DNA of 64,000 nt from Fictibacillus phosphorivorans (lineage in GTDB: Bacteria; Bacillota; Bacilli; Bacillales; Fictibacillaceae). The notes under the pieces are model-generated. The model made no database searches, had not been told where the DNA came from, and saw only the letters and a program-made list of their open reading frames with translations. How positions within the stretch are numbered: the first letter of the stretch is position 1; every line of letters starts with the position of its first letter. The stretch spans positions 2,790,001-2,854,000 of the forward strand of contig NZ_CP015378.1 in assembly GCF_001629705.1 (NCBI RefSeq), in the 5' to 3' direction. Shown piece by piece: positions 1 to 64,000 of the stretch. The translations under genes were made by a program, and so were the position numbers.

Positions 1-107
1 GTTCCTTTAAGCTCATCCATCTCGAAATGCGCTTTTTGAATACCAAATAAAACCCCAAATAAAAGAATAGTTACCAGTCCGAAACACTTTAACATAAATT
101 TTGTCAT
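1..107 (-). CDS. yqxA: YqxA-like small membrane protein (DUF3679), partial
   Basis: Only the first 35 codons are inside the window; the gene runs off the left edge. The start is the ATG ending at 107, with GGAGG seven bases upstream. A second ATG at 113 is too close to that site. The visible part is a short basic start followed by one hydrophobic segment (about residues 5-23, rich in Leu, Val, Phe and Gly) and then a charged stretch. This matches the start of B. subtilis YqxA, a protein of unknown function that sits downstream of gpr and spoIIP. Here it follows gpr directly. The family call rests on the N-terminus and the position only. Confidence 0.6.
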   Translation of the reverse strand, partial: MTKFMLKCFGLVTILLFGVLFGIQKAHFEMDELKG

Positions 108-175
108 GATCATTCCTCCATACGGGGATATACGATTTAAATTTATGCACAAGCTTGTCCAAACATGCCTACATT

Positions 176-1285
176 TTAATGCGTATAAGAAGAAGTATTT
201 CCTTGATCGATGCCTCCATGAAGAGCCGTGTTCAGACCATTCGCTAATACGTTGGCCATGTCCTCAATAAACACATCCACCTCTTTCGGTGTAACCATCA
301 AATTATGCCCGATTGGAGCAAGTACTTCTCGGATCAACCTAAGTTTTTCATCTTCTTCAAGTACCCCAACAATTCCCAAGAACGATTTACGATGACCTTC
401 ATCAGGCAGATCATCATCTGTAAGTACTTTCTTTTCACCGAATGTCATACCCGCTGGTAAAAGGGACTTAGAAGGTTTATCCTTCTCACTCATCTCACGT
501 CCAAGGTGCTTTAGAATAAAATCAATCGTATCACTCGTAATCGTAGCCGCATCGACTACTGTAGGAATTCCGATAGAGATAACCGGTATCCCTAACGTTT
601 CTTTGCTAAGTTCTTTACGCTTGTTTCCAACCCCCGACCCCGGATGGATACCAGTATTTGAAACTTGGATCGTGGCGTTCACCCGTTCGATTGAACGGGA
701 TGCTAGAGCATCGATTGCGATTACAAAATCCGGATTTGCTTTTTTCACGATCCCATCGATGATATCACTCGTCTCAATACCTGTAATGCCCATGACTCCT
801 GGTGATATCGCACAGACTGGACGAAATCCTTCTTCGACGTTTTCAGGAGCTAACTCGAAAAGATGCTTTGTGATGGTCAGATTTTCAACAACCAATGGAC
901 CAAGAGAATCAGGAGTTACATTCCAATTACCCAACCCTACAACCAGACAAGTATCGTCCTGCTTGATGCCTTGTTCTTTTAAGAAACGATTAAAATCATG
1001 TGCAAAAACTTCTTGCACGCGTTCTTGTAGCTTTGAATCTTTTTCACGGATTCCTTGAACCTCGAAAGTGACATATACGCCCGCTTTTTTCCCGGTAGTC
1101 TCCGCTCCCTTTTCATCGATCTCCACTCTAACGATCTTGATTCCGTCCCTATCTTTTTCATGTATGATGACACCTTCAAGTGTACTTTTATTTACAACTT
1201 CATCTTCTTTCAATAGCATATCGTGCGCTTCTATCGCCAGATCTGTTCGCACTGAATAGGCTGAGAGGTCCAAATCCTTACCCAT
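176..1285 (-). CDS. gpr: Germination protease GPR
   Basis: GPR is the spore endopeptidase that starts degradation of alpha/beta and gamma SASPs during germination. It is made as a zymogen in the forespore and activates itself by removing a short propeptide. The protein is 369 aa, the usual length. The N-terminus carries the SASP-like sequence RTDLAIEA at residues 13-20, the expected self-cleavage region. Two conserved acidic residues of the family are present: Asp126 in the NVTPDSLGP motif and Asp192 in the AIDALASRS motif. The start has AAGGTGG upstream. A substrate of this enzyme, an alpha/beta SASP, is encoded at 30.1 kb. In B. subtilis spoIIP follows gpr; here it does not. Confidence 0.97.
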
Positions 1286-1441
1286 AATCTACCACCTTCC
1301 TTTGTATTATTTTTGCCGCAACTCTTCCTTTTCATTCTTGTATTGCATTTAGAAGGCGATTTTGATAGAATACTTTGTGTCCTATTTTTTGCAACGGAAA
1401 GTAATTTTGTTGCTCATGGTTCATTTAGGGAGGTGAATGGA

Positions 1442-1708
1442 TTGGCTAATATTAAATCAGCGATTAAACGTGTAAAAACTAACGAAAAGCGTCGTGCACA
1501 CAACGCTTCACTAAAGTCTGGCATGCGTACTGCTATCAAAAACTTTGAAGCACTTGCAGCTTCAAACAATGCAGAAGGTGCTCAAGCAGCTTTTGTTACT
1601 GCTTCTAAGAAGATTGACAAAGCAGCAAACAAAGGACTTATCCACAAAAATGCAGCTTCTCGCCAAAAGTCTCGTCTTGCTAAGGCTTTAAACGGTGTTA
1701 ACGCATAA
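1442..1708 (+). CDS. rpsT: 30S ribosomal protein S20
   Basis: S20 binds 16S rRNA in the body of the small subunit. The start is a TTG at 1442 with GGAGG eight bases upstream (1429-1433); the open frame reaches further upstream but lacks a better start, and the ATG at 1437 is out of frame. The 88-aa product begins with the usual ANIKSAIKR motif and is rich in Lys, Arg and Ala, as expected for the family. The TTG start may hold down translation of this autogenously regulated protein, which is inference. It is transcribed rightward, between leftward gpr and leftward holA. Confidence 0.96.
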
Positions 1709-1726
1709 ATTGAAGGATGAAACCCG

Positions 1727-1760
1727 AAAAACGGCCTTACACCAATAGGTCGTTTTTTTA
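1727..1760 (+). terminator. Rho-independent terminator of rpsT
   Basis: An 11-bp stem (1727-1737 with 1747-1757, including G-T pairing) is followed by a run of T, 18 bases after the rpsT stop. Confidence 0.75.
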
Positions 1761-1776
1761 TTTTGCACAAAATGTT

Positions 1777-1815
1777 AAAAATCCAGCTCCCCTTTTATAG
1801 AGGAGCTGGATTTTT
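1777..1815. terminator. Strong bidirectional hairpin terminator
   Basis: A 14-bp perfect stem (1777-1790 with 1802-1815) has an A-run on one side and a T-run on the other. It can stop transcription from rpsT rightward and from holA leftward. Confidence 0.8.
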
Positions 1816-1885
1816 TTGAATTCTGTACAATATGTCGTTACTCTCACCTTTTAGATTCTTGAGTCTCATCAAGTGACGTTCCCTT

Positions 1886-2911
1886 TTATGAGCCTTGTGA
1901 GAGCTTCACGATCTCTAACTCTAGTAAAAGTGTTTTGTCCATCTGTCCCGTTTTTAATTTATAATCTGTTTCAGCAAATTCATTCAGACAGTTCCTAAGA
2001 AAAACTTCTTGAAATCGATTCGCATGTTTTGCCGCTAGCTTTACTGCGTAAGGATGCAGTTTAAGAGAAGAAGCGATTTGCTTTTCTCCATATCCTTTCT
2101 TTTGCAGTTCTTTGACGCCATTTATCATTCGAAATTGCCTAGTGATCAAAGCATGAATCTGTATCGGCTCCTGATTTTGTTTCATGAGATCATAAAAACT
2201 TCTTAGCGCTTGTTCTGTTCGTTTATGCACCACATGATCGACTAATGCAAAGACATCATCTTCTAGAGTTCTTGCTACTAATGTATCTACAGTATCCTTC
2301 GTAATTACACCATTCACACCTACAAAAAGAGCCATTTTTTCCATTTCTTTTGCCAATACTGCCATACGCGTTCCTAATCTTGAAAGAAGAAGTTGAACCG
2401 CTTCTACATCAATGGATACCTCTAAGTTCGAAGCTTCCTTATGTAGCCATTTTTCTGCCGTATCGTTACTAAGTTCTGAAACCTGAATCATTTCAGATTG
2501 TGCTTTTACCAATTTTACTATTTTCTTGCGTTCATCTAGTTTTTCATGGGGAACTACGATGACTAACGTTGTATATTCTGCAGGGTTTTGTATGTACTGT
2601 TCAAATGCTTTGAAGTCGTGTTCGATCTTTGATTTATCTTTTGCAGCTGTTAGGAAATTTGCGTTTTTTATTACGACGACGCGGCGATCTCCCAAGAAAG
2701 GCATCGTTTCTGCGTCTTCAATAATCTCTTGTACAGAGATTTCGTCCAGATTATGTACACTTAAGTTAAAGTCCTTTTCGTCGGGAGACAAAAGGCCTGA
2801 TATAGTTTGTATCGCTTCTTCTGCTAAATAAATTTCGGTTCCCCAGATCAGATAGACCGGGGATGTTTCATTGTTTTTTATTTTCTTTTTTAACGTATCT
2901 ACAGTAAGCAC
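1886..2911 (-). CDS. holA: DNA polymerase III delta subunit
   Basis: HolA (YqeN) is the clamp-loader subunit that opens the beta sliding clamp. The product is 341 aa from a GTG at 2911, which has GAGG eight bases upstream; an earlier GTG at 2920 overlaps that site and is less likely. The N-terminal region contains the family pattern of a fold that opens with PVYLIWGTEIYL and the segment RRVVVIKNANFL near residue 85, followed by the helical lid and collar region. The position next to rpsT and the comE operon is as in B. subtilis. Confidence 0.93.
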   Translation of the reverse strand: MLTVDTLKKKIKNNETSPVYLIWGTEIYLAEEAIQTISGLLSPDEKDFNLSVHNLDEISVQEIIEDAETMPFLGDRRVVVIKNANFLTAAKDKSKIEHDFKAFEQYIQNPAEYTTLVIVVPHEKLDERKKIVKLVKAQSEMIQVSELSNDTAEKWLHKEASNLEVSIDVEAVQLLLSRLGTRMAVLAKEMEKMALFVGVNGVITKDTVDTLVARTLEDDVFALVDHVVHKRTEQALRSFYDLMKQNQEPIQIHALITRQFRMINGVKELQKKGYGEKQIASSLKLHPYAVKLAAKHANRFQEVFLRNCLNEFAETDYKLKTGQMDKTLLLELEIVKLSQGS

Positions 2912-2966
2912 CTTTTTCACCTCTATCTCTTATCCTATGAGGAACTAAGTGCATTTGCAAGCAAAA

Positions 2967-2993
2967 GAAGGAACAGCGCATGTCTGTTCCTTC
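2967..2993 (-). terminator. Perfect hairpin upstream of holA, possible terminator
   Basis: A 10-bp perfect stem (2967-2976 with 2984-2993) is followed on the minus strand by a short pyrimidine-rich tract. It could stop leftward read-through before holA or be part of its leader. The T-run is weak. Confidence 0.35.
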
Positions 2994-3195
2994 ATTTATG
3001 ATAAACACTAACACCAAAACGATATAATCGTTTAAGGCTAGCTTTAATAGGATATCCTATGCATTTTAAAAATATTGGTGACAACGAATCTCATCTTTGG
3101 TAAGTTTTAGATAAAACACGTAAAAGAAAGCATTTTCAGTATGGATTTTTTAAAATTGATAACGTATACTAAGGATGGATTAGGAGGGTTGTCAC

Positions 3196-3327
3196 ATGAA
3201 CCATTTCGAAAAAGATGTACAGAGTAAGCGTAACGACCTTATTGATTCCGGTATGGGTTTTGTTGTATCGTTTGGATTCTTTACGGTAATCTTCGCCATC
3301 GGAGTCATTCTAAAAGCAATCGCATAA
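3196..3327 (+). CDS. yqzM: YqzM family small membrane protein
   Basis: A 43-aa protein starts with ATG at 3196, behind a GGAGG site (3183-3187). It begins MNHFEKDVQSKRND, followed by one hydrophobic segment (about residues 20-40). Sequence and location, between holA and comEC and divergent from holA, match YqzM of B. subtilis. Its function is unknown. Confidence 0.88.
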   Translation: MNHFEKDVQSKRNDLIDSGMGFVVSFGFFTVIFAIGVILKAIA

Positions 3328-3332
3328 TACAT

Positions 3333-3366
3333 AAAAAAGACCGAATTTATTCGGTCCTTTTTTATT
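3333..3366. terminator. Bidirectional terminator between yqzM and comEC
   Basis: A GACCGAA stem pairs with TTCGGTC, flanked by A-run and T-run. It overlaps the last codons of comEC and serves the two convergent genes. Confidence 0.8.
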
Positions 3367-5650
3367 GTGCAGTGTTAACTTTCATCCTCTTTTTGTTTAC
3401 AATTATTGAAATATCCCCGTGCTCATCTGTCCGATAAATAGTAACGTTTCTCTCACGTAACCTTTTCAAAACTTCTAGTGCCGGATGGCCATATAAATTA
3501 TTTTTCCCCGCTGAAATAATTCCAAATTGAGGAGAGACCTTATCTAAAAAAGATGCCGTTGAAGAAGTTACACTACCGTGGTGACCAACCTTAAGAACAT
3601 CCGCTTTTATTTTTGGAAAACTATTTATGACTTCCCTTTCAGCTTCCTCCTCCATATCACCCGTTAATAAAAATGTACGATTATAAATCTTTAGCCAAAG
3701 AACGATAGAATTATTATTTGAAGTACTTTCTTGAGATCCTGGATGCAAAACGAAAAAGGAGGAATGAGCTGATTCCCATTGCATACCTTTACCTAACTTC
3801 ACCACATTGATGTTATTTTTGGCTGATGTAGTTTCGATGAGGTTCTCAAGATTATTGTTCTTTCGTTTATATGGCAAAAAAACATTACTTACCTTACTAT
3901 GTTCAAGCAAAAACTCACCACCCCCAGCATGGTCCATATCTCCGTGTGTGATCATCAACCCATCTAAATGTCGAATTCCTTTCGCTTTTAAGAATGGATA
4001 TACGACTTCTTTTGTAACGTCATATTCTTCCTCTCTTTTTTCCCAATCCTCTTGATCAAATGAAACTGAACCGCCAGTATCTATCAAATAGACGGCTTTT
4101 CTATAGGGTAATTCAACGAGGATGCTATCTCCTTGTCCTACATTAATAAATGATATTGTTGCATTTGGGTTCACATATGGTACTCCCCAATGAATGAAGC
4201 AGACAAAAAGGAAGGGCACAGAGAACACTATGTGAATGCGTTTGGTAAGCTCCCATCTATAGAGTAAGTAAAAAATCGCAACAAAATAAAGACCAAATAT
4301 CCAATCTGTTGGCCTGCCTAAAACAACAGCCATTTTGAGGAATTGAGCCTTTTCCATAAACAACACAGAGAAATTAAACAAGGATTCAATAATCTCGTTA
4401 ACGATCGGAATGGTTCTTGGTGCAAAAATAGAAAGAAGTAGAGTAAAAAAAGAAAGGGGAAACAAGACCATGGATACGAATGGGATGTATAACACATTAA
4501 AGGGAATTGATAACAATGAAAATTCAAAGAAATGATACAAAATGATTGGGAAGGAAAATAAAGAACAGATGAATGAAGTCAAAATCAGCAATCTAAGAGG
4601 AGAAGCCTTTTCGAGTACATAAATTGAAGTGATCAATACGAATGTCATCAAAAAAGAAAGTTGAAACCCAAGATTAAAAGCAAAGGAAGGATTATAGCTC
4701 AGCATCCCTATGCATACCGTTGACAACAGGGTTACAGGGTGCATTTTTCTTCTTAACATCATAAAACATATCACGATGATGCCCATCATACCCGCTCGTA
4801 TGATTGAGCTCTCTGCTCCCGTGAGAACAATATAAACCGGTAAGAAAATGATGATCAATCCATAAGCAATTTCCTTAACCACACCTACCCTAACAAGAAT
4901 TACGTATAAAAAGTAAGTAACAATTCCAACATTAAATCCGGATACCGCCAATAGATGGGTCAAGCCTAAACCTTGATAGTAATGAAGTGTTTCTGCCTCA
5001 ATTCCGTTTCTATAACCAAAAAGCAGAGCATTCATCAGACCGGCTGTGTTATTGGAAAAATGACGTTCTAATTCTTTAATATTCTTACTTCTCCAACTCT
5101 TGATGTGTTCATGAACACTTAACTTATTTGTCTTCTTACAGTACTCCACGCCAAACTCTACCGTTTTTAAAGTCCAATAGATCTTGTTGTTCTTTAAATA
5201 CTCACGATAATCCATTCCATAAAAATGGCTTTTTTTTCGGGGTTTTTCAAGTTTTCCTTTTATAATGCATGATAGGTTGATACTTAGTTTTTTTAGCTGT
5301 TCTTTTTCAAACGCTGATTTTATTTTATGATAAACTACAACCGTTTCATCATTCGTTACAAGTTCAAAACTCAATAAGTTTCCATCTATCTTGGGAATCG
5401 ATTTAATACTGCCTGAAAACATGATCTGCTCTGCTGTTAGCTTTGTGAAACTATGAGTGCTATCGTAATGAGAGTAAGTGAAAAAGATGGGTAGAAAAAT
5501 AAGGATATATATAGATTTTTGTCTAAGTTGTATAAAAATAACGATAACCAGGAAAGCCAGCAAAACGATCCCGGTTACCGAAGGATGCTTGGAAAGCCAT
5601 ATCCCATAGAATACAGAGCCAGCACTTAAGACGGCATATCTTGGGTTCAT
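3362..5650 (-). CDS. comEC: DNA uptake channel protein ComEC
   Basis: ComEC is the inner-membrane channel that carries single-stranded DNA into competent cells. The 762-aa protein has two or three N-terminal membrane segments, an extracellular DUF4131 region (about residues 60-200), a multi-helix Competence domain (about 225-490), and a C-terminal metallo-beta-lactamase-like domain (about 505-755). The last domain has a metal-binding motif of the THGDMDHAGG type and a later GHHGS motif, both expected of an active nuclease-like site. Its ATG overlaps the comEB stop by four bases (ATGA), so translation is probably coupled. Length and order match B. subtilis comEA-comEB-comEC. Confidence 0.96.
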   Translation of the reverse strand: MNPRYAVLSAGSVFYGIWLSKHPSVTGIVLLAFLVIVIFIQLRQKSIYILIFLPIFFTYSHYDSTHSFTKLTAEQIMFSGSIKSIPKIDGNLLSFELVTNDETVVVYHKIKSAFEKEQLKKLSINLSCIIKGKLEKPRKKSHFYGMDYREYLKNNKIYWTLKTVEFGVEYCKKTNKLSVHEHIKSWRSKNIKELERHFSNNTAGLMNALLFGYRNGIEAETLHYYQGLGLTHLLAVSGFNVGIVTYFLYVILVRVGVVKEIAYGLIIIFLPVYIVLTGAESSIIRAGMMGIIVICFMMLRRKMHPVTLLSTVCIGMLSYNPSFAFNLGFQLSFLMTFVLITSIYVLEKASPLRLLILTSFICSLFSFPIILYHFFEFSLLSIPFNVLYIPFVSMVLFPLSFFTLLLSIFAPRTIPIVNEIIESLFNFSVLFMEKAQFLKMAVVLGRPTDWIFGLYFVAIFYLLYRWELTKRIHIVFSVPFLFVCFIHWGVPYVNPNATISFINVGQGDSILVELPYRKAVYLIDTGGSVSFDQEDWEKREEEYDVTKEVVYPFLKAKGIRHLDGLMITHGDMDHAGGGEFLLEHSKVSNVFLPYKRKNNNLENLIETTSAKNNINVVKLGKGMQWESAHSSFFVLHPGSQESTSNNNSIVLWLKIYNRTFLLTGDMEEEAEREVINSFPKIKADVLKVGHHGSVTSSTASFLDKVSPQFGIISAGKNNLYGHPALEVLKRLRERNVTIYRTDEHGDISIIVNKKRMKVNTAQ

Positions 5651-6108
5651 GCTTTATGCGTAAGAAATGTAGAAGGCAAGAAGTTCATTTCAACTTTTTC
5701 AACGATGACTCCCGCTTCTTTAAACTGCTCAATGCTATAGGGATGATTTTTATAGTCCTGACCGTAATAGATCTTTTTGATACCACTCTGTATGATTGAT
5801 CTACAACAATGCAGACAAGGGAAGTGGGTTACGTACATTTCGGCACCTTCTGTCGGTACACCGAACTTTGCACATTGCAATAGGGCGTTCATCTCGGCAT
5901 GAATCGTTCTCACACAATGACCATCAATGACATAACAGCCTTCGTCAATACAATGAACACCACCTGAGATCGAGCCATTATAACCTCCAGCGATAATCCG
6001 TTTATCTCTCACTATTGTTGCTCCAACTGCTAATCTAGTACATGTACTTCTTAGTGCAAGCAATTGACTTTGTGCCATATAATATTCGTTCCACGATATT
6101 CGCTGCAA
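5647..6108 (-). CDS. comEB: dCMP deaminase family protein ComEB
   Basis: A 153-aa zinc-dependent deaminase-family protein. The zinc site is visible: HAE with the catalytic Glu (about residues 70-72) and a downstream PCLHCC motif near residue 98. The likely reaction is deamination of dCMP to dUMP; in B. subtilis the gene lies in the comE operon but is not needed for DNA uptake. The start is a TTG at 6108 with GGAGG nine bases upstream. It overlaps comEC by four bases. Confidence 0.93.
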   Translation of the reverse strand: MQRISWNEYYMAQSQLLALRSTCTRLAVGATIVRDKRIIAGGYNGSISGGVHCIDEGCYVIDGHCVRTIHAEMNALLQCAKFGVPTEGAEMYVTHFPCLHCCRSIIQSGIKKIYYGQDYKNHPYSIEQFKEAGVIVEKVEMNFLPSTFLTHKA

Positions 6109-6177
6109 CGCTAACCGCCTCCTCTATTTCTATAACCCTAGTGTAGTATTCGTCATTTAAAGAATCAATAAAAACCC

Positions 6178-6816
6178 TTACTCAAAGCTAATTTGATCTC
6201 TCCACTGTTCGATGGTCTTCTCTCCGATTCCCCTAACTTCTAACAACTGTTCTAAAGTTGTGAAAGGACCGTTCTCTTCTCGATAGGAGATAATGTTTTG
6301 AGCTTTTGCAGGACCAACACCGTTTAGCGTTTGAAGTACTGTTTCATCCGCAGAATTGATGTTAACCACCGTACCGTTTTCGTCCAAAGGTTTACTGGAA
6401 GCTTGTTGCAACTCATACTTTTCACCTTTCTCTGCTACATACACGATCATCTCATCGGATATTTTTAACGCTTGATTAACGGAACGAATTTCTGCTCTTT
6501 CCTCAAAACCACCAGCCATTTGTATCGCATGCAACACACGGTCTCCTTCTTTTAACTCGTAAACTCCCGGACGATTAACACTTCCTTGCACATCAACCAT
6601 AATCTCGGTCTTTCTTTTGTTGTTTTCCTCATTCTTTCCATTAGGCTTATCAGTGGAAATTAGCGATTCCGGTTCCGTTTGTTTAGGTATTTGTGAGGTA
6701 GTAGGCATATTTGGTTCACTTTGAAAATAATTCATTAGAGATACAATAATTGCAAGGATCAATAATATGCCACCGCCAATAAACCAGTTCATATGCTGCT
6801 TGTATTTTTCCATCAT
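6178..6816 (-). CDS. comEA: DNA receptor ComEA
   Basis: ComEA binds double-stranded DNA at the cell surface and hands it to the uptake channel. The 212-aa protein has an N-terminal membrane anchor (about residues 10-30), a polar linker rich in Pro, Thr, Lys and Asn, an SLBB domain (about 70-130, with the VQGSVNRPGVYEL motif) and a C-terminal helix-hairpin-helix pair (about 148-212) with GVGPAKA and GIGEKT hairpins. It heads the comE operon, divergent from comER. Two adjacent ATG codons (6816 and 6813) are both possible starts. Confidence 0.96.
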   Translation of the reverse strand: MMEKYKQHMNWFIGGGILLILAIIVSLMNYFQSEPNMPTTSQIPKQTEPESLISTDKPNGKNEENNKRKTEIMVDVQGSVNRPGVYELKEGDRVLHAIQMAGGFEERAEIRSVNQALKISDEMIVYVAEKGEKYELQQASSKPLDENGTVVNINSADETVLQTLNGVGPAKAQNIISYREENGPFTTLEQLLEVRGIGEKTIEQWRDQISFE

Positions 6817-6905
6817 TTCACCTTCTTAATTAGGCTTGAACTTACAAAAAACATATTTGATTCACAACGTGCATAAATTTGAACGTAGAGGAAGGAGGTT
6901 CAGAT

Positions 6906-7742
6906 ATGAAGGTTGGAATTATCGGAACCGGAAATATGGGAAGCGTTCTTGCTTCTTCTTTTATCGAATCTTCAGCCATTCAGCCATCAAGGCTCATGGT
7001 CACTAACCGTACACTGTCAAAAGCGGAGAGGCTGCAGAATGCCTATCCGAAGTTGAAGGTCGGAAATACCCCTGAAGAAGTTTTTCGATTCGCTGAGATT
7101 GTGTTTATATGTGTGAAGCCACACGAGTTTTATTCATTGCTTTCTAGCAATAAAAATTCAATCTCTAAACATCAATTGCTTGTTTCGATTACGAGTCCTA
7201 TTTCATGTGAACAGCTGGAAGATCTGCTAGATTGCAATATTGCAAGAGCTATCCCAAGCATTAATAACCGAGCACTAGCTGGATCATCTCTTGTATCGTT
7301 CGGGAAAAGGTGTCACCCTGATTACAAAGAGAAACTTCTATCTTTAATGAGCTCTATTTCTACACCACTCGTTATCGATGAAAATATCACTCGGATCTCT
7401 TCAGATATCGCGAGTTGCGGGCCGGCGTTTATGGGTTATGTTCTGCAATGCTTTATTAATTCAGCAGTCGATCAAACCGATATCACAAAAGCACAGGCAA
7501 CTCAACTGGCAAGCGATATGATTATCGGAATGGGAAAACTACTTGAGAAAGACATCTATACGTTACCAACACTTATTCAAAAGGTATGCGTAAAGGGTGG
7601 TATCACAGGAGAAGGGATCAAGATCCTGAGCAATGAGGTCGATGAAGTATTCGACCATGTTATTAAGCGTACACACGAAAAATATCATGAAGAATGCGAC
7701 AAAGTGAGTCAGCAGTTTGAAGTGAAAGAAGAACTCAAGTAA
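6906..7742 (+). CDS. comER: Pyrroline-5-carboxylate reductase homologue ComER
   Basis: A 278-aa protein of the ProC fold, starting at the ATG at 6906 with GGAGG at 6894-6898. It has an N-terminal Rossmann motif GIIGTGNMG (residues 4-12) and the C-terminal helical region with a GP pair (SCGPAFMGY). In B. subtilis the gene is divergent from comEA, as here. Its enzyme activity and role in competence are unclear. The gene ends at a strong bidirectional terminator shared with nrdB. Confidence 0.92.
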   Translation: MKVGIIGTGNMGSVLASSFIESSAIQPSRLMVTNRTLSKAERLQNAYPKLKVGNTPEEVFRFAEIVFICVKPHEFYSLLSSNKNSISKHQLLVSITSPISCEQLEDLLDCNIARAIPSINNRALAGSSLVSFGKRCHPDYKEKLLSLMSSISTPLVIDENITRISSDIASCGPAFMGYVLQCFINSAVDQTDITKAQATQLASDMIIGMGKLLEKDIYTLPTLIQKVCVKGGITGEGIKILSNEVDEVFDHVIKRTHEKYHEECDKVSQQFEVKEELK

Positions 7743-7770
7743 TTTCTATCGTCATTATAAAACATATAAA

Positions 7771-7803
7771 AAAAGAAAGCCGGGATCTAAATCCCGGCTT
7801 TCT
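7771..7803. terminator. Bidirectional terminator between comER and nrdB
   Basis: A 12-bp perfect stem (7775-7786 with 7791-7802) built around AAGCCGGGAT has A and T runs on its sides. It overlaps the nrdB stop. Confidence 0.85.
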
Positions 7804-8854
7804 ATAGTTCATCGAACCCGTTTTCATCCGAAACTTTCGTGTATTGTCTCGATTTCTGCTCAAAAAAGTCACTTTTTCCGGAATTCACATCAGAATATGC
7901 TTTTATCCAGGGAAGTGGATTCTTATTGTATTCTGGGTATAGTTTGTTAAAACCTAACTCGTTCAACCGTTTATTCGCCATAAATTTAATATATGCTTCA
8001 AGATCGGCTTCACGAATGCCCTCAAATGAATTTCCTATAATATATTTACTCCACTTGATCTCAAGCTGAGCGGCCCTGTCAAACGTGTCCCTCGCAAAAT
8101 TCTCCAGCTCTGCATCTCTTAATTGCGGATCTTCTTCTAATATTCCCTTGAAAATTTGAGTAAATAGATAAACATGCAGCTGCTCATCTCTATTAATATA
8201 GTTGATCATCGTTGAAGTCGAAACCATCTTTTGATTCCTGGCTAAATTATAAAAAAAGCTGAATCCGGAATAAAAATTCAATCCTTCAAGAATCACGTCG
8301 TAAATAATAGATTTCAAAAAGGTACGAGGCGTAGGGGTTTGAAGAAATTCCTCATACCCTTCAACAATGAAATCATTCCTCTCTCTTAGCACCTCATCTG
8401 TTTTCCAGTATTCAAATATTTCATCCTGCTTGCTCTTCGGTACCAAAGAGGACAACACATACGAATAGGACTGATTATGAACGACTTCTTGAAACGATAG
8501 AGTCGCCATGAGCGCAGCAAGACTGGAATCTGTTAAATATGCTGCCACTTTACTCGAATAATCTGTTTGAACACTATCTAAGAACGCCAATAAACCAATA
8601 ATTTTATTAAAAGTATCTTGCTCTTTTTCACTCAAATTAACATATTGCTTACTATCACTAGACATATTGATCTCGAACGGCGTCCAAAAATTAGCCAACA
8701 TGTTTTTGTATAGGGGATAAGCCCACTTATATCTCACATCGTCCCAGTTTAAAATATTTGAACTCTTACCGTTGATAATTCCTGTAGATCGATTAGGAGC
8801 TTCCACATCATAGATTCTTCTCTCTTTAAGGTGTTCAACCTCTTTAACTTTCAC
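7802..8854 (-). CDS. nrdB: Class I ribonucleotide reductase, beta (radical) subunit
   Basis: The beta subunit holds the diiron/tyrosyl radical cofactor that starts ribonucleotide reduction. From the GTG at 8854 the protein is 350 aa. All metal ligands can be placed: Asp93, Glu123, His126, Glu190, Glu224 and His227. The radical Tyr130 sits in the EVVHNQSYSY motif, so this is a normal tyrosyl-radical enzyme. A GTG at 8863 is also in frame, but the AAGGA site abuts it and suits 8854 better. The start lies inside the end of nrdA, so the two are translationally coupled. Class Ia or Ib cannot be separated with certainty; no nrdI or nrdH is seen next to it. Confidence 0.93.
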   Translation of the reverse strand: MKVKEVEHLKERRIYDVEAPNRSTGIINGKSSNILNWDDVRYKWAYPLYKNMLANFWTPFEINMSSDSKQYVNLSEKEQDTFNKIIGLLAFLDSVQTDYSSKVAAYLTDSSLAALMATLSFQEVVHNQSYSYVLSSLVPKSKQDEIFEYWKTDEVLRERNDFIVEGYEEFLQTPTPRTFLKSIIYDVILEGLNFYSGFSFFYNLARNQKMVSTSTMINYINRDEQLHVYLFTQIFKGILEEDPQLRDAELENFARDTFDRAAQLEIKWSKYIIGNSFEGIREADLEAYIKFMANKRLNELGFNKLYPEYNKNPLPWIKAYSDVNSGKSDFFEQKSRQYTKVSDENGFDEL

Positions 8855-11069
8855 AGCTTTCACATCCTTCTAACTCAATCGAAGTAGACCTAGTATAATA
8901 AGTAGTCTTTAACCCTTTTTTAAAGCTTAACAGATGAAGGTGTAACAGATCTTTTGCCTTGATGTTGTGATTAACATAAAGATTAAACGAAATGGACTGA
9001 TCGACGTGTCTTTGTCTAGCAGCATTCTGTTCGATACTCCAAGTTTGATCGATCAAGAACGCGGATTTATAGTACCATGTTGTTTCTGCATTCAAATCGG
9101 GTGCTGTTACAGGGATCTTGTAATTCTTTTTTTCTTCGGAATAGAATTTTTTAAATATCGGATCCACACTCGGTGTTGAATTTGCGATGATCGAAGTCGA
9201 TGAATTCGGTGCCACTGCAATGAGGTATCCATTCCTTAGACCATGTATGTTAACTCTTTCTTTTAAACTCTCCCACTCTTTAGAGGAATAGTTCCGTTTT
9301 GAAAAATAGTTTCCGGTTTCCCAATCCGAACCCAAAAACGCTTGATATCTTCCCTTTTCTTTCGCAAGCTCACAACTAGCATTGATCACATAATAATTGA
9401 TGGTCTCATAGAGATGATCAGCATACGTAACCGCTTCTTCACTTTCCCACTTGATTCCCTCTTTTGCTAAGAGATGGTGCCATCCAAACGTACCTACACC
9501 GATCGCACGATATTTCTTATTTGTTAGCTCCGCTTGAGGTACATCTATACGATTAAGATCAATAACGTTATCGAGCATTCGGATCTGGATATCGATAACT
9601 CTTTTGAGTACGTTAGCGCCGATGACTTTAGCAAGCGAAAGAGAAGATAGATTACAAACAACAAAATCTCCTGGCGTTTTTCTGATGACGATTTCTCCGT
9701 TCTCTGCTTTCTCTGACGTGACCACTGTTGCAGACATGTTTTGCATAATTTCTGTACATAGGTTAGAAGCATAGACCATCCCTTTATGTGCATTGGGATT
9801 TAACCGGTTGACAGTATCTCGATAAAACATGAAAGGTGTTCCGGTTTCAAGTTGCGACTTCATGATCCGTTTCATAATTTCAATAGCAGGAATACACTTT
9901 TTTGAAAGTCTCTCATCGTTGACACAATCTTTATATCTTTCACTAAAGTTACCTGAACCAATTCTTTCATCGTAGAAATCTTCTAAGGAATACCCTTTGA
10001 TCTTTCTTACCTCATGAGGATCGAACAGATACCAATCCTCGCGTTTTTCCACGCATTCCATGAAAAGGTCCGGCAGACAGACACCTGTAAATAGGTCATG
10101 CGTTCTCATTCGTTCATCACCATTATTTAATTTTGCATCTAAAAACTCTAGGATGTCTTTATGCCAAATGTCTAAGTAAACAGCAATCGCTCCTTGCCTC
10201 TGGCCAAGCTGATCGACAGATACCGCTGTGTTGTTCAACTGTTTCATCCAAGGTATTACACCCGATGAATTTCCTTTGAATCCTTTAATATCCGAACCTC
10301 TAGCCCTAATTTTCCCGAGATAGATCCCGAGTCCACCTCCACCTTTTGAAACAGTTGCAGCATCTGTATTAGAATCAAATATCCCTCTTAAGCTATCGTC
10401 GATCGTATCAATAAAACATGAGCTAAGCTGGCCATAACTCTTACCTGCATTCGCTAATGTCGGGGTAGCAACCGTCATATATAGATTGGAGAGAGCCCAG
10501 TATGCTTCTTCGACTAATTGAAGCCTATTCATTTTGTTCTCGTCTCTCATTAAAAACAACGCGATCAACATCCAGCGTTCTTGTGGCAATTCATAGATTT
10601 CATGATTGAATCCTTTTGCCAAGTACCGATCCGCTAGCGTTTTTAGTCCAATGTATGTAAAAAGCTTATCTCTAGATGGATCGATCATATTTTCTGCTTT
10701 CTCCAAGTCTTCCTTTGAGTATGATGAGAGAATGGTATCATCATAGATATCCATCCCTACTAACTTTGTGATCAACCCATAGAGGTTCGTATATGGCTTA
10801 TTTCTTGTCTCCACACGATTCTTCATTACTTCTTCATACAACTGCCTTAAATAGATCTGTGATGCCACAAACGTCCACTCTGGGTTCTCTGCATCCAATC
10901 CATTTAATGCTTCCATGATTAACTGTCTATAAAGTGAGCTTGATTCCTGTGTATGATTTTCTAATTTCTCCGCATGTTTTAGAAAGTTGTCCGCTTGTAT
11001 GTTCGGATAATTTTTGACACAACTCCTTAACCACTCCCCGAGCAAAGAGTTTTCAGTTGTCATTTTCAT
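8844..11069 (-). CDS. nrdA: Class I ribonucleotide reductase, alpha (catalytic) subunit
   Basis: The large subunit reduces ribonucleoside diphosphates to deoxy forms. The protein is 741 aa from the ATG at 11069, with AAGGAG upstream; the open frame extends further only into the terminator of the leader. Active-site motifs are present: a first redox Cys in SSCFIDTID, the NLCTEIM motif with catalytic Cys and Glu, a second redox Cys in VVCNLSS, the Tyr-Tyr radical relay in TTYYTRS, and a C-terminal CESC pair that passes electrons from thioredoxin or glutaredoxin. Expression is predicted to fall when cobalamin is abundant, because a B12 riboswitch and terminator lie upstream. Neither nrd gene belongs to the usual B. 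subtilis order at this place. Confidence 0.95.
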   Translation of the reverse strand: MKMTTENSLLGEWLRSCVKNYPNIQADNFLKHAEKLENHTQESSSLYRQLIMEALNGLDAENPEWTFVASQIYLRQLYEEVMKNRVETRNKPYTNLYGLITKLVGMDIYDDTILSSYSKEDLEKAENMIDPSRDKLFTYIGLKTLADRYLAKGFNHEIYELPQERWMLIALFLMRDENKMNRLQLVEEAYWALSNLYMTVATPTLANAGKSYGQLSSCFIDTIDDSLRGIFDSNTDAATVSKGGGGLGIYLGKIRARGSDIKGFKGNSSGVIPWMKQLNNTAVSVDQLGQRQGAIAVYLDIWHKDILEFLDAKLNNGDERMRTHDLFTGVCLPDLFMECVEKREDWYLFDPHEVRKIKGYSLEDFYDERIGSGNFSERYKDCVNDERLSKKCIPAIEIMKRIMKSQLETGTPFMFYRDTVNRLNPNAHKGMVYASNLCTEIMQNMSATVVTSEKAENGEIVIRKTPGDFVVCNLSSLSLAKVIGANVLKRVIDIQIRMLDNVIDLNRIDVPQAELTNKKYRAIGVGTFGWHHLLAKEGIKWESEEAVTYADHLYETINYYVINASCELAKEKGRYQAFLGSDWETGNYFSKRNYSSKEWESLKERVNIHGLRNGYLIAVAPNSSTSIIANSTPSVDPIFKKFYSEEKKNYKIPVTAPDLNAETTWYYKSAFLIDQTWSIEQNAARQRHVDQSISFNLYVNHNIKAKDLLHLHLLSFKKGLKTTYYTRSTSIELEGCESCES

Positions 11070-11092
11070 AGTTAAAACACTCCTTAGGTCAT

Positions 11093-11126
11093 AATAAAAA
11101 CCCTCTTCCATCAGGAAGAGGGTTTC
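11093..11126 (-). terminator. Terminator stem of the nrdA cobalamin riboswitch
   Basis: On the minus strand a 12-bp perfect stem (11114-11125 with 11098-11109), AAACCCTCTTCC type, is followed by a run of T directly before the nrdA ribosome binding site. This is the expression platform: B12 binding should favour termination. Confidence 0.88.
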
Positions 11127-11204
11127 AAGAATCACATGTATTTTGCTAGATGATAGTTAGCATAAAACAGCGGCAGTTCTTTCTCCCAATCCCCGAGGAA
11201 AAGA

Positions 11205-11390
11205 AAATAGGAGTCTTCAGGCAGGTCTACTGGCTTTTGCTTCTTCCTACTTTGGGCCTTCCCATACAGCAGTCATTTTATTAACTGATCTGTACAGTGG
11301 CTATTCCATTTCGTCCACAATTACAGTTGCGGGGACAGCTTCGGCATTGAACCGAATTCCCTTTTAAGCCGGATGTTCCGGCACCTGAAT
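11205..11390 (-). promoter_or_regulatory. Cobalamin (B12) riboswitch controlling nrdAB
   Basis: Reading the minus strand from about 11388, the conserved blocks of the cobalamin aptamer appear in order: AGGTGCC (11380-11386), AAAAGGGAA, a TCGG/CCGA stem, AGCTGTCCCCGCAACTGTAA near 11320-11340, the B12-box part GCCACTG (11295-11301), GGGAAGGCCC, and AGCCAGTAGACCTGCCT (11219-11235). A factor-independent terminator follows and then nrdA. The full set and order leave little doubt about the class. In actinomycetes similar switches shut off class I reductase when B12 permits class II NrdJ to work. Confidence 0.95.
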
Positions 11391-11460
11391 TCTCCATATA
11401 TAGTTTTGTATTATCTACTTTGACACTAAATATAGTGAATGTCAATAACTTCTCTATTCT

Positions 11461-12246
11461 TTATTGCGAAACATAGCCGCCGTCGATCACAATCGCTTGC
11501 CCTGTAACACCCTTCGCATTCTCACTAGAAAGAAAGAGTGTGTAATCTGCTATTTCTTGAACATCTAACAATCTTTTTTGAGGAACAAGTGGATAGATCA
11601 CTTCTTCCAGAACTTTCTCTAACTCAACGTTTCTTGTTTTCGCCAGATCTTCTAATTGTCCTCTTACAAGTGGTGTATCAACATAACCAGGGCAAACCGC
11701 ATTTACCGTTATTCCATGTGGCGCACCTTCTAAAGCGGCCACTTTCGTTAGTCCGATAACGCCATGCTTTGCACTATTGTATGCGGATTTTCCGGCAAAA
11801 CCTACAAGTCCATTGATTGAGGCCATATTTATGATACGTCCGAACCCTTGTTTTTTCATGATTGGAAAGACATGTTTTGTCGCTATGAATGGAGCTGTCA
11901 GCATAACATTGATCAACTGTTGAAACTTCTCTGTTGGAAACTCTTCGAGTGGCGACACGAACTGCAATCCTGCATTGTTGATCAGCACATCGATACGACC
12001 ATAGTGCTTCAATGTTTCATCCAATGCTTCTGTTAACTCATTTTCTTGTGTCACATTACAGCCGATTCCAATCGCATCTAGATCAGCTTGCACGAGCGAT
12101 TGTGCAGAATCCTTGGCACGCTCAGGATCTAGATCACTGATTGCTACTTTAGCTCCTTGTTCTGCGAATGCTTTTGCTAACTGTAAGCCGATCCCACTTG
12201 CTGCTCCTGTAATAAAAACCACTTTTCCCTCAACGAACGCTCTCAT
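11461..12246 (-). CDS. bdhA: 3-hydroxybutyrate dehydrogenase
   Basis: A 261-aa short-chain dehydrogenase that should oxidise D-3-hydroxybutyrate to acetoacetate with NAD. The nucleotide site TGAASGIG is at residues 14-21, the NNAG motif near 90, and the catalytic Ser, Tyr and Lys in MASINGL and YNSAKHG. Features typical of this enzyme rather than other SDRs are GLQFVSP after NNA and PGYVDTPLVRGQ near residue 187. It follows the GntP-type permease by 29 bases and is probably in its operon. The gene has AAAGGAG ten bases before the ATG. It lies upstream of the nrdA riboswitch promoter but has no clear terminator of its own. Confidence 0.92.
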   Translation of the reverse strand: MRAFVEGKVVFITGAASGIGLQLAKAFAEQGAKVAISDLDPERAKDSAQSLVQADLDAIGIGCNVTQENELTEALDETLKHYGRIDVLINNAGLQFVSPLEEFPTEKFQQLINVMLTAPFIATKHVFPIMKKQGFGRIINMASINGLVGFAGKSAYNSAKHGVIGLTKVAALEGAPHGITVNAVCPGYVDTPLVRGQLEDLAKTRNVELEKVLEEVIYPLVPQKRLLDVQEIADYTLFLSSENAKGVTGQAIVIDGGYVSQ

Positions 12247-12275
12247 AAAATGCTTACTCCTTTCTATGAAATTGG

Positions 12276-13670
12276 TTATACGATCCCAAGTCCGTAATAA
12301 AGACCAATAATAACAAATACGGCAATCGTCTTAATAATAGTCATCGCAAAAATGTCAATATACGCTTGTTTATGGGTCAATCCTGTAACAGCTAACAACG
12401 TAATAACAGCACCGTTGTGAGGAAGTGTATCCATTCCACCACTCGCCATAGAAGCAACACGGTGAAGTACTTCTGGATCGATTCCTAGTTTGTCAGCCTG
12501 TGCGATATACGTTTCACTCATCGTTGCGAGCGCGATACTCATTCCACCAGAAGCTGATCCTGTAATACCAGCTAATGTTGTAGTCGTAACCGCTTCATTG
12601 ATCAACGGATCTTTAATCGTATTCGACATCGCGGAATTTACAGCAGTAAAGCCTGGTAGTGCTGCGATAACACCACCAAACCCATACTCAGATGCTGTGT
12701 TTAGTGTTGCAAGCAACGCTCCACCGATCGATAGATTAATTCCTTTATTAAAGTTGTTTTTAATTCTCTTGAACGAGAACAAAAGAACGGTAACGATACC
12801 TATGATCAAAGCACCTTCGACTGCCCATACTGCAGCTAAAGATGGAATTTGTATCTCAGGTACATTCTTCATTCCAATCGCAGAAAAATCGAACGTCTTT
12901 CCGTAATATTTCGGAATCAAAACAGTGAACCATTTATTGAACACGCCAACCAAAATAAGAGGAAGAATCGCTATAAAGGCATTAGGCAGATTTTCTGAAT
13001 CCATTTTCTCAGGTTCGTTGCTATGTCCTGTTCCGTAACCTTCTCCTTTTGCAGCCGCTTGTCTACGTCTCCATTCCAGATAGATCATACCTGTGATGAA
13101 AACAAACATTCCCCCGATAAACCCGAGCCAAGGTGCAGCCCACGTTGTTGTACCAAAGAAAGAGGTTGGGATAATATTTTGTATCTGTGGACTCCCAGGA
13201 AAAGCATCCATCGTAAATGTAAAAGCACCTAGTGCGATCGTACCTGGGATAAGTCTTTTAGGAATATCCGCAAGCTTAAATAGTTCAGATGCAAATGGAT
13301 AGAGTGCAAAAGCAACAACAAACAATGATACTCCACCATAAGTCAATATCGCACCAACGAGTACGATCGCAAGCATCGCTCTTGCAGGTCCGATTAGTTT
13401 GATAACGAACTGAGTGATTGATTTCGCAAAGCCTGACATTTCAATAACTTTTCCGAAGATGGCTCCTAGTAGAAAGACCGGAAAATAAAGTTTGATGAAG
13501 CCGACCATCTTCTCCATAAATACACCTGAGAAGAAAGGTAGTACGTGACCAGGTTCAGTAAGCAATACAGCAAACAATGCAGCGATTGGTGCAAATAGAA
13601 TAACGCTGAATCCTCTGTAAGCTACGAACATTAAAAAGAATAATGCTAATAAAATAATAATAATGTCCAT
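12276..13670 (-). CDS. GntP family permease, probable 3-hydroxybutyrate/short organic acid uptake
   Basis: A 464-aa integral membrane protein with about 12 hydrophobic segments, related to the GntP/citrate-type carriers that move gluconate and small hydroxy acids with protons. The ATG at 13670 has GGGGGA eight bases upstream; an ATG 15 bases earlier lacks a site. Family features include the glycine-rich TFTMDAFPGSPQIQN region and the DTLPHNGAVITLL motif near the C-terminus. The link with 3-hydroxybutyrate is inferred from the adjacent dehydrogenase. It is preceded by a -24/-12 sigma-54 promoter and three inverted repeats. Confidence 0.85.
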   Translation of the reverse strand: MDIIIILLALFFLMFVAYRGFSVILFAPIAALFAVLLTEPGHVLPFFSGVFMEKMVGFIKLYFPVFLLGAIFGKVIEMSGFAKSITQFVIKLIGPARAMLAIVLVGAILTYGGVSLFVVAFALYPFASELFKLADIPKRLIPGTIALGAFTFTMDAFPGSPQIQNIIPTSFFGTTTWAAPWLGFIGGMFVFITGMIYLEWRRRQAAAKGEGYGTGHSNEPEKMDSENLPNAFIAILPLILVGVFNKWFTVLIPKYYGKTFDFSAIGMKNVPEIQIPSLAAVWAVEGALIIGIVTVLLFSFKRIKNNFNKGINLSIGGALLATLNTASEYGFGGVIAALPGFTAVNSAMSNTIKDPLINEAVTTTTLAGITGSASGGMSIALATMSETYIAQADKLGIDPEVLHRVASMASGGMDTLPHNGAVITLLAVTGLTHKQAYIDIFAMTIIKTIAVFVIIGLYYGLGIV

Positions 13671-13765
13671 TTCATATTCCCCCATTCTATCAATTTAACA
13701 TTTTTGAAGCGCTTTCATTTTTTTAGCATCATCACCTTTCCAAATCGGTTACACCCTGTAAATTA

Positions 13766-13784
13766 TTTGCAAGTTTTATGCCAA
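13766..13784 (-). promoter_or_regulatory. Sigma-54 (SigL) -24/-12 promoter for the permease-bdhA operon
   Basis: On the minus strand the sequence TTGGCATAAAACTTGCAAA matches the TGGCAC-N5-TTGCW consensus with exact spacing and the invariant GG and GC dinucleotides. It lies about 95 bases upstream of the permease start. Confidence 0.88.
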
Positions 13785-13823
13785 CATCAAAAGGTATAAG
13801 ATGTAAGCTAGAAAATTTAGATT

Positions 13824-13839
13824 TTCCGTAAAAACGGAA
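13824..13839. promoter_or_regulatory. Upstream activator site 1 (TTCCG-N6-CGGAA)
   Basis: A perfect 5-bp inverted repeat with a six-base A/T spacer. It is about 40 bp upstream of the sigma-54 promoter. The identical pattern at two further sites makes it the likely operator of the neighbouring enhancer-binding protein. Confidence 0.75.
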
Positions 13840-13933
13840 ATTAATAAAACGTTACAAAGATTATTTGACTATAGAAAACCACATTAAGCGGACCGGGCTT
13901 GATACGTCAGATTATAATTAACAAAATGAAACA

Positions 13934-13949
13934 TTCCGAAAAAACGGAA
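13934..13949. promoter_or_regulatory. Upstream activator site 2 (TTCCG-N6-CGGAA)
   Basis: A perfect inverted repeat of the same type, 110 bp from site 1 and 21 bp (two helical turns) from site 3, so the last two lie on one DNA face. Confidence 0.75.
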
Positions 13950-13954
13950 GTTCT

Positions 13955-13970
13955 TTCCGGTTTTTCGGAA
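13955..13970. promoter_or_regulatory. Upstream activator site 3 (TTCCG-N6-CGGAA)
   Basis: Third copy of the same inverted repeat, ending 12 bases before the stop codon of the regulator gene. Confidence 0.75.
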
Positions 13971-13982
13971 AATCAGAGTACC

Positions 13983-15350
13983 TTATCGAATGTTATATTT
14001 TTTTATCTTATCATATAGATTCGTCTTTCCGATGCCTAGATGTTTAGCGACACGCATAATATCTCCGTTCATCGTCTCCAAGTAGTATGAGATCACATTT
14101 TTCTCAGTTTCTTGAATGTGTTCTTTTAAGGTCAGCTGCTTTCTATTGATTCCAAGTTTTTCTTTTAAAAAATCAGGAAAAACATCTAACGATAATCGGT
14201 CACTATGTGTAAGCTGGATGGCTGCTTCTACGAAGTTTTTTAGCTCTCTAGCATTTCCTGGCCAGCTGTAGGCTAAGAATGCTTCTTTTACATCGTCATC
14301 AATACTTAGTATCCGTTTACCAGTTTCAGCACAGTTCAAGCGGATAAAGTTTTCAGCGAGTGGCCAGATATCTTCTTTCCTATCACGAAGTGGTGGGATT
14401 TGAATTTGAAGAACATTTATACGATAGAACAAGTCTTCACGAAACTTATTTTCATTGATTAATCTCTCTAATGGGCGATTTGTAGCAGCGATCACCCGAA
14501 CATTTACTTTTTGCGTATGTACTGAACCTACTGGCTCTACTTCTTTTTCTTGAAGAACACGCAACAGTTTTATTTGCATGCTTTGAGGAAGATCGCCAAT
14601 CTCATCTAAGAATAAAGTTCCACCGTCTGCAAGCTGAAACTTACCTAGTTTTCCACCTTTTTTTGCACCTGTAAATGCCCCTTCAGAGTAGCCGAAGAGT
14701 TCAGATTCAAACAGATGCTCAGGAACCGCTCCGCAATTTAGTTTGATGAAAGGCTTTCCACTTCTTTCACTTAATTGGTGGATACTATGGGCTAGCAACT
14801 CTTTTCCTGTACCACTCTCCCCACGGATCAATACTGATAGATCCCCACTGGCAATATTCTTCACATGCTTCTTTACTTTTTGAACTTCTGTTGAAGTACC
14901 GGCAAAGTCGTTCAATGTATAAGAAGCTCCATTTATTTCTTCCCACTCTTTTTTATAGAAATTGAGTTCATGAAGGAGCGCTTTTATGTGAGAGTTCATC
15001 TTTTTCCATTGTTCTGTATCTCTAAATATTACGGTTCCAACAGCTCCAATTACTTTTCCATCATTTAGAATTGGTATACGGTTTGCTATCATGTAGTTGC
15101 CTCTAATGAACTGAAGATCCGCAATCTCAACTTTTCCTTGTAAAACGTCTCTGTGCATTTTTGTATTTTCAATAACCTTAGTAACATGCTTTCCTATTAC
15201 TTCTTTAGGGTTTTCGCCTAGAAACTCGCAGTACGTTTTATTCATGTATCGGACGATTCCTTCGTGATCAACAACGACTATCCACTCGTAAGCACTATCG
15301 ATGATCGTCTCTAGAATGTTGTTTTTGAACAATGGATCTTGATCAAACAT
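13983..15350 (-). CDS. Sigma-54-dependent transcriptional activator (PAS, AAA+, Fis-type HTH)
   Basis: A 455-aa enhancer-binding protein. An N-terminal PAS domain (about residues 12-120) probably senses the inducer. A central AAA+ domain (about 145-380) has Walker A GESGTGKE, the GAFTGA loop that contacts sigma-54, Walker B TLFLDEIGDLP, and the arginine-containing FREDLFYRINV segment. The C-terminus is a Fis-like helix-turn-helix (about 410-455, ending in GIGKTNLYDKIKKY). Start chosen at the ATG at 15350, with AGGTG upstream. The gene lies just upstream of the permease-bdhA operon, whose promoter it should activate. Similar proteins control acetoin, branched-chain amino acid and hydroxybutyrate use in bacilli. 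Confidence 0.93.
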   Translation of the reverse strand: MFDQDPLFKNNILETIIDSAYEWIVVVDHEGIVRYMNKTYCEFLGENPKEVIGKHVTKVIENTKMHRDVLQGKVEIADLQFIRGNYMIANRIPILNDGKVIGAVGTVIFRDTEQWKKMNSHIKALLHELNFYKKEWEEINGASYTLNDFAGTSTEVQKVKKHVKNIASGDLSVLIRGESGTGKELLAHSIHQLSERSGKPFIKLNCGAVPEHLFESELFGYSEGAFTGAKKGGKLGKFQLADGGTLFLDEIGDLPQSMQIKLLRVLQEKEVEPVGSVHTQKVNVRVIAATNRPLERLINENKFREDLFYRINVLQIQIPPLRDRKEDIWPLAENFIRLNCAETGKRILSIDDDVKEAFLAYSWPGNARELKNFVEAAIQLTHSDRLSLDVFPDFLKEKLGINRKQLTLKEHIQETEKNVISYYLETMNGDIMRVAKHLGIGKTNLYDKIKKYNIR

Positions 15351-15412
15351 GTATATCACCTAATTCTCTAGAAAAGTAATCATTCTTATGTGTAATTGTA
15401 ACGCTTCCTAAT

Positions 15413-15438
15413 AAAAAAGACAGCACCTAGGCTGCCTT
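15413..15438 (-). terminator. Terminator of the yqeM operon
   Basis: On the minus strand a GGCAGC/GCTGTC stem is followed by a T-run, just after the yqeM stop. Confidence 0.65.
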
Positions 15439-15447
15439 CTCATGATT

Positions 15448-16188
15448 TTATTTTTTTCTCGCGACAAATAAGATTCGTTCACTTTCTTCGGTAGGCTCTG
15501 TTCCTTTGAAATCGGCTGAGATATCTAAGTGTTCAAATCCACACTCTTTTAACCAATTACAATAGTCCTCGATGGCGAATGTTCTTTGTGTATGCAGTTC
15601 ATCATATCGCTCGTATCGTTCTCCGTTTTGCATGAAGAAGGATAGGTCATGTTCCACACTGTTTTCAAGCTCACCTTGATAGCATTGCCATATGTAAGAT
15701 AGCTTTTCATCATTACTTCCAAATGTTTGTCCGATAAAGATTTCATTGATCTTATGTATGGAATGAACATCGAAAAGAAGGAGTCCTCCTGTTTTCAGGT
15801 GGTTACCAGCTGAAAGAAATGTACGTTTTACATCTTCTTCCGTCAAGATATAATTCAGCGAGTCACATAATATCGTTACACAATCAAAGACACCTAGTCC
15901 TTCTAACTCTCGCATATCTTGCTGAAAAAGGTTCAGTTTCACTTTTTCGAGTTCGGCTTTCTCTTTGGCGACCATCAACATGTCTGTTGAAAGATCCACC
16001 CCTGTAACATCAAAGCCTTCTTTAGCAAGTAGAACCGTCATCGATCCCGTCCCACAACCTACATCTAAAAACCGCTTTCCATTTTCTAAATGCTTTGAGG
16101 CGGATGTTTTAACAAAGTTAAGCCATTCATCGTATGGAGCGTCCTCCATCAACTCATCGTATAGATAGGCAAATCGCTGATAACTCAT
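15448..16188 (-). CDS. yqeM: Class I SAM-dependent methyltransferase YqeM
   Basis: A 246-aa methyltransferase with motif I FLDVGCGTGSMT near residue 42, the VTGVDLS acidic loop, and a motif IV segment FDCVTILCDSLNYI. The substrate is unknown. It is the last gene of the yqeG-yqeM operon and its ATG follows the rsfS stop without a gap. The length fits the family. Confidence 0.9.
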   Translation of the reverse strand: MSYQRFAYLYDELMEDAPYDEWLNFVKTSASKHLENGKRFLDVGCGTGSMTVLLAKEGFDVTGVDLSTDMLMVAKEKAELEKVKLNLFQQDMRELEGLGVFDCVTILCDSLNYILTEEDVKRTFLSAGNHLKTGGLLLFDVHSIHKINEIFIGQTFGSNDEKLSYIWQCYQGELENSVEHDLSFFMQNGERYERYDELHTQRTFAIEDYCNWLKECGFEHLDISADFKGTEPTEESERILFVARKK

Positions 16189-16557
16189 CTATATGTTTTG
16201 TTGTGGGGCAATAATAGCATCTACATCAATCTTATTCGCGTCTCCCCATAATTTCTCAAGATTATAATAGCTGCGATCATCGCGATGGAATACATGAACG
16301 ACGATGTTTGCCAGATCGATTAAAACCCATCTTGCATGGTCAAAACCTTCCATTCTGCGAATTTGAATATCATTCTCTAAGGCAACATCTTTTAGTTCTC
16401 TTGCAATCGCTTGAACTTGTTTTTCAGAATTACCATGACAGATAACAAAGTAATCCGCTACAAGTGAAATTCCTTCCATATCTAAAACAGCAATGTTTTC
16501 TGCTCTTTTATCATCAGCGGTCTTTACGACCAATTCCATAAGCTCTTTTACGTTCAT
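16189..16557 (-). CDS. rsfS: Ribosome silencing factor RsfS
   Basis: RsfS (YqeL) binds ribosomal protein L14 and blocks joining of the subunits when nutrients are scarce. The 122-aa product has the family segments DYFVICHGNSEKQVQAIA and EGFDHARWVLIDLANIVVHVF. The ATG at 16557 shares bases with the yqeK stop (ATGA) and has GGAG eight bases upstream; an in-frame GTG at 16566 is too near that site. Translational coupling with yqeK is likely. Confidence 0.94.
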   Translation of the reverse strand: MNVKELMELVVKTADDKRAENIAVLDMEGISLVADYFVICHGNSEKQVQAIARELKDVALENDIQIRRMEGFDHARWVLIDLANIVVHVFHRDDRSYYNLEKLWGDANKIDVDAIIAPQQNI

Positions 16558-17144
16558 CCAGTGCACTCCTTCTCTTTTTTTAGTTTAATCTCTTGAAGCA
16601 ATCCATTGTACGCTTCAAACGTGAGTGGATAGATCTTTTGATTCTGTTTCATTAGAAAAGCAATCGTGTTCCGAACTGCCATCAAACAAGCTTGATCAAG
16701 ATCATTCTCTGCCATCTCTCTGACACTTTCCACACCCGGGAAATTACGGTTCGGTTCTATGTAATCTGCTAAGAATATTACCTTCTCAAGCAGAGTCATC
16801 GCTCCGTTACCCGTTGTATGGTAATAGATCGCACGCAGTATGGCTTCATCCGTTATTCCCACTTCTTTTTTCACTAAATATGCTCCGACCGGCGCATGCA
16901 ATACTTCATTACCATAGTGTAACAAGTCTTGTGAAAGTCTCTCGCTTCGTACGATCTCTCTCATCTCTTCCTTTGGTCGAAATTTAGCATAATCATGAAA
17001 TATGGCAGCAATTTCAGCTTTTTTAAGATCTACACCATATTTTTTAGCTAAAACAAGACTTGCCTCTTCCACTCCTAAGGTATGGATGTAACGATGCTCT
17101 GTGAGCTGTTTTTTCACAATTTCTAATGCTTTATTTCGTTCCAT
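16554..17144 (-). CDS. yqeK: HD-domain nucleotide hydrolase YqeK
   Basis: A 196-aa HD-domain protein. The metal-binding HD pair is in IFHDYAK near residue 50, with other His residues in LHAPVGA and YYHTTG. YqeK proteins cleave diadenosine tetraphosphate symmetrically to ADP, as known for the family. The gene overlaps nadD by 14 bases and rsfS by four, so it is inside a tightly packed operon. Confidence 0.92.
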   Translation of the reverse strand: MERNKALEIVKKQLTEHRYIHTLGVEEASLVLAKKYGVDLKKAEIAAIFHDYAKFRPKEEMREIVRSERLSQDLLHYGNEVLHAPVGAYLVKKEVGITDEAILRAIYYHTTGNGAMTLLEKVIFLADYIEPNRNFPGVESVREMAENDLDQACLMAVRNTIAFLMKQNQKIYPLTFEAYNGLLQEIKLKKEKECTG

Positions 17145-17715
17145 AAAGGTGGTTCTCCTTTATATGATTCCAAACCTGATCTGAAACATAGTAACGAATA
17201 TTCTGACCAGCGCGTGACCGATTACGTATAAACGATGACGAGATCTCAATAATAGGTACTTCTACACGTTTTACCCGATACCTCTCCCAATGATGGTCAA
17301 CCGCATACCCCGCACGACCGACACCTGCAAAATCAACAAGGTTCTTTAACTCATCAATTTTATGCCAGTCGCTTAAGGAATGAACCATGTCTCCACCCAT
17401 AATAAAAGTGAAGTTTACAGAAGGGTATTTTTCTTTTAGAAGACGTATCGTATCAATAGTATATGAAGGTCCACTTCTCTCAAATTCAAGCAATGAAAGG
17501 GAAAACTGCTCATTGTTACCAATCGCTTTTTGCACCATTTCTATGCGTATCTCATCAGAGACTTCATTGTCTTTTTCTTTATGAGGAGGTGCAGAAGAAG
17601 GCATCCACCATACTTCATCTAGGTGCAATTGAGTTAATGCTTCTTGAGCAATTAGCATATGTCCGATATGTGGTGGATTAAACGTACCTCCAAAAAGTCC
17701 TATTTCTTTATTCAT
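17131..17715 (-). CDS. nadD: Nicotinate-nucleotide adenylyltransferase
   Basis: NadD joins nicotinate mononucleotide and ATP to form deamido-NAD. The 194-aa protein has the nucleotidyltransferase motif GGTFNPPHIGH at residues 9-19 and the C-terminal ISSSFIRNR motif that binds phosphates. AAGGAG precedes the ATG by nine bases. It overlaps yqeK. Confidence 0.97.
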   Translation of the reverse strand: MNKEIGLFGGTFNPPHIGHMLIAQEALTQLHLDEVWWMPSSAPPHKEKDNEVSDEIRIEMVQKAIGNNEQFSLSLLEFERSGPSYTIDTIRLLKEKYPSVNFTFIMGGDMVHSLSDWHKIDELKNLVDFAGVGRAGYAVDHHWERYRVKRVEVPIIEISSSFIRNRSRAGQNIRYYVSDQVWNHIKENHLYGTK

Positions 17716-17728
17716 TACATATCACTCC

Positions 17729-18019
17729 TTAAGGGAGTTGGATGCGTTTTTGATTGATCGATTCTTTGTAAAGTACGATCGTACTACCGATCACCTGAAC
17801 TAACTCTGCTTTTGAACCAGAATAAAGCTGTGACGCTACTGTATCTTTATCATCTTCGCAGTTTTGAAGCACGCTAACTTTAATCAGCTCTCTCGCTTCT
17901 AGTGCTTCCTCAACCTGTTTGATTAAATTTGAATTCACTCCACCTTTACCAACCTGAAAAATAGGTTGAATGTGGTGTGCCTTAGATCTTAAAAAACGTT
18001 TTTGTTTACCTGTAAGCAT
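17729..18019 (-). CDS. yhbY: CRS1-YhbY domain RNA-binding protein
   Basis: A 96-aa single-domain protein (YqeI in B. subtilis). It opens LTGKQKRFLRSKAHHIQPIFQVGKGG, which contains the GKGG loop typical of the domain; the family binds RNA and associates with pre-50S ribosomal particles. It sits between aroE and nadD, as in relatives. Confidence 0.94.
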   Translation of the reverse strand: MLTGKQKRFLRSKAHHIQPIFQVGKGGVNSNLIKQVEEALEARELIKVSVLQNCEDDKDTVASQLYSGSKAELVQVIGSTIVLYKESINQKRIQLP

Positions 18020-18021
18020 AG

Positions 18022-18849
18022 TTACCTCCTAAGTTGTTCCATAACGACTTGTTTCATATTATTTGTATCAGGAAAAGTACCTGTCCACTTTTCAAATGCC
18101 ATAGCTCCTTGCATGACGAGCATAGATACACCATTATCTGTTGTGGCGCCTTTTTTCTCTGCTTCCTTAAGCCACCTTGTGGTCAGTGGATTATACACGA
18201 TATCACTTACCACTGCGTCTTTTTTTAGAGTGTTAAGTTTCAGCGGAATAGATTCCGTATCTGGATGCATACCCGCATTGGTCGTGTTGATCAATACATC
18301 AAAACGCGCAGTATCTTCTTCAGCTTGTTGTAAAGAAAAGCCTTCTATACGATCATCGTTCAAGTCTTTTAATAAAGATTGAAGACGTTCTTCTGAACGA
18401 TTCGCTATCGCCAAATAGTTAGGAGCTTCCTTACTAAGGGCATAAGCGATAGATCGAGCAGCTCCACCCGCTCCGATCAATAGAACGTTCAACTCTGAAA
18501 GTGGCTTTTTGATCTTTTCTTTCAACCCTAATAAGAATCCCTTACCGTCTGTATTATACCCGATCAGCTTTCCATCTTTATTCACGACTGTGTTAACTGC
18601 GCCAATCTCTTTTGCTTCTTCATCAACCTCGTCTAAAAGAGGAAGAATAGCTACTTTATGAGGAATAGTAATGTTACATCCTGCATAGTTGCTTTCTTTT
18701 AGAAATTTAACGAATTTCTCCAATTCATCTGAAGGTACACGTTTTTTTTCATAGGTTCCCGTAATACCTGATTCCTGGAATGCCGCCGTTTGCATGACAG
18801 GTGACAAAGAATGATCGATTGGATCTCCGATGACAAGTGCTTTAATCAT
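18022..18849 (-). CDS. aroE: Shikimate dehydrogenase (NADP)
   Basis: AroE reduces 3-dehydroshikimate in aromatic amino acid synthesis. The 275-aa protein has the substrate motif HSLSPVMQ (residues 13-20), the catalytic Lys in NITIPHK near residue 63, and the NADP loop GAGGAARS near 127 with NRSEER after it. Its start is preceded by AAGGAG. It belongs to the yqe operon. Confidence 0.96.
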   Translation of the reverse strand: MIKALVIGDPIDHSLSPVMQTAAFQESGITGTYEKKRVPSDELEKFVKFLKESNYAGCNITIPHKVAILPLLDEVDEEAKEIGAVNTVVNKDGKLIGYNTDGKGFLLGLKEKIKKPLSELNVLLIGAGGAARSIAYALSKEAPNYLAIANRSEERLQSLLKDLNDDRIEGFSLQQAEEDTARFDVLINTTNAGMHPDTESIPLKLNTLKKDAVVSDIVYNPLTTRWLKEAEKKGATTDNGVSMLVMQGAMAFEKWTGTFPDTNNMKQVVMEQLRR

Positions 18850-18865
18850 GATGAAAAATCTCTCC

Positions 18866-19963
18866 TTAGATTAAGGATGTTCGAACCGTTACTGCTACAC
18901 CCTCTGGCGCATAAAAAGCGACCTTTGCACCAGCTTCTGGGAAAGTTACCCAGCCTAGTCCAGAGATCACAATATCTGTTTTGCTTTCCTTTATAACAAA
19001 TTCATAGCGTTTAAGCTTCGGAAAGTTCTCGGTATCTTCAGGTGGAGCTAACATGTGTCCTAGATGTTTCTCATATAATTCGTCCGCTTTGTCGGTCTTC
19101 GTTCGATGGATATTCAAATGGTTTGAAAAATGGCATACAAATGACTGTTTGCCTCCCTTTATATAATCCATTCTTCCTAGTCCGCCAAAATACAGAGTCT
19201 GCAGCTCATTCAACTGAAACACCATAGGTTTGATCTCTTTTTTAGGCATGATGATGTTCAATTCTTTCTTTGAAACAAAATGCGCCATCTGGTGGTGATT
19301 AATGATTCCAGGCGTGTCGTACATGTGACTTCTTCCGTCGAGTGGAATATCAATGAGATCTAATGTTGTACCAGGAAAATGAGAAGTTGTGATTAAGTCA
19401 GCGGCTTCCTCGCCAAATTGTTTGATCAAACGGTTTATGAACGTAGATTTTCCTGTGTTCGTACACCCAACAACATATACGTCTTTTCCTTGACGGTAAT
19501 AGTCGATAGATTCTGCCAATTCTTCAATACCATAACCTTTGTCAGCAGAGATCAATTTTACATCTATCGGTTTCAAGCCTAGCTCTTTTGCTTCCTTCTT
19601 CATCCAATGGATCACCTTGTTCGGATTCACTGATTTTGGAAGCAGATCGAGCTTGTTACCGACAAGAAGAATCGGATTGTTACCCGCGTAACGATGAAGT
19701 CCCGGTAACCAGCTTCCATTAAAATCAAAAATATCAACGATTTTAACAACTAGTGCATCTTCATCTCCAATACTTGAGACGATTTTACGATAATCATCAT
19801 CTGTTAAACTTACGTCATGAATTTCATTATAGTGTTTTAAACGAAAACAGCGCTGGCAAATTGGCAGCTCTTTCGTCAGTGCCGAAAGAGGTGCGTATCC
19901 AAGCGCTTCTTTGTCTTCTGTTTGTATGGAAACTCCACAACCCACACATTTTACTTGTTCCAA
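18866..19963 (-). CDS. yqeH: Ribosome biogenesis GTPase YqeH
   Basis: A circularly permuted GTPase needed for 30S assembly. From the TTG at 19963 the product is 365 aa, the normal length; GGGAGG lies seven bases upstream, inside the end of yqeG. A zinc finger (CVGC...CQRC) opens the protein. The G motifs come in the permuted order: NKLD (G4) before GCTNTGKST (G1), then DTPG (G3). An in-frame extension upstream to 20005 would add 14 residues before the zinc finger and is not supported. Confidence 0.95.
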   Translation of the reverse strand: MEQVKCVGCGVSIQTEDKEALGYAPLSALTKELPICQRCFRLKHYNEIHDVSLTDDDYRKIVSSIGDEDALVVKIVDIFDFNGSWLPGLHRYAGNNPILLVGNKLDLLPKSVNPNKVIHWMKKEAKELGLKPIDVKLISADKGYGIEELAESIDYYRQGKDVYVVGCTNTGKSTFINRLIKQFGEEAADLITTSHFPGTTLDLIDIPLDGRSHMYDTPGIINHHQMAHFVSKKELNIIMPKKEIKPMVFQLNELQTLYFGGLGRMDYIKGGKQSFVCHFSNHLNIHRTKTDKADELYEKHLGHMLAPPEDTENFPKLKRYEFVIKESKTDIVISGLGWVTFPEAGAKVAFYAPEGVAVTVRTSLI

Positions 19964-19965
19964 AC

Positions 19966-20481
19966 CTATTCCTCCCAATGCAGCATGCCTTTTCTTTTCA
20001 TCCAAGACAAAATGATGCGTTCGATTTTTCTGTTAAACCTTGTCCAAAAACCATCACTGCTAGCCACTGGTACTACGAGTATAGTATGCAAACCTAATCG
20101 ATTTCCACCAAGTACGTCAGTAAGAAGCTGATCTCCAATCACAACAACTTGTTCATTTTTCAGCTTCATATCTTTCAAAGCACGTTTGAAAGCTTTGGTC
20201 ATTGGTTTTCTAGCACTATAGATAAAAGGGATACCCACAGGATCTGAGAAGCTCTTTACTCTATGTTGTGTATTGTTTGAAACAATTGTGATCAAAATAC
20301 CTTTTTCTTTAATAGAAGTAAACCACTCGATCAATTCTGGAGTCGCTTCAGGTCGGTCCCATTCCACAAGCGTATTATCTAAGTCTGTAATAATACCTTT
20401 TACTCCACGCTCAACTAACATTTCCGGTGTGATGTCCAATATATTTTGAACATGTTGATCCGGTAAAAAATGTTTTAACAT
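19966..20481 (-). CDS. yqeG: HAD-family phosphatase YqeG
   Basis: A 171-aa HAD-IIIA phosphatase. The nucleophile motif is GIITDLDNTLVEWD with DxD near residue 36; later motifs are SNN and GDQLLTDVLGGN. Its substrate is not known; phosphatidylglycerophosphate phosphatase activity is reported for some relatives. It is the first gene of the leftward yqe operon. Confidence 0.93.
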   Translation of the reverse strand: MLKHFLPDQHVQNILDITPEMLVERGVKGIITDLDNTLVEWDRPEATPELIEWFTSIKEKGILITIVSNNTQHRVKSFSDPVGIPFIYSARKPMTKAFKRALKDMKLKNEQVVVIGDQLLTDVLGGNRLGLHTILVVPVASSDGFWTRFNRKIERIILSWMKRKGMLHWEE

Positions 20482-20703
20482 TCTAGCACCTCTTCACGTT
20501 TCCTTTTCAACGTATCTATTTTACCAGTAATGAAAGGAAGTACAAACGATTTTTCTGCAATACCTGTCATTATCTATAAATATCAATAGCATCCCATAAG
20601 GTTTTTCTTCTAAATCAAAGTTTTTGCAAGACCTCACTACGAATTTATTATAAATAGTTTAGAAAAACAAAAAGTTTTCGACAATTTGTTCCCCTACTCA
20701 AAA

Positions 20704-20803
20704 TGTGGATAATCTTATTCACATTATTCCCCTAAGTATGAGTTATCTTTCTAAAAGATGTTAACACTTTACCCACAACTTATCCACCAAACACTGTGGA
20801 TAA
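20704..20803. promoter_or_regulatory. DnaA box cluster upstream of sda
   Basis: Five matches to TTATNCACA within 100 bp: perfect TTATCCACA on the minus strand at 20704-20712 and 20795-20803, TTATTCACA at 20715-20723, and single-mismatch sites at 20769-20777 and 20780-20788. In B. subtilis, DnaA bound upstream of sda activates it. The rest of 20482-20949 is AT-rich; nothing else was recognised there. Confidence 0.85.
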
Positions 20804-20949
20804 ACGAACGGTTGTTCCTTTTTACAATACATGGTAAGCTTCAAAGTACATAAAGCAAGTACATAAATCATGAACTTACCATCCTATTCATTCCATATGA
20901 ATGTAGAATACTTTTTTATTATTATTTTTATCAAAAGCAGGAGGTGACC

Positions 20950-21117
20950 ATGCCGCTTCGTAAGGGCTATATTATGGAAAAACTTTCAGACGACCTGTTG
21001 ATTGAATCCTACTTAAAAGCTAGAGAATTGAAACTTAGTCAGGACTTTATTCTACTTATAAAAAAAGAGATTGACAGAAGATCTCTTCATGCAAGATTAC
21101 AGCAAGTTTTAATGTAG
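20950..21117 (+). CDS. sda: Sporulation initiation checkpoint protein Sda
   Basis: Sda binds the histidine kinase KinA and blocks entry into sporulation while DNA replication is active or damaged. The 55-aa product contains the helical hairpin core [14 protein letters not shown]...[14 protein letters not shown] seen in B. subtilis Sda. GGAGGTGA precedes the ATG at 20950; a second in-frame ATG (20974, before EKLSDD) could give the shorter 47-aa form. DnaA boxes lie upstream and a terminator overlaps the stop. Confidence 0.93.
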
Positions 21118-21143
21118 AGCGTAAATATACGCTCTATTTTTTT
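21116..21143. terminator. Terminator after sda
   Basis: An 8-bp perfect stem, AGAGCGTA with TACGCTCT, followed by a T-run; it also covers the end of the convergent lipoprotein gene. Confidence 0.8.
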
Positions 21144-21544
21144 GTGGCCAGCTCTCTTTCAACTTTACGATATTCTTCTGGATTGAAAGTTATTTCAATA
21201 GGAATTTTCCACTGTTCTTCCCATGTTTGTTTATACTTTTTACTTAATAAGTCTGCCTTTTTATAATGATAAGACTTCATCTGTATCGCTACTACGTATT
21301 TCCCTTCTTTCTTTACAACCACTGCACGTTTAATAAATTTATCTTTTTTTATTTCACGTTTCATCTGTTCAGCAAGTGAAGATGCAGTTGAAACTCCTGC
21401 TTCAGAAAGACTAATGTGCTTTCGATAATATTCTCTTGGTAGAAACTCAGGGCTCGACTCATCTTTTTTATAAATCGAATCATTAAAACAGCCAGTTAGT
21501 TGAAACAAAACCAATAGTATTCCGTATGTATGTAGTAGTCTCAT
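21134..21544 (-). CDS. Putative lipoprotein, possibly YhcN/YlaJ-like
   Basis: A 136-aa protein from the ATG at 21544 (GAGG nine bases upstream). A short signal peptide ends in the lipobox LTGC with Cys19. The rest is hydrophilic and Lys-rich, with an alternating hydrophobic stretch (AVVVKKEGKYVVAIQM) that recalls the YhcN/YlaJ spore lipoproteins. That family assignment is weak. No partner genes are apparent: it lies convergent to sda and divergent from mrpA. Confidence 0.6.
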   Translation of the reverse strand: MRLLHTYGILLVLFQLTGCFNDSIYKKDESSPEFLPREYYRKHISLSEAGVSTASSLAEQMKREIKKDKFIKRAVVVKKEGKYVVAIQMKSYHYKKADLLSKKYKQTWEEQWKIPIEITFNPEEYRKVERELATKK

Positions 21545-21641
21545 TTTCAATCACCTCTCAAATAGGTTAGGTATTTTTTGGGAAGGATATTCAAGAGATG
21601 CAAAATCAATCTGATTTGAGAGTTTCTGTTTGGTAAAGTAT

Positions 21642-21671
21642 TTGCTAAAAAGGAAAGGTTTTGCTTACAAT
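21642..21671 (+). promoter_or_regulatory. Candidate sigma-A promoter for the mrp operon
   Basis: TTGCTA and TACAAT hexamers are 18 bases apart, about 50 bases before mrpA. This is a moderate match to consensus. Confidence 0.45.
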
Positions 21672-21723
21672 GTAATGGACTATGACGATTATTTTTGGGT
21701 TTTAAGGAGGTTTACCGGTACTC

Positions 21724-24069
21724 ATGTTGCATATCTACATACTCTTACCTTTTTTAGCAGCCTTGTTAATTGGATTTGCTGCTAAAAAAGTAGACCGGAT
21801 ACATACTGGTTGGTTTGTTCTGCCTGTTCCAGCCGTGCTTTTTATCCTGTTTATCTCAAAACTGCCAACATTGGCTGAAGGGAAAATTGTTCAAAGCATT
21901 GCGAATTGGATTCCATCTCTCGACATCCAATTAAGTTTTTATCTAGATGGGCTTAGCATGCTTTTTTCACTTTTAATAACAGGAATCGGATCACTAGTCG
22001 TTCTTTATTCGATCTTTTATCTATCGAAAAAAGAACAGCTCGTTCATTTCTATGTTTATTTACTATTATTTATGGGATCGATGCTGGGTGTCGTTCTATC
22101 TGACAACGTGTTCGTGCTCTATACTTTCTGGGAATTCACAAGTATTTCTTCCTTTCTATTGATTGGGTTTTGGTTCTATCGTGAACGTTCCACGTATGGT
22201 GCACAAAAGTCGATGCTTGTAACGGTTTTTGGCGGTCTAGCTATGCTAGGGGCTCTTATTCTGCTATCCATTACAGCCGAAACGAATAGCATACGAGAGA
22301 TGATCGCTAATCGGTCTGACATCATAGAGAGTGATTTATTTATTCCAATCTTAATATTGTTACTGATTGGTGCCTTTACAAAATCGGCACAGTTTCCATT
22401 TCACAGCTGGCTTCCAGATGCGATGGAAGCACCGACTCCAGTCAGTGCTTACCTTCACTCTGCAACGATGGTTAAAGCAGGAATATATCTTGTCGCGAGG
22501 TTCTCTCTCATCTTTAGTGGAACAGATGTATTTTTTATCATCGTTTCGGGAGTGGGGCTGATTACACTTTGTTTAGGATCTATTCTCGCGTCTCGCCAGA
22601 CTGATCTGAAGGGGATCTTAGCTTATTCAACGATCAGCCAGCTTGGTATGATAATGACGATGCTCGGCTTTGGTACTGGTATCGCAACACTTGCAGCGAT
22701 CTTTCACATCTTTAACCACGCTACCTTTAAAGGCAGCTTGTTTATGATAGCAGGTATTGTTGATCATGAGACAGGTACGAGGGATATTAGAAGACTTGGC
22801 GGACTTTATACATTTATGCCGATCTCAGCTACTCTAGCATTCTTTGGAGCATTCTCCATGGCTGGCGTCCCGCTTCCGATCTTCAATGGATTTTTAAGTA
22901 AAGAAATGTTTTTTGATTCATCATTAAAATTAGAGCAGACGAGCGGTTTTGCTGGAACGTTTGCAGAGTGGATTCCGTGGCTAGCCGTAATCGGAAGTAT
23001 CTTCACATTCGTTTATTCTATGTATTTAGTATTCGGCACTTTTACAGGTAAAGCCAAGTTGGATCAACTTGAGAAAAAGCCTCATGAAGCGCCGATCGGT
23101 ATGCTCATTTCTCCGATTATCCTTATTGGGTTTGTCGTTTTGATTGGATTATTGCCAAACTTGATCAATGAGTCGTTACTTGCACCCGCAGTTGGATCAG
23201 TAACGGGGGACTTTGCTTTAACTCACTTAGCATTTTGGCATGGTTTTGATAACACACCTTTGCATATGTCATTGATTGTTGTAGTGATTGGAACTATTCT
23301 TGTACTTACGCTAAAAAGATGGCAGCCGATCTATAATAGAGTACCTGGAAAGTTTTCAACGGATCGTATATATCAGTCTATCGTAAACGGCCTATTGAGT
23401 TTCTCAAGTAAATTTACGAAGTTCTATATGACGGGTTCATTGCGATTGTATACATCCATTATTCTTGTATTCTTGGTCCTGGCTACCTCAATCTTTATAT
23501 ATGTTACAGACGGATTTAAAATAGCTTTCGATGATCTAGCACCGGTAACTTGGCCAGAGGTTTTAGTCGGTTTTGTTATGGCTGTTGCTGCTATTGCGAC
23601 GATCTGGATGACACAGAGAATCGCTGCGATCATTGTAATCGGAGTTGTAGGATATGGTCTTTCCTTATTGTTCGTTTTTTTCCGAGCACCAGACCTCGCA
23701 TTAACACAGCTTATCGTTGAGACTATAACGGTCGCTCTCTTCTTGCTATGTTTTGCGCATCTTCCAAAGTTGAAAAAATCGGACAAGAAACCTTCTGAAA
23801 AACTTGTTGATTTTGTAATTGCAGCTTCAACGGGAGCACTTTTAACTATTGTAGCGATCTCTGCTCATAGCTCTAAATATTTTGACAGCATCTCGAAATA
23901 TTTTGTAGATAATTCTTATAAGCTTGGCGGTGGAGACAATATCGTCAACGTTATCCTTGTTGACTTTCGTGGACTAGATACTTTATTCGAAATTGCAGTA
24001 CTTGGTCTAGCTGCTCTAGGCATTTATGCCATGATAAAATACCGGGATAAAGGAGACATGAACCACTAA
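21724..24069 (+). CDS. mrpA: Mrp Na+/H+ antiporter subunit A
   Basis: MrpA is the largest subunit of the multi-subunit sodium/proton antiporter and resembles complex I subunit NuoL. The 781-aa protein has about 20 membrane segments. The conserved Glu137 (FWEFTS) and Lys220 (GAFTKSAQFPFHSWLPDAM) of the proton path are present. The C-terminal region (about residues 610-775) includes the MbhD/MbhE-like part with a GGGDNIVNVILVDFRG motif. It ends in the normal MrpA manner and carries no MrpB domain. The GGAGG site is 13 bases from the ATG, longer than usual. Confidence 0.95.
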   Translation: MLHIYILLPFLAALLIGFAAKKVDRIHTGWFVLPVPAVLFILFISKLPTLAEGKIVQSIANWIPSLDIQLSFYLDGLSMLFSLLITGIGSLVVLYSIFYLSKKEQLVHFYVYLLLFMGSMLGVVLSDNVFVLYTFWEFTSISSFLLIGFWFYRERSTYGAQKSMLVTVFGGLAMLGALILLSITAETNSIREMIANRSDIIESDLFIPILILLLIGAFTKSAQFPFHSWLPDAMEAPTPVSAYLHSATMVKAGIYLVARFSLIFSGTDVFFIIVSGVGLITLCLGSILASRQTDLKGILAYSTISQLGMIMTMLGFGTGIATLAAIFHIFNHATFKGSLFMIAGIVDHETGTRDIRRLGGLYTFMPISATLAFFGAFSMAGVPLPIFNGFLSKEMFFDSSLKLEQTSGFAGTFAEWIPWLAVIGSIFTFVYSMYLVFGTFTGKAKLDQLEKKPHEAPIGMLISPIILIGFVVLIGLLPNLINESLLAPAVGSVTGDFALTHLAFWHGFDNTPLHMSLIVVVIGTILVLTLKRWQPIYNRVPGKFSTDRIYQSIVNGLLSFSSKFTKFYMTGSLRLYTSIILVFLVLATSIFIYVTDGFKIAFDDLAPVTWPEVLVGFVMAVAAIATIWMTQRIAAIIVIGVVGYGLSLLFVFFRAPDLALTQLIVETITVALFLLCFAHLPKLKKSDKKPSEKLVDFVIAASTGALLTIVAISAHSSKYFDSISKYFVDNSYKLGGGDNIVNVILVDFRGLDTLFEIAVLGLAALGIYAMIKYRDKGDMNH

Positions 24070-24407
24070 TGGAAATTCTTATGTCTATACTTGCCGGAAC
24101 GTTATTTGCAGCCGGCGTTTATCTTATACTTCAGAAACAGTTACTAAAAATTGTACTTGGTACAGCGCTTTTATCACATGGGGCTCACTTGTTTATCTTA
24201 ACGATGGGTAAATTAAACCGTGGTAAACCTCCTATTTTAATAGAGGGGGTCAAGAACTATACAGACCCTCTCCCTCAAGCGCTAATACTGACATCTATTG
24301 TTATTAGTTTTGGGGTTACGAGCTTTCTACTTGTACTGGCTTATCGAACCTATCAAAGCAACAAGACAGATATGATGGATCAGCTAAGGGGAACAGATGA
24401 TGAGTAA
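24069..24407 (+). CDS. mrpC: Mrp antiporter subunit C
   Basis: A 112-aa NuoK-like protein with three membrane segments; family motifs GVYLILQKQLLKIVLG and SHGAHLF are clear. Its ATG overlaps the mrpA stop by one base (TAATG). In B. subtilis, mrpB would stand between these two genes; no room exists for it here. Confidence 0.94.
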   Translation: MEILMSILAGTLFAAGVYLILQKQLLKIVLGTALLSHGAHLFILTMGKLNRGKPPILIEGVKNYTDPLPQALILTSIVISFGVTSFLLVLAYRTYQSNKTDMMDQLRGTDDE

Positions 24408-25875
24408 TTTAGTATTCTTGCCAATATTTATACCTTTGTTTTTCGGAGCTTTGCTTGTTTTCTTTAATAAGAAACAAAAGGCAACGGTTAACCTTTCATT
24501 TCTAGTGGTCTTGTTAAGTTTCGGTGTATCGCTCTACTTAAGTTATCATGTATTTTCGAACGGACCCCTCACCTTGGAAACTGGGGGTTGGAAAGCACCA
24601 TACGGAATTATCCTTGTAGCTGACAAGCTGTCCGTCATCATGATACTTGCTGTAAATGTGATCGCTTTAACTGCCGCGATCTTTGCACTTTCTTCCGTTA
24701 CGGAAAAAATGGTAGAGCACTATTTTTACCCTTTGTTCTTCTTACTGATCGCTGGGGTGAGTGGTGCATTCTTAACAGGTGATCTATTCAACCTGTTCGT
24801 GTTCTTTGAAGTGTTGTTAATGGCATCCTATGGACTGATCATTATTGGAGGTTCTAAGCATCAGTTTCGAGAATCAGTAAAGTACATCTTACTAAATTTA
24901 TTTTCGTCTATTCTATTTGTTACTACGGTAGCCTTCCTATACTCTGTTACGGGTACTGTAAATATGGCGCAACTCGGGGAACGTGTTGGCCAAGTTGAGC
25001 AACAAGGTATCTTGACCGGAATAGGGATATTACTATTTATTGTTTTCGCGACAAAAGGTGCTCTATTTCCATTGTATTTTTGGCTTCCTAAATCGTATAT
25101 CGTACCGTCACCTATCGTTTCTGCATTGTTTGGTGCATTATTGACCAAAGTTGGTGTGTACTCAATGCTCAGAGTCTTCACACTCATTTTTTCACACAAA
25201 CTTGAGCTGACACACACTTTTTTCATTTGGATCGCTACGATTACGATGATTATAGGAGTCATTGGTGCGCTTTCTACATCTAATGTGAAATTGATCATTG
25301 CTTACAATATCATGCCAGCGATCGGCTTTATGCTTCTCGGTATAGGAACATTCTCAGCAGAATCACTTGCAGGGACGATCTACTATCTTGTTCATGATAT
25401 GGCGATTAAAGCCGCTTTATTTTTCCTTGCCGGCCTACTTGTTTGGCATGCTGGAACTTCTAACCTAAAAAAGATGGGCGGATATATAAAAACCGCACCA
25501 CTTATGGGTTGGATGTTCTTTGTTGCATCTCTTATATTAGCTGGAATCCCGCCTTTTAGTGGCTTTATTGGGAAATACCTTCTTTTAAGAGGTGCGATGG
25601 ATGAAGGACATTATATTGCTGCTGGGGTCGGATTATTATCGAGTCTGTTAATCTTATTTTCTGTGATTCGCATCTTTATTGGGGCTTTCTGGGGTGAGCT
25701 AAAGGAAGAACCGAAACAACCTTTGAGAACTTCAGGATTAGCAGCGTCTGCGGTACTGATCGCGATCTCTATCTTGCTTGGTGTTGGAGCAGAATGGTTC
25801 TATCCGTATGTTCAGGCAGCAGCAGACAGTCTGATCGATCCGCAAATCTATATCGATTATGTATTAAAGGAGTAA
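24397..25875 (+). CDS. mrpD: Mrp antiporter subunit D
   Basis: A 492-aa NuoN/M-like membrane protein with about 14 segments. Conserved features are the Glu in NLFVFFEVLLMASYGL near residue 137 and the Lys in KGALFPLYFWLPKSY near 219. The start overlaps the end of mrpC; ATG codons at 24397 and 24400 are both possible. Confidence 0.95.
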   Translation: MMSNLVFLPIFIPLFFGALLVFFNKKQKATVNLSFLVVLLSFGVSLYLSYHVFSNGPLTLETGGWKAPYGIILVADKLSVIMILAVNVIALTAAIFALSSVTEKMVEHYFYPLFFLLIAGVSGAFLTGDLFNLFVFFEVLLMASYGLIIIGGSKHQFRESVKYILLNLFSSILFVTTVAFLYSVTGTVNMAQLGERVGQVEQQGILTGIGILLFIVFATKGALFPLYFWLPKSYIVPSPIVSALFGALLTKVGVYSMLRVFTLIFSHKLELTHTFFIWIATITMIIGVIGALSTSNVKLIIAYNIMPAIGFMLLGIGTFSAESLAGTIYYLVHDMAIKAALFFLAGLLVWHAGTSNLKKMGGYIKTAPLMGWMFFVASLILAGIPPFSGFIGKYLLLRGAMDEGHYIAAGVGLLSSLLILFSVIRIFIGAFWGELKEEPKQPLRTSGLAASAVLIAISILLGVGAEWFYPYVQAAADSLIDPQIYIDYVLKE

Positions 25876-25879
25876 TTCC

Positions 25880-26356
25880 ATGACATTTCAACTTATTCTA
25901 AATTTGCTGATCGGCGTTATTTGGATGTTTTTATCTGAGAGCTACTCTTTCGCAAGTTTTATAGTTGGATTTGTGATTGGAGCAGCACTTCTCTTCTTGC
26001 TGAATCGTTTCATTCCTGATTCGTACTATTTTAAACATGTGAGAGCGATTCTATATTTGATCTTTTTATTCATAAGAGAACTTCTTCTAGCCAATATCGA
26101 AGTTCTAAAATGGGTTTATAAACCCAAGCTTGATTTTCAGCCGGGTATACTCGCACTTCCGATTGACGTGAAGAAAAACTGGGAGATCACTTTACTTGCT
26201 AACTTGATTACTTTAACTCCTGGAACTTTGTCTGTGGATGTTTCTAGGGACCAACGATATATTTATATCCATGCGCTCGATCTTCCGGATGTTAATGAAA
26301 CCATCGTAAGCATTAAGGAATCTTTTGAAAAAGCAATAAGGGAGGTAACACGATGA
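25880..26356 (+). CDS. mrpE: Mrp antiporter subunit E
   Basis: A 158-aa protein with two or three membrane segments and the family motif LLANLITLTPGTLSVDV (about residues 104-120). It starts four bases after mrpD and overlaps mrpF by four (ATGA). Confidence 0.94.
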   Translation: MTFQLILNLLIGVIWMFLSESYSFASFIVGFVIGAALLFLLNRFIPDSYYFKHVRAILYLIFLFIRELLLANIEVLKWVYKPKLDFQPGILALPIDVKKNWEITLLANLITLTPGTLSVDVSRDQRYIYIHALDLPDVNETIVSIKESFEKAIREVTR

Positions 26357-26643
26357 CAGATTGGTTTACAATTGTTGTTCATGTTTGTTTATTCGTAACG
26401 ACCATCTCGATTCTGCTTCTTCTCTATCGAGCGGTAAGGGGTCCTTCAAATCCAGATCGCGTAGTAGCACTAGACACGATCGGCATTAACTTAATTGCGA
26501 TCACTGGTATTATGGCGATCATATTAGACACTGTTCAGTTGAACGATATTATTCTGCTTATCGGCATATTGACGTTCATTGCGACTGTCTCTGTTGCAAA
26601 ATTTTTAGAAAAGGGTGTTATCATTGATCAAGATCGTGATTAG
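26353..26643 (+). CDS. mrpF: Mrp antiporter subunit F
   Basis: A 96-aa membrane protein with three segments and the motif RAVRGPSNPDRVVALDTIG typical of MrpF. It is coupled to mrpE through an ATGA overlap. Confidence 0.94.
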   Translation: MTDWFTIVVHVCLFVTTISILLLLYRAVRGPSNPDRVVALDTIGINLIAITGIMAIILDTVQLNDIILLIGILTFIATVSVAKFLEKGVIIDQDRD

Positions 26644-26968
26644 CTTCTTCCTCATCGCTGGCACCTTTTTTATATTCTCAGGAACACTTGGTGTACTCCG
26701 CTTTCCTGACGTATATTCAAGACTTCATGCTGCAAGTAAAGCCTCAACATTAGGAGTATCCGGAATTTTAATCGGAGCCTTTATCTATGTGTTGTCTGAA
26801 ATGCATGTTTTCAGCGGTAAATTAATATTAGGTATCCTTTTTGTTCTGTTAACTGCTCCAGTAGCAGGACACATGATTTCAAGAGCAGCATACAGAACAG
26901 GAGTGCCACTCTCTGAAAAAACAGTATTTAATGAACTTGAAAATAAAGATCGTTCTAATACTCCATAA
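26615..26968 (+). CDS. mrpG: Mrp antiporter subunit G
   Basis: A protein of 114-117 aa with three membrane segments and the motif GVLRFPDVYSRLHAASKASTLG diagnostic of MrpG (PhaG). It overlaps mrpF by up to 29 bases. The GTG at 26615 or the TTG at 26624 may be the start; the AAAGGG upstream suits the TTG better. It is the last gene of the operon. Confidence 0.92.
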   Translation: MLSLIKIVISFFLIAGTFFIFSGTLGVLRFPDVYSRLHAASKASTLGVSGILIGAFIYVLSEMHVFSGKLILGILFVLLTAPVAGHMISRAAYRTGVPLSEKTVFNELENKDRSNTP

Positions 26969-27142
26969 ATAATAGCGACTATTCATCACATACTCGTTGT
27001 CATATAATGATTAGAATGGGTATATAATTTTAAGCAACGAACGAACACGGATAAATTCATCTAAAAGGGCGATACTCTCTATCTCCTTTTAATTTGTACA
27101 CTTCCTTCGTTCTAGCCGGTTACCCGTTTGAGGAGTGATTGT

Positions 27143-27688
27143 ATGTTCATGCTCGAAAGAGAGCGCATTGATTCAACGTTTAAGAAAGTGAAGGGACAAA
27201 CCGCTAACTTCTTAACATTGATCAATTTATCATTAGGAACTTTAGCTTTATTATTTATGGTATCAGGTGATCTGAAGATAGGATTCATCTTAATCTTCTT
27301 AGCAGGTCTGTTTGACCGTTTTGATGGTATGGTAGCTCGAAAGTTACATATTGAGTCCGAGTTTGGGAAACAATTAGACTCTCTTTGTGACTTGATCTCA
27401 TTTGGAATAGCACCTGCGTTTTTAATCTATCAAGTTGTCCTTCATCAGTTTGGTGTTCCTGGCATGATCTTCACCGTTATCTTTATTGTTTGTGGTGCGA
27501 TTCGATTGGCTCGGTTTAACATTACAGAGTTTACCGGTTCTTTTGTAGGTGTGCCGATCACATTAGCTGGTTGTTTGATGGCTGCAGGTTATCTGACAGT
27601 TGATCTAGTACCTGGATATCTTTATATGTTTTTAACGTTCATATTATCTGTCCTCATGATTAGTACTATCACGATTGAAAAAAGATAA
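27143..27688 (+). CDS. pssA: CDP-diacylglycerol--serine O-phosphatidyltransferase
   Basis: A 181-aa membrane enzyme of the CDP-alcohol phosphatidyltransferase family that probably makes phosphatidylserine, the precursor of phosphatidylethanolamine. The signature DxxDGxxAR...GxxxDxxxD is complete in DRFDGMVARKL and EFGKQLDSLCD. Start at the ATG at 27143 with AGGAG seven bases upstream. The choice of serine over another alcohol rests on similarity to B. subtilis PssA. No psd gene is adjacent, unlike in B. subtilis. Confidence 0.82.
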   Translation: MFMLERERIDSTFKKVKGQTANFLTLINLSLGTLALLFMVSGDLKIGFILIFLAGLFDRFDGMVARKLHIESEFGKQLDSLCDLISFGIAPAFLIYQVVLHQFGVPGMIFTVIFIVCGAIRLARFNITEFTGSFVGVPITLAGCLMAAGYLTVDLVPGYLYMFLTFILSVLMISTITIEKR

Positions 27689-27701
27689 ATATTTGTTGAA
27701 G

Positions 27702-27732
27702 AAAGCTTGGCATGAATTTGCCAAGCTTTTTT
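27702..27732 (+). terminator. Terminator of pssA
   Basis: An 11-bp stem (AAAGCTTGGCA with TGCCAAGCTTT) is followed by a T-run. Confidence 0.88.
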
Positions 27733-27749
27733 ATTGTTCATTTCGTTAG

Positions 27750-27862
27750 CTTATTCTAGAAATTTTAAAAATAATCCTAGAAATTTCAGTGTTAATTCAG
27801 CGAGTTTTTGCAATAATAGGGCGAGATTTGAGGATAAATCGGTGAGTCGACAAAATTCGGTA
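27750..27862. repeat. Degenerate 21-bp-period repeat, locus 1
   Basis: About five tandem, diverged units with a period near 21 bp and a consensus close to TTAATTCRGCGAGTTTTT. The best unit is TTAATTCAGCGAGTTTTTGCA. The same consensus recurs at 38.34-38.45 kb. It is intergenic, between convergent pssA and pepF. Nothing is seen in 27863-27987. Confidence 0.65.
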
Positions 27863-27987
27863 AAAAATGATTCCCCAATACCCCATCTTTAAGACAATAC
27901 ACACATTCAGCCATTTACCACTACAACACACCTTGGCGTAGCTTAATAACAAGCAAAAGTCTACATGATTAATTAACCCCTATATAG

Positions 27988-28022
27988 CGAAAAACGGCAA
28001 TTCCTCTTAAAGGAACTGCCGT
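27988..28022 (-). terminator. Terminator of pepF
   Basis: A 12-bp stem with one mismatch (ACGGCAATTCCT with AGGAACTGCCGT), followed on the minus strand by a T-run. Confidence 0.8.
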
Positions 28023-28030
28023 ATCTATGT

Positions 28031-29812
28031 TTATTCTTCTGTTAGTGCTAAAAACTCTTCTACATCGGCTGCCGCAAGTTCGATACCTTTTAACCAGAAG
28101 TCTTGCTTTGTAACATCTATCCCTAGATGTTTTTGTGCGAGCTCTTCCACTTCCATCTTTCCTGTATCTTGAAGAAGTGCAATATATTTTTCTTCAAATG
28201 AAGGACCTTCTTCTTTTGCTTTTGCATAGATTCCCGCAGAGAACAGATAACCGAATGTATACGGGAAGTTATAGAACGGAACGTCTGTAATATAGAAATG
28301 AAGCTTTGATGCCCAGAAGTATGGGTGATATTCATCGAGTGCACCATTAAAAGCTTCTTTTTGTGCTTCTTCCATCAGTTCACATAAACGTTCTACGGAA
28401 AGTTGACCGGATTTTCTTTCTTCATACATTCTCGTTTCAAACAGAAAACGAGCATGAATATTCATGAAGAATGCTACAGAACGTTGAGCTTTATCTTCGA
28501 GCAATGCAATTTTTTCTTCTTTTGTTTTTGCGTTTGATACTGCTGCATCAGCAACGATCATCTCAGCAAAAGTTGAAGCCGTTTCAGCTACGTTCATGGC
28601 ATAATTCGTTGCATAGTACGGCATCTCTTTTAAAACGTCCGTATGGAACGCGTGACCAAGTTCATGAGCTAAAGTTGAAACGTTGCTAGGTGTTCCAGAG
28701 AACGTCATAAAGATTCTTGTTTCTTTCTTAGTCGGAAACCCCGTACAGAAGCCTCCAGGTCTTTTACCTGAACGATCTTCTGCTTCAATCCAACCGTCTA
28801 GGAACGCCTTTTTAGAGAAATCAGCCATTTTTGGTGCAAGCGTACGGAAATGATCTACGATAAATTGAGCCGCTTCGTCATAACTCATCTTACTGTTTGC
28901 AGAAGATAACGGTGCATCAACATCGTACCAGCTTAATTTATCTAGACCTAGGAGTTTCGCTTTTCGATCTAAGTATTTTACGAAGATTTCTTTTTGAGAA
29001 GTGATGGCATCCCACATTGCTGTAAGCGTCTCTTCTTTCATACGATTGATCGCTAGTGGTTCTTTTAATGTCTCTTCCCAACCTCTGTGCTTGTAGATCT
29101 CGTTTCTAAATCCTGCGATATGATTTAGTGAAGCTCCACAGAATTCACCTTCATGGTCCCATGCCTGAACAAACTTTTTAAACGTTTCTTTTCTCACGTT
29201 ACGGTCAGGACTTGAAAACTTATTCTCAGCTTGCCCTACTGAAAGTTCTTCTTCTTTTCCATCGATCTCAACTTTAATTGAAATTCTACCTACCACAAGA
29301 TCGTATAAAGTTGACCAAGCATGATAGCCGTCTACAGCGAGATCATTGATCAATGATTCTTCAGAGATACCAAGCTTCTCTTTTGCATTCGTTCTTCTCT
29401 CATTTAACGAGAACGCGATATGTTCGTACTCAGGTTGGCTCATCAGATCTTTCCAAGCATCTTCCGAGATTTCCATTAATTTCTGATCGATGACTGATCC
29501 AACGTTAGAGAATGCTGCATATACAGATTCCAATCGCCCGCGGAGTGACATCGCCTTCTTGTCTTTTACATCTTGAGCGATCAAGCAGCCGATAAAAGCT
29601 CCTGCAGTTGATAATCTTTCAGAAAAACTTTGAAGTTCTTTAATAAGTGATAAAAAGTTTTCGTTTGAAAACGTGAAAGAATTCGCTTTTTTTGCTAATT
29701 CTTTCGCTGCGTTCTCTGCCCAATTTATTTCAGCTACTAATTCTTTAGATTCACTTCCACCAGGAAAAACGGAATCAAGTTCCCATGTTTGTCTTAAATC
29801 TTGTAATAACAT
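28031..29812 (-). CDS. pepF: M3 family oligoendopeptidase
   Basis: A 593-aa cytoplasmic zinc metallopeptidase that cleaves short peptides. The HELGH zinc motif is in STLAHELGHAFHTDVL near residue 380, with a second Glu downstream in MNVAETASTFAEM. Length and motif context fit the PepF/M3B group found in Bacillaceae. The ATG at 29812 has GGGGGAG before it; the open frame extends 19 codons further without a better site. It appears monocistronic. Confidence 0.92.
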   Translation of the reverse strand: MLLQDLRQTWELDSVFPGGSESKELVAEINWAENAAKELAKKANSFTFSNENFLSLIKELQSFSERLSTAGAFIGCLIAQDVKDKKAMSLRGRLESVYAAFSNVGSVIDQKLMEISEDAWKDLMSQPEYEHIAFSLNERRTNAKEKLGISEESLINDLAVDGYHAWSTLYDLVVGRISIKVEIDGKEEELSVGQAENKFSSPDRNVRKETFKKFVQAWDHEGEFCGASLNHIAGFRNEIYKHRGWEETLKEPLAINRMKEETLTAMWDAITSQKEIFVKYLDRKAKLLGLDKLSWYDVDAPLSSANSKMSYDEAAQFIVDHFRTLAPKMADFSKKAFLDGWIEAEDRSGKRPGGFCTGFPTKKETRIFMTFSGTPSNVSTLAHELGHAFHTDVLKEMPYYATNYAMNVAETASTFAEMIVADAAVSNAKTKEEKIALLEDKAQRSVAFFMNIHARFLFETRMYEERKSGQLSVERLCELMEEAQKEAFNGALDEYHPYFWASKLHFYITDVPFYNFPYTFGYLFSAGIYAKAKEEGPSFEEKYIALLQDTGKMEVEELAQKHLGIDVTKQDFWLKGIELAAADVEEFLALTEE

Positions 29813-29943
29813 TATTTCTCCCCCATATGTACATATTTCCACTCTTTTCTTATTATAAAAAATATTCAAACAAAAATCGACTATGAAGTTTATTTTTTTT
29901 AGATTAATTTTTTTAAAAAATAGAAGTTGGTTTATCTAGGCAA

Positions 29944-29980
29944 ACAAAAAAGAAGCTCTCCTCAACAAGAAGAACTTCTT
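29944..29980 (-). terminator. Probable terminator of the 24-aa ORF
   Basis: A near-perfect 10-bp stem (AAGAAGCTCT with AGAACTTCTT, one mismatch) is followed on the minus strand by a T-run. Confidence 0.55.
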
Positions 29981-29988
29981 CACACTCT

Positions 29989-30063
29989 TTATTCAGCGAT
30001 TGAAACATAAACGAAATAGGCCAGCATCACGACGAATGATCCATATAGTACTGCATCTTGCAT
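29989..30063 (-). CDS. Putative 24-aa membrane microprotein
   Basis: A short ORF, ATG at 30063, behind a very good GGAGG site seven bases upstream. It encodes 24 residues beginning MQDAVLYGSF, almost all one hydrophobic helix, ending SIAE. A terminator-like hairpin follows. I do not recognise a family. It lies between the SASP gene and pepF, and could be expressed with the SASP in the spore; that is inference. Confidence 0.55.
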   Translation of the reverse strand: MQDAVLYGSFVVMLAYFVYVSIAE

Positions 30064-30123
30064 AAGAACCCCTCCTGGTTTTTTACCTATTCTATTCCCT
30101 GTTTTGTATATCTAAACCCCAAC

Positions 30124-30405
30124 TTATCGAACTTGCTTTCCTAAATTGGCTTTTGCCTGCTGGATAAGTTCTTTTACCATTCTTCCGCCGATCTGTCCGC
30201 CGACTTTTCCAGCGTCTTTTGACGTGATCGTACCGTTATATCCTTTTTCAAGGTTCACACCCATATCTCTTGCCACTTCATACTTAACATCATCTGGTGA
30301 CTGATCTGATACGTTATAACCCGCTTCTCTCATCACTTTTGCCTTTAACCGATCGAGCCCTTCTCTAGCTTCCGGGACGATAGGCTGACGCTTTCTTCTT
30401 GCCAT
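30124..30405 (-). CDS. Alpha/beta-type small acid-soluble spore protein
   Basis: A 93-aa DNA-binding protein that protects spore DNA. The core motifs are present: the GPR cleavage site KYEVA near residue 43, GVNL after it, and GKVGGQIGGRMVKELI near 67-83. The N-terminal part (about 35 residues, rich in Arg and Lys, with PEAREGLDRLKAKVM) resembles the usual SASP helix 1. GPR at the left end of the window is the protease that would cleave it. Likely forespore (sigma-G) expression is known for the family, but I could not identify a promoter with confidence. Confidence 0.93.
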   Translation of the reverse strand: MARRKRQPIVPEAREGLDRLKAKVMREAGYNVSDQSPDDVKYEVARDMGVNLEKGYNGTITSKDAGKVGGQIGGRMVKELIQQAKANLGKQVR

Positions 30406-30444
30406 ATATAAAAACTCCTTTTTTCTTTAGTTTGTCCGAATAAA

Positions 30445-30476
30445 AAAATAAAAAGACTGTAATTGTTACCAGTCTT
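30445..30476 (-). terminator. Terminator of sigK
   Basis: On the minus strand an AAGACTG/CAGTCTT stem is followed by a long T-rich tract, immediately after sigK. Confidence 0.7.
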
Positions 30477-30489
30477 CTTACGTAAGTAT

Positions 30490-31197
30490 TTATCGTTCTG
30501 ATTGCTGGCGACTTCGGTAAAATTCATGAAACAGCTTCATGAGCGCTCGCTTTTCGATCCTTGAAACATAACTTCTCGATATCCCCAGCTGTTTTGCGAT
30601 TTCACGCTGCGTTTTTTCTTTTTGAAGATCGAGTCCAAACCGTCCTACGATCACTTCTTTCTCTCGGTCATCCAACACATGAATATAATCGTATATCTTC
30701 TTTTTTTGCATCTTTAATTGGATGGCATCCACAACATCTTCTGTTTCCGCTTTCAACACATCGATCAATGTGATCTCATTTCCTTCTTTGTCCGTTCCGA
30801 TCGGGTCATGAAGCGAAACATCTTTCTTTGTTTTCTTAAGAGCCCGTAGATGCATCAAGATCTCGTTCTCTATACACCGAGCAGCATACGTTGCAAGCTT
30901 CGTACCCTTTCCTCTCGAGTAACTTTCAATAGCCTTAATCAGTCCAATCGTACCTATCGATATTAAGTCTTCCGTATCTTCACCGGTGTTTTCAAACTTT
31001 TTCACGATATGCGCAACAAGCCTTAAGTTGTGCTCGATCAACATGGCTCTAGCATGTTCGTTTCCTTCGGCCATCTCTTTTAAGTACTGCTTTTCTTCAT
31101 TTTCAGACAGGGGCTGGGGAAATGCATTATTTTTAACGTATGATACAAAAAGCATAACTTCCTTGAAAAAGTAAGCCAACACACCTACTAATGACAT
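30490..31197 (-). CDS. sigK: Sporulation sigma factor SigK (pro-sigma-K), uninterrupted
   Basis: SigK directs late mother-cell transcription in sporulation. The 235-aa protein is complete: hydrophobic pro-sequence (residues 1-19), a predicted cleavage point between Ser19 and Tyr20 in [11 protein letters not shown], region 2 with [16 protein letters not shown] and [16 protein letters not shown], and region 4 ending [18 protein letters not shown]. In B. subtilis the gene is split by the skin element; here a single frame runs through, so no rearrangement is needed. Only control by proteolysis remains to delay activity. Confidence 0.96.
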
Positions 31198-31373
31198 GAC
31201 AGCACCTCCAAGACGATTCTCTATTCCCTTATCTTTATGCGATGCTGGGCTTGGGTGTGTCTGTACATCATTAAAAACGAAGGAACCTTTTTATTTTTTC
31301 AAACGTACTAGAAATAAATGGTTCAAATAAAAAGTGATCCATACTATAATTGAGCATGGAATGAGGTGAAGAT

Positions 31374-31697
31374 GTGAATAAAACGAAAAAACTTATTGCA
31401 GGTGTATCCTCTGCATCTGTTGCAGTTATGCTCTCTGGCTGTAACGACCAAGCACAAGATATTCCACCAGAGCCAACTGATACGGAATGTCAAGATTGGG
31501 AATGGGATGAAGACGATGGCGTATATGAATGTGATGATGCCGGTTCTCGTTATTTCGGTCACTATTACCACGGTGGAAGTTACTACAAAGGAAAGAGCAG
31601 CTTATTAAAAAGTTCTGCTTATAAATCCTACAAAAGTAGTTCGAGTTTCAAAGGCGGCGGATCTGGCTTCGGAGGAAGCAAAGGATTTGGCGGATAA
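31374..31697 (+). CDS. Small Gly/Ser-rich lipoprotein, YgiB (DUF1190)-like
   Basis: A 107-aa protein starting with GTG at 31374 behind GAGGTGA. A signal peptide ends at the lipobox LSGC (Cys23). An acidic middle (DWEWDEDDGVYECDD) precedes a C-terminal tail rich in Ser, Lys, Tyr and Gly, ending GFGGSKGFGG. It resembles a shortened YgiB/YjfM protein, whose genes travel with DUF350 and GSPS-like ATP-grasp genes; both are present here. The open, low-complexity tail is a possible target for peptide modification by the ligase. No function is proven. Confidence 0.7.
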   Translation: MNKTKKLIAGVSSASVAVMLSGCNDQAQDIPPEPTDTECQDWEWDEDDGVYECDDAGSRYFGHYYHGGSYYKGKSSLLKSSAYKSYKSSSSFKGGGSGFGGSKGFGG

Positions 31698-31716
31698 ATC
31701 ATGAGGAGTTGTGAAG

Positions 31717-32115
31717 ATGGATAACTTATTTCTTAATTTTGCCCTTTATGCGGCTACAGGGCTTGGTTTACTTTTTGTCGGCTTCATTATATTTGAACTA
31801 ACAACAAAAACGAAAGAACTGCAGTTAATTAGTAAAGGAAATTGTGCAGCAGCATTATCACTTGGAGGAAGACTTTTTGGTCTCGCTTTTGTCATTGGAT
31901 CATCAATCGCAAATTCTTTGAGCATCGTTGATCTGCTGATTTGGGGATCTGTCGGGATTATTGCCCAAATCGTTGCTCTGTTCGTAGCAGAACACCTAGC
32001 GATTCGTTCGAGCATCTCAAAAGCAATTGATGCAGATAACAAAGCCGTTGGACTTCTTGTTATGTTTTTGAGTGTTTCCGTTGGTTGGGTTATCGCTCAG
32101 TGTCTTACATATTAA
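31717..32115 (+). CDS. DUF350 family membrane protein
   Basis: A 132-aa protein with four membrane segments and the DUF350 patterns AALSLGGRLFGLAFVIGSSI and IKA-like DADNKAVGLLV. It resembles E. coli YjfL. It lies 19 bases after the lipoprotein gene, with GGAG eight bases before the ATG at 31717. Its role is unknown; gene neighbours in many bacteria are YgiB lipoproteins and glutathionylspermidine-synthase-like ligases. Confidence 0.85.
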   Translation: MDNLFLNFALYAATGLGLLFVGFIIFELTTKTKELQLISKGNCAAALSLGGRLFGLAFVIGSSIANSLSIVDLLIWGSVGIIAQIVALFVAEHLAIRSSISKAIDADNKAVGLLVMFLSVSVGWVIAQCLTY

Positions 32116-32122
32116 TAAATAA

Positions 32123-32515
32123 GGCTGTTTTCGTAAACTTTGATGCTTTTGGAAGTGTTGATTTCCGTTCCAGGCTGCTCGCTTTCCACGGGGCAGGCGC
32201 TGAGCCACATTCGTACGTTTCACTCTTAAGTGTCTCAGCTGCCTAGTTGCAGTGGCTAGCCCCTCGAGGTCAAAAGTTCAACGGTCAAGAAGGCAAATTG
32301 CGCCTTCATAGCCCATTCAACTTTTGCTGGTCGGGGGCTGAACGAGCCACTTCCACTTTTCGAGCTGCCCGCCTTAAGAAGTTTCTTGCTCCTGCGTCTA
32401 AAAGTGATGCTTCGTAGTATGCTTTCTCGTCGCATGCCTTGCAAGGAGTTTCTCATGTGGTAGGCACGCACCTTCCACTCCAATCAATTGTCCAAGGAGT
32501 TCAAAGCAACAATCT
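32123..32515. repeat. Structured dispersed repeat element (about 390 bp)
   Basis: A non-coding stretch, richer in G+C than its surroundings. It opens with TTTTCGTAAACTTTGATGC and a core (32157-32194) of the type GTTGATTTCC...CTGCTCGCTTTCCACGGGGC. A related core, reversed, lies at 52685-52722. The middle folds into a long hairpin (32251-32351). Repeats with this core occur widely in Bacillaceae intergenic regions, in my recollection, with no assigned function. Short ORFs inside it look spurious. Confidence 0.7.
32251..32351. other. Long imperfect hairpin inside the repeat element
   Basis: Nested pairings around a centre near 32298: AGTGGCT with AGCCACT, GCCCC with GGGGC, CAAAAGTT with AACTTTTG, and GAAGGC with GCCTTC closing a seven-base loop. 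This suggests a folded RNA or a cruciform-capable DNA segment. Confidence 0.65.
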
Positions 32516-32532
32516 TTTAGAAAAGAGCGATA

Positions 32533-32564
32533 AATAAAAAGCATGTGGCATCTGCCACATGCTT
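32533..32564 (-). terminator. Terminator overlapping the end of the 148-aa gene
   Basis: A 12-bp perfect stem (AAGCATGTGGCA with TGCCACATGCTT), followed on the minus strand by a T-run; the stop codon lies inside the stem. Confidence 0.85.
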
Positions 32565-33009
32565 AAATTTTATCCCCTACATACATCACATAAACAGCAC
32601 GGTCTTCATCTATTTCAGCTGAATCACGTAAAAACTGTCCTTTACCAGGTATATCTACTACGTCTTTTAATAAATAACGGATAACATCCCAATGGCTGTT
32701 TAAAGCTTGCGTATGAAGTACAGGCATATCTCCTGAAGAGTTGTAAGAGCGGAATTCTAAAAATATTCCTCTTCCTTTATAACTTGTTTCATCTGTAAAT
32801 CTTCGTGCTTCCCCTACCTCTTTTACGATTAGTATCTCTTCGCTGCCTTTCATCTCATTCGATTGTAGCTCATACTCTTTTCCTCCAGTTACAAAATATT
32901 CACAGAGCTGTCGGGCATATTTTTCATCGTTATGCATGTTTTCAGGAATCTTATATGTTAAGAAAGCTTCATAGTCATAATCTCGTTCAATAAAATAAGT
33001 GAGTTCCAT
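32563..33009 (-). CDS. Hypothetical protein next to the ATP-grasp ligase
   Basis: A 148-aa soluble, acidic protein from the ATG at 33009 (GAGG nine bases upstream; an earlier ATG touches that site). I do not recognise a family. It begins MELTYFIERDYDYEAF and has no signal peptide, membrane segment or obvious catalytic motif. It is divergent from the GSPS-like gene with an 82-base gap that must hold both promoters, so shared regulation is possible. Confidence 0.75.
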   Translation of the reverse strand: MELTYFIERDYDYEAFLTYKIPENMHNDEKYARQLCEYFVTGGKEYELQSNEMKGSEEILIVKEVGEARRFTDETSYKGRGIFLEFRSYNSSGDMPVLHTQALNSHWDVIRYLLKDVVDIPGKGQFLRDSAEIDEDRAVYVMYVGDKI

Positions 33010-33091
33010 TATTTTCATCCTCTTTATAATTTGTTATGTTTATCATACCAGTTTACTGTTAGATATGTATGTTTTGGAGGTAATCACACGC

Positions 33092-34336
33092 ATGACCTAT
33101 ATAGTTAATAGACAAAAATTTTACAATAAGCTACCTGAATTTTGGGCCGATATGTATGGTCAAGAATATGCTTTATATGAACCTGCTGAAATCTCAGAAG
33201 ATGCTGTAAGAGATGCGAGAAATCTTGGTGAAAGAGCTGGTCATATATTGTTTAAGACGGCTTCTCTTCTGCAATCTGAAGATATTGAAGATGATACTTT
33301 GCAGCTTTTAGGTTTTCCATCAGCTCTAAATTCTTTTCTTCGTCATCAGACCCCATTAGCAAAAACGGTTATCGGTAGGATCGATTCAATCGAAACACCT
33401 GAAGGTCATAAAATTATGGAGTTTAACAGTGATACTCCCACTTTTATTTTCGAATGCTTCAAGGTAAATGGTTTGATCTGTAAACATCACGGATATAGAG
33501 ATCCAAACGAAGAAAAAGAAAAACAATTACAGAACGCTGTTCGCTCCTCCATCTTAAGTGCCTATCGAAACTTACAAAAAGAGCATGCACCTTATATTGT
33601 TTTCACAGCACATGAAGAGAACATAGAAGATAAGCATACTGTTCTGTATCTAAAGGAGCTCTCAGGGTTTCCTTCTGAGTTTGTACCTTTGGAAGAATTG
33701 GTCATACGAAAAGGAATCGGCTTATTCGATCAAAAGGGGAAAAAAATCGATGTTTTATATAGACAGACTTTTCCGATCGAGCTTCTTATACAAGATGTAG
33801 ACAAAGTCACTAACGAAGATATCGGATTACAGCTTACGGAGCTTGTCGTTCAAAATAAATTGGCTGTCATCAATCCCCCTTCGGCCTTTTTGTTGCAAAG
33901 TAAAGCCATTTTAGCTGTTATATGGGGTTTACACGAAGAACGCTCTCCTTACTTTACTAGTGAAGAACACGAATGGATCGAGCGCTATTTCTTACCTACC
34001 TACCTTGAACCAGAAACGTTTTTAAAGAACAAAGAAAAGTATGTGCAAAAGCCTGTGTTTGGCCGAGAAGGAGATACGGTTCGTATATTTGATGGTAACG
34101 GCGTCATGATAGATCAAGACAAACATCTTAGTTATGATCACTATGTAAGTGTTTATCAAAAGTATGTATCCCTCCCAAAAATGACGTTTCAATCTGTAAA
34201 AGGCATTCAGAAAGGCTACCGCATGACAGGAACATTTCTCATCAATGGAAAAGCAAGCGCATTTGGGTATCGTATCGGAAACGCGATAACCGATAACCTT
34301 TCCTACTTTTTGCCATCTTATATAAAACAAACGTAG
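33092..34336 (+). CDS. Glutathionylspermidine synthase-like ATP-grasp ligase
   Basis: A 414-aa protein related to the C-terminal synthetase domain of glutathionylspermidine synthase (YgiC/YjfC group). The EFNSDTP motif near residue 108 and KPVFGREGDTVRIF near 317 are the Mg-ATP binding elements of this ATP-grasp family, so it should form an amide bond. The true substrates are unknown; bacilli lack trypanothione chemistry. The start is the ATG at 33092, with GGAGG 11 bases upstream. It lies near YgiB-like and DUF350 genes, as in other bacteria, although a repeat and a divergent gene separate them here. Confidence 0.85.
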   Translation: MTYIVNRQKFYNKLPEFWADMYGQEYALYEPAEISEDAVRDARNLGERAGHILFKTASLLQSEDIEDDTLQLLGFPSALNSFLRHQTPLAKTVIGRIDSIETPEGHKIMEFNSDTPTFIFECFKVNGLICKHHGYRDPNEEKEKQLQNAVRSSILSAYRNLQKEHAPYIVFTAHEENIEDKHTVLYLKELSGFPSEFVPLEELVIRKGIGLFDQKGKKIDVLYRQTFPIELLIQDVDKVTNEDIGLQLTELVVQNKLAVINPPSAFLLQSKAILAVIWGLHEERSPYFTSEEHEWIERYFLPTYLEPETFLKNKEKYVQKPVFGREGDTVRIFDGNGVMIDQDKHLSYDHYVSVYQKYVSLPKMTFQSVKGIQKGYRMTGTFLINGKASAFGYRIGNAITDNLSYFLPSYIKQT

Positions 34337-34370
34337 CGCATGCCCAAAAGGCACGCGCTACGTTTATTTA
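34329..34370. terminator. Terminator of the ATP-grasp gene and YrzI gene
   Basis: An 11-bp perfect stem, AAACGTAGCGC with GCGCTACGTTT, lies between two convergent genes and has T-rich flanks. Confidence 0.85.
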
Positions 34371-34372
34371 TT

Positions 34373-34525
34373 TTACAGCCATGAAGACATATTACAGGAT
34401 GCTTTTTCTTTTGCACGATCGTAAAGTGTTTTTATTTCCATATCACGCGCGTAAAGTTCATCAGAACGATGATTTCTCTTAATAGAAAAAGTTATCGTTA
34501 CAAAAAACAAGTGTAGTGTAAACAT
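34373..34525 (-). CDS. yrzI: YrzI family small protein
   Basis: A 50-aa protein starting MFTLHLFFVTITF, the hydrophobic start typical of YrzI-family small proteins of Bacillaceae, then a charged helix (RSDELYARDMEIKTLYDRAKEK). AAGGAG lies about ten bases before the ATG at 34525. The function is unknown. It is downstream of two other tiny ORFs on the same strand. Confidence 0.75.
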   Translation of the reverse strand: MFTLHLFFVTITFSIKRNHRSDELYARDMEIKTLYDRAKEKASCNMSSWL

Positions 34526-34564
34526 AAAATTTTTAGCTCCTTCGTTTCAATTGTATTTTTCCCC

Positions 34565-34624
34565 TCAGGTTGAATCCTTCTCCGTTAAAAGCCAAGTCAG
34601 CAGTGTAATTCCAATCATTATCAT
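34565..34624 (-). CDS. Putative 19-aa hydrophobic peptide
   Basis: ATG at 34624 with a perfect GGAGG eight bases upstream. It encodes 19 residues, MIMIGITLLTWLLTEKDST, a short hydrophobic helix with a polar tail. It precedes the YrzI gene and follows a strong terminator. Expression is inferred only from the ribosome binding site. Confidence 0.5.
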   Translation of the reverse strand: MIMIGITLLTWLLTEKDST

Positions 34625-34647
34625 TGTCTTCTCCTCCTCTAAGATTT

Positions 34648-34682
34648 ATAAAAAAACACCGCAGGATAATCCTGCGGTGTTA
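34648..34682 (-). terminator. Strong terminator between small ORFs
   Basis: A 12-bp perfect stem, AACACCGCAGGA with TCCTGCGGTGTT, is followed on the minus strand by a T-run. Confidence 0.85.
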
Positions 34683-34690
34683 AATAGGCA

Positions 34691-34723
34691 CACAAAAAAC
34701 CGCAGGCATTCGACCCGCGGTGT
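34691..34723 (-). terminator. Second terminator after the 26-aa ORF
   Basis: An ACCGC/GCGGT stem (one mismatch, extended by GG/CC) is followed on the minus strand by a T-run. It lies just upstream of another terminator, giving a double stop. Confidence 0.7.
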
Positions 34724-34736
34724 CTTTTAATGAATG

Positions 34737-34817
34737 TTAAACAGACAAACTGCTCCAGTGGGCGGTCGAACGTATAGAATTATTCAATTGATAGATGGCT
34801 TTGTTGTACATCATCAT
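34737..34817 (-). CDS. Putative 26-aa peptide
   Basis: Three in-frame ATG codons (34817, 34814, 34811) follow AAAGGAGG at good spacing. The 26-residue product begins MMMYNKAIYQLNNS and is not hydrophobic. Two terminators follow at once. It may be a leader peptide or a small protein; no family is recognised. Confidence 0.45.
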   Translation of the reverse strand: MMMYNKAIYQLNNSIRSTAHWSSLSV

Positions 34818-35041
34818 CGTGTTCAACCTCCTTTGAAATAATTTACTTTACTTAGAAAACCTTACACCATTTACCAATAAGTGTAAAGCTTTTTTATCCT
34901 AGATAAGTATATGCATCTGAAATGAAATGTTCACTAAAATCATTCAGGTTTTCTATAAATAGGCAATCCCTTCATAAGATAATTATGTGTACACTTTCAC
35001 AAACTTTTACTATAATTATGAGTGTAAAGGGGGAAATACAA

Positions 35042-35932
35042 ATGATACATCCTAAGGTCATCTTTGCTTCAACCCGGCCTTTTTCATTGACAGCATCAGT
35101 CATTCCTGTAATCTTCGGAACAATCCTTGCATTGCAGTGGACAAGCATTCATTGGACTACTTTCTTACTAACACTTTTTGGCGCTGTTTTTCTTCAGTGC
35201 GGAACAAACTTAGTGAACGACTATTTCGATCATGTTAAAGGTGCGGATATTCCTGGATCGCTGAGTCCATCTGGTGTAATTGACCGCAAAGAGATGACTC
35301 CTCGCCAAGTATATATCACAGGACTTATTTTCTTTGCACTAAGTATTATCGTGGGACTTATCCTAACCGCACTTACCGGCCCTGTAGTACTTTATTTCGG
35401 GATTCCGTCACTCCTTGTAGGCTACTTTTACACAGCTACTCGTTATGCACTTGCTTACAATGGATTAGGTGAAATTGCTTCTGGAAGTACGTTGGGTATT
35501 CTCGCAGTTGTTGGTTCTTTCTACACACAAACATTAACCTTAAACACAGAGATCTTTTTAGCCGCTATTCCTAACGCTCTTCTAGTGATGGCTATCTTAC
35601 ATGCTAACAATTTGCGCGACTTCGATACAGATAAACAGATCGGTAAAACAACCGTTGCTGGATTGATCGGAAGAAAAGCATCGCGATTAGAATATTATGT
35701 ATTAATGCTTGGTGCATATGTAAGTCTATTAGCTCTAATATTCTTAGATATCCTACCGCTTTGGAGCCTTATTGCTGCGATCACACTTCCTATTGCATTA
35801 AAGGGGTTGAAGATTGCGATTTCCACGTGGGATGCCAAAGAATTAAACAAAGCACTTGGTTTAACTGCACTACTTCATATGGCTTTTGGTATCCTACTTT
35901 GTGTTGGTACATTAACGGGAATCCTTTTATAA
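35042..35932 (+). CDS. menA: 1,4-dihydroxy-2-naphthoate polyprenyltransferase
   Basis: MenA attaches the prenyl chain in menaquinone synthesis. The 296-aa UbiA-family protein has about eight membrane segments and both Asp-rich motifs, NDYFDHVKGAD near residue 60 and DFDTDKQIGK near 197. The ATG at 35042 has GGGGGA upstream; the open frame upstream is not coding. It is transcribed alone and ends at a terminator, as in B. subtilis where menA is apart from the other men genes. Confidence 0.9.
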   Translation: MIHPKVIFASTRPFSLTASVIPVIFGTILALQWTSIHWTTFLLTLFGAVFLQCGTNLVNDYFDHVKGADIPGSLSPSGVIDRKEMTPRQVYITGLIFFALSIIVGLILTALTGPVVLYFGIPSLLVGYFYTATRYALAYNGLGEIASGSTLGILAVVGSFYTQTLTLNTEIFLAAIPNALLVMAILHANNLRDFDTDKQIGKTTVAGLIGRKASRLEYYVLMLGAYVSLLALIFLDILPLWSLIAAITLPIALKGLKIAISTWDAKELNKALGLTALLHMAFGILLCVGTLTGILL

Positions 35933-35937
35933 GCAGA

Positions 35938-35973
35938 CAAAAAAGTCCACTTGTAGAAAGTGGACTTTTTCTT

Positions 35974-35975
<2 letters not shown>
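35938..35975. terminator. Bidirectional terminator between menA and gdh
   Basis: An 11-bp stem, AAAAGTCCACT with AGTGGACTTTT, has A and T runs on its two sides. Confidence 0.85.
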
Positions 35976-37643
<1,668 letters not shown>

Positions 37644-37820
37644 TTCTTTCTTAAAATAGATTGTTAAAACTTAGTATGACCTTCATCGGCCGTTCTGTAT
37701 CCATACCCGATTGTTATATCTCAATAAACTATCTAATTTGAACTTATGAGAGTCTGGAAAATTAAGCTTTCTAAGTCATACCACCTATGTAGTTTTTCGA
37801 AAACGCTTTCTTTTAAAACA

Positions 37821-37852
37821 TAAAAAATACCGCCCCTACATAAGGGACGGTA
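37821..37852 (-). terminator. Terminator of yrhC
   Basis: A TACCGCCCCT/AGGGACGGTA stem (one mismatch) is followed by a T-run on the minus strand. Confidence 0.75.
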
Positions 37853-37872
37853 CGTGAAAATATCTATATCGT

Positions 37873-38109
37873 TTATTCACTTAATTCTTGTAATTGTGTT
37901 TTGCACTTTCTCACGACTCTATACATAAGTGCCGTGAACCCTAAGCACGTAGTAGATGCAATACCTAGTGTGATGGATTGAACAAAGTTTTTGTCTTCAA
38001 CAGGAAGTACCAGTCCTAAATAAAAGAACGTGCTAACAGCCAATAAAATAAAACCGAAGCGCTGGTAGTCAGCGATTTTCTTTTGAATGAATTCAGCATT
38101 GTTTTTCAT
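37873..38109 (-). CDS. yrhC: YrhC family membrane protein
   Basis: A 78-aa protein with two membrane segments (about residues 17-36 and 43-63) and charged ends. It resembles B. subtilis YrhC, which lies after mccB in the same operon. Here a 500-base gap with a terminator separates it from mccB, so it probably has its own promoter. The function is unknown. Confidence 0.75.
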   Translation of the reverse strand: MKNNAEFIQKKIADYQRFGFILLAVSTFFYLGLVLPVEDKNFVQSITLGIASTTCLGFTALMYRVVRKCKTQLQELSE

Positions 38110-38334
38110 AACGGTGTCTACCTCCTACTCCTAATCTCTATATAAAGGATAACATAGGTAAGATAGCGACCTACCAAGCAGTTTTTGACAAAAGCGTGAA
38201 GTAATTTTGTCTAAATTGTGATCAAAAATTTGCATCATATACCTTAAATTGAACGTGAATATATCTTTTATTTATTAGAGTCAAAATAGCTTCAATGTGG
38301 TGTCTTTGAAACTGTTATCAGCGTATACCTCGCG

Positions 38335-38450
38335 GGCATTTGTAGGAATAATTCAGCGATTTCAAGAATTATTCCTGGAAGTTTTGTAATTAATCCGGCG
38401 AGTTTTGGACTTAATTCAGCGAGTTTTCCTCATAAACCGGCAAGTTTACA
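38335..38450. repeat. Degenerate 21-bp-period repeat, locus 2
   Basis: Five diverged tandem units with a period of about 21 bp, the clearest being TTAATCCGGCGAGTTTTGG and TTAATTCAGCGAGTTTTCC. It is the same consensus as at 27.75-27.86 kb. It lies in the non-coding gap 38110-38612, which otherwise holds only the mccB terminator and presumably the yrhC promoter. Confidence 0.65.
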
Positions 38451-38558
38451 TATTTCGACAGTTGCAATGTATCTTATACCCCTCACTATGTACTCGAAGA
38501 GGCTTTTTCAGGTTTTCATTCCTTAAATCTTGACTTATCAACACACACTAACCAACAC

Positions 38559-38594
38559 AAAAAAGAACAAGTGCCTATTAAAGCACTTGTTCTA
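38559..38594 (-). terminator. Terminator of the yrrT-mccB operon
   Basis: An 11-bp perfect stem, AGAACAAGTGC with GCACTTGTTCT, then a T-run on the minus strand, just after mccB. Confidence 0.85.
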
Positions 38595-38612
38595 GCCACT
38601 GTGTTCAACTCT

Positions 38613-40672
<2,060 letters not shown>

Positions 40673-40684
40673 TGGAATCGTCCT

Positions 40685-41152
40685 CTATTCTCCGAAAACA
40701 ATATGCCACTCATCTTTTTTAGCAAGCATCTTGCGCGCGATCTCTTTCGCACCTTCAAGACTATGGTTAGCAGCCCAACCACATTGAACCTCATTACATG
40801 CAGGTACTTCAGTTGCTTCTAAAACATCGTTCAACGTTTTCTCGAGAACTTCTAAAATTTCATCGTAGTTATCATGGTTGATCACAGATAGATAAAAACC
40901 AGTCTGACAGCCCATAGGACTGATGTCCACTACAGTAGAATGGTGGTTTCGAATATTTTCCGCCATCAGATGTTCAATAGAATGAAGTCCTTCCATCGGC
41001 ATATGATCTTTATTCGGCTGACAAAAGCGGATGTCGTACTTATGGATGATATCTCCGTTCGCTCCTGTAGTCGTCCCTGCTAAACGGATATAAGGTGCAA
41101 CTACTTTCGTATGATCAAGGTTAAAGCTTTCAACGTTCATTTTTTTTGTCAT
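40685..41152 (-). CDS. luxS: S-ribosylhomocysteine lyase LuxS
   Basis: LuxS cleaves S-ribosylhomocysteine to homocysteine and the AI-2 precursor DPD. The 155-aa protein has the metal ligands His57 and His61 (HSIEH) and Cys124 (EVQCGW), and the catalytic Cys82 in PMGCQTG. It overlaps mtnN by four bases (ATGA). In B. subtilis luxS is a separate gene; here it stands exactly between the reactions on either side of it, MtnN and MccA. Confidence 0.97.
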
Positions 41153-41853
41153 TTTGATTTCAGCTCCTCAACGATTTTTTGTACTAGTTCTGCTGAGTTC
41201 TTAGATGCTGTTTGTAGGAATTGGTCATAAGAAACTCGTGCATCTTTTCCTGCGATATCAGATAAAGAACGGATGATCACAAAAGGAACTTTGAATTGAT
41301 AACACGTTTGAGCGATAGCAGCAGCTTCCATCTCAGCTGCATATAGAGTCGGAAACTTGCCTCTGATATCTTCTACCCTAGCATGATCACTCATAAACGA
41401 ATCACCTGAAGCGATCAAACCTTTTGCTACCTGTATGTTTTCTACTCTCGTACCAGCTCGTTCGGCTGCATTTACAAGTTTTTCGTCAGGAAGATAGTTA
41501 GGCGGCATCTGTGGCACTTGACCGTGCTCATAACCAAAGATCGTTGCATCTACATCATGATGACGAACATCGGTCGAAATGACTACATCCCCGACGTTCA
41601 GATCTGAATGAAATCCACCAGCAGATCCAGTATTCAAAATAACATCTGGTCCATAAAGCTGAATCATCAACGTAGTCCCGATCGCTGCGTTTACTTTTCC
41701 GATTCCTGATTTTAATAACACGACTTCTTGGCCGTCCAGCAATCCTTTGTAAAATTCACAACCCGCAAGCTTATTTTCTTCTAGATCTACTAGTTGCTCT
41801 CTTAAAAGAACTACTTCCTCTTCCATTGCACCAATAATTCCAATTCTTTTCAT
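41149..41853 (-). CDS. mtnN: 5'-methylthioadenosine/S-adenosylhomocysteine nucleosidase
   Basis: A 234-aa enzyme that removes adenine from S-adenosylhomocysteine and methylthioadenosine. It begins [14 protein letters not shown], and the catalytic region [17 protein letters not shown] ([11 protein letters not shown]) and SLSDIAG with the catalytic Asp are present. GGAG lies six bases before the ATG at 41853. Coupled to luxS. Confidence 0.96.
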
Positions 41854-41868
41854 ACGATTCTCCAATGT

Positions 41869-42507
41869 CTATTTTTTTACCGCTTCCATCAGCCAGACGT
41901 ATTCGTTAAGTTTTTTGAACGAGACCTCAAAGTCATGTTTCTTAAACAGATCTTCTAGTACTCCAAGTGTTGTATAATACTCGGTCTGAAGATCTTTTAA
42001 CAAGTTTAAAAAACCTTGAGATCTTACTTTTTCATGACGCTCAATTTTATCGTCTTCATGTAGATAAGCGGTATCTGCAAACACAATTTTACCATTCTTT
42101 TTAAGCAGCTGGCTATACTGTCCGATCGCCCGATCTTTCTCTTCATCGGTTAAGTGGTGGAACGCATACGTACTTACGATTGTATCAATCTCTTGATCGA
42201 GTTTTGGAAAAGACAAAAAGTCACCATCATGAAGGCGTAGATCTGGATGACGTTCAAAGGCTTTCTCACGCATCCCTTCTGACGGTTCTATACCAATCAC
42301 TTGTTTCCCGCTTCTAAGAAGTTTTTCGCTCAAATTACCAGTTCCAACTCCGAACTCTAAAACAATATTTCCGGAACGCTGAACGACTGTTTCTAAAATC
42401 TCATCATATTTATGAAAAACTTCCTTATATTCCTGGTCATTTCCAGAAACTGTTTCGTCATAAGAAGAAGACCACTCATCAAAAAGATCAATAAATTCTC
42501 GTCCCAT
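41869..42507 (-). CDS. yrrT: SAM-dependent methyltransferase YrrT
   Basis: A 212-aa class I methyltransferase, motif I VLEFGVGTGNLS near residue 48. The substrate is unknown. It heads the yrrT-mtnN-luxS-mccA-mccB operon for recycling SAM-derived sulfur to cysteine. In B. subtilis that operon is repressed by CymR. The upstream gap 42508-42756 holds the probable promoter; I see no riboswitch there. Confidence 0.88.
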   Translation of the reverse strand: MGREFIDLFDEWSSSYDETVSGNDQEYKEVFHKYDEILETVVQRSGNIVLEFGVGTGNLSEKLLRSGKQVIGIEPSEGMREKAFERHPDLRLHDGDFLSFPKLDQEIDTIVSTYAFHHLTDEEKDRAIGQYSQLLKKNGKIVFADTAYLHEDDKIERHEKVRSQGFLNLLKDLQTEYYTTLGVLEDLFKKHDFEVSFKKLNEYVWLMEAVKK

Positions 42508-42760
42508 TTTTCACACTCACCTTTTAATTTATATAATTCCTATCAATATACTATGAATTAAAATCTTACAGGTTCCAAATTATCATAATTACTAAAGATT
42601 TTCAAATGAAATATCTTTTTCTTTTGGCAATCATTAGAGGTTATTGTATACATTAGATCTTAGAAAGCGTTCTTTCTCTATAGTGATATATAGACTATTA
42701 TTCCTCATCGTTTTTTGTACCTGATTCTTTGTATCTTCCTCGCTAAAGATCTAGAAACAC

Positions 42761-42797
42761 AAAAAAACAACCTGCTACATACTACAGGTTGTTTTTC
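42761..42797. terminator. Terminator of yrrS
   Basis: An AAACAACCTG/CAGGTTGTTT stem with a T-run on either side, after yrrS. Confidence 0.8.
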
Positions 42798-42802
42798 TTC
42801 GT

Positions 42803-43438
42803 TTATTGAACAGGTGTCACGCTAGTTGGCTGCCATCCTTTTTCAGGTACCCACTGAAGCATAACATCATATTTTTTACCGTCAGCTTTCGATTGTACGG
42901 TACCCTTTGAAAGATCAGGCCCTCCACCATTTCCTAACCAAAAGATGGTCATTTGATCTTGTGGAATGCTGGTCGCATAGGAGAGTGCTTGAACCATCTC
43001 GTTCCAGTCTTGTGAACCATCGTCATATGTCTTAGTATGAGGCTCGGTTTGCGAAGTCCCGATCGGCTGCCATGGACCTTCAGGGCCTCCACCTTCAGGC
43101 GCACCTGATTCTGTTTTTTCTTCTTCTGTTCCTTCTTCATCTGTTTTTTCTTTTTCTTCCGCAGCTTTTTCTTTATCCTTAGACTCAGAATCCTCATCAT
43201 CAGCTTTTGATTTTGAATCATCCGTTTCCATCTCAATTGAACCGTTATTGGACTCGTTGTTTTCAGTAGTTTGTTCAGAATTAGATTTGTTCGTTGAAGC
43301 TGTTTCGTCATCATCGCCTGAGAAAAGATTAAATGCAACAACAACAATCAGTAAAACAACTAATCCGATTGCTATGTTTAAAAAACGATTTTGTTTTCGT
43401 TTTTCTAGTCTTGATTCATAACGCTGGTTTCGTTTCAT
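42803..43438 (-). CDS. yrrS: YrrS-like protein (DUF1510)
   Basis: A 211-aa protein with a basic N-terminus, one membrane segment (about residues 23-42), a long low-complexity Glu/Lys/Ser/Asp linker (45-115), and a C-terminal globular DUF1510 domain ending near WVPEKGWQPTSV. It follows pbpI, as in B. subtilis. A cell-wall-related role is suspected only from that pairing. Confidence 0.85.
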   Translation of the reverse strand: MKRNQRYESRLEKRKQNRFLNIAIGLVVLLIVVVAFNLFSGDDDETASTNKSNSEQTTENNESNNGSIEMETDDSKSKADDEDSESKDKEKAAEEKEKTDEEGTEEEKTESGAPEGGGPEGPWQPIGTSQTEPHTKTYDDGSQDWNEMVQALSYATSIPQDQMTIFWLGNGGGPDLSKGTVQSKADGKKYDVMLQWVPEKGWQPTSVTPVQ

Positions 43439-43531
43439 AATATCCTCCTCAGTAAAATACTTTTTTTATTTTACCACGAGGAAGTGGTATAGGAACACTA
43501 TTTCCTATTACACTTTTTTAGATTGTCTTTA

Positions 43532-45280
43532 TCATGAATCTGTTTCTCTCATTATTTCAGTTGCAATGTCCCGAAATACAGGAATCGTGCGGTTTACGGT
43601 ATCGTGTTTTAAATCTATGATTACGAGAGCATAACGCGGTTTTTCAGCTGGAAAATATCCTGCAAACCATTTATTGTTAAAACGGTGGTCTCCTCCTTTT
43701 TGTGCCGTTCCAGATTTTCCTGCAACTTGAAAAGGCAAGGCCTGTAATGCGTGTGCTGTACCTTTTTCGTCCTTGACCACGTTCATCAGAAGGGATTGAA
43801 GTCTCATAACCGTGTAAGGAGAGAGCTTTTCACCTTCTTTTTCATGATCTTCAAATTTAATCAGTTCGGTACCATTAGCAAAGTTCACACTTTTAGCTGA
43901 CTTTACTTCATAACTGACCCCACCCCTAGCAATCGTCGCCATCATATTGGCAACAGCAAGTGGTGTAACTTTCACATCCAACTGACCGATCGCTGTTTGT
44001 GAGGTCGCTAATGGACTTTTGTAATCGGAACTTTTCTTTTTCGAGCTGTAGATCTGCCCCACTTCTTCTTTATAGAAATGAGAGAATGATTCTAGATGAT
44101 AGACTTTTCCTTGCCATCCATTGTGCGTTAATAGACCTAACTTTTCTGCATATTTTTCCATATATTCTAAGTCTGTTTTTTGTAATTCATTAGCTAGATC
44201 TCCGAATGTTTTATTGCAGCTTTGTGTAAAGCTGTTCTCTATATTCAACATTCCTAGTTGCCTCTCATCTTTTTTACCGTATATATTCAAATTACAATTA
44301 TACAACTTATTGTTTTGTATCTTATTTTCTTCGATAGCAGCAGCTGCTGTCACAATTTTAAATACTGAACCCGGAATTTGTTGTGACGTCATATGATCAA
44401 CATGTTTATAGATCGTTTTACTCGAGAACAAAGGTCTGCTTGACATTGCCAACAGTTCATTCGTTTCTATATCAATCAAAACAGCTCCACCTTCAGCAAC
44501 ACCGTGTGCATCTAGAGTTTCTTCTACCGCTTCCTGCATGTTCTTATCTAGCGTCGTTTTCACGTGAAGTGGATATAAGGGATTCGATTGTGAACGGAAT
44601 TTTACATCAAGACCAAACAACGGTTGTCCTTGACGATCTACATGATAGATATACTCTGTTTCTCCTTCCGATATTAAAAAAGGATCGAACGTATACTGCA
44701 TGCCGTTCTTACCTGTTTTTGTATGGAGGGTAACCGTCCCTTTCTTTAGTTTGTCTTCATACTTTCTTTTGATTAAATCTGGATCTTGTCCAACCGCTCC
44801 AAGGATATGATTCGCAAACGGAGTGAGATTTCTTTTTGTGACAAGCTGAGCATATAATCCGGGAATCTCTAATTTATTTATTTCATTCATCTGCTCTATA
44901 CTAATCTCTTTTGGAAGAGTGAGTACAGATGGTTTCTTGAGTTCACTGATTTTTTTTGTAAAATTACTCGTTGGTAGATTCAATATGCTAGCAACCGATT
45001 CAATCGGCCATCTACTCGAGTAAAGATTCGGAAAGACGATGACTTGAGCTCTTACATCTGTTGAGAGCAGTTCACCATCTCGATCAAGAAAATACCCTCT
45101 CCCATCGTTTATCGTAAAACGGTGTGTACGTTGATCCACACTTTCTTGTATGAGGTTGACTTGATATTTGGAGAAGGAAGTAGTAGATATCAACTGTATA
45201 TCTGCTAACCGATAAGTGAGAAAAAGGATAAGGAAAAGAAAAAAAAGTGCCACTGTCATCGTTCTTTTCTTCGATAACAC
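43532..45280 (-). CDS. pbpI: Class B penicillin-binding protein PbpI (PBP4b)
   Basis: A 582-aa transpeptidase with an N-terminal membrane anchor (residues 8-28), a dimerisation domain (about 50-200) and a transpeptidase domain (about 235-575). The catalytic Ser305 and Lys308 are in PGSVFKI, the SxN motif is SCN near residue 362, and the KSG motif is in VAGKSGTAQ near 530. It should cross-link peptidoglycan. In B. subtilis yrrR (pbpI) is made in the mother cell during sporulation. It precedes yrrS. Confidence 0.92.
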   Translation of the reverse strand: MLSKKRTMTVALFFLFLILFLTYRLADIQLISTTSFSKYQVNLIQESVDQRTHRFTINDGRGYFLDRDGELLSTDVRAQVIVFPNLYSSRWPIESVASILNLPTSNFTKKISELKKPSVLTLPKEISIEQMNEINKLEIPGLYAQLVTKRNLTPFANHILGAVGQDPDLIKRKYEDKLKKGTVTLHTKTGKNGMQYTFDPFLISEGETEYIYHVDRQGQPLFGLDVKFRSQSNPLYPLHVKTTLDKNMQEAVEETLDAHGVAEGGAVLIDIETNELLAMSSRPLFSSKTIYKHVDHMTSQQIPGSVFKIVTAAAAIEENKIQNNKLYNCNLNIYGKKDERQLGMLNIENSFTQSCNKTFGDLANELQKTDLEYMEKYAEKLGLLTHNGWQGKVYHLESFSHFYKEEVGQIYSSKKKSSDYKSPLATSQTAIGQLDVKVTPLAVANMMATIARGGVSYEVKSAKSVNFANGTELIKFEDHEKEGEKLSPYTVMRLQSLLMNVVKDEKGTAHALQALPFQVAGKSGTAQKGGDHRFNNKWFAGYFPAEKPRYALVIIDLKHDTVNRTIPVFRDIATEIMRETDS

Positions 45281-45339
45281 GCGCTCACCACCACCTTACT
45301 CCTATTCTCACCCACTCATATTGTTCCTAAACGGTTGCA

Positions 45340-45376
45340 AAAAAAAGAAGATTTGCAGATAACTGCAAGTCTTCTA
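45340..45376 (-). terminator. Terminator of greA
   Basis: A 13-bp near-perfect stem (AGAAGATTTGCAG with CTGCAAGTCTTCT), then a long T-run on the minus strand. Confidence 0.85.
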
Positions 45377-45390
45377 ATACGATAATACGT

Positions 45391-45867
45391 TTATTTTACT
45401 TCTAAGATGACAACGCTGATTTCTCCACCAGGTGTTTGAACAGAAACCTTATCTCCAGGCTTTTTACCTAAAAGACTTTTAGCCATTGGTGAATCGTTAG
45501 AAATTTTTCCTTCAAACGGGTCTGCTTCTGCACTACCTACAATGATATAAGTTTCTTCGTCACCATCTGGTAGCTCTTTAAACTTAACTGTTTTCCCGAT
45601 GGAAACGTTATCAGATTGGTCTTTATTGTCTTCAATAATAACAGAATCACGAATCATTTTTTCTAATTGAACGATACGAGCTTCTACGAATGCCTGCTCG
45701 TCCTTTGCTGCATCATACTCAGAGTTCTCAGAAAGATCTCCAAAACTACGTGCTACTTTAATTCGTTCCACTACTTCTTTTCTACGTTCTGTTTTTAAAA
45801 ACTCTAGTTCGTTCTCTAGCTTCTGTTTACCTTCTAAGGTCATATAGTGTTTTTTCTCGTCTGCCAT
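45391..45867 (-). CDS. greA: Transcription elongation factor GreA
   Basis: GreA rescues backtracked RNA polymerase by stimulating transcript cleavage. The 158-aa protein has the N-terminal coiled coil with the tip acidic pair ([13 protein letters not shown]) and the C-terminal FKBP-like domain with [20 protein letters not shown] lies eight bases before the ATG at 45867; an in-frame GTG at 45876 overlaps it. Confidence 0.97.
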
Positions 45868-45993
45868 TGTTTTCACTCCTTAAATAATCAGTACCCTTGT
45901 TACGTTATATGATAATTCGGCTAGGGTATGTATAAAAAATGGGTCAATAGTTGATTGCCAAATGGCTTAAAGCTCCAATTTGTCCGTGTATAC

Positions 45994-46026
45994 CGAAAAA
46001 ATGAGGATAATCTTCCTCATTTTTTC
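45994..46026 (-). terminator. Terminator of udk
   Basis: An AAAATGAGGA/TCCTCATTTT stem overlaps the last codons of udk and runs into T residues on the minus strand. Confidence 0.7.
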
Positions 46027-46658
46027 AATAATGCTTTGTCTTCCAAAATCGTCTTGATTTTTGTTACCATTAAGTCGATCGCAACGAGGTTCTGGCCGCC
46101 TTCTGGAATAATAATATCCGCATATCGTTTCGTTGGTTCTATGAATTGATTATGCATCGGCCGTACTACTGATGTATATTGATCGATTACAGATTCAAGC
46201 GTTCTTCCACGGTCACGAATATCTCGAACCATTCTTCTAATAATACGTACATCTGCATCCGTGTCTACAAACAGCTTAATGTCCATCAAATCACGTAGGC
46301 GTTCGTCTTCAAGGATCAAAATACCTTCCAGTATAATGACATCTTTAGCATCAACTGGGATAATTTTATCACTTCTTGTATGTGCTGTATAGTCGTACAC
46401 TGGTTTTTCGATGGAATCGTATTTTAGAAGTGAAGAAATATGTTGAATTAACAAATCATTATCGAAAGCAAGAGGATGATCATAATTCGTGTCCAATCGT
46501 TCTTCCATCGATTTTTCTGATTGATCTCTATAATACGCATCTTGCTCTATGATTAAGATGGATTGGTTAGCAAACTGCCTGTAAATTTCTTTTGCTACTG
46601 TTGTCTTACCAGACCCAGATCCACCTGCAACCCCAATTACAATTGGTTTTTGTGCCAT
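46017..46658 (-). CDS. udk: Uridine kinase
   Basis: A 213-aa kinase that phosphorylates uridine and cytidine in pyrimidine salvage. The P-loop GGSGSGKTT is at residues 12-20, followed by the YYRDQS substrate region and [12 protein letters not shown] lid. GGAGGAG lies eight bases before the ATG at 46658. It starts 30 bases after trmR, with no room for the yrrN-yrrO pair found there in B. subtilis. Confidence 0.96.
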
Positions 46659-46688
46659 TTTGATTACTCCTCCAAACTGCATGTCCCA

Positions 46689-47333
46689 TTAAGAATTTCT
46701 AATACTCACCATCATTCCATCCCCAACCGGTAAGATTGAAGACTGATAGTCAGGATGCTGCATCATGTATTCGTTAAAACTTCTAATTTTTTTTACTAGA
46801 GAACGAAGTCTTCTACTCTCTAAGCCGCTTTCATCAGCGACGTACCCTCTAAAGAGAACATTATCTGTGACGATGATGCCATCAGGAGACAGCATGGAGG
46901 AATAATGATCAAAAAAGTTTTGATATTGTCCTTTTGCTGCATCTATAAAAATAAAGTCATATGGGGCATAGTTTTCTACTTGGCTCTGCAAATCATTCGC
47001 ATCTCCAAATAGCAATGTAATTCTGCTCTCTAGATGAAACGATCTAACATTATCTTTTGCTATATTGTACCGTTCTTCATCTCTTTCAATACTAATAATT
47101 TCAGCATTCTCACATGCAAGAGCCATTCGGATGGCGGAATATCCAATCGCTGTTCCTACTTCTAATATACGTTTCGGTTTTTTCAATCTAACATAGGACA
47201 AAAGAGTCTCCATCCCAGTTAAATCCATGATCGGCACATTATGCTCTTTTGCGTATTGCTCCATTTTTAGTACTTGCTCAGAGCGCGTTGGAATAATTTT
47301 TTCGATATATTGGTTCAATTCATTTGAGACCAA
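46689..47333 (-). CDS. trmR: tRNA 5-hydroxyuridine methyltransferase TrmR
   Basis: A 214-aa class I methyltransferase of the O-methyltransferase 3 family (YrrM). Motif I is ILEVGTAIGYSAIRMA and the metal/substrate region IFIDAAKGQYQNFFD. In B. subtilis TrmR methylates 5-hydroxyuridine 34 to 5-methoxyuridine in tRNA. The start is TTG at 47333 with GGAGG nine bases upstream. The hydroxylation genes trhP1/trhP2 normally downstream are missing. Confidence 0.88.
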   Translation of the reverse strand: MVSNELNQYIEKIIPTRSEQVLKMEQYAKEHNVPIMDLTGMETLLSYVRLKKPKRILEVGTAIGYSAIRMALACENAEIISIERDEERYNIAKDNVRSFHLESRITLLFGDANDLQSQVENYAPYDFIFIDAAKGQYQNFFDHYSSMLSPDGIIVTDNVLFRGYVADESGLESRRLRSLVKKIRSFNEYMMQHPDYQSSILPVGDGMMVSIRNS

Positions 47334-47488
47334 AGTAACACGCCTCCTTCACACTAACCGGTATATTGTAACATAATCTTTATTTGAAGGCGAGAGTCCT
47401 ATTCTTTTATGGCTGTTTTATATACGTCTTAGAGATTGAAAACATTTTTACAGTTGGTATGAAAGTTTGATGGGAGAGCAAAAAAGAG

Positions 47489-47522
47489 CAAAAAAAAGAG
47501 AATACCTATTAGTATCCTCTAA
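47489..47522 (-). terminator. Terminator of mltG
   Basis: An AGAGAATAC/GTATCCTCT stem (one mismatch), then a T-run on the minus strand. Confidence 0.7.
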
Positions 47523-47529
47523 AACATGT

Positions 47530-48669
47530 TTAATTATCGTCTTTTTCTTGCCAAACTTTCCATTCATCTCTGTATTTTTTATAAACTGCATTATGTTCGC
47601 TTAAGGTTTTCGTATAGATGACTTCACCGTTTGGTCTCGCATAAAAGAAAAGCTCTTCCATCTTTACTGGTTGGAGGGCAGCTTCAATCGCTCTTTCACC
47701 TGGTGAAGTGATTGGTCCGATCGGAATACCTTTATAGAGGTACGTGTTGTACTTTGAATCATACTTAAGATGTTCGTATAACACTTGCACATCAAAATTC
47801 TTTCTAGCATATTTGACCGTTGGATCAGAATCGAGTTTCATATCTTTGCTCAAGCGATTATAAAAAACACCTGCGATCTTTTTTCGATCTTCTTCACGTT
47901 GCGATTCTTCTTCTATAAGAGAGGATAACGTAATGATTTGAAAGAGTGAATAACCGCTATTCTTGATATCATTTTCATGTTTGGTCAGGACAACAGAAGA
48001 TTGTTCGACCATCTTGCCGATCACATCTGTTAACTCCGGTTTCTTTACATCAAAATCATAAGTAGCAGGGAATAAAAATCCTTCTAGGGGGTAGTACAGC
48101 CCAGCTTTCATGATGTCATCGGGTAAGATTGGATACTTATCTTGAAGTTGTTTCAAATATGCTTTATCAGCCATTTTCTTAATGATATCCGCCTCACTGT
48201 AACCCGTTTTCTGACTGATTAATTTTGCGATCTGCGGGACATTGTAGCCTTCAGGAATCGTTAAGGTTAGTTCCGGCTTCTTAAACATCTTTCCGTCTTT
48301 AAGTGCTGCGATGATTTCGTTTAGATTCATAGAAGGAGTCAGTTCGTAAATACCAGCTTGAAAGTTACCTTCTCCTTTAACTCTTGTATAGAGTCTGAAA
48401 AAATCCCCACTGTTGATCAATCCCTTATCTTCAAGCTCATTTCCGATTTTTGAAGAGGAAGAACCAATAGGAATCTCCACTGTGATTTTCTTATGATCAT
48501 TCGAGTCGATCGATCCAATATTTTTATTGTAATAATAATAAGCACCTATAGTAGCAGCGATGATTAAAGCAACAATTAGAAACATAATGGACAGAACAAT
48601 GGTTTTAGTACGACGTTTTTTACTTTTATTTTCATTTATGTAATTCCCAGATGACTGGAGATGTAACAT
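47530..48669 (-). CDS. mltG: Endolytic murein transglycosylase MltG
   Basis: MltG cuts nascent peptidoglycan strands at the membrane. The 379-aa protein has a short cytoplasmic start, one membrane segment (about residues 25-47), a LysM-like region, and a YceG domain with the catalytic Glu in LSSLIEEESQ and the motif IAGVFYNRL. A signature near the C-terminus is NTYLYKGIPIGPITSPG. GGGGGAA is before the ATG. Confidence 0.95.
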   Translation of the reverse strand: MLHLQSSGNYINENKSKKRRTKTIVLSIMFLIVALIIAATIGAYYYYNKNIGSIDSNDHKKITVEIPIGSSSSKIGNELEDKGLINSGDFFRLYTRVKGEGNFQAGIYELTPSMNLNEIIAALKDGKMFKKPELTLTIPEGYNVPQIAKLISQKTGYSEADIIKKMADKAYLKQLQDKYPILPDDIMKAGLYYPLEGFLFPATYDFDVKKPELTDVIGKMVEQSSVVLTKHENDIKNSGYSLFQIITLSSLIEEESQREEDRKKIAGVFYNRLSKDMKLDSDPTVKYARKNFDVQVLYEHLKYDSKYNTYLYKGIPIGPITSPGERAIEAALQPVKMEELFFYARPNGEVIYTKTLSEHNAVYKKYRDEWKVWQEKDDN

Positions 48670-48743
48670 ATTATTTCCCCCTTCCCACCTGTTTTATTAT
48701 ACGTTCACTAGCAGAAATTGTCGAGATTGGCCGTAAATTGGAA

Positions 48744-48783
48744 TAAAAAAAGGAAGTTGGTTAGAAAACCAACTTCCTTTTTA
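48744..48783. terminator. Bidirectional terminator after yrzB
   Basis: A 15-bp perfect stem, AAAAGGAAGTTGGTT with AACCAACTTCCTTTT. Confidence 0.9.
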
Positions 48784-48790
48784 CGGTCAA

Positions 48791-49090
48791 TTATTCTGTT
48801 TCGTACTCGTCATCTTGAAATGTGTTTAACATTTCTTCGATCATGTCCCATTCTTCATCTGTCTCAAGTGGGAATAAAGCAAGATCGTCTTCTTCTTCTC
48901 CCTTTTCTTCATAACGGAAAGGGAAAACTTCAACTTCATCTGTATCATCATCTTCTGAATCAGCTACAGGAATTGTTACCATGTATGATTTTCCGGTTTG
49001 ATCTACATCAAATTTGAATAGTACTTCAAATAGATTCTCGTCACCGTTCTCGTCTGGAATAATAATGCGTTCGCGTTCTTCTTTTGCCAT
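48791..49090 (-). CDS. yrzB: DUF1292 family protein YrzB
   Basis: A 99-aa very acidic protein with the DUF1292 pattern (IIIPDENGDENLFEVLFKFDVD and VEVFPFRYEE). The function is unknown. It follows ruvX, as in other Firmicutes. Confidence 0.92.
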   Translation of the reverse strand: MAKEERERIIIPDENGDENLFEVLFKFDVDQTGKSYMVTIPVADSEDDDTDEVEVFPFRYEEKGEEEDDLALFPLETDEEWDMIEEMLNTFQDDEYETE

Positions 49091-49112
49091 AATTGGCTCA
49101 CCTCTACTTTTC

Positions 49113-49532
49113 TTATTGTTGGCTGTCCAAATAACCTTGCAGGATGATCGACGCTGCTAGCTTATCGATCACCTGTTTGCGCTTCTTTCGACTCACATCA
49201 GCTGAAATTAATGTTCTTTCAGCTGCCATGGTGGTCAGCCTCTCATCCCATAGGATAACCGAAAGACCTGTCAGACTTTCAATATCTTTAGCAAAGTTTT
49301 GACAAGCTTCCCCACTGGGACCTATCGTACCATTCATGTTCTTCGGAAGACCAACTACGACCTTGCTGATATCATGGATCTCGATCAGCTCTTGGATCCT
49401 CGCATAATCTTCTTCTGGCTTATTAGGACGGCGTCGGATCGTTTCGACTCCTTGCGCTGTCCATCCCAGTGCATCTGAGACGGCAACACCGATCGTCTTC
49501 GTTCCAACATCCAGTCCGAGCGTTTTTGTCAA
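49113..49532 (-). CDS. ruvX: Putative pre-16S rRNA nuclease / Holliday junction resolvase YqgF
   Basis: A 139-aa RNase H-fold protein. [16 protein letters not shown] carries the first catalytic Asp, GLPKNMNG and DERLTT the later ones. The family is credited with 5'-end processing of 16S rRNA. The start is TTG at 49532 behind AAGGAAG. Gene order ireB-ruvX-yrzB is conserved. Confidence 0.94.
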
Positions 49533-49533
49533 A

Positions 49534-49809
49534 TTAACGACTTCCTTCTTTTTGAGTGGATAGATATGATTTTACAAGCTCTTCAATAAGCTCATCTCTC
49601 TCCAGTTTTCGAATCATGCTTCTCGCATCATTGTGACGAGGTATATAAGCCGGATCTCCTGAGAGCAAATAACCTACAATCTGATTAATAGGATTGTATC
49701 CTTTATCCTGCAGGGCGTCATAAACAGAAAACAGGACAGTTTCAACATTCGTCTTATAAGCATCATCTTCGTTGAAGTTAAACTTCATCGTTTTGTCCAT
49801 TGAACTCAC
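49534..49809 (-). CDS. ireB: IreB family regulatory phosphoprotein (YrzL)
   Basis: A 91-aa protein matching the DUF965/IreB family through [32 protein letters not shown] and [17 protein letters not shown]. In enterococci IreB is phosphorylated by the PASTA kinase IreK and affects cephalosporin resistance. The GTG at 49809 has GAGG nine bases upstream and gives the MSS... start usual for bacilli. Confidence 0.93.
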
Positions 49810-49887
49810 TGGCGAACACCTCTTTCTGAAGATCTCCCTTAAGGGACAAATTAGTTCTTGTCTCTATTGTACATGAAAGATGAAAGC

Positions 49888-52524
49888 TTAGGAAACGGTT
49901 TTGATCAATTCAACTGCAGAATCTATTCCTTCTTGCAGCTTTTCTGGATCTTTCCCTCCAGCTTGGGCCATATCTGGTCGGCCTCCACCGCCTCCGCCAC
50001 AACGGACAGCCACTTCTTTTACTAGGTTACCCGCATGATAGCCTTTTGTCACTAAATCTTTTGTGACTCCAGCCACGATATTTACTTTTCCACCATTTTC
50101 AGCACCTAGAATGACAACTCCACTTTGAAGCTTATTCTTTAAGTCATCCACGATCGAACGTAAACCGTTCATGTCCACACCGCTCAGTTTTTTAGCGATA
50201 ACAGATACACCCTTGATCGTTTGTACTTCATCAACAAGGCTGCCTGCTTCCATATTTCCAATCTTAGCTGCAAGAGATTCTTTCTCTTTTTGCAACTCAC
50301 GAATTTGATCGTTTAATGCATCGATACGCTGTGGCACGTCCTTAAGATTTGTTTTCAACTTAGCAGCTGTGTCTTTTAAAAGCTGTACCTGTCCGTTCAT
50401 CAATCGGTACGCGTTCTCACCTGTAACAGCTTCGATCCTGCGTGTTCCTGCACCGATACCAGACTCTGATACGATCTTAAACAAACCGATTTCTGAAGTA
50501 TTGTTCACGTGACACCCACCGCAAAGTTCAAGACTATAGTCTCCTACTTTTACAACGCGTACGGTTTCACCATACTTTTCACCGAATAGAGCCATAGCTC
50601 CCATCGCTTTAGCTTCGTTAATATTCTTAACCATCTTTTCAACAGGAATGTTGCCCCATACTTTTTCGTTTACGATCTCTTCGATCTTCTCAAGCTCTTC
50701 TGATGAGATGCTTCCGAAATGTGTGAAGTCAAAACGCAAACGACCTTCTTGTACGAGAGAACCAGCCTGATTCACGTGTGTTCCAAGAACATCTTTTAAT
50801 GCTTGATGAAGAAGGTGAGTAGCAGTATGATTCTTGACTACTTTTGCACGAATTTCAGGATCAACCTCGACAGAAACATCGATATTGTTTTCAAGAACAC
50901 CTTTCTCAACAACAACGGTATGAAGATTTTGTCCGTTAGGTGCTTTTTGAACATCTTTGACACGGAGCAAGAGCTCTTTACCTGAAATTGTTCCTTGGTC
51001 AGCGATCTGACCCCCGCTCTCCGCGTAAAAAGGTGTTACATCTAAAATGACTTGCGCTTCTTCTCCAGATGCAACCATCTCTACTCGTTCACCGTTTTGT
51101 AGGACTTCTAAAATTTTTGCTTCTCCTGATAAGCTGTCATAACCAGAGAATTCACTTTTTACGGTAATGTCAGAAAGAACGCCACCTTGCACTTGCATGC
51201 TGTCTACTTCTTGTCTTGCTGCACGTGCCCGTTCACGTTGAGCCTTCATCTCGTTTTCAAAGCCTTCTAAATCTACATCCATTCCGTTTTCAGCTGCATA
51301 CTCTTGTGTAAGTTCAAACGGGAATCCAAATGTATCATAAAGCTTGAATGCGTCTTTTCCAGAGATTATATTTCTTCCTTCTTCTTTTTCTCTTGCCATA
51401 ACATCTTCTAAGATAGCAAGACCTTCGTTGATCGTCTCATGGAAACGTTCTTCTTCTGTCTTGATGACTTTTTGGATGAACGGAACTTTTTCTTTTACTT
51501 CTGGATAGAAGTCAACCATGATGTCTGCAACTGTTGGTACTAGTTCATACATGAAAGGCTTGTTGATATTGATCTTTTTCGCAAAACGAATCGCTCTTCT
51601 GATCAATCGACGAAGGATATATCCTCTTCCTTCATTCGATGGTAGAGCACTGTCGCCTATCGCGAAGCTTACCGTACGAATGTGATCAGCGATTACTTTA
51701 AACGCAGTATCTGTTTCCGTACTTAAGCCATAAGAAGTGTCAGAAAGCTTTTCTGTTTCTTTGATGATCGGCATGAAAAGATCGGTTTCAAAGTTAGTCT
51801 TCGTATCTTGAATCACACAAACCATTCTCTCAAGTCCCATACCTGTATCGATATTCTTCTTAGGAAGTGGCGTATATGTTCCGTCTGGATTATGGTTGAA
51901 CTGTGAGAACACCAGGTTCCAGACCTCAAGATATCTATCGTTCTCTCCACCAGGATATAGCTCTGGATCAGACAAATCACTGCCAAAAGACTCACCGCGG
52001 TCATAGAAGATCTCAGTGTTTGGTCCACTCGGTCCCTCACCAATATCCCAGAAGTTTCCTTCCAAACGAATGATGCGCTCTTCTGGTAATCCTACTTGTT
52101 TAGTCCAAATATCAAATGCTTCATCATCTTCTGGATGGATCGTTACAGAGAGTTTTTCAGGATCAAAACCGATCCATTTTTCACTCGTTAAGAACTCCCA
52201 TGCCCAAAGAATAGCTTCCACTTTAAAGTAATCGCCGATTGAAAAGTTTCCTAGCATCTCAAAGAACGTATGATGTCTCGTTGTAATCCCAACATTTTCA
52301 ATATCGTTCGTACGGATCGATTTTTGTGCATTCGTGATACGAGGGTTCTCAGGGATCACTCGTCCATCAAAATATTTTTTTAGTGTAGCCACTCCACTAT
52401 TGATCCAAAGAAGTGTAGGATCTTCATGTGGAACTAAGGATGCACTAGGTTCTACACCATGACCTTTTTCTTGGAAAAAATCAAGGAACATCTGTCTTAC
52501 TTGAGCTGAAGTCAAATTTCTCAT
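49888..52524 (-). CDS. alaS: Alanyl-tRNA synthetase
   Basis: AlaS charges tRNA-Ala. The protein is 878 aa, the normal length, from the ATG at 52524. Domains in order are the class II catalytic core (residues 1-240, with [14 protein letters not shown] and [13 protein letters not shown]), tRNA recognition, the editing domain with zinc ligands in [11 protein letters not shown] and CGGCHV, and the C-terminal DHHA1 domain with [15 protein letters not shown]. It is controlled by a T-box leader. A repeat element stands between leader terminator and gene. Confidence 0.98.
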
Positions 52525-52554
52525 CGTTTTCATTCTCCTTTTTTAAAATAAATA

Positions 52555-52745
52555 TAAAGACTGATTTCGTAAACTTGGTTGTTTTATTAGTAGTTAATTT
52601 CTTTTCAATAACAAAGAAAACAAAATGTTTCTTTGTTATTTCTTTTACTCCTATGGGCACAAATCGGCAGGAGGCTCACCGTTCGCCCCATGGAAAGCGA
52701 GCAAACTGGAGTGGAAATCAACTAATTTCGAAATGAAAAAAGCCA
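52555..52745. repeat. Dispersed repeat (MITE-like) in the alaS leader
   Basis: About 190 bp. The left end GACTGATTTCGTAAACTTGG and the reverse-complemented right end are loosely similar and resemble the left end of the 32.1-kb element. A core at 52685-52722 (minus strand GTTGATTTCCACTCCAG...GCTCGCTTTCC...GGGGC) matches the 32.1-kb core. A 13-bp perfect hairpin (52607-52619 with 52628-52640) lies in the middle. No transposase gene is present. Confidence 0.7.
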
Positions 52746-52748
52746 ATA

Positions 52749-52793
52749 AAAAAACTCCCATCCCTATAAAAAATACAGGGACGAGAGTTTGAA
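52749..52793 (-). terminator. T-box regulated terminator of alaS
   Basis: On the minus strand an AAACTCTCGTCCCT...AGGGATGGGAGTTT stem is followed by a T-run. It directly follows the T-box sequence that would form the competing antiterminator. Confidence 0.88.
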
Positions 52794-53030
52794 TTCACGC
52801 GGTACCACCCTGGTTATACGCTTTAAAACAAGCATATCACCTTGATTAAGCCTTAACGCGGCATAACGGCAGATTTTCCTTCTGCACTCCAGAGTAGCGT
52901 TCTGCTTCGCTTCTTCCTAAAACATCTTTCAGCCGATGGATGTTTCTCTCTTTTGGAAGGACTGAAACGTACTTTTCTCTTTCAGCGATTTTTGATCTTC
53001 TAGCGTTAGTATACGTTTATTCATTCTTAC
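52749..53030 (-). promoter_or_regulatory. T-box leader of alaS
   Basis: The conserved T-box AGGGTGGTACCGCG lies at 52798-52811 on the minus strand, upstream of the terminator. Further upstream are a stem I region with AGTACG and GAAAGATG elements, and an AACGCTACT segment whose GCT (52896-52898) is a candidate alanine specifier codon. Uncharged tRNA-Ala should stabilise the antiterminator and switch on alaS. Confidence 0.93.
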
Positions 53031-53033
53031 TTG

Positions 53034-54107
53034 TCAATCAGATGATGATTGAAGTCGATGTTCCCTGATGTGTATGATAATGACTTTGATCACACTAAAG
53101 ATCGGGACTGCTAGGATCATTCCTGGTACACCAGCCAGTTCTCCCCCTAGCAAAAGTGAAAAAATAATAAAGACTGGATGGATGTGAAGGTTCTTCCCGA
53201 CGATAAACGGACCCAAAATATTACCTTCAATAAACTGTAGAACAAGCATGATGCCAACTGTGATCCACACCATCTTCCAAGAGATCGTGAGTGCAATCAA
53301 TACGACAGGTATCGCTCCTAAGATCGGACCAAAGTATGGTATGATGTCCGTTATCGCGATCACTAGTCCTAATAATATAGGGTATGGCATACCAACAATC
53401 CACAGAGCAATCATGGCCGCAGCTCCAAGTATGGCGCCTACAAACAACTGTCCTCTGATGTATCCTCCAAGGGATGTGTCAATATCCTTTATAAGATGCT
53501 TTCCTTCATATCGATATTTTCTTGGCGTTAGATACCAAAGGGCTTTTTTCAGTTTTTCAAAATCGTTAAGAAAATAAAAGACTAAAAAAGGTACGACAAT
53601 GATAACAAAAAAATAATCTACGATCTTTCTTAGTGAGAAGATCGCATTTGTCAACACGTCCTGTGCGTTATTTTCCATTTTCACGATATAATTTTCAATT
53701 TTAGAGTGAACCGAATACGGAAGTGCAGATGTACCACGGTCTACTTGGTACAATAGTTCCTTATAATCCTCAGCAAGAACGGGCACATTCACTAGAAGCT
53801 GTTTCATCTGTACGATGAAATAAGGAAAACCTTTTACTGCAGCAAAACCGATACCACCAAAGAAAAGAATATAAATGCTTAAGATTGCTACAAATCGTGG
53901 CAATCCTTTTTCATGAACGAATTCAACGACTGGATGGAGTAGATATGTAATAAGAGCTGCAAGAAAAAACGGCAGAATGATTCCCTTAATTGCACTCCAC
54001 AATGGCTCATAAAGTGGGTAAAGTTTCATTAAAAGAAACAAACACAAAAACAATAGTAAAGAAAGGCTTAACCTGTAAACCCACTTCATTCGAATGTCTT
54101 TTGTCAT
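53034..54107 (-). CDS. yrrI: AI-2E family transporter (YrrI)
   Basis: A 357-aa membrane protein of the AI-2E/PerM family with about eight segments. Family motifs include VVVPFLVFYFLNDF, GQLFVGAILGAAAMIALWIVG, and DIIPYFGPILGAIPVVLIAL. Members export AI-2 or act as sodium/proton antiporters, so the substrate is not certain here. It is upstream of the alaS leader on the same strand. Confidence 0.9.
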   Translation of the reverse strand: MTKDIRMKWVYRLSLSLLLFLCLFLLMKLYPLYEPLWSAIKGIILPFFLAALITYLLHPVVEFVHEKGLPRFVAILSIYILFFGGIGFAAVKGFPYFIVQMKQLLVNVPVLAEDYKELLYQVDRGTSALPYSVHSKIENYIVKMENNAQDVLTNAIFSLRKIVDYFFVIIVVPFLVFYFLNDFEKLKKALWYLTPRKYRYEGKHLIKDIDTSLGGYIRGQLFVGAILGAAAMIALWIVGMPYPILLGLVIAITDIIPYFGPILGAIPVVLIALTISWKMVWITVGIMLVLQFIEGNILGPFIVGKNLHIHPVFIIFSLLLGGELAGVPGMILAVPIFSVIKVIIIHIREHRLQSSSD

Positions 54108-54123
54108 CTCTTCACCCTTTTCT

Positions 54124-54153
54124 TAAAAAACCCCGTCTTTTATGAGACGGGGT
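54124..54153 (-). terminator. Terminator between yrzQ and yrrI
   Basis: An 8-bp GC-rich stem, CCCCGTCT with AGACGGGG, then a T-run on the minus strand. Confidence 0.85.
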
Positions 54154-54161
54154 ATGCTATC

Positions 54162-54341
54162 TTAATAAATGGCTTTTGCGACTTTTTTACGGATTTTTTT
54201 AACACGTCGTGATGTCCACAGATCACTAAGATCTGAAAGATTATAGTTCATCTTAGACATTCTTGACATCCTCTTATTTCTCATCGCATATGTTGCCGCT
54301 CCAATCCCAAGTGCGAAAAGAGAACTCATCGTCCTGCTCAT
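54162..54341 (-). CDS. yrzQ: DUF3918 family small protein (YrzQ-like)
   Basis: A 59-aa basic protein starting MSRTMSSLFALGIGAATYAMRN, a short hydrophobic start then a Lys/Arg-rich tail ending RRVKKIRKKVAKAIY. The position between yrrI and yrzR and the N-terminus match B. subtilis YrzQ. The gene is too short for a usual ORF screen. AGGTGATC is upstream of the ATG at 54341. Confidence 0.78.
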   Translation of the reverse strand: MSRTMSSLFALGIGAATYAMRNKRMSRMSKMNYNLSDLSDLWTSRRVKKIRKKVAKAIY

Positions 54342-54376
54342 GCTAGATCACCTCGACATCAGAGATTTGACTTCTT

Positions 54377-54574
54377 TTATGAAGTACTTTCTCTATAAGT
54401 CAGATCTTGATCTTCAAATAAATCATCGAGTGATGTCAAAGAGCCGTCTTCTTCCACTTGATGAAGGGACAGTCTTCCTTTAACAATGGAAAGCTCTATA
54501 AAACAGTTCCAGCAATAATACTGGTTCACACCGATTTTCCCGATATCTTTTCTACCGCAGTTCGGACATTCCAC
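54377..54574 (-). CDS. yrzR: Zinc-ribbon small protein (YrzR-like)
   Basis: A 65-aa protein. Two CxxC pairs (CPNC at residues 3-6 and CWNC at 21-24) form a zinc ribbon. The start is GTG at 54574. It lies beside yrzQ as in B. subtilis. Function unknown. Confidence 0.78.
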   Translation of the reverse strand: MECPNCGRKDIGKIGVNQYYCWNCFIELSIVKGRLSLHQVEEDGSLTSLDDLFEDQDLTYRESTS

Positions 54575-54675
54575 TTGCTCTCTCTCCTTTAAATTTTACT
54601 TTTACAAGGGTGTCCTGAATTTGTAGAAAATATACAGAAAATAATATTTGAAGGATCATGACTTCTAGAAATACA

Positions 54676-54722
54676 AAAAAGAAATGTCCGACAAGATGAC
54701 ATCTTACATCTCTCGAACATTT
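54676..54722 (-). terminator. Terminator of recD2
   Basis: On the minus strand, AGAAATGTTCGA pairs with TCGGACATTTCT (one mismatch) around a long loop, followed by a T-run. Confidence 0.75.
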
Positions 54723-57053
54723 CTAGTTTGTTTCGTTTAGAAGGGTATCATTCATTAAATCTTTTTCCAGTATGGTCTCTTGAAGTCGGGAAGTAAGACC
54801 TGAGTATCGTTCTGTTTCATCGGATCGTTCAACAGCCCAAGTAAACGCTTCTTGTTCTCCACACAGGATCAAATATTCTTTACTCCTCGTTATTGCTGTA
54901 TATAATAAGTTTCGTTTTAACATTCTGTAGTAGCTTTTTAAGACAGGTAGAACGACGATCGGATACTCACTGCCCTGCGACTTATGGATCGAACAGCAAA
55001 AAGCGTGAGTAAAATGATGAAATTCACTTCTTTTATACGTAACTTCAATCTCATCAAAACTGATCACGATCTGATCTTCTTTATCCGTGTTTTCTCTTGC
55101 ATAGATAACTGCAACGATCTCACCGATATCTCCGTTGAAAACTTGATCTTCAGGCTGATTCACGAGCTGAAGTACCTTATCGCCTTTTCGGTAGAAAACA
55201 TTTGCGACCTGTAACTGACGCTGTTTTTGTTTTTCAGGATTAAACAGACGTTGAAGTTCCATATTTAATCGATCAATTCCTACCGGTCCTTTGTACATGG
55301 GAGCTAACACTTGAATATCTCTTGAACTGTATCCTTTTTTTATCGCATTTTCACAAACTTGAAGGATAGCTTGAAACACTTGTTCACCTGAACAAGCAAA
55401 GAATCGTCTGTCATTTTGAGGGAGAAGCAAGTCTTGCGGAACTTTTCCATTCTTCATCTCATGAGCTAGTCGGATGATGGAAGAACCTTCTGCTTGTCTA
55501 TAGATATCCACTAATCGAGACTGTGGTACATGCTGAGCTTGAAGAAGGTCTTTCAATACTTGACCAGGACCTACTGACGGTAACTGATCTTCATCTCCAA
55601 CAAAAATGATCTGTATGTGTGGTGGAAGAGCTTTTGCTAAAGAATGAGCAAGCCATATATCGACCATCGACATTTCATCGACGATCAAAAGTTTTCCGTC
55701 GATCTGTTCATCTTCATTTTTTTCGAAGGTACCGCCACCTTTCCATCCTAACAAGCGGTGGATCGTGTGAGCTGGTATCCCCGTTGATTCAGTCATACGC
55801 TTAGCCGCTCGTCCTGTTGGAGCAACGAGTAAAACAGGAAAGGACTCTTTTTTCCCTCGGTAATCATCAGGGTTTAAACTAACACCATGAATCTCACTAT
55901 ACAGTTCAACAATTCCTTTTATAACGGTTGTTTTCCCTGTTCCAGGTCCACCCGTCAGGACCATTAAAGAAGAGGTTAACGCCTTCTTTATAGCCTCTTT
56001 TTGGCTGTTTGCATATTTCATGTTGAGTCTTTTTTCAAGTGCGGTTAGCTCAGATTCTAATTTTGAATCCTCAATGTGATAATCGTTTTTCTGACTATGT
56101 AACAATTGATTCATTTTTTGAGCAAATCCACGCTCAGCAAAATAGAGGGATGGCAGATACACGACCTTTTCTTTTACGATCAATCGTTGTTCAGTTTCCA
56201 TATCTTGAATCTCTCGAAAAATACTCATCTCATCTACTGTATTCTTTCCATCTGCTAAAAGCTTTCTTACTCCTTCTAACAGTTCATCCATCGGTAGATA
56301 GGAGTGTCCAAGATCTGTTCCTTGATCACGAAGCACGAACTGACAAGCGGCTTGAATTCGTTTTGGATGATTGACCTGCATGCCATTTCCTTTTGCGATC
56401 TCATCAGCTCGGTGGAACCCAATTCCAGAAACGTCCTCAATCAATCGATACGGCTCGTCCTTAATGACTTTTACAGCATCATCCTGATACGTTTGGAAGA
56501 TCTTCATCGCTAGCTGTGGTCCGATACCATAGGGTTGCACGACCATCATCACTTGATCTAATCCTCGATTTTGCATGAGGGACTTCTGCAAACTTTGAGC
56601 TTGTTCTTCTGTTAGCTTTGGAATCTGACTGATGTATTCCGGTGATTCTAAAAGTTTTGTGATCGCATCGTTTCCCATGACTTCTACGATATGCTCGGCA
56701 GTCTTCTTACCGATTCCTTTAAACAGATCACTCGAAAGATATTGAATCATGGCTTCCTTGGATTGAGGCATCTCTTTTTGAAACAGTTCAACCTCATATT
56801 GCTTACCATATTTAGGATGATCTTTAAATTTTCCATAAAATAAATAAAGTTCATCTTCTCTTAACGGAGGAAGGATGCCAGTGATCATGACTTCTTTTTC
56901 ATTATAATTTTCATTCGTCTCTTTTACCCGTATTCTTGCGACCGTATAGAGACTCTCCGCTTGATGATAAACAGTAGAGATCAACGTCCCTTTTATATAT
57001 TTTCTTATATCAGTTGACTCATCTTCTAAATGAAAAGAAGGCTGCTGTGCCAT
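54723..57053 (-). CDS. recD2: ATP-dependent RecD2 (RecD-like) DNA helicase
   Basis: A 776-aa 5'-3' helicase of superfamily 1 that works without RecBC in replication fork maintenance. It has the long RecD2 N-terminal region with OB and helix-hairpin-helix parts (LFKGIGKKTAEHI, VSGIGFHRADEIA), Walker A GGPGTGKTT near residue 370, Walker B LLIVDEMSMVD, and the late motifs HHFTHAFCCSIHKSQGSEYP and LYTAITRS. It matches B. subtilis YrrC (RecD2). Confidence 0.96.
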   Translation of the reverse strand: MAQQPSFHLEDESTDIRKYIKGTLISTVYHQAESLYTVARIRVKETNENYNEKEVMITGILPPLREDELYLFYGKFKDHPKYGKQYEVELFQKEMPQSKEAMIQYLSSDLFKGIGKKTAEHIVEVMGNDAITKLLESPEYISQIPKLTEEQAQSLQKSLMQNRGLDQVMMVVQPYGIGPQLAMKIFQTYQDDAVKVIKDEPYRLIEDVSGIGFHRADEIAKGNGMQVNHPKRIQAACQFVLRDQGTDLGHSYLPMDELLEGVRKLLADGKNTVDEMSIFREIQDMETEQRLIVKEKVVYLPSLYFAERGFAQKMNQLLHSQKNDYHIEDSKLESELTALEKRLNMKYANSQKEAIKKALTSSLMVLTGGPGTGKTTVIKGIVELYSEIHGVSLNPDDYRGKKESFPVLLVAPTGRAAKRMTESTGIPAHTIHRLLGWKGGGTFEKNEDEQIDGKLLIVDEMSMVDIWLAHSLAKALPPHIQIIFVGDEDQLPSVGPGQVLKDLLQAQHVPQSRLVDIYRQAEGSSIIRLAHEMKNGKVPQDLLLPQNDRRFFACSGEQVFQAILQVCENAIKKGYSSRDIQVLAPMYKGPVGIDRLNMELQRLFNPEKQKQRQLQVANVFYRKGDKVLQLVNQPEDQVFNGDIGEIVAVIYARENTDKEDQIVISFDEIEVTYKRSEFHHFTHAFCCSIHKSQGSEYPIVVLPVLKSYYRMLKRNLLYTAITRSKEYLILCGEQEAFTWAVERSDETERYSGLTSRLQETILEKDLMNDTLLNETN

Positions 57054-57065
57054 GGAGCATCCCCT

Positions 57066-57725
57066 TTAGTGGTTAGTATTTTTACTTTCGATATTTCGTT
57101 TTCCATTCCCTGCAAGATAATGATCAGGCTGTATGTCTAACGCTTTTTGAAAAGCTTTTAGGGCTTCTACGTTTTTATCAAAATAACTATACGTCACGCC
57201 TAGGTTGTACCAAGCATCCGCATGCGTTTCATCGCGTTTGACAACTTTCTCAAAAGTTGTAGATGCAGACTGTATGTCCCCTGTTCGCGCCTGACAGAGT
57301 CCGAATTGAAACAAAGATTCATGATCTTGATCATTGAGCTCAGTTGCTCTCATTAGGTAAGGGAATGCAAGTTTATGTTCACCGAGTGAAACGAACGACA
57401 TTCCTGTCATAAAGTGAGTGTCACTATCTTGAAGACCACCTTTGATCGCTTCTTGAAACAGTTTTGCGCTCTTAGAGAATTCTTCAAGATGATAGCAGGC
57501 AATACCCGCACCATAGTATGCAGCTACAGCATTTTCATCGAGCGATAGTGCTTTATCAAAGAATTGAATTGCTTTTTCATGTTCATGAACAGCAGAAAGA
57601 AGATTACCAAAATTAATATAATGCACTGGATTTTCAGGATCGGTCTCAATCATCGATTCCAGACTTTTTGCAGCTTCTTCAAATTTTCCTTTTTGTAAGT
57701 ATTCAAGACCTTTTGAAGGTTCCAT
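57066..57725 (-). CDS. yrrB: Tetratricopeptide repeat protein YrrB
   Basis: A 219-aa protein made almost wholly of TPR units, about six, each with the A/G/Y/A/P pattern (for example PVHYINFGNLL...AIQFFDKALSLD). It has no signal peptide. TPR proteins act as binding scaffolds; YrrB of B. subtilis has an open TPR groove but no fixed role. It lies between recD2 and mnmA. The ATG at 57725 suits the GGGGG site best. Confidence 0.9.
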   Translation of the reverse strand: MEPSKGLEYLQKGKFEEAAKSLESMIETDPENPVHYINFGNLLSAVHEHEKAIQFFDKALSLDENAVAAYYGAGIACYHLEEFSKSAKLFQEAIKGGLQDSDTHFMTGMSFVSLGEHKLAFPYLMRATELNDQDHESLFQFGLCQARTGDIQSASTTFEKVVKRDETHADAWYNLGVTYSYFDKNVEALKAFQKALDIQPDHYLAGNGKRNIESKNTNH

Positions 57726-57828
57726 CTTCATTACCCCCACATTTAATTTCCTTCAAAAGTATAACAAATGAAGGTAGCTCACGCATAATTTTTTGTGGGT
57801 TCCTCTTGTGGATAGTGCGTTCAAGCTT

Positions 57829-58080
57829 TCTGGAATCGCTCATAAATCTCTGGAATCGCTCATAAATCTCTAGAATCGCTCATAAATCTCTGGAATCGCT
57901 CATAAATCTCTAGAATCGCTCATAAATCTCTAGAATCGCTCATAAATCTCTGGAATCGCTCATAAATCTCTGGAATCGCTCATAAATCTCTAGAATCGCT
58001 CATAAATCTCTAGAATCGCTCATAAATCTCTAGAATCGCTCATAAATCTCTGGAATCGCTCATAAATCTCTGGAATCGCT
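57829..58080. repeat. 20-bp tandem repeat, 12 full copies
   Basis: Twelve head-to-tail copies of CATAAATCTCTRGAATCGCT (57841-58080) plus a partial copy before them. All are identical except one position (R), which alternates between G and A. Read from the partial copy the alleles run G,G,A,G,A,A,G,G,A,A,A,G,G. Non-coding in both strands (20 is not a multiple of 3 and stops occur). It lies between mnmA and yrrB. Confidence 0.97.
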
Positions 58081-58131
58081 CTAAAAGCGAGCATAGATAT
58101 GCCGCTGCATGAGCACCTTATTTCATTAATG

Positions 58132-58183
58132 CAAAAAAACTGGCTCCCTTAGGCAATTTGACGCCCTAGTAAGCCAGTTTTTC
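58132..58183 (-). terminator. Terminator of mnmA
   Basis: An AAAACTGGCT/AGCCAGTTTT stem encloses a second small stem, with a T-run on the minus strand. Confidence 0.75.
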
Positions 58184-58192
58184 TACATTCTT

Positions 58193-59335
<1,143 letters not shown>

Positions 59336-59360
59336 TCATTCATATGACAAACATTGTAAC

Positions 59361-60500
59361 TTATTTTGCTAAACGTTTCACGATTTTTGCTGTCTCATGT
59401 GCCGCGTATTCAATATCTTCCAATTTGTTGCCTAGACCAAAGCTAAAACGAACAGAAGATTTCGTACGATCATCATCACCAAACATCGCTTTTAAAACGT
59501 GTGAAGGTTCGTGTGAGCCCGCCGTACATGCTGATCCGCTAGAAGCTGCGATACCTGCAAGATCTAGATTGACTAGAAGCACTTCGGTTTTCACACCAAG
59601 AAAACTTACGTTAAGAATGTGCGGAAGAAAATGATCAGGACTTCCATTCTCAATGAAAGATATCTCTTCTTCTTGCCATACTCTCTTCATCGTATCTCTA
59701 AAAGTCGTGTATTGCCTAAAACGTTCTTCTCTTTCTTTTTCTGCGATGCTTGCCGCTTTTCGTAAAGCAGCGATTCCTGCTACATTCTCCGTACCAGCAC
59801 GGCGCTTACGCTCTTGTTCACCGCCGAAGCCTTGAGGAAGAAAAGGGACTCCTTCTCTTACAAAAAGAAATCCTGTTCCTTTTGGGCTATTGATCTTATG
59901 ACCAGAAGCACTTAACAGATCGATGTTCAGTTCATTAACATCGAGCGAGATCAAGCCATAAGCTTGAACAGCATCCGTATGAAATAAGATCTCTTTTTCC
60001 TTTAAAATTTTTCCGATCTCTTTTATGTCTTGTGTTGTCCCTGTTTCATTGTTGCAATACATGATTGAAACGAGAATCGTATCTTCTGTTAGAGATCTCT
60101 TTAGTTCGTCTAAAGAAATCCTACCTTCATCATCAACAGACAAGTAAGTTACATCGTAACCTCTCTTTTCAAGCTCATGAAAGGTATGAAGTACAGCATG
60201 ATGCTCAATTTCTGTCGTAATAACATGCTTTCCTTTTTTCCCAGGTGCAGAGACTGTACCAAGAATAGCTAGATTATCACTCTCTGTACCGCCGCTTGTA
60301 AAAATGATCTCATTACGTGAAGCACCAATAGAAGTAGCAATCATGGTTCTCGCATCATCAAGAGCTTTACGAGTCTGTCTTCCGTAATGATGAATGCTAG
60401 AAGGATTCCCAAAATGTTCAGTTAGAAAAGGAATCATTTCTTCTATGACTTCAGGATGAACAGGAGAGGTTGCAGCGTGATCTAAATAAACGTTTTTCAT
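59361..60500 (-). CDS. Cysteine desulfurase (IscS/NifS type, YrvO)
   Basis: A 379-aa PLP enzyme that takes sulfur from cysteine. PLP Lys202 is in SASGHKINSPKG and the persulfide Cys325 in SSGSACTAGS. The adjacency to mnmA is the same as for B. subtilis YrvO, which delivers sulfur to MnmA. It follows cymR, so cysteine sensing and use are linked. Confidence 0.95.
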   Translation of the reverse strand: MKNVYLDHAATSPVHPEVIEEMIPFLTEHFGNPSSIHHYGRQTRKALDDARTMIATSIGASRNEIIFTSGGTESDNLAILGTVSAPGKKGKHVITTEIEHHAVLHTFHELEKRGYDVTYLSVDDEGRISLDELKRSLTEDTILVSIMYCNNETGTTQDIKEIGKILKEKEILFHTDAVQAYGLISLDVNELNIDLLSASGHKINSPKGTGFLFVREGVPFLPQGFGGEQERKRRAGTENVAGIAALRKAASIAEKEREERFRQYTTFRDTMKRVWQEEEISFIENGSPDHFLPHILNVSFLGVKTEVLLVNLDLAGIAASSGSACTAGSHEPSHVLKAMFGDDDRTKSSVRFSFGLGNKLEDIEYAAHETAKIVKRLAK

Positions 60501-60514
60501 TGTTCATTTCCTTC

Positions 60515-60934
60515 CTATATATAAAACATGTAAGCGTCCTGTGCGCCCTCATCTTCATAGTTTGCCAAATCTTCAAGAGTTGTAGAATCCAACACATCTT
60601 TTACCGCATCTCTAATTTTGACCCAAAGGTTTCGTTTTGCAGGTTCCTCGTCATCCATCACTTCAACGGGCGAAATAGGTCCTTCTAGCACTCGGATAAT
60701 ATCTCCTGCAGTAATCGTGGATGCTTCTTTAGCGAGCATATAACCACCATATGCACCGCGAATACTTTTAACAAGTCCTGCATTCCTAAGCGGGGCGATA
60801 AGCTGCTCCAAATAATGTTCGGATAGACTATATTCTTTTGCGATTAACTTCAATGCGATCGGACCTTCACCTGATCTCTTTGCTAATGCCATCATGATGG
60901 TTAATCCGTACCGACCTTTTGTTGATATCTTCAT
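60515..60934 (-). CDS. cymR: Cysteine metabolism repressor CymR
   Basis: An Rrf2-family regulator of 139 aa. The N-terminal winged helix has STKGRYGLTIMMALAKR and SLSEHYLEQLIAPLRNAGLVKSIRGAYGGYML, and the C-terminus ends with the CymR type ANYEDEGAQDAYMFYI. No iron-sulfur Cys ligands are seen, in keeping with CymR rather than IscR. With CysK it represses sulfur uptake and transsulfuration genes in B. subtilis. The ATG at 60934 has GGAG eight bases upstream. The first 68 bases overlap the preceding membrane gene. Confidence 0.95.
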   Translation of the reverse strand: MKISTKGRYGLTIMMALAKRSGEGPIALKLIAKEYSLSEHYLEQLIAPLRNAGLVKSIRGAYGGYMLAKEASTITAGDIIRVLEGPISPVEVMDDEEPAKRNLWVKIRDAVKDVLDSTTLEDLANYEDEGAQDAYMFYI

Positions 60935-61577
60935 ATTTTTCACTCCGTTCTAAAACAAACTTCACTAATTTTTGGCAATATGGAAGCGTCCTGCCCACAA
61001 TTGCTCCTATCGTTACACAAAAAAGGATCGTTCCGAACGAAACGGGACCTTTTAACATCCATCCAAAAAACAGAACAACCAATTCCATTAAGAGTCGAAT
61101 ATTTGAAACTTTCATCCCTGATTTTTCTGTAAGAGCAAGCATCAGACTATCTCTTGGTCCTGCACCGCAGTCTGAAGAAATATATAGCCCGATTCCAAAG
61201 CCTAAGATTAAGATTCCGATGATTAAGAACATCCATTTCCCAAAACCTGTTACAGGATCATGAAAAAAAGGAAGCCATAAATAAAAATCAATAAACAAAC
61301 CAACAGACACCATATTTAAAAAGGCACCTGATTGAGGTTTCTTTTTAGTTAATAAGGATGTAGCTAAAATGACAAAGAACCCCATTATGATCGACCATGT
61401 TCCTATAGAAAGTCCGAACTGTGCGAACAGTCCGATATGAAGGACGTCCCACGGAGCACTTCCGAGGTCTGCCTTGATCATAAGGGCGATTCCGAAAGCC
61501 ATAATAAATAATCCGATAAAAAATACAGACCACTGAAACAAAAATTTGTTCCATCTTGAATGCTTTTGGTCTTTCAC
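60867..61577 (-). CDS. YczE/YitT-type membrane protein
   Basis: A 236-aa membrane protein with about five or six segments, matching the YczE group through IALMIKADLGSAPWDVLHIG and SDCGAGPRDSLMLAL. Its function is unknown. The GTG at 61577 has AAGGA nine bases upstream; an ATG at 61625 would add 16 residues but has no site. Its end overlaps the start of cymR by 68 bases in another frame, which is long for a natural overlap. Confidence 0.8.
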   Translation of the reverse strand: MKDQKHSRWNKFLFQWSVFFIGLFIMAFGIALMIKADLGSAPWDVLHIGLFAQFGLSIGTWSIIMGFFVILATSLLTKKKPQSGAFLNMVSVGLFIDFYLWLPFFHDPVTGFGKWMFLIIGILILGFGIGLYISSDCGAGPRDSLMLALTEKSGMKVSNIRLLMELVVLFFGWMLKGPVSFGTILFCVTIGAIVGRTLPYCQKLVKFVLERSEKYEDINKRSVRINHHDGISKEIR

Positions 61578-61731
61578 TGTGCAAAATCCTTCCCTATTAA
61601 GTTGTCTCAATTCGTTTAATTCCATAAATCTAAAGCTTATTATAGCATGAAATCATTTCAACTTGCATGATGGACTATTGTATAGTATTGTCATATGACG
61701 ATTAGAACAAGTGTACGGAAGGATGATTGTA

Positions 61732-63066
61732 ATGGACTTGTTTTCTTACAAAGACGAAAGCTCCCATTCGTTAAAAAGACCTCTTGCCAACCGAATGCGT
61801 CCAAGAAAAATCACGGAATTTATCGGCCAAGAACATATAGCTGGTGAAGGTAAGCTTTTAAGACGAGCGATCGAAGCTGATCAACTCACACCGATGATCT
61901 TTTTTGGACCTCCTGGCACAGGTAAAACAACTTTAGCTAAAATTATTGCGAATTCCACATCTGCATGGTTTGAACAGCTTAATGCGGTTACGTCTGGAGT
62001 CGCTGATCTGAAGGTGATCATGGGGGCTGCTAGAGAACGTCTGTTATTAGAAGAAAAAAAGACAGTGCTCTTTATCGACGAGATCCATCGTTTTAACAAA
62101 AGTCAGCAAGACGCTCTCCTACCTTATGTAGAAGACGGATCGGTTATCTTAATCGGAGCAACAACAGAGAGTCCTATGTTCGAGATCAACCCCGCCCTCT
62201 TATCTCGATCTCGGTTATTTCGTTTTGAACCCCTCACAGATGAGCATATTGCAAAAGTCATCCAACAGGCCCTTTCTGATAAAGATAGAGGATATGGCAA
62301 ACATCTGATCACTATGGAAAAGAAAGCAATCGACCATATAGTCTCTATTTCGAACGGAGACGCAAGAACGGCACTTAATGCTGTAGAACTTGCTGTGTTA
62401 ACGACGAAACCAGACAAAGACGGAAACATTACGATCACAATAGAAATCGCTGAAGAATCTATTCAACAAAGAGTTCTTCAGTATGATAAAAAAGGAGACA
62501 ACCATTATGATACAGTCTCCGCTTTTATTAAAAGCATACGTGGATCAGACCCAGATGCCGCTCTATACTGGCTTGCAAAAATGATCTATGCCGGCGAAGA
62601 TCCTCGTTTTATTGCTCGCCGTTTGCTCGTTCATGCCGCTGAAGACGTTGGTCTCGCTGATCCGAACGCGTTACTTGTTGCACATGCTGCTAGTTATGCT
62701 GCCGACTTTATTGGTATGCCTGAAGCACGTATTCCCCTTGCAGAAGCTACACTTTACTTAGCCACTGCACCTAAAAGCAACAAAGTGATAACTGGAATTG
62801 ATAAAGCACTTGATGCAGTCAAAAAAGAAAAAACAGGTCTCGTTCCGATCCATCTGCGTGATGCTCATTATAAAGGAGCAAAACAACTTCAACATGGTGA
62901 GGACTATAAATATCCACATAATTTTGAAGATGGGTATGTACCACAAGAATATTTACCGAAGCATCTGCAGGGTAAAACGTTTTACGAACCTACTGAACGT
63001 GGCTTTGAAAAGAATCTTAAGAAGCGTCTCGACTATTTTAATGAGCGTAAGAAAAAGGGAAAGTGA
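61732..63066 (+). CDS. rarA: Replication-associated recombination protein RarA
   Basis: A 444-aa AAA+ ATPase of the clamp-loader type (MgsA/YrvN) that acts at stalled forks. It has RMRPRKITEFIGQEH near the start, Walker A FGPPGTGKTT near residue 62, Walker B LFIDEIHRFNK, sensor GATTESP, and the RarA C-terminal domain with YDTVSAFIKSIRGSDPDAALYWLAKMI. AAGGA lies eight bases before the ATG at 61732. Divergent from the YczE-like gene. Confidence 0.95.
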   Translation: MDLFSYKDESSHSLKRPLANRMRPRKITEFIGQEHIAGEGKLLRRAIEADQLTPMIFFGPPGTGKTTLAKIIANSTSAWFEQLNAVTSGVADLKVIMGAARERLLLEEKKTVLFIDEIHRFNKSQQDALLPYVEDGSVILIGATTESPMFEINPALLSRSRLFRFEPLTDEHIAKVIQQALSDKDRGYGKHLITMEKKAIDHIVSISNGDARTALNAVELAVLTTKPDKDGNITITIEIAEESIQQRVLQYDKKGDNHYDTVSAFIKSIRGSDPDAALYWLAKMIYAGEDPRFIARRLLVHAAEDVGLADPNALLVAHAASYAADFIGMPEARIPLAEATLYLATAPKSNKVITGIDKALDAVKKEKTGLVPIHLRDAHYKGAKQLQHGEDYKYPHNFEDGYVPQEYLPKHLQGKTFYEPTERGFEKNLKKRLDYFNERKKKGK

Positions 63067-63190
63067 ATCTATGAGACTTGATAACTTAGCAAACTAGCAA
63101 AAGATCTTCAGAAGTGTGTATAGGATTCTCTCTGATTGGTAAACATGAAAATATCAAATCAATATTTTTGTAGCTAAGGAGAGGATTACC

Positions 63191-64000
63191 GTGTCAAAAA
63201 TAAGACAGGACGCCTGGTCAGAAGAAGACGATCTATTGCTTGCCGAAACGGTCTTACGCCATGTGCGTGAAGGAAGTACACAGTTACATGCTTTTGAAGA
63301 GGTAGGAGATAAATTAGAGCGTACGAGTGCAGCAGTTGGTTTTCGATGGAATGCCATCGTTAGAAAAAAATACGAACAAGCATTAAAGATTGCTAAAAAG
63401 CAAAGAAAAGAACGTCAACGTGCGCTTGCGAGGTCACAGCAGCAACAACAACAGTCGAAACCTGCAGCTAAGCCAGTACAATTGAATAATGCTCCACAGA
63501 TGCACGATGATGAAACCTATCATCCTGAAGAGTTCTTCAAAACACCTTTTACGTATGAAAGAAACTCAGCAACACCAGCTCCAGTTGCTTCGTCACCCGC
63601 AGTTCCAGAACAACCGCTGAGTTATGTTCAGCAAACTGAAGCGGAAGCACCAGAAGTTACGAGCTTACAAGGGTCGCAACAGCCTTCATCACTGAATACC
63701 TATCGTCAAGCTTCTCAAGCTAGCAACGAACATAGTCTTACACTTGATGAAGTCATAGATTTTCTGAGTGGTTTGAAGCGAAACGGAATGTCGAGCGGCA
63801 AGCTCGTTCAAGAAAACATGGAACTTCGTCTTCAGATGAACGAGTTGATGCAGCAGAACAAAGTGATGAAAGATCAGCTTTCTGTTCTTGAGAAAGAGCA
63901 CCAGACGGTTCAGGAAGATTATCAAGCACTGATCCAAATCATGGACCGTGCAAGAAAAATGGTATTGTTCCAAGACGAAGATACCAATCCTAACGTTACC
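63191..64000 (+). CDS. rsfA: RsfA family transcriptional regulator, partial
   Basis: An open frame of 270 codons from the GTG at 63191 to the window edge, with no stop. AAGGAG lies upstream. The N-terminus has a Myb/SANT-like DNA-binding domain (about residues 5-60, RQDAWSEEDDLLLAETVLRHVREGS and SAAVGFRWNAIVRKKY), then a Gln/Ala/Pro-rich linker, and a coiled coil (about 210-260). This is the build of B. subtilis RsfA and YlbO (GerR), which tune sigma-F and sigma-E genes in sporulation. Which of the two it is cannot be decided here. Confidence 0.88.
   Translation, partial: MSKIRQDAWSEEDDLLLAETVLRHVREGSTQLHAFEEVGDKLERTSAAVGFRWNAIVRKKYEQALKIAKKQRKERQRALARSQQQQQQSKPAAKPVQLNNAPQMHDDETYHPEEFFKTPFTYERNSATPAPVASSPAVPEQPLSYVQQTEAEAPEVTSLQGSQQPSSLNTYRQASQASNEHSLTLDEVIDFLSGLKRNGMSSGKLVQENMELRLQMNELMQQNKVMKDQLSVLEKEHQTVQEDYQALIQIMDRARKMVLFQDEDTNPNVT

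Follow-up and report, generated by a model that had tools for sequence, protein, structure and literature searches.

A cobalamin riboswitch, probably acting by transcription attenuation, precedes the class I ribonucleotide reductase genes nrdAB of Fictibacillus phosphorivorans

In Fictibacillus phosphorivorans, the class I ribonucleotide reductase genes nrdAB are preceded by a cobalamin riboswitch aptamer and an intrinsic terminator, and the B12-dependent reductase NrdJ is encoded elsewhere in the genome. The element probably constitutes a transcription-attenuating riboswitch that would turn nrdAB off when adenosylcobalamin is plentiful; we assign this reading a probability of about 0.88. The analysis was based on a window of 64,000 nucleotides (contig NZ_CP015378.1, positions 2,790,001 to 2,854,000), to which all coordinates refer unless noted otherwise, on the complete genome (a single contig of 4.23 Mb, 100% complete) and on related genomes.

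The aptamer and the nrdAB genes

The leader and the two genes comprise the following elements, in the order of transcription:

11203..11403, minus strand: cobalamin riboswitch aptamer RF00174 (covariance model, 122.4 bits)
11091..11126, minus strand: intrinsic terminator, made up of a hairpin (11126-11097) and a U-tract to 11091 (-21.1 kcal/mol)
11080..11085, minus strand: ribosome-binding site AAGGAG, 3′ of the terminator (sequence)
8844..11069, minus strand: nrdA, large subunit of class I ribonucleotide reductase, 741 aa, ATG at 11069 (NF006665, 1294.6 bits, cut-off 1057)
7802..8863, minus strand: nrdB, class I small subunit, 353 aa, with an overlap at the 3′ end of nrdA (NF007184, 428.7 bits, cut-off 310)

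The match to RF00174 (Cobalamin; cmscan of the whole window, 11403-11203, E 3.1e-30) spanned positions 1-189 of the 189-position model and was not truncated. Its score lies far above the gathering score of 31.5 bits, which rules out a spurious aptamer. The preliminary description of this DNA had named an aptamer, a terminator and class I nrdAB in this order; all three were recovered, and the poor covariance score that it had named as a refuting result was not seen. Its boundary at 11390 leaves out 13 nt at the 5′ end of the aptamer. NCBIfam and Pfam typed nrdA and nrdB as class I R1 and R2, and the closest solved chain to NrdB was 2rcc_A. A longer GTG frame from 11135 was considered as the start of nrdA and rejected because it would run through the terminator; the ATG at 11069, which has its own ribosome-binding site, was preferred. 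The nearest named relatives belong to Fictibacillus, and the NrdA of F. nanhaiensis DSM 23009 was 96% identical (among the best 80 of 531 relatives). Elsewhere in the window, a T-box leader (105 bits) was observed at 52774-52994 on the minus strand.

The terminator and the predicted antiterminator

A generic terminator scan of the window, whose sole match lay on the plus strand, did not return the hairpin of the nrdA leader, probably because the stem extends into the T-run and leaves too few T behind it. The hairpin was shown by a dedicated scan and by folds. When the leader was folded without the 3′ arm of the terminator, 11195-11177 paired with 11131-11112; once the 3′ arm was present, the terminator won. 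The strands of the predicted antiterminator and the loop bases proposed to control it are as follows:

11177..11195, minus strand: predicted 5′ strand of the antiterminator, comprising L13 and the 3′ side of P13 (folds)
11112..11131, minus strand: predicted 3′ strand of the antiterminator, shared in part with the terminator's 5′ arm (folds)
11346..11350, minus strand: L5 bases UCAAU, proposed partner of L13 (complementarity read by eye)
11186..11190, minus strand: L13 bases AUUGG, proposed partner of L5, within the antiterminator strand (by eye and folds)

The antiterminator and terminator strands are predicted to be mutually exclusive. A kissing loop between L5 and L13 is described as a known trait of the cobalamin riboswitch class in passages of PMC9600662. 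Because the L13 bases sit within the antiterminator strand, such a contact would explain how the bound aptamer removes the antiterminator.

The same leader region was compared in 71 leaders, namely that of the window and those of 70 aptamer-bearing loci from relatives. A terminator was present in 58 of them by a strict scan and in 61 by a relaxed scan. A first test of antiterminator pairing, which used narrower segments, gave the weaker result: 40 of the 61 leaders with a terminator were matched by at most 5% of shuffles, and the window reached -11.0 kcal/mol. The segments were widened and the leaders de-duplicated after this test, which resulted in a sample of 37 of the 61. For 33 of these representative leaders, at most 5% of mononucleotide shuffles paired as well (L018, L026, L034 and L046 missed this mark), and in 35 of the 37 the pairing with the leader's own terminator was better than the mean pairing with the terminators of other leaders, the exceptions being L026 and L034. 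On average, own pairs reached -28.0 kcal/mol versus -20.2 kcal/mol for swapped pairs. For the window's own leader, 2.5% of the shuffles and 6% of the swaps were as good. As judged from the predicted structures and the swap control, the leader fits an expression platform with an alternative terminator and antiterminator.

The regulatory mechanism is not uniform across the relatives. Ten of the 71 leaders lacked a recognizable terminator (L028, L037, L039, L051, L056, L058, L059, L064, L065 and L082); seven of these are named Metabacillus and three Bacillus sp., and two other Metabacillus leaders (L048 and L061) contained a terminator. The ten seem to carry a different expression platform behind the same aptamer, which lends some weight to the notion that the aptamer works mainly by blocking translation or by altering mRNA stability rather than by termination. 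We consider this quite unlikely for the window, whose stable terminator with its U-tract precedes the ribosome-binding site. The presence of a terminator in most leaders and the preference of 35 out of 37 for their own terminator argue against it as well, and sequestration of the ribosome-binding site was not significant in the ten terminator-less leaders (9.5% to 75% of shuffles did equally well). Attenuation of transcription remains the preferred reading.

Reductases, NrdR and the distribution of the switch among relatives

The genome encodes exactly two R1 proteins of the PF02867 type, NrdA and an 853-aa NrdJ (NF005991, 1661.6 bits, cut-off 854; TIGR02504 NrdJ_Z, 595.8 bits), and only one R2. 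From this count it follows that nrdEF is absent and that the cell has NrdAB and NrdJ to choose from, plus possibly a class III NrdD. An nrdJ gene elsewhere had been postulated from the window, and the genome-wide search bore this out, with no further PF02867-type R1 or R2; absence of nrdJ was thereby ruled out. The gene is uninterrupted and located about 113 kb from nrdAB (start to start), and none of the three cobalamin riboswitches of the genome lies near it. A cobalamin adenosyltransferase is encoded in the genome. CbiC, a corrin-ring synthesis protein whose gene was the single synthesis gene searched for, was not found, which makes imported cobamides the probable source of cobalamin. With only two PF02867-type reductases and no CbiC, the supply of DNA precursors may respond directly to environmental cobalamin; if true, this would make F. 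phosphorivorans a clean test organism.

The two further cobalamin riboswitches precede other genes. One (116.6 bits; L002 1501-2319, C1:325498-326316 of the genome) is located in front of a hotdog acyl-CoA thioesterase, which is YciA-like and below the cut-off of the model, and a DUF454 gene. One riboswitch was picked in each of 17 further genomes of the genus, and in 15 of them the thioesterase again followed it; in the two exceptions the wrong riboswitch may have been picked. Two methylmalonyl-CoA-mutase-type proteins are encoded in the genome, so that, speculatively, stalled acyl-CoA might have an outlet that does not need B12. The other (L003 1501-1684, C1:2575160-2575343) precedes a small lipoprotein and a protein resembling the S component of an ECF transporter (weak matches only), which possibly serves cobalamin uptake. 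Two divergent cobalamin riboswitches, arranged back to back, were observed in Halalkalibacterium ligniniphilum (L063, 2150-2350 and 2570-2753).

A second layer of control is suggested by sites around the start of the aptamer, which were scored against a 16-letter consensus that we take to be that of NrdR:

11423..11438, minus strand: NrdR-box-like site 1, TCACTATATTTAGTGT (14/16 to the assumed consensus)
11410..11415, minus strand: -10-like GATAAT between the two NrdR-like boxes, with a weak -35 TTCACT at a spacer of 18 (consensus match only)
11391..11406, minus strand: NrdR-box-like site 2, AAACTATATATGGAGA (12/16), extending into the start of the aptamer match

Promoter-like matches near the aptamer were about as frequent as expected by chance (3 versus 2.9). 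The two boxes, which flank GATAAT, are offset by 32 bp with a spacer of 16 bp and form the best pair of the region, equaled by none of 200 shuffles; a spacer of 15-16 bp is given as preferred by NrdR in passages of PMC12051234. A spaced pair within the range from 120 bases before to 30 bases after the aptamer start was found in 68 of the 71 leaders at a level that no more than 1% of shuffles attained, and L022 (1.5%), L033 and L066 failed this mark. Upstream of nrdJ, the best pair in F. phosphorivorans was weak: it matched at 22/32 positions with a 17-bp spacer and was equaled by 1.5% of shuffles. Of the 40 relatives that encode NrdJ, 25 were listed with a single uninterrupted match, and 20 of these were examined together with the F. 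phosphorivorans gene; a pair passed the 1% mark in 18 of the 21 and the 5% mark in 20. The best spaced pairs at nine Exiguobacterium loci reached only 20 to 23/32, as raw scores that carry no shuffle baseline. Single boxes were at chance genome-wide (61 versus 69 in a reversed control), and only spaced pairs stood out. The genome contains an nrdR gene (227.6 bits). These patterns suggest that NrdR probably tunes both reductases while B12 would choose between them.

The conservation of the arrangement was assessed at 80 NrdA loci, which are the best 80 of 531 confirmed NrdA relatives from named genomes. RF00174 was found upstream on the same strand at 70 of them (16/16, 14/16, 15/16, 14/16 and 11/16 by batch), in many genera and with scores of 91 to 128 bits, and its distance to the start of the NrdA match was 125-480 nt at all of them but L076 (1424 nt). 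The preliminary description took B12 control of class I genes to be uncommon in bacilli, a view that is not supported by this count or by the case already in print for Bacillus methanolicus (PMC4342826): a B12 switch in front of nrdAB is common around this NrdA type in bacilli. The ten loci that lacked the aptamer comprised the nine from Exiguobacterium and L032, whose contig starts about 320 bp before its nrdA. A search of the whole genome of one of these Exiguobacterium (L036, a metagenome assembly) revealed no cobalamin riboswitch at all.

Within the organism's own family, an NrdA-type R1 was present in 33 of 34 genomes, and all 33, own genome included, carried the aptamer at a distance of 763-1059 bases upstream of the PF02867 match. 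In these genomes, the PF02867 score was the sole means of distinguishing NrdA from NrdJ types (above 500 bits for NrdA type), and the single R1 of the 34th genome was NrdJ-like by this score. The NrdJ-like gene appeared interrupted in 19 of the 34 genomes, as judged from the pattern of PF02867 matches (for example L135 2029-2347 and L136 636-1022), and group I introns were found in two of the four interrupted genes that were scanned.

The occurrence of NrdJ was determined in 50 genomes drawn from the 80 loci, chosen to include all ten aptamer-less loci and spread over genera. NrdJ exceeded the cut-off in 40 of them; the ten others were the nine Exiguobacterium and Sutcliffiella deserti. With L032 set aside, its contig starting near the gene, 39 genomes had both NrdJ and the aptamer, none had NrdJ only, one had the aptamer only and nine had neither (Fisher p 4.9e-9, a value that takes no account of kinship, one genus supplying nine of the ten genomes without NrdJ). 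Counting L032 as a miss gives 39/40. Aptamer and NrdJ are missing together in one genus.

The genome with the aptamer only was that of S. deserti (L076), in which nrdA is preceded by an aptamer scoring 115.9 bits and by a terminator, and in whose assembly NrdJ was not found. This state could reflect a recent loss of nrdJ or an assembly gap. About 1.3 kb of largely direct repeats (L076 1577-3003) lie between the riboswitch terminator and nrdA, with copies of 183-227 and 72-127 nt and no reading frames of at least 80 aa. Tentatively, and with more doubt than confidence, one may picture the pairing of aptamer and nrdAB in Bacillaceae as an old fixture whose output was rebuilt. Most of the lineages seen here would terminate transcription, the terminator-less Metabacillus-type group would retain the B12 logic and act on nrdAB by other means, perhaps at translation, and S. 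deserti, after an apparent loss of nrdJ, would be left with a B12 off-switch on the only R1 found and the repeats in front of nrdA.

Since S. deserti retains the aptamer and no NrdJ was detected there, presence of the aptamer alone does not prove its use, and it could be an inherited relic, with nrdAB effectively constitutive or controlled by NrdR alone. We regard this as very unlikely, because the high aptamer scores at 70 loci, and the fit that the terminators have kept to their own antiterminators despite divergence, point to selection, and because the nine Exiguobacterium loci, in genomes without NrdJ, lack the aptamer. That the riboswitch serves a different transcription unit is hardly credible: the upstream gene, encoding 3-hydroxybutyrate dehydrogenase, shares its strand but ends at 11461, before the aptamer, while nrdA is the next gene downstream, 134 nt past it, and the aptamer lies near nrdA in all 33 family genomes with an NrdA-type protein.

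Proposed mode of control and comparison with known systems

For the favored reading, a transcription-attenuating switch on nrdAB, we infer the following course of events. Upon cobalamin binding, L5 would kiss L13; this contact would hold 11195-11177 in hairpin P13 and keep the terminator's 5′ half available, and transcription would therefore stop before nrdA. Without cobalamin, 11195-11177 would pair with 11131-11112, the terminator would be blocked and nrdAB would be made. At low cobalamin, the cell would rely on the oxygen-dependent NrdAB, and in the presence of cobalamin on NrdJ, whose gene is free of a riboswitch. Upstream of that choice, NrdR probably represses both operons at high dATP.

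A search of the literature collection used here found no paper on Fictibacillus with ribonucleotide reductase. The B12-directed choice of reductase is best known from Streptomyces, and the distribution described above indicates that it is more widespread in bacilli near this NrdA type than had been held. The analogy with Streptomyces drawn in the preliminary description proved apt. Streptomyces coelicolor nrdABS also combines a B12 aptamer in front of class I nrdAB with NrdJ in the genome and NrdR as a second regulator. It belongs to another phylum, and its B12 response was reportedly measured by Borovok et al. in 2006, whereas that of F. phosphorivorans is predicted from the sequence.

Isozymes of B12-dependent enzymes are named as one of four target classes of cobalamin riboswitches in passages of PMC3766115, and the same logic is stated for nrdDG and NrdJ in delta-proteobacteria in part of PMC545781. 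A close parallel among bacilli is Bacillus methanolicus MGA3, where an AdoCbl riboswitch in the nrdAB leader was found by RNA-seq and Rfam and likened to S. coelicolor nrdABS; a B12 test, NrdR boxes and an antiterminator are absent from the part of that account describing it (PMC4342826). For Priestia megaterium, a review passage likewise places a cobalamin riboswitch before B12-independent reductase genes in an organism with NrdJ (PMC8390425). The genes are called nrdEF there, whereas in our record (L072) the riboswitch is followed by a relative of NrdA with 67% identity. In Propionibacterium acnes, passages of PMC3848588 describe riboswitches on nrdAB and nrdDG, NrdJ, and NrdR boxes at both nrdAB and nrdRJ, the latter carrying no riboswitch, and termination before nrdAB was inferred from RNA-seq. 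This resembles the present case, but nrdAB has one NrdR box there versus a spaced pair here, and nrdDG is also under riboswitch control. The arrangement is thus already in print for Streptomyces, Propionibacterium and B. methanolicus, and that of F. phosphorivorans appears ordinary in kind and, at the level of sequence, well supported.
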